Origin: a virus | Virus record (IMG/VR): IMGVR_UViG_3300047476_000201 | Coordinates: 1-35,384 of that record | Length of the DNA stretch: 35,384 nt | Direction: 5' to 3' (one strand) | Shown: positions 1 through 35,384 of the stretch, in pieces | How positions within the stretch are numbered: the stretch's first letter is position 1 | Layout of the letters: the number at the start of each line of letters is the position of its first letter | Translations under genes and position numbers: made by a program | Notes under the pieces: generated by a model | Seen by the model: only the letters and a program-made list of their open reading frames with translations | Databases searched by the model: none | Told to the model about the DNA's origin: nothing

Positions 1-293
1 ATAACACAGTTAACGTCGATTAATCTAATAGTGATTTTGGTACCGTCTGCTTCTTCAACTTCAATACCGCGGCTCCAACGTCCGTGTTCTACTAGAACCC
101 AATCACCAACACCGTAGTCGTCATTGTGTTCTGGACCAACTGCATATACTCTAGCCCAACGAGGGTGGATACCGTGATCCTTACCATCGTCCCCTAACAT
201 AACAATACCACCGGCTGAACGTTGTTCACCGAAGTTCATATCTGCCACTAGCACTTTATTGTGTAATGGTTTGATAGTTCCTTTGACTGCCAT
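1..293 (-). CDS. 31: gp31-like co-chaperonin (GroES-type), 3' end cut by window edge
   Basis: The first 97 codons of a GroES/gp31-like co-chaperonin are present; the stop lies beyond position 1. The protein begins MAVKGTIKPLHNKVLVADM and continues with a GEQRSAGGIVM mobile-loop-like stretch, then PRWARVYAVGP and WVLVEHGRWSRG, the usual order in phage gp31/GroES homologues. In T4, gp31 replaces GroES as the lid of host GroEL and allows folding of the major capsid protein gp23. The start ATG (291-293) overlaps the stop of the upstream gene (TAATG), so translation is probably coupled. The family call is from remembered conservation, not a search. Confidence 0.85.
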   Translation of the reverse strand, partial: MAVKGTIKPLHNKVLVADMNFGEQRSAGGIVMLGDDGKDHGIHPRWARVYAVGPEHNDDYGVGDWVLVEHGRWSRGIEVEEADGTKITIRLIDVNCV

Positions 294-517
294 TATTGTC
301 CTTTCGCTTTATCTTCTGCGGCTTTATAAAAATCTGCTAGAACTTGTTCTCTTGTGCGAGTAATCTTTCCACCTGGGCCTAGTTCATCTCCACGAGCATT
401 TACTCGTACATTTCCCACGGCTGGTGTTAGTTCGTTCTTTTGACGTAACAAGTCCATGTCTACAACACGACCATTGGCTGTTGTATAAACTTTTTTCATT
501 GCTGGTTTTTGTGGCAT
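293..517 (-). CDS. Small conserved marine-phage protein, function unknown
   Basis: This 74-residue hydrophilic protein has a basic N-terminus (MPQKPAMKKVYTT), then VDMDLLRQKNELTPAVGNVR, VNARGDELGPGGKI and a helical tail rich in Glu/Lys. I recognise the NELTPAVGN...NARGDELG signature as a conserved short protein of T4-like marine phages, but I know no assigned function. A strong Shine-Dalgarno (AGGAGGG) about 8 nt before the ATG supports this start. Its stop overlaps the gp31 start, so the two are probably co-translated. No membrane segment or cysteine is seen. Confidence 0.75.
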   Translation of the reverse strand: MPQKPAMKKVYTTANGRVVDMDLLRQKNELTPAVGNVRVNARGDELGPGGKITRTREQVLADFYKAAEDKAKGQ

Positions 518-543
518 AATACGCCCTCCTATTATATTAGTAC

Positions 544-1065
544 TTATCTCAGGAATTCTTGCCAGTCTAATTTATATTTCAAACTGTCTATTTTGTGTAC
601 TCCTAGCAAAAAGAGTACATAACTTGCTACACTACTTCCACGTCCTACACCCCAAACTACATTGTGCGCTCTGCAAGTATCTACAAAGTATTTCATCCAA
701 CGAAGCAGATCCAGCATATTGCGTTCTTTGAATGCAGCCAATTCTTCTGCTACTCTAGTTACTTCTGGATCCCATGGGGGTGTTAAACTTAGAATGTATT
801 CTTCGATGTCCAAATTTTTATATTCATCTGGCATTAGCCAGTTTTGCTGTAAGACTGTGTCAAAGTCTTGTTGGTTGATGTCTAATGGTTGATAAATTTT
901 TAATTCTTTATCGCCCATTAAACGGGCAGACTCATTGTAACGAATAATTTCTGGGTCGTTGCCTTCTACTAATATTTCATCCAAAATAGTAGACTGTCCA
1001 GAAAAGATTATTTCTTCTAAGTCTTGAGAATTGTAAACAGCAATACCTAAGTCGTCTATACGCAT
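544..1065 (-). CDS. Stand-alone DnaE-like (DNA polymerase III alpha) fragment protein
   Basis: The last ~45 of 173 residues (C-R-A-H-N-V-V-W-GVGRGSSVASYVLFLLGVH, then the D-S-x-x-Y-x-L-D-x-x-E-F-L motif) match the bacterial Pol III alpha segment G(P/V)GRGSxxGSLVAYxLGIT..DPLxYxLxFERFLNP, which in DnaE precedes the catalytic palm. The first ~130 residues are acidic and helical. No palm aspartates, PHP domain or tau-binding domain can be present in so short a protein, so polymerase activity is not expected. It may bind a polymerase partner or be a domesticated fragment (inference). No Shine-Dalgarno is visible. The ATG lies 6 nt after a sigma-70 -10 hexamer, predicting a leaderless message. Confidence 0.7.
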   Translation of the reverse strand: MRIDDLGIAVYNSQDLEEIIFSGQSTILDEILVEGNDPEIIRYNESARLMGDKELKIYQPLDINQQDFDTVLQQNWLMPDEYKNLDIEEYILSLTPPWDPEVTRVAEELAAFKERNMLDLLRWMKYFVDTCRAHNVVWGVGRGSSVASYVLFLLGVHKIDSLKYKLDWQEFLR

Positions 1066-1100
1066 GTCAACATTTTAGTTGACATTTATTAAACTGTCAA
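1064..1100 (-). promoter_or_regulatory. Sigma-70-type promoter with dyad around the -10, leaderless geometry
   Basis: On the minus strand, TTGACA (1095-1100), a 17-bp spacer and TAAAAT (1072-1077) stand ahead of the DnaE-like gene. The ATG (1065) starts 6 nt after the -10, so the predicted +1 is the A of ATG. A perfect 8-bp inverted repeat (1064-1071 with 1078-1085) has the -10 hexamer as its 6-nt loop, and its downstream arm includes the first bases of the start codon. It could be an operator, or a hairpin that hides the start in read-through RNA. Confidence 0.65.
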
Positions 1101-1308
1101 GATCTGTATCGCGTTTTTGGTATTGTTCCTGCCATGTTCTGGCTCTGCGTGTAGCCAATTCGGCTTTGTACATGTCTAGGAATACTGTAATTTGATGTTG
1201 AACGTTGTGATTGTTCGAAAGAAAGTATTTCCTAGACAAATCCTGGATTTTATTTTCAATCTCAGTATCTTTAAGTTTACTGAGATCTTCTGTTAACGGG
1301 TTAAACAT
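1075..1308 (-). CDS. Small helical conserved phage protein, function unknown
   Basis: This 77-residue, highly charged protein (MFNPLTEDLSKLKDTEIENK..., ending DLDSLINVN) is predicted to be almost all helix, with a coiled-coil-like spacing of Leu/Ile. It has no cysteines and no membrane segment. I recognise it as similar to small proteins in other marine T4-like phages that begin MFNPL and end with a DLDxLIxVN tail, but no function is known to me. Its ATG overlaps the stop of the upstream 303-residue fibre gene (TAATG), so it is probably translated with that gene under the late promoter near 2240. Confidence 0.7.
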   Translation of the reverse strand: MFNPLTEDLSKLKDTEIENKIQDLSRKYFLSNNHNVQHQITVFLDMYKAELATRRARTWQEQYQKRDTDLDSLINVN

Positions 1309-2219
1309 TATGAGAATGTTGCTCCATTATTTCCAATGCAGTACCATTTACTGCCAATATATTGTAGTGTACAACCTTGTCCAATACCGTCAAATAGTAT
1401 TGCGCCACCACCGCTGGCCTTCCAACCAGGTGCCGCAACGTTTACAGTCATTTCTCCGGTGTCGGATTTCATTACTAAAACTTTAACTTGTCCTTCTACT
1501 CCAGCAGTTAGTGTTCCAGTTGCTAGTACAGTTGGAGTAAATGCTGTAGTTTTCTTTATAAGACTAATAGTACCACTGGCTAACTCTTCAGAAAGACTAT
1601 CGTAATTTTCGATGGTCAACTCATTGGCTGTTTCCGTATACTCGCCTATCAAACTAGCAAATACAGTTTGTCCACCGTCGTAGGTTGTAAATTCTATTAC
1701 TTTAGGAACAATAGTAACTTTAAAGTTTGCAGGATAGTTTTTGTTATAACGTATATCGCCACCACCTTCACTGGACCAAATAACATTAAATTCATCTTCA
1801 GCACTGGCTGTTGTAATTTCAACTACCATACGTCCGTATCTATTATCTTCGAGATCTAAACTCGCAGTAGTTTTCCATGAAAGAACAATATTCAAATCGT
1901 CAGCATCTAAAACAACACGCTGATGATTGCCGTTTCTAAGTTGTAACTGTGGAACACCTTCACTGAATACGCCGGGAGCATATGACTTGTCAGTGGCAGT
2001 AACTAGGATAGTGTTTGTAATTGTATTACCTGCAAAATCATTGGCCGTGTTAGTTTTTGCAGTTGTGTCCTGCAATTCTGTTATTTCGCTTGACGCAATG
2101 GCCAATGAAGATTTAATAACATCGAAGTTATCTCTAAAACCCTGTGTATCGTTGTCCACACCGGCAACTGGGTACGATTCGTCGATGTTAATGTATAGAC
2201 TGTTAATTTGGCTAGTCAT
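1308..2219 (-). CDS. Fibre/structural protein with GFRDNF N-terminal module
   Basis: This 303-residue protein starts with a segment (VDNDTQGFRDNFDVIKSSL, then EITELQ) that I recognise at the N-terminus of several structural/fibre proteins of marine T4-like phages. It probably acts as an attachment or trimerisation module. After it come a small-residue, beta-rich region and a Gly-rich C-terminus (GWKASGGGAILFDG, then LQYIGSKWYCIGNNG) that resembles the compact tip domain of phage fibres. Two cysteines lie in the tip. A Shine-Dalgarno (AAGGA) precedes the ATG, and a late-promoter octamer (AATAAATA) lies 18 nt upstream, over the stop of the preceding gene. A distal tail or capsid fibre role is inferred from composition and neighbours. 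Confidence 0.7.
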   Translation of the reverse strand: MTSQINSLYINIDESYPVAGVDNDTQGFRDNFDVIKSSLAIASSEITELQDTTAKTNTANDFAGNTITNTILVTATDKSYAPGVFSEGVPQLQLRNGNHQRVVLDADDLNIVLSWKTTASLDLEDNRYGRMVVEITTASAEDEFNVIWSSEGGGDIRYNKNYPANFKVTIVPKVIEFTTYDGGQTVFASLIGEYTETANELTIENYDSLSEELASGTISLIKKTTAFTPTVLATGTLTAGVEGQVKVLVMKSDTGEMTVNVAAPGWKASGGGAILFDGIGQGCTLQYIGSKWYCIGNNGATFS

Positions 2220-2237
2220 GTCCTTATTCCTTTTATA

Positions 2238-2245
2238 TATTTATT
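2238..2245 (-). promoter_or_regulatory. T4-like late promoter (AATAAATA)
   Basis: Minus-strand AATAAATA differs from the T4 late consensus TATAAATA at one base. It overlaps the stop of the 907-residue gene (2244-2246) and predicts a start near 2232, giving a ~13-nt leader that carries the AAGGA ribosome site of the 303-residue fibre gene. Confidence 0.55.
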
Positions 2246-4967
2246 ATACGTTATAGCGGTAGTTTGTAAATTTTAGGAACTGTGCATTTGCATTTCCTAA
2301 GGTACTGTCGATTAAAAATCTATCGATTTCGTAGTCAATTTGTCCAAAATCAAATCCGCTGTTTTTAATGTTTTCCAATACATCTTTTCCCTGTCCAGGC
2401 TTGCAATAGCACAGAGGAATAGCATTTATAAATCCTGTGGCAGGAGTCTTACTGGTTTGTGGAGTCTTCATCCATAAAGGTAAAAACTCATTTTCAATAG
2501 AAATAGCACGTATAGTACTGCCATCTTCATTGTTAACACTTAGGTTTCTAAGATTCTTTCTTATGTTTATAATACTACTTGGATAAGCAAACTCTTGATC
2601 TCGTCCGCTGGTAAAGATAGCAGTGTTATCAGCAGTGTACGGATCTTTAACAGGTCTAAAGCGATCAGGTTCATCCTTGTTTAGTCTTGCTTGATTTTCT
2701 GGTGTAGATAATAGTCCTGAAGCCGCACTGGCTCTTGCCTGGTTAACCAATGTTCTAGAATTATTATTTGGCAACTTAATTTTTAAATTAGTTGATTTTT
2801 TATTAATTTCATATTCGTCTAGAACTTCTATGTAAATTACTTCGTAGACAATATCATTAGAACCTTGCTCTTTGGCCACGGCTCTTTTAACTTCGCCCAT
2901 TTTAAATCTTTTACGTTTAATATTTCTGTTAAGAACAGGAATGTAGTCAGCAATACTTCTAGTTTCAATACCTGCGTACACTAACATTCTTAGATCGTTC
3001 TGAACGCCAAATCCTGGATCGTTCAAACGATAGATTTTTTCGGGAGTAAAAATTGTAGCATCTGTAATAAAGTTAGAAAAGTAATTTCTTTTTTCTATTT
3101 TTTGATAAGGTTGTGTATAGATATTACTGTAAAGTTTATCTGTGCTCTCTTCGATATTTAAAGTAAATTCTCCAATAACAGCACTGTACTTGAACTGGTC
3201 AACGGCCAATACAGAAAATTTATAACTGCGGTCGTATGTTTGTGTTCCACCGTCGAATGTAGTTGTTCCTGTGTCAAACAAAGTTAAGCCTGGAGAACCA
3301 TCGACGGAAAACTGCGGAACCTTACCAATAATTTCACCTACTGAGTTTAATGTTAAGCCAGGCGGCAACTTACTTGGTGTACCATCGGCGTTGGTTGTCA
3401 GCAGTTGATAAGATAAAACTGCTCGGGGAACAGTAGTTTCTGCTTGTACGCTCAATGTACTAACGAAGTTAGCACGTATACCACCTAAGTTTCTTGGAGT
3501 TATAAAGTTAATAACACTGTCAACTTCACCTAGTACTTTGAGATCGAATGTTTTAGAACTGACGTTTGTGTTAAATTCTAATGTACTTTGAATGTATGTT
3601 TTAGTTAAAACAGTAGGATTGTCCTGACTATCTCTAGCAGGTACGTTAATTTTTAATGGCGTGTCTAATCTTAATAGAGCATATTGTCCACCAACAACAG
3701 TTTGACTTGTATAAGATTCTATTCTATACTGAAAGTTACCAATTCTTAAATAGTCGTTGACTAACAAATCAACGTCTGCTTGAGGTAGCGGATTTATCAG
3801 CAAATAGTTTTGTCCGTATGATGCGTTAACTCCAACTACTACTGCAACTTCTGCTTCTGTATAACCTGTGGCATCATATTTGATGGCATTGATGGTAAAT
3901 TTATAATCTCTAGTAATTGCAGGCTGATAAGGAATGTATCCAAAGATTTCTCCATTATTAGAATCTAAGAATAATCCTTCAGGAAGTAGACTAGGTGTGT
4001 TATCGGGATTAGTGTCGGCAAGTTCGTAGACTAACGGACTTAATGCCGGATTAGGATCGAAGGCATCTAAGAGAATTGTTACATAGTTGTTGGCTCGTTT
4101 AATTCCAAGATTACTTGCACTTAGCCAGTACGCACCTCTAAGGTAAGTAGCATCTGCGGTAAATGTACCGTCGCCAACTTGTAAAATAGTATTGTCAGAA
4201 CGTAGGAAATCATCGCCCACAACATAAATGCTAAATTTACGTTTGATAATGCTAGTACCGTCTGTAACACTGACAAAGAATTGATATCTACGATTTAACT
4301 TTCTTGGAGCCTTAACTAGATCAATGAAGTCGAATACAACGCTGTCATATAAGAATGTGTCCATACCAGTTCTAGGTTCAATACCGAAATCAAATGGATT
4401 ACTGTCGTACTGGTTAGTATCAAAATGTCCATTACCTGCGGAAACATCTAATGCTAGAATGGGATCAACTTTTCCGCTGATTCTACCTGCGGCGCTTAGT
4501 GTTAGTCCGGGAGGTAATTCGCCATCACCGTCTTGAATAAAAAATTCTAAAGAATCGCCGGCTTTTATATCTTGATCGATGGCTCTTAAGTCAAACTCAA
4601 TAAATGTATTATCTAAAACAAACGCTTGTCCATTAGGATTAATACTAAGTTCGCCTTCTGCGGTAATCCAAACAGGATCGTCTGGACCTTGTATAGTCAT
4701 AGTAAAAGTTCGGTCACTGACTTGCCCGTTGAGTGAAGCACGGATAACAAAAGTGTACTGTGTTTCCACAGCAACTTCAAATGGCGTGCCTATGATTTTA
4801 TTCCCAACGATTCTCAACCCGCCAGGAAGGCTACCAGAAATTACAGTAAATGTAACACCAGTTAAATTACCAGTTAATGGTTGAGTGGGAAGATTATAGG
4901 AAAGGCTTATACGTTCTTGGTAAGTTCCAAGACTGCTTCCGGTTTTTAGTGTCCAAACATTTAACAT
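2244..4967 (-). CDS. Large structural protein with He_PIG/Ig-like repeats
   Basis: This 907-residue protein contains at least four copies of the putative-Ig (He_PIG/cadherin-like) core L-P-x-G-L-x-(L/I)-x-x-x-G-x-I-x-G: SLPGGLRIVGNKIIGTP near residue 46, ELPPGLTLSAAGRISGKV near 151, LLPEGLFLDSNNGEIFGYIP near 330 and KLPPGLTLNSVGEIIGKVP near 540. Between them are beta-rich Asp/Asn spacers. The C-terminal ~250 residues are more basic and lack repeats. Such domains decorate phage tails and capsids and bind carbohydrate or protein surfaces. No signal peptide is present. The ribosome site (GAGGAA) lies in the downstream arm of an 11-bp inverted repeat with a late promoter in its loop. Its exact place in the virion is unknown. 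Confidence 0.75.
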   Translation of the reverse strand: MLNVWTLKTGSSLGTYQERISLSYNLPTQPLTGNLTGVTFTVISGSLPGGLRIVGNKIIGTPFEVAVETQYTFVIRASLNGQVSDRTFTMTIQGPDDPVWITAEGELSINPNGQAFVLDNTFIEFDLRAIDQDIKAGDSLEFFIQDGDGELPPGLTLSAAGRISGKVDPILALDVSAGNGHFDTNQYDSNPFDFGIEPRTGMDTFLYDSVVFDFIDLVKAPRKLNRRYQFFVSVTDGTSIIKRKFSIYVVGDDFLRSDNTILQVGDGTFTADATYLRGAYWLSASNLGIKRANNYVTILLDAFDPNPALSPLVYELADTNPDNTPSLLPEGLFLDSNNGEIFGYIPYQPAITRDYKFTINAIKYDATGYTEAEVAVVVGVNASYGQNYLLINPLPQADVDLLVNDYLRIGNFQYRIESYTSQTVVGGQYALLRLDTPLKINVPARDSQDNPTVLTKTYIQSTLEFNTNVSSKTFDLKVLGEVDSVINFITPRNLGGIRANFVSTLSVQAETTVPRAVLSYQLLTTNADGTPSKLPPGLTLNSVGEIIGKVPQFSVDGSPGLTLFDTGTTTFDGGTQTYDRSYKFSVLAVDQFKYSAVIGEFTLNIEESTDKLYSNIYTQPYQKIEKRNYFSNFITDATIFTPEKIYRLNDPGFGVQNDLRMLVYAGIETRSIADYIPVLNRNIKRKRFKMGEVKRAVAKEQGSNDIVYEVIYIEVLDEYEINKKSTNLKIKLPNNNSRTLVNQARASAASGLLSTPENQARLNKDEPDRFRPVKDPYTADNTAIFTSGRDQEFAYPSSIINIRKNLRNLSVNNEDGSTIRAISIENEFLPLWMKTPQTSKTPATGFINAIPLCYCKPGQGKDVLENIKNSGFDFGQIDYEIDRFLIDSTLGNANAQFLKFTNYRYNV

Positions 4968-4968
4968 T

Positions 4969-5008
4969 TCTACGGTTCCTCGAAGTATTTATCGCACGGA
5001 ACCGTAGA
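4969..5008 (-). promoter_or_regulatory. Late promoter inside the loop of an 11-bp inverted repeat covering the RBS
   Basis: Arms 4969-4979 and 4998-5008 are perfectly complementary (11 bp, core CTACGGTTCC/GGAACCGTAG) with an 18-nt loop. On the minus strand the loop holds GATAAATACTT (octamer 4986-4993), a one-mismatch late promoter. The predicted start is near 4980, just before the downstream arm, which carries the AGGA ribosome site 9 nt before ATG 4967. Read-through RNA from the 393-residue gene can form the hairpin and hide the ribosome site; RNA begun at the late promoter cannot. A terminator role is less likely because no T-run follows. Confidence 0.65.
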
Positions 5009-5021
5009 CTAGAGTTGGCTA

Positions 5022-6203
5022 TTAAATATTGGCAGCACCTGATATTGAAATATTATACCATCCGCCCTGAAGTCTAACTTGCAATCCAGGTAAAGGTAAT
5101 GGATTTGCTAGTTCGTCTGTGGGTTGATAGTTGTATATAATTGTACCGTCATCGATAAATGGTGTTAATGCTGTACGATCTGCATTACCAATAGCACGTA
5201 GATTAATAGCAGTTACACCTAGTACACCCTTAGACGTATATTTTAATACATCGTTGTTGCTGGCTGTTGGGTTATTAGTTACAAAGAATGCGTTAGTTAC
5301 GTTTTCACCGCTACCTAATACAAATGTTGTTGGAACAACACCTGCAGGAGCATCTGTTTGATCTTCTGCAATAAATCCAAATCCGCCGGCAAAGCCTTGA
5401 ACGGCATCACCGCCACCTACTTTATTGTTATAACTTCTGTAAAAGAATCCACCAACTTTATCATTTTGTTCAATGTTCAATGGAGAAGCAAGTGTTCCGC
5501 GATAAATCACATAACTGTGTGTACCAGGAAGTGTGATGTTACCGTCGCCGTCTAAAGTAATTCTACCGTAATGTACCCATGGTTGCTGTTCGTATTGTGT
5601 AAACGCAAATGGTTGATCCTCTGAACCAAGAGTAAAGTTTACAAACTCGTCGGACGATGTAAAGTTTAATCCGTTTCCGTTAATAACAACGCTAGAGTCT
5701 TCGTCAGCAAGTGTAATAGAATCGCCATTAAATGAGTTTGTTGTTGCATTAACTAGAACTTGTGTACTGTCTGAACTTAGAACGTTACCGACTAAGTCTG
5801 ATTCTACAGTTACCGCTTGTACAGTTCCTGAACTAACAACATTACCGCTGACGTTAATGTTACCAGTGTTTGTAATAGATCCGGTCGAAACAATAGCAAC
5901 TCCACCGTCTCCGGTGACTGTAATCTTTTTAGTTGTAATGTTTCCGACGTTATTAATGTTTCCCGTGAACGCTATGTTTCCTGAACCAATAATATCGTTA
6001 TTGTTTAAGTTAATATCGCCTTCTACGTTACCAGAAAGCACTGCGTTTTGTCCAACAGCAACACCGCCTAGTGTAATGCCGTCGCCAACATAGATAGGAT
6101 CAACGTCAGCAGTTGTATAGTCGGTTACAAAAACTAGTTCACCCACAAGTGGAGTGTACAGTAGTCTCTGTGCGTTAGTTCCTCTTCTAATTTGTAAAGC
6201 CAT
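5022..6203 (-). CDS. Tail-fibre/adhesin protein with Mtd-like N-terminus
   Basis: This 393-residue protein opens with MALQIRRGTNAQR...PLVGELVFVTDY, followed by a YVGDG motif. This is the short domain found at the N-terminus of many phage fibres and in the Bordetella phage major tropism determinant. A long region of short repeats follows (G-x-I-x-N/x-G-N-I pattern, residues ~55-130), typical of a fibrous triple-stranded beta shaft. The C-terminus (GLQVRLQGGWYNISISGAANI) looks like a compact tip. A GGAG ribosome site lies upstream. No late octamer is seen immediately ahead, so it is probably transcribed with the 212-residue gene. No reverse transcriptase or template repeat accompanies it, so diversity generation is not suggested. 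Confidence 0.75.
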   Translation of the reverse strand: MALQIRRGTNAQRLLYTPLVGELVFVTDYTTADVDPIYVGDGITLGGVAVGQNAVLSGNVEGDINLNNNDIIGSGNIAFTGNINNVGNITTKKITVTGDGGVAIVSTGSITNTGNINVSGNVVSSGTVQAVTVESDLVGNVLSSDSTQVLVNATTNSFNGDSITLADEDSSVVINGNGLNFTSSDEFVNFTLGSEDQPFAFTQYEQQPWVHYGRITLDGDGNITLPGTHSYVIYRGTLASPLNIEQNDKVGGFFYRSYNNKVGGGDAVQGFAGGFGFIAEDQTDAPAGVVPTTFVLGSGENVTNAFFVTNNPTASNNDVLKYTSKGVLGVTAINLRAIGNADRTALTPFIDDGTIIYNYQPTDELANPLPLPGLQVRLQGGWYNISISGAANI

Positions 6204-6220
6204 TTAAATATTCTCCAACT

Positions 6221-6859
6221 TTATAGTGTTCCTGCGTCAATCGACAAATCTGTGGGCGATATAATTGTACCTAGATCTAGACCAACATAACTCAGCAAAT
6301 ATTGAAATGCGCTAGTATACTGATTATCTAGAGTACCAAAGTCAAACGTATTTATCGTCCTGTTTAAGTCCTGAATGGACACCCCGTCCACTCTTGCTGG
6401 CATATAGTTCGGAAGTCCTGCATTTGGCTGAACGCCTACTATATTACCTGCACCAATAATGTAGTCTGGTTGTGAAGGGAAGACCCGTCCCATTAAATTA
6501 CCATTGAATGACCCGCTAAACATACTAGCAGTCATTGTGTTTGCTTCTACACTACCTGTTGCTGTAAGACTACCTACTTCTAAGTCCTTGCCCACAAAAT
6601 CAGTGCTGATAACAATCTTATCACCGTCTAGTGTTAGTGCCAGTTTATCGTCTGAATCTAGGCTTTTAAATTGTAGGGTATTTTCAACTTTTTGTTTAAA
6701 AATACCCACACCACCACCGACGTTTGCGGCCACTGTACTAGCATCAATGCTGGTTTCGAGTTCAACAAAGTTCTCGTTTACTTTCTGAAACGCGGTACGG
6801 AGATCGTCTCCGGTACCGTCGTTTGCAATGCTGCCGATATCTATTAAAGTAATGTTCAT
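6221..6859 (-). CDS. Short fibre protein with NDGTGD N-terminal module
   Basis: Starting at the ATG at 6857-6859, this is a 212-residue protein: MNITLIDIGSIANDGTGDDL, then RTAFQKVNENFVELE. The same NDGTGDxxRxxFxKxNENFxEL module begins the neighbouring giant protein, so the two probably share an assembly partner. The remainder is beta-rich with small residues. A start 28 codons upstream is open, but it would sit inside the giant gene and move the IDIG motif away from the N-terminus, so I prefer 6859. A late-like CATAAATA octamer ends 5 nt before this ATG and no Shine-Dalgarno is visible. Translation may be leaderless, or coupled to the giant gene, whose stop is 13 nt upstream. Confidence 0.75.
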   Translation of the reverse strand: MNITLIDIGSIANDGTGDDLRTAFQKVNENFVELETSIDASTVAANVGGGVGIFKQKVENTLQFKSLDSDDKLALTLDGDKIVISTDFVGKDLEVGSLTATGSVEANTMTASMFSGSFNGNLMGRVFPSQPDYIIGAGNIVGVQPNAGLPNYMPARVDGVSIQDLNRTINTFDFGTLDNQYTSAFQYLLSYVGLDLGTIISPTDLSIDAGTL

Positions 6860-6864
6860 AGTAA

Positions 6865-6872
6865 TATTTATG
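6865..6872 (-). promoter_or_regulatory. Late-promoter-like octamer (CATAAATA) abutting a start codon
   Basis: Minus-strand CATAAATA is one mismatch from TATAAATA, placed between the stop of the giant gene and ATG 6859. T4 geometry (start ~6 nt after the last A) would put +1 at the A of the ATG, giving a leaderless late mRNA. Chance occurrence in AT-rich DNA is possible. Confidence 0.4.
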
Positions 6873-9800
6873 TTAACTGCGGCCCACAACCACTTCCACA
6901 ACTCCTGGAGCAGGATCTGTCTTATTAGCAAGTGACTTACCAATAATTGTACCTGGTTTAGGATCGTTGTTTACGATAGCATAGCCTGGTTTTGCGGCTG
7001 CAACTAACATATCTCCCTTTTTAACCACGCCCACAACTTTAACTGGAACACGCCCTTGTAGTGCTACGCAGACTTTAGTTCCTGGGCAACCTTCATTCAT
7101 TACATAAGCGGCTGTGTTAGAAACAACACCTGCTACACGATGATCCATGTGTAGTTGTGTAGTTGTAACTTCTTTAGCGCCACCAAATACTAGAACTGTA
7201 CCTACTTCGTAATCTTGGTCACCTTCGTAGTATTCTGCTAAGTCAGCATAGGTAGCAATTAATCTACTGCCAGTTGTTAGGCTCCAGTTACCTTCAATGC
7301 TTCCTAGTGCTGAACTATCTGCACCTGCTTTGATTAGCGGAGTTCTAACGTGTGTACTGAAGTTACCTTCTGTACCGCTAACAGTAGTTGTTGCAGTAAC
7401 GCTACTTGCACTAGTAATACTTGCAGTACCGCTGGTGCTTAAATTACCACTAACGCTTAGTGTACCTGTTAATGTTGTGTTACCACGAATATTAACAGTA
7501 GTACCGCCTACAGTAGATCCTACAGATTCAAATGTAGTAACTCCACCAGGTGTCTTAATTAACAATGTATTTGTTGATGTGTTAACATCGATAGTATCAA
7601 AACTGTCAATGAACAGACCTTTAATGTTGATCTGGCCGCTGGCATCTGTTTGAACAATGCTACTTGCCGCACCGTTGGTAGTAATTGGTCTTACATCGTA
7701 ACGACTTAGTGCAGGTAGTCCTGTGTTAACAAACATTAGACCGCTGGTTGCAGTACCACCAACGAATCTAGCATTCTGAATACCGTCACCGTCTAAGACT
7801 GCTTGACTAAATGTAATCTCACTTGGACTTGCTGCCGCACCACTTCTGTTACCTAACAAGTAACCTGTGGTAATCTGTTGTAGTTTGTTTAGTGTTACAC
7901 CAGTAGTTGCACTACTTGATGTTTGTAGTTCTGCCCAACCGTTTGTTAATGTAAACTGGTTACTGTTAAAACTTACTAGACCCCTGTCTGCTTGTGCAAT
8001 GCCTGTGGCATTAGCACGAGTAGTTGCGGCATTCATAGCCAATTTACTTTGTGCGATAGCCGCACTGTCATTAACGTGATAGTTAGTAATTGGGTTGGCT
8101 GCACCTTGTCCGCCTACCAACTTAAATGTAATAACGTTTCCGCTACGTGCAATAGTTAAATCACTACCGCCGCCGATTGTTGTAGACGTATTTGTAATAG
8201 CAGAAGTGTTGTTATTAACATCGATCCAGTTAGTACCATCATACATCAAGAAGTCTAAGTTTGCCTTACCAGCAACACTGACTTTAGTATCTGCTAGTTG
8301 TTGAGCATCAACATAGGCTTTATTAGCCGCATCAGTGTCTGCCGCAGGAGCACCAACACCTTGCAGTTTATAACCGCCCATGTTCAAGTCGTTAACTGGA
8401 CTTAAAATACCAGCACGATCCATAAAGCCCGGACCAATTAAGTCTGACTCTGGAACTGCTTCGTCTGTACTACGGAATAAACCTAAACGTAAATCTAAGT
8501 AACCCTGAATAGCGTTTTCTGTTGGTACAGCATCTGTGGCACCGTCTGTAAACTTCTCATCGTTAGAGAATTCACTGATAGCAACACCACGTTTGAAACC
8601 AATACCGTCCAAGTTACTCAACGCAATAGATGCTGAGAATGTAACACGACCAGTACCTTGGTCAACTGTAAAGAATCGACCTACACGGAAGATACCATCC
8701 TGGTCTGTGGTTACATAGAATACACGACCACGTGTACGCTCGTCAATTTCTTTTACTTGGTTAGCATCTCTAGGAGCACCGTAAATCTTACTTGGATAGT
8801 TAGTTGAGTTATAACCACCAGTACCAATGTCTAAGAAGTCGTGACCTGTTACACGGCAAGTACTAATACGTACAACAATTTCTGCAAACTCGTCCGCGGC
8901 CAAACCAACACGTAATGTTGGAGGATCACTTAGGTCTAAGTTTGTAACAGGATCAACTGATGTGTTAATACCAGTTGCTAGAGTTCCACTTAAAGACTTA
9001 TCAGCAAGGTCTGAGAATCTTAAGATACCATAGCCTGCGGCTACGCCTAAGTCGGTGTAACTAGAAACTTTGTGCAGTTTACCGTCCCAAGCAAATACCA
9101 TGTCTGCCGAGTTAAGACGGTCAATAACACTACTTTCTGTGATACGATCTATGGCAATAGCAACGTCTCCTGCTGTAGCACCAAGTGTCTTGGCTGCATC
9201 GTTAGGATCTGCTAGGCTAGTTTTACTATCGTTTGGAATTAATTTAATATAGTCGTAGGTAGTGTCAAAACTTAGAACACTAGCATCAGAGGCTGTATTA
9301 TTGTTTAATGGATCTTTACTTGAGTAAGCAAGAACACGATAAACCCCAGCATCCTCGCCTGCACCGTTTGGATCATCAACGAAAGTTAACGCAGTACTTG
9401 GACGTACTGGGTTCGTATCATCGACTTCGTAGAACTGGAAGTTTTGGTTACCACGGATAATAACTGGTTGATTGTGATTCAAGTCCACAGACAAGCCAGT
9501 TGTACTTGTATCGTTGTTACCGCCTGTACTCAAGTTAATACGAACAATGTTTCCTTGTCCCCAAACAGTTGTTGTACCAGCGCCATATGAACCAGGATTG
9601 CTTTGATATTCTAATGTAACACTAGTCGAAGTGCTGTCTGTTGAAATAACTTTTCTGTTATAGTTTGTGTTTGCATTACCACTAACTGTATAGAACGTTC
9701 CTACTTGTGGAACATAACCTGGATCACTAAATGTTAATGTTACATAGTATGGTCCAGATCCTGTAACACTAGCACCTGTAACAGTAATAGGCACTGTTGA

Positions 9801-12800
9801 ACTTACGTCTGTGATAGTTGCTACTTCATAACGGCCAATACCGTTACCTGTAATAGCACCAACTGTAATATTAAATCCAATACCAGCACCAATAGTTGCG
9901 CCTGCACTTAGAATGTCACTGACAGTATATCTTAAACCACCATTGGTTAAACTTACTGTAGTAACTTGTCCACCACTAACAACAATGTTAGCAGTAGCCC
10001 CAGTACCTGTGCCACCAGTTAGTGGAACGTTTAAGTAAGTACCGTTGGTATATCCACTACCACCTACCAATGAACTTGCAGTCAGTTCAGAAATAATGCC
10101 AGAACCGTGGTTAACTTCAAGTTCGGAAACGTTGTATGGAGCATAGTCTAAGTTGTAAACAAAGATTTCTAAGTCGTCTTTTAAGTTTTCTAATGCATAT
10201 AATCCAGTCTTATAAACACGACCAACTTGAACCATGTTGTCTTTTAGACGTGCTTGATCTGGAACTTCTAACGGGTCACTGCCGGATGACACAAGACCAT
10301 ACTCACCGTGTGCGTTAGAACCGTTCAATGAACGAATCTGTCCACCGTTGTTGGCAAAGTATGCTGTCCAGCAGTAGTATGAGAACACAGAAACTGCTTC
10401 AACTAGACCTGTGTTTGTAGCAACAAGTCCGTAGCCTAAGTCGTTGACTTGTGTAAAGTCGTTTGAACACATACTTGTGTTACCTGGACTTAGCAAGTCG
10501 ATGTCGTCGATGTAGGTAATAGTTGTTGTACCAGTACCAAATGCTCCAGGATCACCATCGGTAAACTTAAAGGTCATCGATGACAATGTAGTGCTTACAC
10601 ACTCTACTTTCTTATTGTATTTTGGATTACTGTTACCGCTGATAGTATATCGTGTCTTGTCATACATGGCTACACTACGTGGAGCATGGTTCAGCGTGAC
10701 AAAATAACTACCACCAGGCTGTGGCAAAGTAGAACCATATGATGTAACTTCAAGACTCAACGGGTTAGTAATACCTTCTGCTGTGGCACTTCTTGGATCG
10801 TTGACAACTAGTCTATAGATTGGATATGTTATTGCTCTAGCACCAGGTATAATCAATGTTGGGTTATAACTTGGGTTTTGGATAACAGCATTGACCAAGT
10901 CCATTAATAATCCAAATCTAGTGACAGCACCAGATCCGTCTAAATCGCCATCTGTTACTTGTGCAACTTGATCTACAACAGCATTTAATGTTTGATAACT
11001 TGTTGCAGGTGTGTCTTGATTTAGAACATCAAGAGCAACACTCTTAGCAATTTCTAGTGCGGCAAGAGTTTCAACAAGTTGTTCGCCGGTTACAAGTTTA
11101 GCACGAGCAGTCTTATAACTTTGTGCGGCACGGATTGTATTATATGTTCCGCCGTATAACAAGTCAGCACTGGTGTTGGCAACAATGAATCCTACATCTC
11201 GAGCGCACTTGGTAAAGTCGTAACTTAACTGTGCAGGCACACTTCCTGACCCGTCAGTTAATGCGACCAACTCACCATTTGGCAATGCTGAAATATTAAA
11301 TTCAGTTGGACTTAAAATTTCTTTAATGTAGTATTTTCTACCACTAGATAGTCCACCGATTAGAACTTCTGCACTTGGTGCGGCACGGAATAATAAATCG
11401 TTAACACCATCTACACCTCCTAGGTAACTACCTAAGATTTTCATAGAGTCATTGACTTTATAACCAGAACCGTTTGTTGTAATTGTAATACCAGTGTTGG
11501 CAGATGTATATGTTGTTCCTGTACCTGTCTTGACAACAGTTACTACAGCACCTGTACCAATACCGCTGGTAGTTGTAACTGGAACAGCAGTATATGTACC
11601 GGCTGTAGATACAGCAACACCGCTGATATTCTTTGTTCCTTGTAGTGTTCCAAGACTGCTACTTAGGCCAAATTCAATCGGCATACCAGCACGTAAGTTG
11701 GCTGTGCTACTACAAATAATTGTATCAGTACTTGCAACTGTGGATGTTACTGTGGTCTTATAAGTGTAGTTGATAAAGTTAACAACTTCTGCTTTAATAA
11801 ACTCTTTGTTAGCAACTAACAATGCTCTTGCATCAGCATTGTCTGGAGGATTGTCTAGTATCTCAATTAATTCACCGAACAACGCAGTTACAGTGGCATT
11901 GGCATCGGCGCCGTCTGTTATCAATGAGTCAATAACTTGTGGTATAGATGTTTGATAACGAGTCGGTACAGGTTGGTTGTCGATAACATCAATGATTAAA
12001 TCTCTAATGTATTCGATAGCACTGATAGTTGTTTCCAACTGTGTTTCGATAACGGCTCTAGCACTAGCAGTTCCGTTAAAATAAGCAAGTCCTGCTTGAA
12101 CAGTTTTTAAGTTACCACCGTAGAATACATCGTGTGCAATAGCATCTACGATATATCCAGTATCTCTCTTACAAGTTTCTTTGTTATAATTAAATCTTAG
12201 ATTTAAGAAAACTAATACTTCGCTTTGTAATGATGATTTAAATGATTGCAGTCTTGTTCTTGATTCAATTAGTGCAGAAGAAACAGATGTTGTTGTAACA
12301 GGAACAATAGTTGGAGCGGCACTTACACCACTAAGAATCATTCCTTTGATAATGTTTAGTTTACTCTTAATAGCATCTGATTCTGTTGCAGTTGCTGAAC
12401 CACCTAACACTTGGTCAACATCAGTTTGTGCAAGGTCGGCAACTAGAATCGGTGTGCTGGTTATAACGCTTTGAAGCAAATCAAGAACGTGATTGATACC
12501 TGAAATGATTTGACCTGTTTGACCAGCAATCAACGAAGTATCATCGTTGGGACTAAAGTATCTTAGACCAGCAGAAACAGAAGCACTGTTACCGCCGTAG
12601 ATAAAGTCGTAGATTGCCGCATAGAAGTTTTCTTCTAGTTCTACTTGATATTGCGGTTCATCAAAAATAAATGTTGGGAATGTTGATACAATGTGTGCAA
12701 TGTATTCTGCTTTTAAGAAATCAAAGTTAGCCAACAATATTGTTTTTGCTGTATTGGCAGCAACAGATGTTGTAGACAAGTTAGGAATGTCATAGGCATT

Positions 12801-15062
12801 TGCTGATGTCAAACCGTTGTCGATAATATCTATAATTTCGTTTAGGTTATCAACTGCTCTTGTTTGTGCAGTTGTGTTAATGGCTAGTACTTCTTGTACT
12901 CGACCTTTTAGATAATTCAATGCTTGTAGTGTCGCATCCTTTTGATATGCTAGACTAGTTTCGTCGGAAATATCTAAATTATCGTAGGGCATCTTGCCGT
13001 AATAAGCACGGCCCGCATAGACACTCTTATAGTTTGTACCAAACAACAAGTCATCACTTAGAGCATCGACAATATATGCAACATCTCGAGCACACTTTGT
13101 TCTATCAAAAATAAAGTTAGGACTTAGAACAGTGTCAATATATCCAATAACTTCTGCTTTGATAAACTCTTTGTTCTTACGAATAAGTTGTCTTGCACTA
13201 GGATATCCTGAGCCATCGTCGGAGAATGTGTCTACTTTAAATGTGCGACCTTCTACAACAAATGAACATGGAGTTTCTGGAGCACGTTCGCTGCCAGTAA
13301 CTAACAGTTCTGTATCGCTGGGCTTGCTGACAACATCAAACGGTAAGTTGGCTGTAAAGCCGTCAACATATTGACCACCAGCAAAACGTTGCTTGTTTAG
13401 CGATCCAGAAAAACTAGAGCCTTGTTGGAAGTAAGGTGACTTACTTAGAACTTGACCTTCTGGATCAAGCACCATCATGAAGCCGCCGTGTCCTTGACAA
13501 CTAATTTGACGTAAGATAGTTGCATCGCCGCATAAGAATACGTCGATATCTCTGTTATTTTTTGGTTCACTTGAACGATCGCTAGGATCTGTTAGATAAT
13601 GATAACCGTATTCTGTGGTAGCAATTTGCATACCATCAAAGGTTAAATCTCTACGGAACCAAATATCAGCCCATGGACTCTTACTTACACGGTCCGCTGG
13701 ACGAATAATTACACGACGTAATTCGTCACCAACTAGGGAAACGTTCTGTGATAAACGAATTGGAAAGTCTTCTTCGTAGGTACCTGACTCAACAAAGATA
13801 GTCAAGTTCAATGATTTAACTGGCTGATCGTATTCTAAGTTTTCACCGACAACGAATGTACCTTCAACGTCTTGCAAGTCGATGTAGTCTTCACCAATTG
13901 GACTGGTAGGATCGTTTCCATAGTACAAGTAGATAATACCTTTAGCACCACTGGTACGTCCAACAACTAGTTTACCTGGAAGAATATCTGGTTTAGGTAG
14001 TAGACCTTGGTCAACACGACTACCATCGTTATTGGTAAAGTAGATACGTGTACTACCTGCGGCACCGCTGGTAGGTGCTCGACTAACTTCTGAGAATCCT
14101 TTACCTTGTCCATAGGCAATCAACTGACGATATGGACCAGTTTCCAATGGTGCAGAATCCATTAGTTCTTCTGCTTTTTGTGCCGCACGGTTAACGCTAC
14201 GGAAAGCATAAGCCCATGAACGTCCTTCTTTACCTATAGGTGTATTTGTCTGATCATCACTGCCTGTTGTGCTAACATACAAGTTAATATTACTTGCATA
14301 GGTACTGGCATCAACATAGTATTTTGTTGCGGCTTGTAGGTCATCAATACCGTTAGGTGTACCACGTCCAGATAGTTCGCCTGGGTGGTCGCTTAGATAT
14401 AACTTATCAAGCATAGTGCGGTTTGCCGCACTACCAGCACGAGTAATTACATCACTGGCTCTTGGAGCCTGTGAACCACTAGCACCTGCAGGAACATTTA
14501 AGAAGCCCTGCATTGTATCGCCAGTTATGTTTACAAACTTGTTATCAACATAACCTTTATTAACTGCAAAAGTGTCTCCGCTTACACCGCCTTCTGGGAA
14601 GTCTTCTGGTGGGAAATGTGCCGCATTAAATTGTCCAACTGCTAGAGCAAATTCACTGTCGTTAGTAGGAGCATATAAGTTACCTACCATTTGTCCTGCG
14701 GCATTTAGTCCAAACTGTAATTTTGGTAAGGGATCGTCTTCAACTCGTGAACTTAATGCAGTAATAACAATGTCGCCGGCATTACCGCCTGTGCTTGGCT
14801 GTGTAACTTGTACGCCAGTGCCGCCTACAATTTCTTTAAAAACTAATGCACTGCCGCCACTGTTAACAACGGGTATCTTACCGCCTTCGCCTAGTAAAGA
14901 ACTAGGAGTATCTGCTAGGTCAGTAAATGCAATTTGGCCACCTAGACCAAATACTGAATATAATTCTTGGAAGTTTTCGTTGGTTTTTCTAAACGATTCA
15001 CGAATACTATCACCGGTTCCGTCGTTACCTTCTACGCCGATGTCTATGATTTTTCTTGACAT
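6873..15062 (-). CDS. Giant (2729 aa) fibre protein with beta-helix, repeated modules and auto-processing-like tip
   Basis: The start at 15062 is preferred because MSRKIIDIG...NDGTGDSIRESF matches the 212-residue neighbour and a GGAG ribosome site precedes it; an upstream in-frame ATG (15101) lies within the late promoter. Order: NDGTGD module (~1-40); parallel beta-helix-like region (~258-600, with VESGTYEEDFPIRLS and NVSLVGDELRRVIIRP); four divergent copies of a C-x-R-D...YIVDA...DLLYGGN module (~630-1350); GxGYTxGTY-type beta repeats (~1700); a conserved FYVTTDQDGIFRVG...GFKRG segment (~2110-2155); fibre repeats; and a C-terminal ADLAEYYEGD...DHRVAGVVS domain (~2605-2729) resembling peptidase-G2/IMC auto-processing tips. 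It is probably a very long tail or distal fibre. A GCTAAATA late promoter lies 29 nt upstream. Confidence 0.85.
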   Translation of the reverse strand: MSRKIIDIGVEGNDGTGDSIRESFRKTNENFQELYSVFGLGGQIAFTDLADTPSSLLGEGGKIPVVNSGGSALVFKEIVGGTGVQVTQPSTGGNAGDIVITALSSRVEDDPLPKLQFGLNAAGQMVGNLYAPTNDSEFALAVGQFNAAHFPPEDFPEGGVSGDTFAVNKGYVDNKFVNITGDTMQGFLNVPAGASGSQAPRASDVITRAGSAANRTMLDKLYLSDHPGELSGRGTPNGIDDLQAATKYYVDASTYASNINLYVSTTGSDDQTNTPIGKEGRSWAYAFRSVNRAAQKAEELMDSAPLETGPYRQLIAYGQGKGFSEVSRAPTSGAAGSTRIYFTNNDGSRVDQGLLPKPDILPGKLVVGRTSGAKGIIYLYYGNDPTSPIGEDYIDLQDVEGTFVVGENLEYDQPVKSLNLTIFVESGTYEEDFPIRLSQNVSLVGDELRRVIIRPADRVSKSPWADIWFRRDLTFDGMQIATTEYGYHYLTDPSDRSSEPKNNRDIDVFLCGDATILRQISCQGHGGFMMVLDPEGQVLSKSPYFQQGSSFSGSLNKQRFAGGQYVDGFTANLPFDVVSKPSDTELLVTGSERAPETPCSFVVEGRTFKVDTFSDDGSGYPSARQLIRKNKEFIKAEVIGYIDTVLSPNFIFDRTKCARDVAYIVDALSDDLLFGTNYKSVYAGRAYYGKMPYDNLDISDETSLAYQKDATLQALNYLKGRVQEVLAINTTAQTRAVDNLNEIIDIIDNGLTSANAYDIPNLSTTSVAANTAKTILLANFDFLKAEYIAHIVSTFPTFIFDEPQYQVELEENFYAAIYDFIYGGNSASVSAGLRYFSPNDDTSLIAGQTGQIISGINHVLDLLQSVITSTPILVADLAQTDVDQVLGGSATATESDAIKSKLNIIKGMILSGVSAAPTIVPVTTTSVSSALIESRTRLQSFKSSLQSEVLVFLNLRFNYNKETCKRDTGYIVDAIAHDVFYGGNLKTVQAGLAYFNGTASARAVIETQLETTISAIEYIRDLIIDVIDNQPVPTRYQTSIPQVIDSLITDGADANATVTALFGELIEILDNPPDNADARALLVANKEFIKAEVVNFINYTYKTTVTSTVASTDTIICSSTANLRAGMPIEFGLSSSLGTLQGTKNISGVAVSTAGTYTAVPVTTTSGIGTGAVVTVVKTGTGTTYTSANTGITITTNGSGYKVNDSMKILGSYLGGVDGVNDLLFRAAPSAEVLIGGLSSGRKYYIKEILSPTEFNISALPNGELVALTDGSGSVPAQLSYDFTKCARDVGFIVANTSADLLYGGTYNTIRAAQSYKTARAKLVTGEQLVETLAALEIAKSVALDVLNQDTPATSYQTLNAVVDQVAQVTDGDLDGSGAVTRFGLLMDLVNAVIQNPSYNPTLIIPGARAITYPIYRLVVNDPRSATAEGITNPLSLEVTSYGSTLPQPGGSYFVTLNHAPRSVAMYDKTRYTISGNSNPKYNKKVECVSTTLSSMTFKFTDGDPGAFGTGTTTITYIDDIDLLSPGNTSMCSNDFTQVNDLGYGLVATNTGLVEAVSVFSYYCWTAYFANNGGQIRSLNGSNAHGEYGLVSSGSDPLEVPDQARLKDNMVQVGRVYKTGLYALENLKDDLEIFVYNLDYAPYNVSELEVNHGSGIISELTASSLVGGSGYTNGTYLNVPLTGGTGTGATANIVVSGGQVTTVSLTNGGLRYTVSDILSAGATIGAGIGFNITVGAITGNGIGRYEVATITDVSSTVPITVTGASVTGSGPYYVTLTFSDPGYVPQVGTFYTVSGNANTNYNRKVISTDSTSTSVTLEYQSNPGSYGAGTTTVWGQGNIVRINLSTGGNNDTSTTGLSVDLNHNQPVIIRGNQNFQFYEVDDTNPVRPSTALTFVDDPNGAGEDAGVYRVLAYSSKDPLNNNTASDASVLSFDTTYDYIKLIPNDSKTSLADPNDAAKTLGATAGDVAIAIDRITESSVIDRLNSADMVFAWDGKLHKVSSYTDLGVAAGYGILRFSDLADKSLSGTLATGINTSVDPVTNLDLSDPPTLRVGLAADEFAEIVVRISTCRVTGHDFLDIGTGGYNSTNYPSKIYGAPRDANQVKEIDERTRGRVFYVTTDQDGIFRVGRFFTVDQGTGRVTFSASIALSNLDGIGFKRGVAISEFSNDEKFTDGATDAVPTENAIQGYLDLRLGLFRSTDEAVPESDLIGPGFMDRAGILSPVNDLNMGGYKLQGVGAPAADTDAANKAYVDAQQLADTKVSVAGKANLDFLMYDGTNWIDVNNNTSAITNTSTTIGGGSDLTIARSGNVITFKLVGGQGAANPITNYHVNDSAAIAQSKLAMNAATTRANATGIAQADRGLVSFNSNQFTLTNGWAELQTSSSATTGVTLNKLQQITTGYLLGNRSGAAASPSEITFSQAVLDGDGIQNARFVGGTATSGLMFVNTGLPALSRYDVRPITTNGAASSIVQTDASGQINIKGLFIDSFDTIDVNTSTNTLLIKTPGGVTTFESVGSTVGGTTVNIRGNTTLTGTLSVSGNLSTSGTASITSASSVTATTTVSGTEGNFSTHVRTPLIKAGADSSALGSIEGNWSLTTGSRLIATYADLAEYYEGDQDYEVGTVLVFGGAKEVTTTQLHMDHRVAGVVSNTAAYVMNEGCPGTKVCVALQGRVPVKVVGVVKKGDMLVAAAKPGYAIVNNDPKPGTIIGKSLANKTDPAPGVVEVVVGRS
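11010..11815 (-). repeat. Giant-protein repeat module, copy 4, split by an insertion
   Basis: NKEFIKAEVVNFINYTYK is encoded near 11760-11815. SYDFTKCARDVGFIVANTS, DLLYGGTYNTIRAAQSY and a helix near LEIAKSVALDVLN are encoded near 11015-11230. Between them (about 11240-11750) sits a Thr/Gly-rich beta insertion of ~170 residues that includes a second GxGY-type repeat. Confidence 0.55.
11980..12240 (-). repeat. Giant-protein repeat module, copy 3
   Basis: This encodes FNYNKETCKRDTGYIVDAIA, DVFYGGNLKTVQAGLAYF and a helix with TTISAIEYI. The leading FIKAEV block is diverged (LQSEVLVFLN). Confidence 0.6.
12450..12735 (-). repeat. Giant-protein repeat module, copy 2 (Cys lost)
   Basis: This encodes NFDFLKAEYIAHI, then FIFDEPQYQVELEENFYAAI, YDFIYGGNSASVSAGLRYF and a helix ending LLQSVI. 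The C-x-R-D motif is replaced by Q-V-E-L, while the YGGN...SAGL part is well kept. Confidence 0.6.
12885..13180 (-). repeat. Giant-protein repeat module, copy 1
   Basis: This encodes NKEFIKAEVIGYI, then FIFDRTKCARDVAYIVDALS, DLLFG and a helical Q-x-x-x-T-x-x-A-L-x-Y-L segment. It is the most complete copy of the four. The repeat is visible at protein level; DNA identity is modest. Confidence 0.65.
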
Positions 15063-15090
15063 TGATATGCTCCAAAAGACGTTGTCCAAA

Positions 15091-15098
15091 TATTTAGC
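15091..15098 (-). promoter_or_regulatory. Late promoter (GCTAAATA) for the giant fibre gene
   Basis: Minus-strand GCTAAATATTT fits the CTAAATA-type late promoter described for cyanophages. The predicted start near 15085 gives a ~22-nt leader containing the GGAG site before ATG 15062. Confidence 0.5.
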
Positions 15099-15118
15099 CA
15101 AGATTTTTATAATCTTAA

Positions 15119-15126
15119 TGTAAATA
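15119..15126 (+). promoter_or_regulatory. Weak late-promoter-like octamer (TGTAAATA)
   Basis: This is one mismatch from TATAAATA and only 4 nt before ATG 15131. If functional it would give an essentially leaderless message. A small inverted repeat (AAGAT/ATCTT, about 15101-15115) lies just upstream. No Shine-Dalgarno is seen, so the location is suggestive only. Confidence 0.3.
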
Positions 15127-15130
15127 CAAA

Positions 15131-15418
15131 ATGTTCATACGCATAGACAAGGTAAAAACCGAACACACAAGAAAAAGTAAACTAGGTGCAGAGCATTCTT
15201 ATGTTAGAGAGTGCTCTGTGGTTGTACTACGTTGCGATAATTGCAGTGAGATTTTTACTAGAACTAAAGGCAGTATGGATCCTAAACGATTAAACAATCG
15301 TTACTTCCATGTTTGCGGTAATTGTGATGCTAAACGTTTTGCACAGCACAAAGGTATCGAGAAGAAACAGATATGGGACATGCCTGCCAGTAGTCTAACT
15401 CCTGTAGGCAAGATATAA
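15131..15418 (+). CDS. Zinc-ribbon-like small protein
   Basis: This 95-residue basic protein contains C-D-N-C (residues ~35-38) and C-G-N-C (~63-66) with 24 residues between, the spacing of a four-cysteine zinc ribbon, flanked by Lys/Arg-rich segments. Small zinc-ribbon proteins of this kind occur in many marine phages with no fixed function; nucleic-acid binding or contact with RNA polymerase is plausible inference. It is transcribed away from the giant fibre gene, with the two divergent starts 69 nt apart. A late octamer for the next gene overlaps its stop codon region. Confidence 0.7.
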   Translation: MFIRIDKVKTEHTRKSKLGAEHSYVRECSVVVLRCDNCSEIFTRTKGSMDPKRLNNRYFHVCGNCDAKRFAQHKGIEKKQIWDMPASSLTPVGKI

Positions 15419-15425
15419 CTAAATA
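15418..15425 (+). promoter_or_regulatory. Late promoter (ACTAAATA) for the basic-tail protein
   Basis: ACTAAATATTT lies at the stop of the zinc-ribbon gene. The predicted start near 15431 leaves a ~17-nt leader with an excellent AAGGAGGA ribosome site before ATG 15448. Confidence 0.5.
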
Positions 15426-15447
15426 TTTTTTCAAGGAGGACACTAAC

Positions 15448-15696
15448 ATGTTCGGATTTATTAAGAAACTATTTGGCACTGCACCTAAGGCAGAAACGAC
15501 AGAGGCTCCATATAAAGTTGAAGCACCTGTAGTTGACCTAGCAGATATTGCTATTGCTCAAAAACCTGCTCCAGTAGCAGAGGCTCCTAAAGAAGCGCCA
15601 AAAGCAGAAGCCAAAAAAGAACCAGCCAAGAAGCCACGTAAACCACGTGCTCCAAAGGCTGGCGGTGCTAAAGCGCCTAAAAAAACTAAGAAGTAA
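15448..15696 (+). CDS. Lys/Pro/Ala-rich basic protein with amphipathic N-terminus
   Basis: The 82 residues fall into three parts: an amphipathic N-terminal helix (MFGFIKKLFGTAPK), an acidic/hydrophobic linker (VEAPVVDLADIAIA), and a tail of ~45 residues made almost wholly of Lys, Pro, Ala and Arg (PKAEAKKEPAKKPRKPRAPK). The tail resembles histone H1 or bacterial HU/H1-like C-termini, so DNA or RNA binding is likely; the first helix could touch a membrane. The strong AAGGAGGA ribosome site and late promoter suggest abundant late expression, perhaps in DNA packaging or the virion interior (inference). Its 3' end overlaps the UvdE stop by 11 nt, convergently. Confidence 0.7.
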   Translation: MFGFIKKLFGTAPKAETTEAPYKVEAPVVDLADIAIAQKPAPVAEAPKEAPKAEAKKEPAKKPRKPRAPKAGGAKAPKKTKK

Positions 15697-15705
15697 TAGT
15701 CTTAG
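15679..15705 (-). terminator. Possible intrinsic terminator for the uvdE transcript
   Basis: On the minus strand a 6-bp stem (CTAAGA, 700-705 to TCTTAG, 686-691 of the 15-kb block; 8-nt loop) spans the UvdE stop codon and is followed directly by seven T residues (15679-15685). The stem is short and AT-rich, so termination may be partial. The T-run also encodes the Lys codons at the end of the opposing gene. Confidence 0.4.
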
Positions 15706-16711
15706 AGTGTTCGTATAGTGAGAAACTGGCAAGGTTCTTTGCCTTGCTTTCGCACATGATATCGAACTGATCCCAGAAACTCAGTGCCCATTCATTGCAG
15801 GCTTTGTTCCAATAAAAGTCTGAATGTGCTCTGAGTTTTGCTTTTTTGTATCCTGATTCTATCAGTTTATTGTAGTCTGGCTGTGTAACAGCACAATGAT
15901 CTTTCAGCAAATCTTCTCTACTTACACTATAATGCATAACTGGACGCACACCGCGCCACGATTCGATTAAGCGTAATACTCTATCGTCGGTGGGCTGAAG
16001 GTATCTTCCACTATGGATCCAGTCATGGTGTACGTCAAGTACGAGGGCACAGTGTTTGACAAGTTCGAGACTTGAGTCAATGCCCCAGGAGATTTCGTCA
16101 TTTTCGATGGTAAGACAGTTTCTTGCTTCTGGAGTGAGTCGTGGAATAACGTCGATGATACCTTGGGGACCTTTTCGACCCGATATGTGTACATTGATCT
16201 TAAAGTCCTGAAACTTCCGGCCGTAGCCCATCCATCTTGCCATATCCACATGGTACTCGAACTCCTCTATTGATCTTTGGACAATGTTCGGGTTATCACT
16301 AGCAAGCACAGTAAACTGGCCAGGATGCATACTAAGACGTACATTGCGTCTACGAGCACTATCCCCAACAGCGCCAAAATGCCGCTCACAGTACTGTACC
16401 ACGTCGGGCTTACGCCAAAAGTAACTATAAGTGGGCTCAGTGTAAACAGGAAGAATATCACTGCTAATACGTACCATCCTAAGGCTTTCATCTTGCTCTC
16501 CTACTCTTTCTACAAGTCTGTGAACACTTGCGATGTTTTGCTTCATCAAGTCCCACAGTTTTTCTTCGGCAACATCTCTCTTTTGCCTATTTAACCAAGC
16601 CACAGTAGTACTACCTGTGTTGTACTGTTTACAGTCGTCCTTGGGTTTGATTCCATCAACTTGGTGAGGGAAATCAATCCACTTACAGGCAAAGCCAATT
16701 CGTTTAGTCAT
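15686..16711 (-). CDS. uvsE: UV damage endonuclease (UvdE/UvsE family)
   Basis: This 341-residue TIM-barrel endonuclease would nick 5' of UV photoproducts and other lesions, starting excision repair without UvrABC. Family landmarks in order: MTKRIGFACKW, RISSDILP (81-88), SMHPGQF (127-133), EYHVDMARWMG (His153), INVHISGRKG (His175), ENDE (203-206) and DVHHDWIH (226-233). These supply the usual metal-binding His/Glu/Asp set, and the length fits bacterial UvsE/UVDE. Its start overlaps the upstream 61-residue gene by 8 nt, so both are read from the perfect sigma-70 promoter at 16896-16924. In a sunlit-water phage it plausibly repairs irradiated phage DNA on entry. No frameshift is seen. Confidence 0.9.
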   Translation of the reverse strand: MTKRIGFACKWIDFPHQVDGIKPKDDCKQYNTGSTTVAWLNRQKRDVAEEKLWDLMKQNIASVHRLVERVGEQDESLRMVRISSDILPVYTEPTYSYFWRKPDVVQYCERHFGAVGDSARRRNVRLSMHPGQFTVLASDNPNIVQRSIEEFEYHVDMARWMGYGRKFQDFKINVHISGRKGPQGIIDVIPRLTPEARNCLTIENDEISWGIDSSLELVKHCALVLDVHHDWIHSGRYLQPTDDRVLRLIESWRGVRPVMHYSVSREDLLKDHCAVTQPDYNKLIESGYKKAKLRAHSDFYWNKACNEWALSFWDQFDIMCESKAKNLASFSLYEHSKTITS

Positions 16712-16889
16712 TTTCAGAAACTTCGTTAAGGATGTCTTCGCACATTTTTAAACCACGTTCCCAACGTTCCATCATTGCACGAAATGCCGCAATGTTAGCA
16801 CGATTGTGAAACAAGTCGCCACTCCAAATAGCGGCATCAATTTCGTCCATAGGACCGTCTTCGAGTCGTTGGTAGTGATTAGTAGTCAT
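16704..16889 (-). CDS. Small acidic protein preceding uvdE, function unknown
   Basis: This 61-residue soluble protein has the core DEIDAAIWSGDLFHN followed by FRAMMERWERGLK. It is helical with one Cys and no membrane segment. I have a weak memory of similar short proteins in marine phages but no function. The ATG at 16889 is exactly 6 nt after a consensus TATAAT and has no Shine-Dalgarno, predicting a leaderless message. An internal ATG (residue 14, MDEIDAAIW) is an alternative start. It overlaps uvdE by 8 nt and may serve to couple uvdE translation. Confidence 0.65.
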   Translation of the reverse strand: MTTNHYQRLEDGPMDEIDAAIWSGDLFHNRANIAAFRAMMERWERGLKMCEDILNEVSEND

Positions 16890-16890
16890 A

Positions 16891-16924
16891 GTGCTATTAT
16901 AGCACAGTTATTGCCAGTTGTCAA
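16891..16924 (-). promoter_or_regulatory. Perfect sigma-70 promoter with palindromic -10
   Basis: On the minus strand TTGACA (16919-16924), a 17-bp spacer and TATAAT (16896-16901) match consensus exactly. The -10 sits in a perfect 15-bp palindrome (GTGCTAT-A-ATAGCAC, 16891-16905). ATG 16889 starts 6 nt after the -10. The promoter lies over the 3' end of the glycosyltransferase gene. Confidence 0.75.
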
Positions 16925-17600
16925 CTATGACAGGATCTTCGACATCCTCGGGATTGGGTGTGCCGTGGAATACCAAAATGCTAGTTTCTGGATCGATTGT
17001 TGGATTTTTTACGTCTTTGAACTTTTGAACAGCACCAAATCGTTGCAGTTCGGAGTGACTGCGTACTTGCCACTTGTAACTCTGTATCCATTTATCAGGA
17101 TAAAAAGCGATTGCATTTTGATGTAAGCGCCAAATCCAATCTTGGTCACCGTGCAATCCTCGTGATTGCTGTCGATCCGTTAAGTAAGTTTGCCAAATAT
17201 CAGAGTATTCTCCGCTGGACCAACGCATTACAGAACTATTCAATCTGCTGGTCCTACTGTAAATTTTACCTGGATCTTCAAAGCCTAAGAATGTTCCAGG
17301 ATGGGTAACTAACTTATCTATGTTGTTGACAATGACAATGTCCAAATCAAAGAATAAATTAACATCGCCCTTGGCAAAGTGATCTGCTTTAAACAAGAAA
17401 GTCTTCCACCACCAGCCCTTAATAGAACTGTCATGGGGAAGACTTCTAATTTCAATGTTGGGATTTAATCCTGTGCTATTTTCAGTAAAGCATACAAAAC
17501 GGTGAGGCACTGTTAAATGCCTCTGCGTCATATTGTAAAGTTTGTTTACATAATCTGCTGAATATTTTGTTCCGTACTTAAGGCACAGGACATTTAACAT
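16908..17600 (-). CDS. Glycosyltransferase-like protein (DxD motif)
   Basis: From the ATG at 17600 the product is 230 residues: MLNVLCLKYGTKYSADYVNKL, a PHRFVCFTE strand (33-40), WWWKTFLF (63-70) and FFDLDIVIV, with a DxD-type D-L-D at 85-87 that in GT-A enzymes binds the metal of the nucleotide-sugar. GWWWK and the later HGDQDWIW and FHGTPNP motifs recur in bacterial and phage proteins of this kind (GT8-like fold, inferred). It may modify host surface glycans, phage DNA bases or virion proteins; the sequence does not say which. A start 13 codons upstream is possible, but 17600 follows the QueD-like stop directly (TGATATG). Confidence 0.65.
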   Translation of the reverse strand: MLNVLCLKYGTKYSADYVNKLYNMTQRHLTVPHRFVCFTENSTGLNPNIEIRSLPHDSSIKGWWWKTFLFKADHFAKGDVNLFFDLDIVIVNNIDKLVTHPGTFLGFEDPGKIYSRTSRLNSSVMRWSSGEYSDIWQTYLTDRQQSRGLHGDQDWIWRLHQNAIAFYPDKWIQSYKWQVRSHSELQRFGAVQKFKDVKNPTIDPETSILVFHGTPNPEDVEDPVIVDNWQ

Positions 17601-17601
17601 A

Positions 17602-18129
17602 TCAACCTTCGTAGATTGCTGAGTTTCCTGCGTGTTCAAATACTTCTGCAGATTTGATTCGTACAGTTGGGTTCAGTGGATAACGATGATTGCCGTTCTT
17701 TAATAGCCAATCCATCTTATCGTAGCACATCTTAGCAAATAGTTCGCAACCGACACCTTCTACAATGCGTAGATCACAGGCACCTTTACGATGGAATGGT
17801 TCTGTTTGTACACGTTCTGGATTGCCATCGTGTTCTGGATCACTGCTCCAGCCGGCCATTGCTTTGAATCTATCTAACAGTGGATCGTCTTGTGCGATAA
17901 CAGTAGTGTGGTCAAACATATAGTCTGCCCATGCTTTGAAATCTTTTAGTCCGCCGAAGTCCATGCCCCAATTCTTTTCATCTAATGTATCACATTCGAA
18001 CACAAGTTTAATACCAATTGAGTAGCCGTGTAACAGTGAGCAATGGCTATGTGTGGCACGCCATTGTCTAAAACAGCATGACAGTCCTCTGTCGTTGCCG
18101 TAAGTTTTTGTTGAGTAATATTTTGCCAT
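17602..18129 (-). CDS. queD: 6-pyruvoyl-tetrahydropterin / 6-carboxy-tetrahydropterin synthase-like protein (QueD family)
   Basis: From ATG 18129 (clear GGAGA ribosome site) this gives 175 residues. Motifs: CCFRQWRATHSHCSLLHGY (18-36), a variant of the QueD Cys and zinc-His region; LDEKNWGMDFGGLK (49-62), the conserved (V/M)DFxxLK; and FDHTT (72-76), the FDHxxLN-like catalytic Asp-His. A late Glu (SAEVFEHAG) matches the substrate-anchoring Glu region. QueD makes 6-carboxytetrahydropterin in the queuosine/7-deazaguanine pathway. Some marine phages carry such genes, either for tRNA queuosine or 7-deazaguanine DNA modification. Only this pathway member is in the window. The usual HGH is HGY, so zinc binding may be altered. 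Both an early-type and a late-type promoter lie upstream. Confidence 0.75.
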   Translation of the reverse strand: MAKYYSTKTYGNDRGLSCCFRQWRATHSHCSLLHGYSIGIKLVFECDTLDEKNWGMDFGGLKDFKAWADYMFDHTTVIAQDDPLLDRFKAMAGWSSDPEHDGNPERVQTEPFHRKGACDLRIVEGVGCELFAKMCYDKMDWLLKNGNHRYPLNPTVRIKSAEVFEHAGNSAIYEG

Positions 18130-18173
18130 CTCTAGTCTCCTTTTAAAAGTAGCAAGTTTGATGACATGCAGAG

Positions 18174-18181
18174 TATTTAGA
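18174..18181 (-). promoter_or_regulatory. Late promoter (TCTAAATA) ahead of the QueD-like gene
   Basis: Minus-strand TCTAAATACTC is one mismatch from TATAAATA. The predicted start near 18168 gives a ~39-nt leader including GGAGA. It lies downstream of an early-type promoter, so the gene may be read in both phases. Confidence 0.45.
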
Positions 18182-18202
18182 GTGGGATGAACGCCTAAGA
18201 CC

Positions 18203-18242
18203 ACTATTGCAATAGTTTACGTTTTATTATGCAGATTGTCAA
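18203..18242 (-). promoter_or_regulatory. Sigma-70-type promoter with 14-bp palindrome at the start site
   Basis: Minus strand: TTGACA (18237-18242), 17-bp spacer, TAAACT (18214-18219; 4 of 6 match). A perfect 14-bp palindrome ACTATTGCAATAGT (18203-18216) overlaps the end of the -10 and the expected start (~18207), as an operator would. Confidence 0.5.
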
Positions 18243-18762
18243 GTGTTTTGAATACTACATTTGCCAAACTCCAACTCTGGGGAAGAGTCCAGTTAGGCTT
18301 GTTATAAACTATGAAATACTTATCAGGATTATCCAAAAAAATTCTACTAATCTGGTATACCCAATATCTAGGATCAACTGCATGAGTGTCTGCATCACTG
18401 TAATTGTCTGTGCCCTTGTAGACGTTATTGATTAAACGGTCATTGCTCCATAGGTCAAAACCAATCATATGTATCTCTTTGCTCATAGTAGTAGCAAGTA
18501 ATACAGCATAAGGGCCACTGCCCCAATGTCTAGGTTGATCTGCTCGTTGATTTCCCTGTGGAGGTTCTGGAAGATTGTCTCTGGTCCAGATTGTTGTTGA
18601 TGTTAAGTTTGCTGATAGTGCTTCTTGTATAGGTCCACGGTCTACACATACTAGATGATCTACATGAAAATCTCTATGTACCGCATTACAACCTATCTTC
18701 GTTCCAGCAAGTGACAGTATATCAATGCCCTGCCGACTTTCCCCATTACCTATTACTATCAA
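18217..18762 (-). CDS. Rossmann-like conserved phage protein (DUF115/MAF-like?), TTG start
   Basis: This 181-residue protein begins (M)IVIGNGESR, a Gly-containing nucleotide-binding-like turn, followed by IGCNAVHRDFHVDHLVCVD, HWGSGPYAVLLA and IHMIGFDLW. I recognise this set in phage proteins distantly like the DUF115/MAF family linked to flagellin or surface-sugar modification, but the assignment is tentative. The first in-frame start is TTG (18760-18762), overlapping the upstream membrane-protein gene by 17 nt; no good ATG exists near the conserved VIGNG. A weak purine-rich stretch precedes it. Its neighbours (glycosyltransferase, fibre) suggest a role in surface or fibre glycan chemistry, by inference only. 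Confidence 0.6.
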   Translation of the reverse strand: MIVIGNGESRQGIDILSLAGTKIGCNAVHRDFHVDHLVCVDRGPIQEALSANLTSTTIWTRDNLPEPPQGNQRADQPRHWGSGPYAVLLATTMSKEIHMIGFDLWSNDRLINNVYKGTDNYSDADTHAVDPRYWVYQISRIFLDNPDKYFIVYNKPNWTLPQSWSLANVVFKTLDNLHNKT

Positions 18763-19072
18763 GATCTTTACTTTCTTTTCTAAACTTCTTAATTTCTTTT
18801 ACTAGATCTGCAAATTTTTGTTGTGTCGACTGCATGTATTTTGCAGTATAGACTATTTTCTTAATAGCCCAGTACCACCAAATGAAGCACACAGTAAAAA
18901 ATACGATTACAGCGCCATCTAAAAACATATCTCTAATGTCGTGCATTTTGAAGTAGTGAAGCACAGCAATAGTACAAATGGCCACTAGTGGAAGTACTCT
19001 TCCAATCCAGTCCCACCATCTTGCTTCTCGTTTAGTCGTTTCTGTAAAGTGTTCTACTTCTTTGTCGTTCAT
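18746..19072 (-). CDS. Two-helix membrane protein conserved in marine T4-like phages
   Basis: The 108 residues comprise a charged N-terminus, membrane helix 1 (about residues 24-41, VLPLVAICTIAVLHYF), a short polar turn (KMHDIRDMFLD), membrane helix 2 (about 53-70, GAVIVFFTVCFIWWYWAI), and a ~38-residue highly charged cytoplasmic coiled tail. I recognise very similar proteins in cyanophages, usually unnamed. Its size, topology and late-region position next to a fibre gene would fit a holin-like or superinfection-exclusion role, but nothing in the sequence decides between these. The start overlaps the 552-residue gene's stop (ATGA). Confidence 0.7.
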   Translation of the reverse strand: MNDKEVEHFTETTKREARWWDWIGRVLPLVAICTIAVLHYFKMHDIRDMFLDGAVIVFFTVCFIWWYWAIKKIVYTAKYMQSTQQKFADLVKEIKKFRKESKDLDSNR

Positions 19073-20727
19073 TGTCCAATGTAGCCAAACGGTTTCCAGA
19101 CGCCTGGTCTACCTCCGGTTATACATACCCATCCGATAAATCCAGTATCTTCGGGTTGAGAGTTCCAAGCAATATCGCCTTTTGTCCATACACCAGTTTC
19201 TGGTGGCTGACTAGCATTGATAAACTTTTTACCGCCGATCATAATCATACCGTTGACTTGTAGGTCAACTTCAGGATCAGGGTTAGTAACGTTTATAGCC
19301 AACTTGCCATAAGCGTTGATAATTCTGTCTGTGCGTTGTTTGTCACCTAGTGCAATGTTTCCTAGGTTATCTATGGAAATAATTTTATCTGTGTCAGCAA
19401 CTAGAGCAAAGTCCTTGCTAGTTGTCTGCATTGAGTTACCAGTAAATGTTAAGTCACCTGTAACATCTTTAATACTGAAAGGTCTTAGAACAGAAACATT
19501 GTTGCCTCTAACTTCTAAATGATTTTCAACAATGAAACTTCCTACTACATTAAGTTCTTGTAGGGTACCAACACGAGTTAAACTGCTGGTCTTAATACCA
19601 TCACCTAATGATTCGTGGTCGATAACTTTTGTTTTGTTAATATAGTAAGCACGGTTGCTGATTAAATCTATATTTTCAGAAGAAACAAAACGATCAAAGT
19701 TAGGTGCTAGTGTGAACTTGCGTGTATATCCTTCGCCCTTCCACTCTATGCCTTTACCATAAACGCTTTCAGTTTCATTTGAAATGAATTCTAAGTTAGC
19801 ACTTCTTTGAAGTCTAGTATCTGCTATTAGGTTAGCAACACGTAAAGTGCCGTCAATACGTACATCATTGGTAATAACCATTGAGCCGTTTACTTTGACG
19901 TCTGCATTTTTGGATTTACTATTGCCAAACTCAACTTGATTACCTTGTACAGCAATTCTTTCAGTGTTGTCTGTGACAATGCTTAATCTGTTTGGACCCC
20001 AAGTACCAATTTTACCTGCGCCTGTGGCTTCATCACCGCCCATGATAAGAGTTGCACCGCCTTCGTAGACGGTTAACGCACCGTGCATTTGCTCAGTGTT
20101 AATGCCAACACTTCCATAACCATCGTTGATGAATAGAGTTTGACCAAACTGTCCGCCATTTTCTACACGTAGGCTTGTTAATGTTCCAACAGTTGTTAGG
20201 TTACTATAAACAATACTATCACTTAAACGACCTTCTTCAATAACATCGACGCCATTGATTTGATATTTTTTGCCTCTATACAGATCAATGCTTTCTGTAC
20301 TGAATAAACGTTGTGGATCTGCTTTAAAAATAAACTGATGAGTAAAGTCAGGCTGGCTAAACAACAAGCCTTTGCCGTCTACTCCTTGTCTTGTTTCACC
20401 GTAGAAAGTAATTGCACGATTGTAACTGTCTTGATCTTGTTCAGTGATAATTTTCTTAGCACGAATTACAGAAGCAGTTATTTCGTTGGTTGCATTAATG
20501 TTAGTTGCATTTACTGTTGTAGATGAAACTTCACTAGATACAACTTTATTTTCTACATTCAAGTCGCCCAGCACACGATCTAAGCGCAGTTTAGTTAAAA
20601 CTACACCGTTGTCGTTGATGGCTACCTGCTGTCTTGATGCAGAATCAGTAATACCCGCACCCGCTGGAGCACCAGTTTTTAGCGCAGATTTAAGATCGTT
20701 AAGGATTTGGTCGATGTTTTGGCTCAT
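19069..20727 (-). CDS. Fibre/receptor-binding-like protein with internal duplication
   Basis: From ATG 20727 (MSQNIDQILNDLK) the product is 552 residues. A further upstream ATG (20811) would run through the late promoter and the divergent gene's leader, so it is rejected. Residues ~107-191 and ~313-397 are two copies of one module (GKGLLFS...RLFSTESIDLYRG...NLTTVGTLTSL versus GKGIEWK...RFVSSENIDLISN...SLTRVGTLQEL). Each is followed by fibre-shaft segments with GSVGIN/LAINVTNP-type motifs. The C-terminus (GVWTKGDIAWN, GFIGWVCITGG, GVWKPFG) is a Trp/Gly tip seen on many phage fibres. A perfect TATAAATA late promoter ends 7 nt before the ATG. No Shine-Dalgarno is seen. Confidence 0.8.
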   Translation of the reverse strand: MSQNIDQILNDLKSALKTGAPAGAGITDSASRQQVAINDNGVVLTKLRLDRVLGDLNVENKVVSSEVSSTTVNATNINATNEITASVIRAKKIITEQDQDSYNRAITFYGETRQGVDGKGLLFSQPDFTHQFIFKADPQRLFSTESIDLYRGKKYQINGVDVIEEGRLSDSIVYSNLTTVGTLTSLRVENGGQFGQTLFINDGYGSVGINTEQMHGALTVYEGGATLIMGGDEATGAGKIGTWGPNRLSIVTDNTERIAVQGNQVEFGNSKSKNADVKVNGSMVITNDVRIDGTLRVANLIADTRLQRSANLEFISNETESVYGKGIEWKGEGYTRKFTLAPNFDRFVSSENIDLISNRAYYINKTKVIDHESLGDGIKTSSLTRVGTLQELNVVGSFIVENHLEVRGNNVSVLRPFSIKDVTGDLTFTGNSMQTTSKDFALVADTDKIISIDNLGNIALGDKQRTDRIINAYGKLAINVTNPDPEVDLQVNGMIMIGGKKFINASQPPETGVWTKGDIAWNSQPEDTGFIGWVCITGGRPGVWKPFGYIGQ

Positions 20728-20734
20728 AGTACTG

Positions 20735-20742
20735 TATTTATA
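20735..20742 (-). promoter_or_regulatory. Exact T4 late promoter (TATAAATA)
   Basis: Minus-strand TATAAATAC is an exact match to the T4 late consensus. Standard geometry gives a start near 20729, two bases before ATG 20727, so the fibre mRNA would be nearly leaderless. It faces away from the plus-strand late promoter at 20778-20785. Confidence 0.7.
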
Positions 20743-20777
20743 TAGAACCTTTGGCACAAATAGCAAACTAAAATTCG

Positions 20778-20785
20778 CATAAATA
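20778..20785 (+). promoter_or_regulatory. Late promoter (CATAAATA) for the plus-strand fibre genes
   Basis: CATAAATATTG is one mismatch from the T4 late consensus. The predicted start near 20791 gives a ~19-nt leader with AGGA before ATG 20810. Together with 20735-20742 it forms a divergent late promoter pair 35 bp apart. Confidence 0.6.
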
Positions 20786-20809
20786 TTGTGACAACAGGAC
20801 CAGTTAAAC

Positions 20810-22573
20810 ATGCCAGCAGCCTTTTACGATTTTTTTAGGAAGATAAAGTTTCTTCCAAACGATGTAACTATAGAAGCAGATTCTACCACGGATACTGCAC
20901 AGTTACAAGCCGGTGTAAACATAGCATTCGACGTCGAAGATTCTACTACAGGACCCGGCGCCAGCACTGATAAAGTTATTATTAACGGGCCTAGGTATGA
21001 TGCGTATGTTCCAGTGACAGGAGCATTGCCTGGAGAAAGTGCTATTATACGTTTAGAGCGTGATGCTCTGGGAACTTCTGGTGCTGTACAAACAGATATA
21101 GTTATTGAAACTGATCCGCTTAGTCCTATCCTAGTTGACAGAATTAACGGCAATACAATTAGGATTGGTTCTAGCAGTCCAACTATTCCATTTAGTCAAG
21201 AACAAATTGAAGACTTCGCAGCCAATTTATTATTAAACGGCACACATACAGAAATTACTGTAAACTATGATGACCTAGGAAGTCCTGTTGTAGGTAACGT
21301 CGATCTTGCTGTAACCAGCACACTACAAACAGTAACTAACCGTGGTGCTACTACCACTAACGCTATTAGCATTACAAATGCCACAGGATCAGCCAACTCA
21401 ACTACTGGCGCTTTAAAAGTTACAGGTGGGTTAGGTGTATTTGAAAACGTTAACGTAGGTGGAAACATTGCCACAGCAACAGGTACAGTTAGTGCTACCC
21501 AATTAACTAGCACCATTGCTACAGGTACAGCACCGCTGGTTGTTACATCTACAACCGCAGTGGCCAATCTACAAGCCGCTACAGCCAGCAAATGGCATAC
21601 TGCCAGAACAGTTACATTCACAGGTGACGTAACAGGATCATTTAGCATAGATGGAAGTGCTGACGTTTCGTCTGTGGCATTAACCGTTGGGGCAAACACA
21701 GTTGAACTAGGTACAGATACCACAGGTAATTATGTTGCCGCAGGCGCAGTAAGTGGTAATGGTTTGAGCGGCAGTGCCAGCACAGAAGGTGCCACATTTA
21801 CTGTTAGTTCAAATGCTACGGCAACTAACACACCGAGTACTATTGTTTTCCGTGACGCAGATGGAAATTTCAGTGCAGGATCTATTACGGCATCTTTAAA
21901 CGGTAATGCATTAACAGCATCTTCACTTCAAACTGCACGTAACATCAACGGTGTTTCATTCAGCGGCGGCGCAGATATTGTTGTTGAGCCATATGTTGAA
22001 AGTGACGAATCTACTAATGCAACAAGATACATTACGTTTGTGGACAGCACCACAGACAGTTATCAACGTTTAAACGAAGATAGCGGTTTAACTTATAACC
22101 CAAGCACAGGAACAATAACTGCATCTATATTCAGCGGTGCTGTTTCAGCAACAACAGTCACAGCCAGCGATACTGTAACATTAAATGCTGGTGCTATCGA
22201 GGAAGTTAGTTTAGATGTTGGCGGCACTGCTGGTGCTATTAACTTAGATGTTAAGACAAACTCTGTGTTCTTTTACTCTGGTAACGCCACTGCTAACTGG
22301 ACATTAAATTTCAGAGGCGATGGTTCTACTACAATGAACACATATTTGGCTGTAGGTAAGAGTGCTACAGTAGTTCTATTAGCCAACCAAGGTGTAACTC
22401 CTTACTATCCTACAGCGTTTACTGTAGATGGAACTAGTGTAACTCCAAGATGGCTGGGCGGTGCGGCACCAACAGCAGGCAATGCCAGCAGTACAGATGT
22501 GTACTCTTTTACAATTATTAAGACAGCCGCTTCAACATATACAATTATAGCCAGCCAGGCTAGATATGCTTAA
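20810..22573 (+). CDS. Fibre protein with conserved marine-phage C-terminal tip
   Basis: This 587-residue Thr/Ala/Gly/Ser-rich beta protein has an N-terminal segment (MPAAFYDFFRKIKFLPNDV) that is probably the attachment end. The shaft includes GALKVTGGLGVFENVNVGGN and FRDADGNFSAGSITASLNG, widely repeated in phage fibres. A C-terminal tip (FFYSGNATANWTLNFRGDG, then GVTPYYPTAFTVDG, WLGGAAPTAGNASSTDVYSF) is one I recognise from many marine phage and prophage structural proteins. Homotrimeric fibre assembly is the family expectation. An AGGA ribosome site and late promoter precede it. The 712-residue gene follows after 8 nt, so they are probably co-transcribed. Confidence 0.8.
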   Translation: MPAAFYDFFRKIKFLPNDVTIEADSTTDTAQLQAGVNIAFDVEDSTTGPGASTDKVIINGPRYDAYVPVTGALPGESAIIRLERDALGTSGAVQTDIVIETDPLSPILVDRINGNTIRIGSSSPTIPFSQEQIEDFAANLLLNGTHTEITVNYDDLGSPVVGNVDLAVTSTLQTVTNRGATTTNAISITNATGSANSTTGALKVTGGLGVFENVNVGGNIATATGTVSATQLTSTIATGTAPLVVTSTTAVANLQAATASKWHTARTVTFTGDVTGSFSIDGSADVSSVALTVGANTVELGTDTTGNYVAAGAVSGNGLSGSASTEGATFTVSSNATATNTPSTIVFRDADGNFSAGSITASLNGNALTASSLQTARNINGVSFSGGADIVVEPYVESDESTNATRYITFVDSTTDSYQRLNEDSGLTYNPSTGTITASIFSGAVSATTVTASDTVTLNAGAIEEVSLDVGGTAGAINLDVKTNSVFFYSGNATANWTLNFRGDGSTTMNTYLAVGKSATVVLLANQGVTPYYPTAFTVDGTSVTPRWLGGAAPTAGNASSTDVYSFTIIKTAASTYTIIASQARYA

Positions 22574-22581
22574 GGACAACA

Positions 22582-24720
22582 ATGCCATTACTTAGTACTA
22601 CTGGTGGATTAACTGCGCAGACGTTTGGCGGGAAAATAGCCATAGGTGGTTCTGCATTATTTGATACAGCAGGCGATGTATTGTTTACTTCTCCTGGTAC
22701 ACCATTTGCCTACGGCACCGGTGACTTTACTATAGAAATGTGGTTCTACCCAACTAGTTTTAGCACAGTACTTTGGCACCAAGGCGCACAAAGTACTACT
22801 ACAACAACGACTAACATATTTGGTATTACTAGAACTACGTTCACTGACCGACGTTACTTGACTTTATATCTTAACAGTGCTGGTCAAGCCTCAATGGAGA
22901 TATTTGGTAGCAGTGCCTATAGAACAACTAGCAATACTGCTACATTGAATAGTTGGAATCATGTTGCATTGGTTAGATCGGCGGGAACTGTGAGGATATT
23001 CCTTAATGGTAACCCTACTGCGGCAGCGGCACTTGGTGGTAACTTTAGTGACGTGAGTGTGTACACACCTTGTATAGGAAGATATTCTTATACTGCGTCT
23101 GGCACATTCACTGGATACATTACTAACGTTAGAGTTGCAAAGTCAGCATACTATTCAACAGCATTTGATCCTGCAAGAACTCCATTTACTAGAAATAGCC
23201 AAGGCGCATCTAACGTTCAACTTCTGTTAAATCATTTAAACTCTACAAGATTCCTAACTGACTCTAGCGTTAATGCTTTAACTATTACGAATTCTGGAAC
23301 TAGTTTTAACAACTTATCGCCGTACAATTCGCCTTACACTCCGTTCGCACCAGTGACAACTGTAAGTGCAACAATTACGCCAGATATAACTACATCTAAC
23401 GAAGGCGTTACAATAACATTCACTGTTGCTGGAACTAACACAACAAACGGTACGTATTATTATACTATTGAACAACCTGTTGCCGACTTGACGGGTGCGG
23501 ATTTTACCAGCGGAAGTCTATCAGGAACATTTAATATAAACGGTAACAGTGGTAGTTTTGTATTAACATCTGTGAGAGATTTAGAAACAGACGGCGACTC
23601 TACCTTTGCTGTCTATGTTAGAAGCGGCTCTATAACAGGACCGATCTTAGGAACCAGCGTTGAAATTAACCTAGTTGATAGTTCTCTAACACCAGAGTTT
23701 ACAGTTACACCAACAAGTATCAACGAAGGCAGTTCAGGATCATTCACAGTGGCCAACGTTGGTCCAGACGGAACTTATTTCTGGACAGCAATTGGTCAAG
23801 CCGGTATTCTTTCAGATTTACAAGCAACTAGCGGATCATTCCTGGTTAGCGGTAGCACTGATGGCTTAGATAACGGAACAGGTTCATTTTCTGTTACTGC
23901 ACTTGCAGATAGACAAACAGAAGGTGCTCAAACATTCCAGGTACAAGTTCGTAGCGGAAGTACGTCTGGTACAGTGGTCGTTACCAGCGCCAGCGTAACA
24001 GTTAATGATACATCGTTGACACCGTTCGCTACCATTACAGGTAATCCTAATATTGCAGAACTTGCTGGTAACTATGGTTCGTATCCTACATCTACAACTG
24101 TTCAAGTAGGTAATCTCGGACCGGCAGGCACATATTATTATACATATAATAGTTTATTTGGAACAGTACAAGCCAGCGATTTTACCACAGGAAGTTTGTC
24201 AGGTTCTTTCACAACAACTTCATTAAATCAAACAATTAATTTAACTGTGGCGGCCGCCACTGATACTATAGCAGAAGCAAATGGGTTTCAAGTATTCAAC
24301 GTTCAGATTAGAGAAGGTTCTATATCAGGAACAATACTAGCAACCAGCGGACAGATACAGTTATATGATTCATCAGTTGTGTTTGCATCACTTAATCCGA
24401 ACCCTGCCAGCGAAGGTAACGGTTTTGTTGTTACTGTAAGCACAAACCTTTTCCAAACAAATGGCGTAACTCCGGGTACATATTGGATAACCTTTGAAGG
24501 TGGCGGTACTGCCACAGACGCTGACCTGGCCGGGTTGCCTCAACCGTTTACAATAACTAGTCCAGGAACATATGGACCACTGAGTGCAGGATCTGTTGTT
24601 ACACTAGACGGAGCAGAAGGCAGTGAAACTTTTAGACTAGGTATCCGACAAGGAGATCCGTTTACAGGACCACTTGTCGGACTAAGTGATTTAATAACAA
24701 TTAACGCTAGTGCTACTTAA
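22582..24720 (+). CDS. Adhesin-like structural protein: LamG-like domain plus Calx-beta-like repeats
   Basis: In this 712-residue protein, residues ~25-190 form a laminin-G/concanavalin-like jelly roll (GDFTIEMWFYPTS, SWNHVALVRSAGTVRIFLNG, GYITNVRVAKSAYY), a fold that often binds carbohydrate. From residue ~260 come about four repeats of ~95-120 residues with the pattern (S)NEGxxxxFTV...GTYYYTI...DFTSGSLSGTF...DxxTxGxxTFxVxVRSGS, resembling Calx-beta domains; acidic positions could bind calcium. The repeats diverge towards the C-terminus. The ribosome site is AAGGA. The likely role is host-surface or particle adhesion on the tail or capsid. Its TAA shares the palindrome TTAA with the opposing gene's stop. 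Confidence 0.75.
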   Translation: MPLLSTTGGLTAQTFGGKIAIGGSALFDTAGDVLFTSPGTPFAYGTGDFTIEMWFYPTSFSTVLWHQGAQSTTTTTTNIFGITRTTFTDRRYLTLYLNSAGQASMEIFGSSAYRTTSNTATLNSWNHVALVRSAGTVRIFLNGNPTAAAALGGNFSDVSVYTPCIGRYSYTASGTFTGYITNVRVAKSAYYSTAFDPARTPFTRNSQGASNVQLLLNHLNSTRFLTDSSVNALTITNSGTSFNNLSPYNSPYTPFAPVTTVSATITPDITTSNEGVTITFTVAGTNTTNGTYYYTIEQPVADLTGADFTSGSLSGTFNINGNSGSFVLTSVRDLETDGDSTFAVYVRSGSITGPILGTSVEINLVDSSLTPEFTVTPTSINEGSSGSFTVANVGPDGTYFWTAIGQAGILSDLQATSGSFLVSGSTDGLDNGTGSFSVTALADRQTEGAQTFQVQVRSGSTSGTVVVTSASVTVNDTSLTPFATITGNPNIAELAGNYGSYPTSTTVQVGNLGPAGTYYYTYNSLFGTVQASDFTTGSLSGSFTTTSLNQTINLTVAAATDTIAEANGFQVFNVQIREGSISGTILATSGQIQLYDSSVVFASLNPNPASEGNGFVVTVSTNLFQTNGVTPGTYWITFEGGGTATDADLAGLPQPFTITSPGTYGPLSAGSVVTLDGAEGSETFRLGIRQGDPFTGPLVGLSDLITINASAT

Positions 24721-25910
24721 CCAACTTTGAGCAGAACAATTTCTTCATTGATTCGTCCGTTCATTGGTGCGTCAACTGCATTGATGTCTTCAAGGAACTT
24801 GCGCAGAGCCACTTTACCTGCACTCTTGAATTCTTTGAGTTTCTCTTCAGGCTTGCGTAGTGTCTTCATAACGCTGAGTGTTTCACTAAAGCCAGTGATT
24901 GTAGTACCCTTAACACCGAGTTCAGCAAACTCTCCAGCAACATACTTACCAAGTTTACGACTCTTAGTGTTGTAGACCCACAATTCCTTGCTACCAATAA
25001 TATCAACAGGGTTGATACTTACAAGTTTCAAAGGCTCGTCGCTCTTCTTGTACTTGAGTTTAGCAACAATCTTGTCCTTGCTGACTGCTTTGGTCTTGCG
25101 TGGAGCACGATTGACCTTGGCTTCTTGTGCTAACATGTCGCAGGCACTGGCCACTTCTTGATAGAAAGCGATCAATGCACGAATTTGTTTCTTGCTACGA
25201 TGACTGTAGCCTTCTTTCAACTGTTCACAGCCTTTACCACTAGCAAGTTCTTCCAGTTCTGCAAGATTACGACTGTAAAACTCTTTGATAATACGAGCGT
25301 GTGCGGCCTTAGCGCCTTTGCCTTTGAGCAAGTTTAGTACTTTGAATGCTTTTGGATCAAAGTTTTCTGGATCAGTTTGGAAGCCTTCAATGGCTGTTTC
25401 AATTTCTTCAGTCATTGTAAGTGCAACTTCGCGCAGACGTTCTTGGATGCTGGGCACATAGACATCCTTTTTAGCCGCTTCTTTCTCGGCTTGTGCTTCT
25501 TCTGGGTCAACGTCATCCTTGCCTTCTTTAATAACGTTGGCAATTTCGTTGCGAAGCCATTCGGCAGTGTCACGACCTTGGTTAAAGTCTGCACGTTTTG
25601 GAGTCATACCACGAAGCAGACAGTGAGCAATGGCACCCATTGTGGTACTGATGCGGTTGTCTTTTACTTTTTTGACAGCATCGATGAGTTCTTTGGCACA
25701 ACCAATTTCAGTCATCCACTTAACAACGATAGGCTTGTAAGTTTTAATCTCGCTTTCGAGACGATAATAGTCCATGGCGTGCCGGAAATACTTGTGAAAC
25801 TTATCGCCGTCCCAAGATTCGCAACCTTCCCAGTTTGGGCTAGTATCGCGAGCGGCTTTAGTACGGTGTGCAATAACTTGCTTTTTAGTTACACGAGTTT
25901 TGGTTGCCAT
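24717..25910 (-). CDS. Conserved 397-aa protein under a consensus early promoter, function unknown
   Basis: This Lys/Glu-rich protein is mostly helical. It has a basic N-terminus (MATKTRVTKKQVIAHRTKAA), a long central helical region with an acidic Glu/Ala-rich stretch (~150-170), a basic linker (~290-310) and a C-terminal beta domain (SKELWVYNTKSRKLGKYVAGE, then GTTITGFSE). I recall the ELWVYNTKxRKLGxY segment as conserved in other marine phages, but no function. There is no enzyme motif or membrane segment. DNA binding or a virion or condensation role is possible given the charge (inference). A strong AAAGGAG site and a perfect sigma-70 promoter suggest high early expression. It ends back-to-back with the LamG protein. 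Confidence 0.7.
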   Translation of the reverse strand: MATKTRVTKKQVIAHRTKAARDTSPNWEGCESWDGDKFHKYFRHAMDYYRLESEIKTYKPIVVKWMTEIGCAKELIDAVKKVKDNRISTTMGAIAHCLLRGMTPKRADFNQGRDTAEWLRNEIANVIKEGKDDVDPEEAQAEKEAAKKDVYVPSIQERLREVALTMTEEIETAIEGFQTDPENFDPKAFKVLNLLKGKGAKAAHARIIKEFYSRNLAELEELASGKGCEQLKEGYSHRSKKQIRALIAFYQEVASACDMLAQEAKVNRAPRKTKAVSKDKIVAKLKYKKSDEPLKLVSINPVDIIGSKELWVYNTKSRKLGKYVAGEFAELGVKGTTITGFSETLSVMKTLRKPEEKLKEFKSAGKVALRKFLEDINAVDAPMNGRINEEIVLLKVG

Positions 25911-25939
25911 TGAATGCTCCTTTGTTGTTCAATAATGTA

Positions 25940-25968
25940 ATTATACACTCAATTTAAATCGATGTCAA
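25940..25968 (-). promoter_or_regulatory. Perfect sigma-70 promoter (TTGACA-17-TATAAT)
   Basis: Minus strand: TTGACA (25963-25968), exact 17-bp spacer, TATAAT (25940-25945). The predicted start near 25933 leaves a ~23-nt leader with AAAGGAG before ATG 25910. It overlaps the last codons of the 96-residue gene. The -10 lies in a small dyad (TGTA-TAAT-TACA). Confidence 0.8.
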
Positions 25969-26239
25969 TACCGCTCCAATACAGTATAAACCAATCTGCG
26001 TCTTTTTTGGAACGGAACCAAAAGTTATCGTAGGACATTCTACGGGCTCTTTTGGGTGTGAGCCAAGTTTTGAAATGATTATAGCACCATTGGCTCATGT
26101 TTTGGTAAGTGGCTTCGTCGAATGGCTCTTCAAATCCCCATTCGTCAAATAGGTTACCTTGCCCTGTATCTTCGGTTATATAAAAAACTTGGACGGTCCA
26201 AAAACCGTCCCGTTCACCGATTCTGAATTGTGGTTTCAA
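25949..26239 (-). CDS. Small aromatic-rich phage protein, TTG start, function unknown
   Basis: This 96-residue protein is unusually rich in Trp, Phe and Tyr (FWTVQVFYITEDTGQGN, YNHFKTWLTPKRARRMSY, NFWFRSKKDADWFILYW). The last motif resembles a recurrent phage pattern in which an F-x-F-R-x-x-x-D-A-x-x-F/W-x-L strand-helix ends a small alpha/beta domain. No function is known to me. The first codon is TTG, overlapping the stop of the WYL_2-like gene by four bases (TTGA), so translation is presumably coupled. The next early promoter lies across its 3' end. Confidence 0.6.
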   Translation of the reverse strand: MKPQFRIGERDGFWTVQVFYITEDTGQGNLFDEWGFEEPFDEATYQNMSQWCYNHFKTWLTPKRARRMSYDNFWFRSKKDADWFILYWSGIDIDLN

Positions 26240-26544
26240 AGTGCAAAATTAATCTTCTTAATATTCTCAAATTTGAAACTGCGCCAGTTGTTCATCACTT
26301 GATCCCAAACTACACACAGAGAATCACTCTCTTTTGGACTTTCAACTTTGGGCGCAATACCTTCTTTGAGTGTGCATTTCATTTCACGGACAGTACCGTC
26401 AACTTTGGTAAAGACAATTTCAACGTTTTCGTGCTGACGAAGTACACCTAACAGCCATTCTCTGAACTGTTTACGGCCTGCTTCGTCTGCGGTTTTGTAC
26501 CAAGACTCATTAAACTCTACTAGATCTGTTACTTGTTCATTCAT
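26236..26544 (-). CDS. WYL_2/SH3-like beta-barrel protein
   Basis: This 102-residue protein has a core VEIVFTKVDGTVREMKCTLKE (about 40-60) and, near the end, VVWDQVMNNWRSFKFENI. It matches the pattern (V/F)TKxDGTxRxMxCTL...VWDxxxxxWRSFxxxxI of the small Sm/SH3-like family called WYL_2, common in T4-like marine phages. The family is thought to be a nucleic-acid or ligand-binding barrel, but its role in phage is unknown. Its ATG overlaps the ClpP stop by one base. A ligand-sensing or transcription-related role is only inference. Confidence 0.75.
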   Translation of the reverse strand: MNEQVTDLVEFNESWYKTADEAGRKQFREWLLGVLRQHENVEIVFTKVDGTVREMKCTLKEGIAPKVESPKESDSLCVVWDQVMNNWRSFKFENIKKINFAL

Positions 26545-27170
26545 TATTCACCTCGTTTAGAAATAACACGATCAGCAAGACCGTATTCTACTGCCTGTTC
26601 TGCTGACAAGAATGTGTCAAACTTCATTGTTTCAAACAGTTCATCGTAGGTTTTACCTGCGGTGTTGTGCCGCACATACAATTCAGTTAGTCGTTTGTTG
26701 ATACGCTGGCTTTCTTCATAGGTACGTTTAGCATCTTCGAACTGCAATTCTTGTACGTGAACACTACCACGTGTACCAGGAGTACCTGAACTAACACGAT
26801 GAACCATTGTACGACTTTCTGGAAGCACAAAACGCTTGCCTGGCGCACCCGCCTGTGCTAGGAATGAACCCATACTAGCCGCTTGTCCGATAACATAGGT
26901 AGCAACATCTGGACGAATGAACTGCATAGTGTCATAGATAGCCAAACCTGCTGTAACTAGTCCGCCCGGACTGTTGATAAACAGACTAATGTCCTTGTCG
27001 GGATTTTCGCTTTCAAGGAACAACAACTGCGCCACGATTACGCTGGCTGAATGTTCGTTGACGTCGGTGTCTAACATGATAACACGGTCTTTGAGCAGAC
27101 GTGAATAAATGTCATAGGCACGTTCGCCCTTGTTGGTGGACTCAACCACCATTGGTACCAAATTAGGCAT
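26544..27170 (-). CDS. clpP: ATP-dependent Clp protease proteolytic subunit (ClpP-like)
   Basis: This 208-residue protein carries the full ClpP fold and triad: Ser99 in GQAASMGS, His124 in TMVHRVSSG and Asp185 in [27 protein letters not shown] (63-70) forms the oxyanion strand. The N-terminus ([13 protein letters not shown]) matches the hydrophobic-contact region of bacterial ClpP. It could assemble into tetradecamers alone or with host ClpP and change host proteolysis; alternatively it acts as a head-maturation protease. Its setting among early accessory genes and away from capsid genes favours the former (inference). It overlaps the upstream gene by 8 nt. Catalytic residues look intact. Confidence 0.9.
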
Positions 27171-27915
27171 TTGTTTCCTTTGCTAATGAGAAGTTAAAAA
27201 GTTTATAAAAATACATTTGATCAATTCTATCTCTATTATAATAGGTTTCGAAGGTAACTTCTACCTTATCGATAACCAATTGCTTGAACATTTCCAACAA
27301 AGGGTTGTCGTTGGCTACTTCAATGCAGTAGAGATAGGTGCTGTCAGTGAACCAAAATCTATTAATGTTGCGTTTTCGTTGTCTAGACGATGTAGTCTTT
27401 ACATACTTTAGTGTCTTGTTTTCTTTGAAAGTTTTATTAAACACTTGTCCAGGTCTTACCAAAGGCAAGTCTGTGGTATTGTATTGTTTTTTAAAGTCGT
27501 CGTAGATCATATCTTCTTCGTAAAAGTAAGGAAGTTTGTAATATATACCTACATCCTGCTCTTTACACTTTTGAATACGATTTTCTAACAGATAACACAT
27601 ACGGCTTCTGAACTCGCTTATACGTCCGTTGTCGGCAAAGTTAGTCCAAAAGAATTTTTTAGTGTAATACTTTCTAATCTGCTCTGTTTGTTGTCTAATA
27701 TCGTCATTGATATGTTCGGCAACTCTGGGGTCATCAAGTGAATAAAATGTATTTGGCATTTCATCCATTAGATCTTTGAGACTCACGGACAACAACAAAG
27801 GATCTGCATTAAAGACTTTGTCTTTTTCTTTGTAGGTAGAAGTAAAGATGTCGATGCTGTCGTCAACAGTCACGTTCATACTACGTTGCCTAATTTGTGC
27901 AAGAATATTAGTCAT
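27163..27915 (-). CDS. 250-aa protein of unknown function upstream of clpP
   Basis: This soluble alpha/beta protein ([15 protein letters not shown]...) has a Lys/Asp/Tyr-rich sequence, a central aromatic segment ([19 protein letters not shown]) and a C-terminal part [14 protein letters not shown], then [17 protein letters not shown]-like strands and [12 protein letters not shown] see no enzyme motif, zinc site or membrane helix, and I do not recognise the family. It starts with an ATGA overlap with the 78-residue gene and overlaps clpP by 8 nt, so it is within the same operon and may be co-regulated with the protease. Confidence 0.65.
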
Positions 27916-28148
27916 CTTCCCTCTGTGTACTTTTGGCCTTTAGGACCGTTGCTGATAAAATCTAAACCTGCCATACGACCTTCATAGCAACGACCATTCC
28001 AGTTCATCAGCAGTTTAACACTCTTGTTCATAACCACGGTTAGGTTACGACCTTCGTTAAAGGCCATAATTTCTGCTTGAACTTTACGTCCAGTGCCTTC
28101 CTGTACTACTTCACAGGTGTTTTCGAATCTTGTTTTAACGTTGCTCAT
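27912..28148 (-). CDS. Small conserved beta protein, function unknown
   Basis: The 78 residues include TRFENTCEVVQEGTGRKVQA, EGRNLTVVMNKSVKLLMNW and NGRCYEGRMAGLDFISNGP. The closing pattern WNGRxYEGRMAGLDFxSxGP is one I recall as well conserved in marine phage small proteins, with no known function. It is predicted as a small beta barrel. Four-base ATGA overlaps on both sides tie it to its neighbours. Confidence 0.65.
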   Translation of the reverse strand: MSNVKTRFENTCEVVQEGTGRKVQAEIMAFNEGRNLTVVMNKSVKLLMNWNGRCYEGRMAGLDFISNGPKGQKYTEGR

Positions 28149-28531
28149 GGACTTGCCTGTACTTGATCTGATTCATCATATTTGCCAGCAATGGCTTCTA
28201 GTATATCAAAGTTTTCTTCTGCACGTCGAATTGCTTCATAGGCTTTCTTCAGTGCAGGATTGCTTTCTGCGGCATGTTGTCTAGCCAATTGTTTGTTGCG
28301 TTGTTCACGTGCCCAGTCTAGTAGTGCTTCTGCTTCCTGTGTTAGACCCACTGAAGCATAACTTCCTGAAAGTTCTTTCCAACTAATACCATCGTTGACT
28401 TCAATACAGTTCATGTTGCCGTTATATCGCATCATGCCTGCACCGGTACTACCCGGACTAATGTAGGTGCTACTGGCAGAGCCTCCGCTTACTGTGGTAT
28501 ATCTACCACTTTGCGTTATGCCTTTAATCAT
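28145..28531 (-). CDS. Small protein with fibre-like N-terminus and coiled C-terminus
   Basis: The first ~55 of 128 residues (MIKGITQSGRYTTVSGGSAS, then MMRYNGNMNCIEVNDGISWKEL) match a recurrent phage module, GRYxxVxGG...RYNxxxxxxEVxDGxxW, also found at fibre tips. The rest is a charged helix rich in Ala/Glu/Lys. This combination suggests a small structural or assembly protein, but it lies in an early-type operon, so its role is uncertain. It starts with an ATGA overlap with the 141-residue gene. Confidence 0.65.
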   Translation of the reverse strand: MIKGITQSGRYTTVSGGSASSTYISPGSTGAGMMRYNGNMNCIEVNDGISWKELSGSYASVGLTQEAEALLDWAREQRNKQLARQHAAESNPALKKAYEAIRRAEENFDILEAIAGKYDESDQVQASP

Positions 28532-28953
28532 TGATACTCCTTGTCTAGGTCTACATTAGTTAGACCTGCAACTGTTTGGAACTTGTCCCAGGCCGCTTTG
28601 GCTACGGGATTACGTTCAAGTTCTGAACTAGGCAGAACTGTCTCTAACCAAATTTCAGGCCGACGAGCAGGGTGTGCGCCAAACTTACGAGGCTGATGCA
28701 TACGACCGCTGTTGTAAAGATCCATAGTCACTTGACGGAAACGTGCTTCGTCATGATAACCAGCCCATTCTGGATTACTCCAAATACTGCCCGCACTACG
28801 ACCACCACCGTAGCCGTTCCAAATGTTGCCCCATTGCTCGTCATTATTTGGGTCAAAATCCGTGCGAGTAATAATAACTAGAACATCGTTGATGTCTACC
28901 TTGCCGTCGATGATGTCACGGATGCAACGGCTGTAACTGAGACCAACTTTCAT
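28528..28953 (-). CDS. Conserved phage protein (MKVGLSYSRC family), function unknown
   Basis: This 141-residue protein begins MKVGLSYSRCIRDIIDGKVD and continues DVLVIITRTDFDPNNDEQWG, FRQVTMDLYNSGRMHQPR, KFGAHPARRPEIWLE and NPVAKAAWDKFQTVAGL. I recognise this set as a widely spread phage family, but I know of no function. It is single-domain alpha/beta with no membrane segment. It starts one base after the phosphoesterase stop, with an AGAGG ribosome site inside that gene. Confidence 0.75.
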   Translation of the reverse strand: MKVGLSYSRCIRDIIDGKVDINDVLVIITRTDFDPNNDEQWGNIWNGYGGGRSAGSIWSNPEWAGYHDEARFRQVTMDLYNSGRMHQPRKFGAHPARRPEIWLETVLPSSELERNPVAKAAWDKFQTVAGLTNVDLDKEYQ

Positions 28954-28954
28954 T

Positions 28955-29794
28955 TTAAACCTCTACAATAAAATTAGAATTGAAATTAGGATTTTCATCA
29001 TTGTAACCACGTGGGTTACATACTACACGAGTTTCACCAATAACATAATCAAATGTTTGATGCATATGACCGTGTGTCCACAGTTTAACCTTTGGGTGAT
29101 CTAATATAAACTCACTTAAATCACTGGCATACCCGCCATTCATTAGTGTATCTTCTTTATAGTATTCGTGAATACTTAGATGACTAGGTGCATGATGTGT
29201 ACACACAACCGCCTTAGCATCGTCGGCAACACCTTGTAACACTGTTTGGATATACTGTTTTGTTCGTACATGCTCACTCATTGTACGAGCAGGCAAGAAT
29301 TTTCTAAAGTTTTCCTTGGCAATACGGATTAACCTAAAGTCATTCATTGCATGTTCGAGATGGTACAGAGTGAGACTGTCGCCGTTATTGCAGTCAGTCC
29401 ACAATGTTCCACCGATAAAGGTAACATCGTTGATGACTTTTGTTCCACGATCTAAGAGATAGACGTTGTGAATGTTTAGGTAGTTCAACATTGATTGCAG
29501 TTCTTCTGCACTTTTATCAAACTTGCCATTATAGTGCTCGTGATTACCCATGACATAAATGACATGTGGAAATTGGAAACTCACACGCTGAAAGAATTCT
29601 CTGTAACGTAGAGCACGTTTGGCACGCCCATATCCGTCTGTTGGGAGACTTTCCCAAGCCAGTGCAGGTTGATTATGGAGATCATCTGCAACACAGATAT
29701 CGCCGCTGAGAACTAGGACGTCTGCACCAAGTTCATTCTTGATGTTGATATCCTCAAATTCTAAATGTAGGTCTGATACAATTTGGATTTTCAT
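28955..29794 (-). CDS. Calcineurin-like metallophosphoesterase
   Basis: This 279-residue enzyme of the calcineurin-like superfamily has metal ligands in order: D-L-H (Asp8, His10) in MKIQIVSDLHLEF, Gly-Asp at 31-32 (LSGDICV), GNHE (83-86), His200/His201 (VCTHHAPSH) and GHMH (242-245). The substrate is not predictable: nucleotide, cyclic nucleotide, nucleic acid or protein phosphate are all possible, and phage members could include signalling-nucleotide phosphodiesterases. The conserved first strand fixes the ATG at 29794, which is 6 nt after a perfect TATAAT and has no Shine-Dalgarno, so the mRNA is predicted leaderless. It heads a run of genes down to about 25949. Confidence 0.88.
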   Translation of the reverse strand: MKIQIVSDLHLEFEDINIKNELGADVLVLSGDICVADDLHNQPALAWESLPTDGYGRAKRALRYREFFQRVSFQFPHVIYVMGNHEHYNGKFDKSAEELQSMLNYLNIHNVYLLDRGTKVINDVTFIGGTLWTDCNNGDSLTLYHLEHAMNDFRLIRIAKENFRKFLPARTMSEHVRTKQYIQTVLQGVADDAKAVVCTHHAPSHLSIHEYYKEDTLMNGGYASDLSEFILDHPKVKLWTHGHMHQTFDYVIGETRVVCNPRGYNDENPNFNSNFIVEV

Positions 29795-29829
29795 GCTGTT
29801 ATTATAGCATTAAAACTGTCGCTTGTCAA
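29793..29829 (-). promoter_or_regulatory. Perfect sigma-70 promoter, leaderless geometry
   Basis: Minus strand: TTGACA (29824-29829), 17-bp spacer, TATAAT (29801-29806), both exact. ATG 29794 starts 6 nt after the -10. A 5-bp inverted repeat (ATGCT/AGCAT, 29793-29797 and 29806-29810) brackets the -10, with its downstream arm on the start codon. Confidence 0.78.
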
Positions 29830-30178
29830 TGACACTGCCCCACTTTAAACTCCAGTATGTATAATCTTTGGCTAGGAGTTTTGCTGTGATAGCATATTTG
29901 TAACCATAACTCATAGGATCAGCATACCTGTGCCACACCGGCTGTTCCAAACTATGACTCATCACCCAAGAACCGCACTCGCTCTGTTGCCACTTTAACA
30001 ACGGCTCAGCGGCATAGATGTCTGGATCTTCTACATCACCCATACTAAAGGTATGCACAACTACATTTTTAATTTCGTGTACACGGTCATCAATTATTTG
30101 GTATTGATGTTTGTAAGTTCCAGAAGGCGGCTTGTCGTTGTCGAATGGCACATCCATGGGAGGTCTGTCATTCATCAT
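29810..30178 (-). CDS. Conserved phage protein, function unknown
   Basis: With the start at ATG 30178 the product is 122 residues (MMNDRPPMDVPFDND...); ATG 30199 is also open but lies deeper in the upstream gene. The core VVVHTFSMGDVEDPDIYAAE followed by LLKWQQSECGSWV and YGYKYAITAKL, then the DYTYWSLKWG end, is a pattern I recall from other phages with no function. It is acidic and aromatic with one Cys. The start overlaps the 168-residue gene's end (GATGATGAATGA), suggesting coupled translation. Confidence 0.65.
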   Translation of the reverse strand: MMNDRPPMDVPFDNDKPPSGTYKHQYQIIDDRVHEIKNVVVHTFSMGDVEDPDIYAAEPLLKWQQSECGSWVMSHSLEQPVWHRYADPMSYGYKYAITAKLLAKDYTYWSLKWGSVIDKRQF

Positions 30179-30674
30179 CGGGTTTTGGATTATCAACACT
30201 CCACGGCCAACTGGTTCTGGGATCTGGACGTGGTTTTAGTTTAACGTTTTCTTCGATGACAGTACCATCTTCTTCACACAGATCTACTTGATAGGGTGCG
30301 ATGATATGTACCGCAGTGTCTTCTTCTAGCCAATCATGTTCACCGTCGAACAACCAAGCCGCACTGTCCTCGTAATAGGCTTGCCGAATTTCTTCTTGTT
30401 CTGCTTCGGTAATATCGTCACTGAATTCAATTTCGATGTTAATGCTGTCATCGAACTCGCAACCCCAGCCACAATCCACTCGAGCATAGGCAACAGGATC
30501 GCCTTCCCACGGCAGATTACAGTCTAGATCACCTTCAACAAACCCTTGACCCCATCGATAAGTTTCGTCGATATTAAACCAACTGATGGAACCGTCTTTG
30601 TTTTCACGAAACATTTCTACATGATAGATAATGCTTTTCTTTTCTAAAGGTTTAATTACATATACTTGACTCAT
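30168..30674 (-). CDS. Acidic conserved phage protein, function unknown
   Basis: This 168-residue, strongly acidic protein (MSQVYVIKPLEKKSIIYHVE...) has GWGCEFDDSINIEIEFSDDI, EIRQAYYEDSAAWLFDGEHD and VHIIAPYQVDLCEEDG. The charge and aromatic content could suggest a DNA-mimic or inhibitor, but similar sequences are common in phages with no assigned role. It starts with an ATGA overlap with the 145-residue gene. Confidence 0.65.
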   Translation of the reverse strand: MSQVYVIKPLEKKSIIYHVEMFRENKDGSISWFNIDETYRWGQGFVEGDLDCNLPWEGDPVAYARVDCGWGCEFDDSINIEIEFSDDITEAEQEEIRQAYYEDSAAWLFDGEHDWLEEDTAVHIIAPYQVDLCEEDGTVIEENVKLKPRPDPRTSWPWSVDNPKPDDE

Positions 30675-31108
30675 TCTTCAAATCCTGATATTTTCATTTC
30701 TCTTGCACGAAGACGTTCTTGACGTTCTTCTTCATGTCGGTCACATAGTGTCTTGACCCAACCACCGCCGCGCTTTTTACCCGGCGACCCACATTCTTCA
30801 CAACTATGATCCGCCCAGGCTTCTGCCATACGAACCATTCCGTGAATTTCATCATCACCGCCCTGATAATAGAAGCGTAGCCCGCCAAACTTTTCTTTAA
30901 TTTGTTCAACAACTACTTGTTCAATAACAGGTCGTGTTTCTCTATTCTGATTCCACCAATCGATACGACTTTGAATATTAGCACAAAGGCTTTCAATGAT
31001 AGGCCACCAACCTGGACCTACAGCAAAACCTCCGTATGGTTGACTAAACATTTTAGGAAATCGTTCTTCCATACGTTTAGCAAATTCTTCATACTGATCA
31101 TCTGTCAT
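30671..31108 (-). CDS. Conserved phage protein with C-terminal Cys/His zinc-like motif
   Basis: In this 145-residue protein the N-terminal half (FPKMFSQPYGGFAVGPGWW, then IIESLCANIQSRIDWW) and VEQIKEKFGGLRFYYQGGDD belong to a family I recognise in many phages. The C-terminal C-E-E-C-G...W-V-K-T-L-C-D-R-H (about 108-130) gives three Cys and one His in zinc-ribbon spacing. The function is unknown; the recurrent KEKFGxLRFYY block suggests a conserved protein-contact surface. ATGA-type overlaps join it to both neighbours. Confidence 0.7.
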   Translation of the reverse strand: MTDDQYEEFAKRMEERFPKMFSQPYGGFAVGPGWWPIIESLCANIQSRIDWWNQNRETRPVIEQVVVEQIKEKFGGLRFYYQGGDDEIHGMVRMAEAWADHSCEECGSPGKKRGGGWVKTLCDRHEEERQERLRAREMKISGFEE

Positions 31109-31890
31109 GATAATTTCCTATGTTTCTTGTTAATGTCTTCTACTCTACCTAACAACTCTAAATCTGTACCTAAGTCAATGGCTTCCATTTGTATCGCGGC
31201 AATGTCTTTGGGAAAACACGCACCTCCCCAACCATACTCACCATCTGGTCCTGGAACATCCATGTGTGTTGTTCCGATACGTTGGTCGTATCTTGCAAGT
31301 TCTTTAATATGACTCCATTCAACATCGTGCGCATCTGCTAGTTTTTTAAAGTCGTTCATGAACGTTACTTTAGTGGCAAGATAACTGTTCATCATATACT
31401 TGAACAAACTGGCACTTTTAATGTCGCTGAGTAAGAAGTTTTTGCTCTTAACATTACTAGACATGATAATATCTCTAGCACGTTCGCAAACTTCAACATC
31501 ACCGCCTAGTATAAACACATCTGTCTGTTGGTAATCACTGATATGGTTACGTGCTGTAAGAAACTCTGGACTATAAACAATGTTTGGATATTGTTTGTGC
31601 AGACGTTCGTAGACGCTAGGAGGTGCAGTAGTCTTACAAATAATTGGAATGTCGTTTCTCAAACTAACTAGCAACAGTTCCTTCAGTGTGGCTTCTAAAA
31701 TACTGGTATCACAGTGACCATCTTCAGTACTAGGACTAGGAACGCATACATAAATGCCGTCACAGTCTAGCATTTCTGCTTTGCTGACACTGTCGTGCAT
31801 TTTAGGATCGTGGATTACAACTTGGTCGTGACGATGAGCCCAGCCAATGGCTGAGCCTACGTAACCAAATCCTATAATACCTATTTTCAT
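31105..31890 (-). CDS. Short UDP-glucose/GDP-mannose dehydrogenase-like protein
   Basis: This 261-residue protein starts MKIGIIGFGYVGSAIGWAH (NAD-binding GxGxxG at 7-12), with PSPSTEDGHCD (51-61), SPEFL (107-111), the Lys/Asn block KYMMNSYLATKVTFMND (Lys164) and the catalytic-Cys motif GGACFPKD (222-229, Cys225). These are the first two domains of UDP-glucose 6-dehydrogenase. The usual C-terminal UDP-binding domain (full enzymes ~390-450 residues) is absent, with a natural-looking end HRKLS. It might use a different sugar nucleotide or act with a partner. Precursor supply for surface-glycan or DNA modification is inference. ATGA overlap with the upstream gene. Confidence 0.82.
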   Translation of the reverse strand: MKIGIIGFGYVGSAIGWAHRHDQVVIHDPKMHDSVSKAEMLDCDGIYVCVPSPSTEDGHCDTSILEATLKELLLVSLRNDIPIICKTTAPPSVYERLHKQYPNIVYSPEFLTARNHISDYQQTDVFILGGDVEVCERARDIIMSSNVKSKNFLLSDIKSASLFKYMMNSYLATKVTFMNDFKKLADAHDVEWSHIKELARYDQRIGTTHMDVPGPDGEYGWGGACFPKDIAAIQMEAIDLGTDLELLGRVEDINKKHRKLS

Positions 31891-32117
31891 CTAAGTGCGT
31901 CCATTGTTAATTCTTTACCATATACGTGTGCTACACATTTAACATAACCATTCTCCATGGCCCATTGTAGATATTCTCTAACACGAACAGGACAGTCAGG
32001 GGTGACATGTATCATTGCTCGTGGATACAATGCAAGACCATCGTCGATATGAAAGTTAGGGTCACCTTGACGTATGGTACGTATGTCTTTATCCCTAGTT
32101 ACATTGTAAGTTATCAT
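31887..32117 (-). CDS. Small protein, function unknown
   Basis: This 76-residue protein (MITYNVTRDKDIRTIRQGDP..., CPVRVREYLQWAMENGY, VYGKELTMDAL) is alpha/beta with two cysteines and no membrane segment. I do not recognise it with confidence. Four-base ATGA-type overlaps on both sides place it inside the ligase-to-phosphoesterase operon. Confidence 0.6.
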   Translation of the reverse strand: MITYNVTRDKDIRTIRQGDPNFHIDDGLALYPRAMIHVTPDCPVRVREYLQWAMENGYVKCVAHVYGKELTMDALR

Positions 32118-32365
32118 GACTTCAACGAATCCATTGTTTGTTTCTTTGCTTCTTCTTTGACTTCTTGCCTGTGAATAGTTTGAAGTCCCCGGAACATTTC
32201 TTCAATTACATGAATAATAGCATCTTTGCCATCTTCAGTCAAATGACTGTACTCCGGACTCACTGAACTTTCATGCCAAACACGTTGGTTCTTGCTGAGT
32301 TCTAGCAAAGATCCATACAACATATCTTTGTGCATGGAGCGTCGAATATCATATTTTCTCGCCAC
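32114..32365 (-). CDS. Small helical protein following ligase, GTG start
   Basis: I start this at GTG 32365 (83 residues, (M)ARKYDIRRSMHKDMLYGSL), because a GAGGG ribosome site lies 7 nt upstream and it overlaps ligase by only 17 nt. A longer reading frame to 32554 would sit 200 bases inside ligase and add an unrelated hydrophobic stretch. ATG 32335 is the next alternative. The sequence YDIRRSMHKDMLYGSLLELS, then SSVSPEYSHLTEDGKDAI, is one I associate with small phage proteins of unknown function. The C-terminus is a charged helix (RQEVKEEAKKQ). Confidence 0.65.
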   Translation of the reverse strand: MARKYDIRRSMHKDMLYGSLLELSKNQRVWHESSVSPEYSHLTEDGKDAIIHVIEEMFRGLQTIHRQEVKEEAKKQTMDSLKS

Positions 32366-33671
32366 GGTCAAACCCTCTAAAATGTAGGAAGCGCGGAAAG
32401 CGTAGAGAGTAACTTCCATCCTGATTTTGCGTAATCGCATCAGCACGGACTTCCACAATCTGCCCAATAAGGGCTTCACGATCAGTCCAAAAAGTATCAC
32501 GGTCGGAATCACTAAAACCAGAACCAACATTAACTCGGATTGATTTACCATCATCTACACCTTCACATACAAGAGCACCTAGTTTACCAACATTACGGCC
32601 AGTGCCTTCTTCAACAGCCACCACAGTCAACGACACTTCAATAAATGGCTTGAGTTTGAGCCATGCATGACTGCGTTTACATTCGTAGGGCGCCTTAGGA
32701 TCTTTGATCATAATACCTTCGTAGCCACCATCGATGGCCATGGCATTAATATCTTTGAAACGCTTCTTACCTTCGTCTGTATTCAAGTCAACTTCTTCAT
32801 AGGTCAAACAAGTGACATTAGGCAAGTCTTCTTGATGCTTTTCTACCCATGCTTTAACATAAGCACTACGAGTTTCTTGATCTTTATCCCAACGACCTTC
32901 TTGAAACTTGTCCAACGGCGCTAGGTCAAACAAATGCAATACTGCATCATTAGCGGCAACATCGCTCTTGCGATGCACTTGCTTCATCAAGTCTTGGAAA
33001 CTGCTAGACATAATTTCTCCGTCTAGCACAAGATCATACTTGGGAGGGTCTTTCTTTACAACAGCACTGATTTGGTTCTTGATGTGTTCAAAGTTTACCA
33101 GTTCTTTACCATTACGGCTAAATTGATCAACACGGCCATCTGTGCGAACAATAGTAATAACACGAACACCGTCAAGTTTAACTTCGATGAGTTTCTTACC
33201 TGCAACTTTGTTCTCGTGGTTAGCACTATCGTGGGCAAGTTGACAACTAAAAACAGGCACCGCATAGTCGGGCCACTTCTTTTCCACAACCTTGTTAATG
33301 GTTTTCTCGCTAACGCCACAGCGTAGGTCTTTGATAAGGATACGACGATACCAGCCATTCCACTGTTTCTTAGTGGCTGATTTCATCATAGTCTGAATCA
33401 TGTCACGTGCTGTATTACCGGTGACATTGCGAGTAGTAAAGCCAGTAAGAGCGAGAGTAAAACTATCCCAAGGTAGGCCAGGGCCATCTTCATCTTTTTT
33501 CTCCGGGATTTGTTTCAATCCAAATGTAATCATAGGGTCAAGAGCCAAACGACACCCTTCGAAAAACTCGTCGTTGCCTGCTTCTGCTTGGGCAAGAATA
33601 ATGTCTTCTTTGTTCAGTCGACTAGCGTGGTCCTCCAAACTAGAAATAACAGCGTAGCAAGGGTCAGTCAT
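32349..33671 (-). CDS. 30: ATP-dependent DNA ligase (T4 gp30-like)
   Basis: In this 440-residue ATP-type ligase the nucleotidyltransferase motifs are all present: motif I EVKLDGVRV with adenylated Lys165, motif III LVLDGEI (214-220), IIIa VLHLFDLAPL, IV YEGIMIKD (317-324) and V WLKLKP (337-342). An OB-fold follows (VVAVEEGTGRNVGKLGALVC... and QIVEVRADAITQ). The N-terminal ~150 residues are the helical domain seen in T4 gp30. It would seal nicks in replication, recombination and repair, working with the phage replisome. A GGAG site and a near-perfect sigma-70 promoter lie upstream, consistent with early expression. Length is close to T4 ligase (487). Confidence 0.92.
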   Translation of the reverse strand: MTDPCYAVISSLEDHASRLNKEDIILAQAEAGNDEFFEGCRLALDPMITFGLKQIPEKKDEDGPGLPWDSFTLALTGFTTRNVTGNTARDMIQTMMKSATKKQWNGWYRRILIKDLRCGVSEKTINKVVEKKWPDYAVPVFSCQLAHDSANHENKVAGKKLIEVKLDGVRVITIVRTDGRVDQFSRNGKELVNFEHIKNQISAVVKKDPPKYDLVLDGEIMSSSFQDLMKQVHRKSDVAANDAVLHLFDLAPLDKFQEGRWDKDQETRSAYVKAWVEKHQEDLPNVTCLTYEEVDLNTDEGKKRFKDINAMAIDGGYEGIMIKDPKAPYECKRSHAWLKLKPFIEVSLTVVAVEEGTGRNVGKLGALVCEGVDDGKSIRVNVGSGFSDSDRDTFWTDREALIGQIVEVRADAITQNQDGSYSLRFPRFLHFRGFDRGEKI

Positions 33672-33698
33672 TCGGGCTCCTGTGTTAACTAATACTAT

Positions 33699-33727
33699 AT
33701 TTTACTGCCAAACGAACTCTGTGTCAA
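33699..33727 (-). promoter_or_regulatory. Near-perfect sigma-70 promoter for DNA ligase
   Basis: Minus strand: TTGACA (33722-33727), 17-bp spacer, TAAAAT (33699-33704; 5 of 6). The predicted start near 33692 leaves a ~21-nt leader with GGAG before ATG 33671. The -35 overlaps the 3' end of the preceding gene. Confidence 0.72.
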
Positions 33728-34409
33728 GTACCTTGACATAATTTAATTGAGTTTCCAGTGTTTTAGTTTGGAAGTTTACACCGTGTGCTTTTACTTTGGC
33801 ACGAATCTTTTGGACAACACCAACTTTACCTAATTCGATTTTATTCAAAAAGTTGACCAAATGTCCTGTGCTAGTCACTGCTTCATGTGCATAACAATTT
33901 AGTTTTTGGACAAAGCGTGTGTTGATGTATCTGACCTCCAAAATAATAGATTCGCCAACTTTACCAATATGTTCTTGTTTGGTAGCCTTGGCTTCTTTTT
34001 CAATACGTTTTTTAGAGATCTCTTTGTCGTAGGCACTAGGTACACTGGCCAATACACCAAAGTCTTTGAACATAACTTCGGGCTTTTGTGTGCTGGAAAA
34101 AACTCGTTGCATATAGTCGTTGAGTGTGTCTCCAATTACACCAAATGCTAGTCTACGATAATACTGAACAATAGCGTGGGCAGTGTCTGCATCTTGTTGA
34201 GTGACATTGACCAGCACCTTGTATTCTTTATCAGCAATTTCAGGAACCATCTGATAGCAAAGATGCTCTTTGTTGTTCCAGCGTGATTCACTTTCAGGAT
34301 CTGACGTTATAAAGGTGCTGGTACTGGTATAGCCTTTGGTCCTATATATGGCACAGGCCATTGTTAGTACTTCTTCAGCAGGCCACACGCGGTCATTAAC
34401 TGGAGTCAT
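33702..34409 (-). CDS. Protein of unknown function with OB-fold-like C-terminus
   Basis: From ATG 34409 (TAATATG junction with the upstream gene) the product is 235 residues. The N-terminal half (MTPVNDRVWPAEEVLTMACA...) is helical. The C-terminal ~90 residues (EHIGKVGESIILEVRYINTR, then GHLVNFLNK, KIRAKVKAHGVNFQTKTLET, QLNYVKVLD) resemble a recurrent phage pattern IGKVGExIxLxVxxxxxR...IxAxVKAHxxxxxxKxTxLxxV, which looks like an OB-fold strand set. Single-strand nucleic-acid binding is possible but unproven. It lies directly upstream of DNA ligase, fitting a nucleic-acid context. Confidence 0.65.
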   Translation of the reverse strand: MTPVNDRVWPAEEVLTMACAIYRTKGYTSTSTFITSDPESESRWNNKEHLCYQMVPEIADKEYKVLVNVTQQDADTAHAIVQYYRRLAFGVIGDTLNDYMQRVFSSTQKPEVMFKDFGVLASVPSAYDKEISKKRIEKEAKATKQEHIGKVGESIILEVRYINTRFVQKLNCYAHEAVTSTGHLVNFLNKIELGKVGVVQKIRAKVKAHGVNFQTKTLETQLNYVKVLDTEFVWQ

Positions 34410-34410
34410 A

Positions 34411-34653
34411 TTAGTCGAAGTGTAGAGATTGTTGTTGCATGAGAATATGTTTGCCCATTTCGTAAAGACCAACACCGCCTACGAGGTCCTTGACACAGAC
34501 ATGAATTTCTACATCGCCTTCATTGTCCATGCTGGCGACAACAAATTCTTCAAGGTCACCTTCTTCGATGCGTTTACGAAGGTCGTCGAGAACTTCTAGC
34601 AAGCCAGTTTTTTGTTTCTTCTTGCTAAGGTCTCTGATGTTAACTACTTCCAT
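34411..34653 (-). CDS. Small conserved phage protein, function unknown
   Basis: This 80-residue acidic protein (MEVVNIRDLSKKKQKTG...) has the segment EEFVVASMDNEGDVEIHVC and then KDLVGGVGLYEMGKHIL. The VASMDxxGxVEIHVCxKDLVGGVGL block is one I recall as conserved across marine phages without a function. It has a good ribosome site (AAAGGAG) and overlaps the end of the HNH gene by 14 nt. Confidence 0.65.
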   Translation of the reverse strand: MEVVNIRDLSKKKQKTGLLEVLDDLRKRIEEGDLEEFVVASMDNEGDVEIHVCVKDLVGGVGLYEMGKHILMQQQSLHFD

Positions 34654-35101
34654 TTTTAACTCCTTTGAGGTAATCTTTTTCTTTGTAAGTCTTAATCATA
34701 TGACAACGACAGCAAAGAGTTTGAATGTTTTCTGCCGTGTCTGCACCGCCATCACTTTTACGTTCTAAATGATCTCCGTGCATTACTCCTCGCATACAAC
34801 GTAACTTATGAAATGGGTCTTCGATGTCGTCAAACTGAGGATCGACTCTGGGATCATATCCGCACTTCTCACACTCCCAACCTCGATAGAATGTGTGTGG
34901 ACGATCCGCTTTGCCCATTCCACCGTACTCTGTTAATTGCAGTTGGTGTTCACGACAGTAACCATCACTACCTGGACCATCGAAGATTGTAAGGTCATTA
35001 TCACAATCTTCTAACTTACATTTGCATTGTAAGCGATATTGTTCCTTAAGGATACCCTGTGCTTTAAGTTTATCCTTATTTGGGTCACGTAACTTAGACA
35101 T
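34640..35101 (-). CDS. HNH endonuclease
   Basis: From ATG 35101 (MSKLRDPNKD) the product is 153 residues. The HNH core runs CEKCG (77-81), MHGDHLERKSDGG (107-119), ENIQTLCCRCHMIKT (124-138): the His-Asp-His triplet, the central Asn125 and the closing Cys/His pair, with two CxxC pairs for structural zinc. The N-terminal ~55 residues have their own Cys/His cluster (CKCKLEDC, C49, H52), probably a second zinc-binding element. It could be a homing-type nuclease or a packaging/recombination nuclease; it stands within the operon and not inside an intron or split gene, so a free-standing role is likely. Confidence 0.82.
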   Translation of the reverse strand: MSKLRDPNKDKLKAQGILKEQYRLQCKCKLEDCDNDLTIFDGPGSDGYCREHQLQLTEYGGMGKADRPHTFYRGWECEKCGYDPRVDPQFDDIEDPFHKLRCMRGVMHGDHLERKSDGGADTAENIQTLCCRCHMIKTYKEKDYLKGVKNGSS

Positions 35102-35103
35102 GA

Positions 35104-35384
35104 TTACCACAAGTCCTTCTTAGCAACAGTAAAACCGTTGTTAGCAGAATACTCTGGAGCCTTGAGTTTAGTACTCTTCTTGACTTGTGCAATCAAGAAC
35201 GGAATACCTGTACGCATTTCTGAAGCAAAACCACGCAGGCCCGACTCTGCATAGGACTCCGGGTTGGCCTTCTTGTACCATTCTTCGTAGGCCATTTTAA
35301 CCTTATCCCAAAACGGACCAGTAGGACCAAAGTCTCCATCGAAATATTCTTTGGTAAATGCCGCGAACTCTAACAAATATGCAT
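35104..35384 (-). CDS. Phage protein cut by window edge, function unknown
   Basis: The last 92 codons of a reading frame are open to the window edge. A TTG at 35374-35376 could start a 90-residue product, but no ribosome site can be judged, so I treat it as 5'-partial. The sequence (LLEFAAFTKEYFDGDFGPTG..., WDKVKMAYEEWYKKANPE, RTGIPFLIAQVKKSTKL) is soluble and alpha/beta; I do not recognise it. It ends 2 nt before the HNH start, so they share a transcript. Confidence 0.55.
   Translation of the reverse strand, partial: AYLLEFAAFTKEYFDGDFGPTGPFWDKVKMAYEEWYKKANPESYAESGLRGFASEMRTGIPFLIAQVKKSTKLKAPEYSANNGFTVAKKDLW

Follow-up and report, generated by a model that had tools for sequence, protein, structure and literature searches.

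In bacteriophage T4, a handful of genes is known to be kept silent on early or middle RNA by hairpins at their translation start. In e, soc, 49 and I-TevI, the ribosome site is masked in RNA made earlier and becomes accessible in late RNA (PMC3014915, PMC2988022), and the hairpin of gene e lowers lysozyme synthesis 100-fold (PMC3014915). Gene 26 was also cited as hairpin-controlled (PMC2988022). In soc, 49 and I-TevI, as well as in I-TevII, I-TevIII, segB and Aeh1 mobE, an adjacent late promoter frees the sequestered site. The genes of the soc, 49 and I-TevI set lie in early or middle units, and the control of I-TevI additionally protects intron splicing. A calibration scan of 150 kb of T4 ranked gene e first (AATACCTTC-TATAAATA-ctta-GGAGGTATT-ATG). 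As soc and 49 were not strongly picked out, such a contiguous-stem scan undercounts these structures. Arms complementary to the ribosome site and lying upstream of or touching the late octamer were additionally seen at T4 genes 53, 9, 26 and 51 (NC_000866 77349(+), 87187(+), 116448-116457).

A hairpin that appears to belong to the type of T4 e, soc, 49 and I-TevI lies in the window, i.e. the whole stretch of 35,384 nucleotides analysed here, directly before a gene on the minus strand (2244..4967) that encodes a tail-region protein of 907 amino acids with a He_PIG Ig-like domain (Pfam PF05345). On this coding strand, the order is TCTACGGTTCC-GTGC-GATAAATA-CTTCGA-GGAACCGTAGA-A-ATG. The upstream (5') arm (TCTACGGTTCC, 4998..5008) and the downstream (3') arm (GGAACCGTAGA, 4969..4979) are 11 nt each and 100% complementary, and a T4-type late-promoter octamer (GATAAATA, 4986..4993) lies in the 18-nt loop, past the upstream arm and ahead of the ribosome site. 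The Shine-Dalgarno sequence AGGA (4977..4980) is found 9 nt 5' of the start codon (4965..4967), with its GGA in the 3' arm and thus within a stable predicted helix, as in the T4 locks. The original prediction had described precisely this, an 11-bp perfect inverted repeat with the octamer in its loop and the ribosome site of the 907-residue gene in its downstream arm. Its coordinates proved exact to the base, the GGA is indeed paired there, and the open reading frames at 2244-4967(-) and 5022-6203(-) agree with the genes of 907 and 393 residues that it had named.

Among perfect inverted repeats with loops of 3-30 nt, this is the only one in the window to reach 11 bp; Markov random sequences of matched dinucleotide composition contain a mean of 0.33 such repeats. 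The mRNA hairpin alone has a predicted folding energy of -20.2 kcal/mol, and a folding z of -3.2 was obtained for the 101-nt region (computed on the complementary strand). As in T4 gene e, for which the precedent of silencing by such a hairpin, invoked by the original prediction together with soc, is documented (PMC3014915, PMC2988022), the upstream arm lies ahead of the late octamer, the Shine-Dalgarno sequence sits in the 3' arm just 5' of the ATG, and the late RNA lacks the upstream arm (here by prediction). The stem has 9 bp in T4 e and 11 bp here. Gene e, however, encodes lysozyme, is reached by early read-through RNA, has two late promoters and shows a measured 100-fold effect, whereas the present hairpin precedes a tail-region gene behind a late unit, has its arm 4 nt back from the octamer and is known from sequence alone.

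The late octamer of T4 occupies positions -13 to -6 (PMC1524935), and transcription at the loop octamer is therefore predicted to start at 4980 (minus strand), the sixth base past it. The predicted late RNA starts AGGAACCGUAGAAAUG, and the upstream arm and the loop are absent from it save one base. The cost of opening the ribosome site was calculated as 9.7 kcal/mol on the read-through RNA and 0.1 kcal/mol on the late RNA (ViennaRNA, 37 C, for RNA alone without ribosomes or proteins). Folding of both RNAs, which had been suggested as a check, hence returned a site that is costly to open on one and about free on the other. With its sequence, pairing, conservation and accessibility as observed and calculated here, the element probably acts as a promoter-coupled translational lock. 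By analogy with T4, from which the start at 4980, the block of translation and its timing are inferred, RNA arriving from upstream would carry both arms, the hairpin would bury the Shine-Dalgarno sequence and the 907-aa gene would stay untranslated. The phage late RNA polymerase would start at the loop octamer, and its RNA, whose first base is the A that immediately precedes the downstream arm, would be unable to form the hairpin and would be translated from a 13-nt leader.

A different question is which RNA would have to be silenced. The genes on the minus strand follow each other in the order 2742-aa gene (15101-6873), octamer at 6872, gp9/10-like gene, 393-aa gene, hairpin, 907-aa gene, octamer at 2245 (AATAAATA) and 303-aa gene. 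The late octamer CATAAATA (6865..6872) lies 5 nt 5' of the ATG (6859) of the gp9/10-like baseplate gene (6221..6859; 212 aa from the ATG after the octamer), which is apparently leaderless. The 393-aa gene (5022..6203), with a weak Mtd_N-like N-terminus, is preceded by a GGAG ribosome site of its own and lacks a late octamer immediately 5' of its start, so that RNA started at 6872 should read on into the 907-aa gene. Another octamer, at 6356, was considered as a promoter and set aside, as it is probably mere coding sequence conserved along with the protein. RNA that runs on through the 393-aa and 907-aa genes thus probably originates at the octamer at 6872 and, because the genes behind this octamer are structural, would probably itself be late.

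On the minus strand, the closest perfect sigma70-type promoter (TTGACA, 17 nt with TG, TATAAT; 16924-16896) lies about 12 kb upstream, with a terminator-like stem at 15581 in between. It precedes a small open reading frame and an endonuclease gene and is probably an early promoter. Early read-through into the 907-aa gene is therefore doubtful and also not needed. The T4-style lock of the original prediction holds up in its mechanism, but the early read-through that it implied is doubtful, since the nearest upstream unit, behind the octamer at 6872, looks late. In many other clusters, an open reading frame of about 235-245 codons directly precedes the homologue of the 907-aa gene, and the 393-aa Mtd_N-like gene therefore looks like an insertion in the lineage of the window.

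The best segment of the gene is 74-82% identical in close relatives of the locus (L001/L015, L014 and L016), which keep the N-terminus MLNVWTL of the protein, and the octamer is kept in all of them. The window and L001 share 96-98% identity over the 45 columns of the hairpin block, compared with an average of 68% for the 5.8-kb neighbourhood. Compensatory arm changes, the point on which the original prediction had made itself depend, were indeed found. In the four close sequences (window, L001, L014 and L016) all 11 pairs form in each (44/44 pair cells), one pair varying between G-C, G-U and A-U, including a double change from G-C to A-U, and another between C-G and U-G. Slid alignments of the same sequences kept 32-50% of the pair cells. 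Within-cluster covariation was not significant against shuffles (261/500), a control without power at n=4, and taken alone the compensated pairing in these four sequences is only suggestive. The G-U pairs form in the sense RNA only, which favours RNA pairing over DNA symmetry.

More distant homologues were collected by profile searches of IMG/VR, which returned at least about 200 loci as a sample. These loci contain 211 distinct octamer-plus-start sites, 60 of which, from 16 clusters, lie before homologues of the 907-aa gene. An anchored stem, defined as at least 5 pairs that begin at the ribosome-site GGA and end 0-4 nt before the octamer, was present at 32 of the 52 family sites having GGA. 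Among 114 sites ahead of other genes of the sampled loci, 2 had one. The Shine-Dalgarno variant and the octamer-side arm covary (GGAGT/ACTCC, GGAATT/AATTCC, GGAATC/GATTCC, GGATA/TATCC, GGAACC/GGTTCC). When arms were exchanged between clusters, with one representative per cluster, the mean stem fell from 4.94 observed to 3.65 swapped, and 0 of 4000 swaps reached the observed value; with the TCC/GGA core fixed, the means were 5.33 and 3.93 and the observed value was reached by a fraction of 0.0015. Two virus contigs (268 and 237 kb) each contain the pattern TCCGATAAATA...GGA a single time, in both cases at the 907-aa homologue. The difference in opening cost between read-through and late RNA had a median of 3.4 kcal/mol in the family and 0.5 kcal/mol at other late genes, the rows being related and the p value of this comparison nominal. 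The hairpin was found across the main clades of the family tree, in which the own cluster of the window is placed via a long branch. Unrelated arm sequences thus rebuild the same architecture in distant relatives, in line with the lock as first proposed. Together with the geometry of T4 e, this comparative evidence supports a ribosome site that would be hidden on read-through RNA and free on late RNA.

Other explanations were weighed against this lock. Classical translational-coupling hairpins conceal a downstream ribosome site, are opened by upstream ribosomes, not by an RNA start within the hairpin, and have no promoter in the loop. If the present hairpin were of that kind, the ribosome ending the upstream gene would melt it and the 907-aa protein would be made in step with its neighbour. 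In many homologues, the upstream stop lies within or beside the arm (at -5 to +2 nt, counted from the end of the stop to the arm: L089, L082, L022, L142-L154, L103); a ribosome terminating there would cover the arm and could open the hairpin. The stop codon of the 393-aa gene, however, ends 13 nt ahead of the upstream arm, and 11-14 nt across the window and three close relatives, which is at or beyond the usual ribosome edge (footprint) and makes coupling less likely here. Coupling alone also does not account for a late promoter that lies in the loop and whose start falls at the 3' arm, and this reading is considered unlikely.

The dyad symmetry around the promoter and the conservation of the 11-bp arms in four relatives could also suggest a DNA-level operator, in which a protein controlling the late promoter would bind two half-sites separated by 18 bp. 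This is highly improbable and was rejected as the main reading, since arm sequences show no relation from one cluster to the next, although they still pair, and since the departures from symmetry are G-U pairs, functional in the sense RNA only. Moreover, the Shine-Dalgarno sequence lies under the downstream arm each time, and other promoters have no such arm. A strong intergenic stem of this stability might equally be expected of an intrinsic terminator or an mRNA-processing hairpin between two genes, for which there is little room. No U-tract follows the stem on either strand (A-ATG on minus, CTAGAG on plus), for which reason a terminator was rejected; the stem is absent from the terminator scan, and the ribosome site is covered in cluster after cluster. 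Chance, finally, could yield short stems of 4-5 bp if a promoter-side TTCC before the octamer happened to match a GGAA ribosome site. TCC touches the octamer at 31 of the 60 family sites but at 0 of the 114 sites before other genes in the sampled loci, the stems run past the core beyond the swapped controls, and the stem of the window has 11 bp and is placed 4 nt back from the octamer; coincidence is largely refuted by the swap test and its probability is close to nil.

The promoter-coupled lock preferred here does not take the form of an anchored hairpin in all homologues. The 60 family sites split into 32 with an anchored stem, 8 with leaderless spacing, 8 of the L023 cluster and 12 with none of these. 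At L025, L033, L037, L162, L164, L175, L179 and L187 there is no ribosome site and the ATG lies 6 nt past the octamer; by the T4 rule, the mRNA of these eight sites would begin one base before the AUG and looks leaderless. In the sampled loci, the octamer-to-ATG distance is bimodal, with 5-6 nt at 21 of 188 sites, none at 8-12 nt and the remainder mostly at 16-25 nt. Scans of whole records mostly agree, as spacings of 5-6 nt against reversed controls numbered 9/3, 11/2, 14/3, 8/1 and 1/1 in five virus contigs and 9/1 in Pelagibacter phage Mosig, with 2/0 in T4, from which this class is almost missing. Examples of an octamer followed by an ATG 5-6 nt on, with no ribosome site, are window 6872-6857(-), L001:3331-3346, L025:2791-2807 and Mosig MT647606 24962-24976(-). 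By the T4 rule, such short-spaced late mRNAs are predicted to start at or 1 nt before the AUG, i.e. to be leaderless. In the window, TATAAATA at 20742(-) is followed 7 nt on by the ATG of a tail-fibre-like gene without a ribosome site, a leaderless-looking late start that forms a divergent pair with CATAAATA at 20778(+). No leaderless late genes of T4-like phages were found in the literature searched, which is not proof that none have been published.

In L023, L158, L168, L171, L177 and L178, ctatac or ctgtac, then GGAGAA or GGAGAG, then cgtgtag or cgtatag lie between the octamer and the ATG (plus-strand sites at L023:1283, L158:3965, L168:897, L171:3965 and L177:3965). Judged by eye, this cluster may possibly form a hairpin whose loop holds the ribosome site and whose upstream arm would be missing from the late RNA; L165, of the same cluster, has a 10-bp stem that stops 4 nt short of the octamer. 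No clear device by the anchored criterion was seen at L017, L020, L085, L093, L098, L101, L112, L121, L174, L183, L199 and L202, the last of which has a 9-bp stem elsewhere, and the homologues L056 and L077 have no octamer.

The exact pattern of the hairpin had no further copy in IMG/VR, and a search with GATAAATACTTCGAGGA returned the contig of L001, unrelated and apparently coding sites, and nothing else. No relatives were recovered by a single-sequence search with the 907-aa protein or by searching cultured phages at the DNA and protein levels; for the family, the search for homologues of known structure was negative. The conservation of the lock, with its arms rebuilt in different sequences, strongly supports, on comparative grounds, selection for the lock itself, and the homologues that look leaderless suggest another way of achieving this. 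A tail gene locked to its own late promoter by two interchangeable devices, either the hairpin or the lack of a ribosome site with a start at or 1 nt before the AUG, is conceivable, and is put forward tentatively. If this were true, translation would depend on where the RNA starts, even late read-through RNA would be silenced, and the dose of the gene would be decoupled from its operon rather than merely delayed. Across a broad group of uncultured marine T4-like phages, the lock is kept in front of one tail gene. Because the upstream RNA looks late, the lock may uncouple late genes from one another, a point on which the T4 cases as reviewed are silent.
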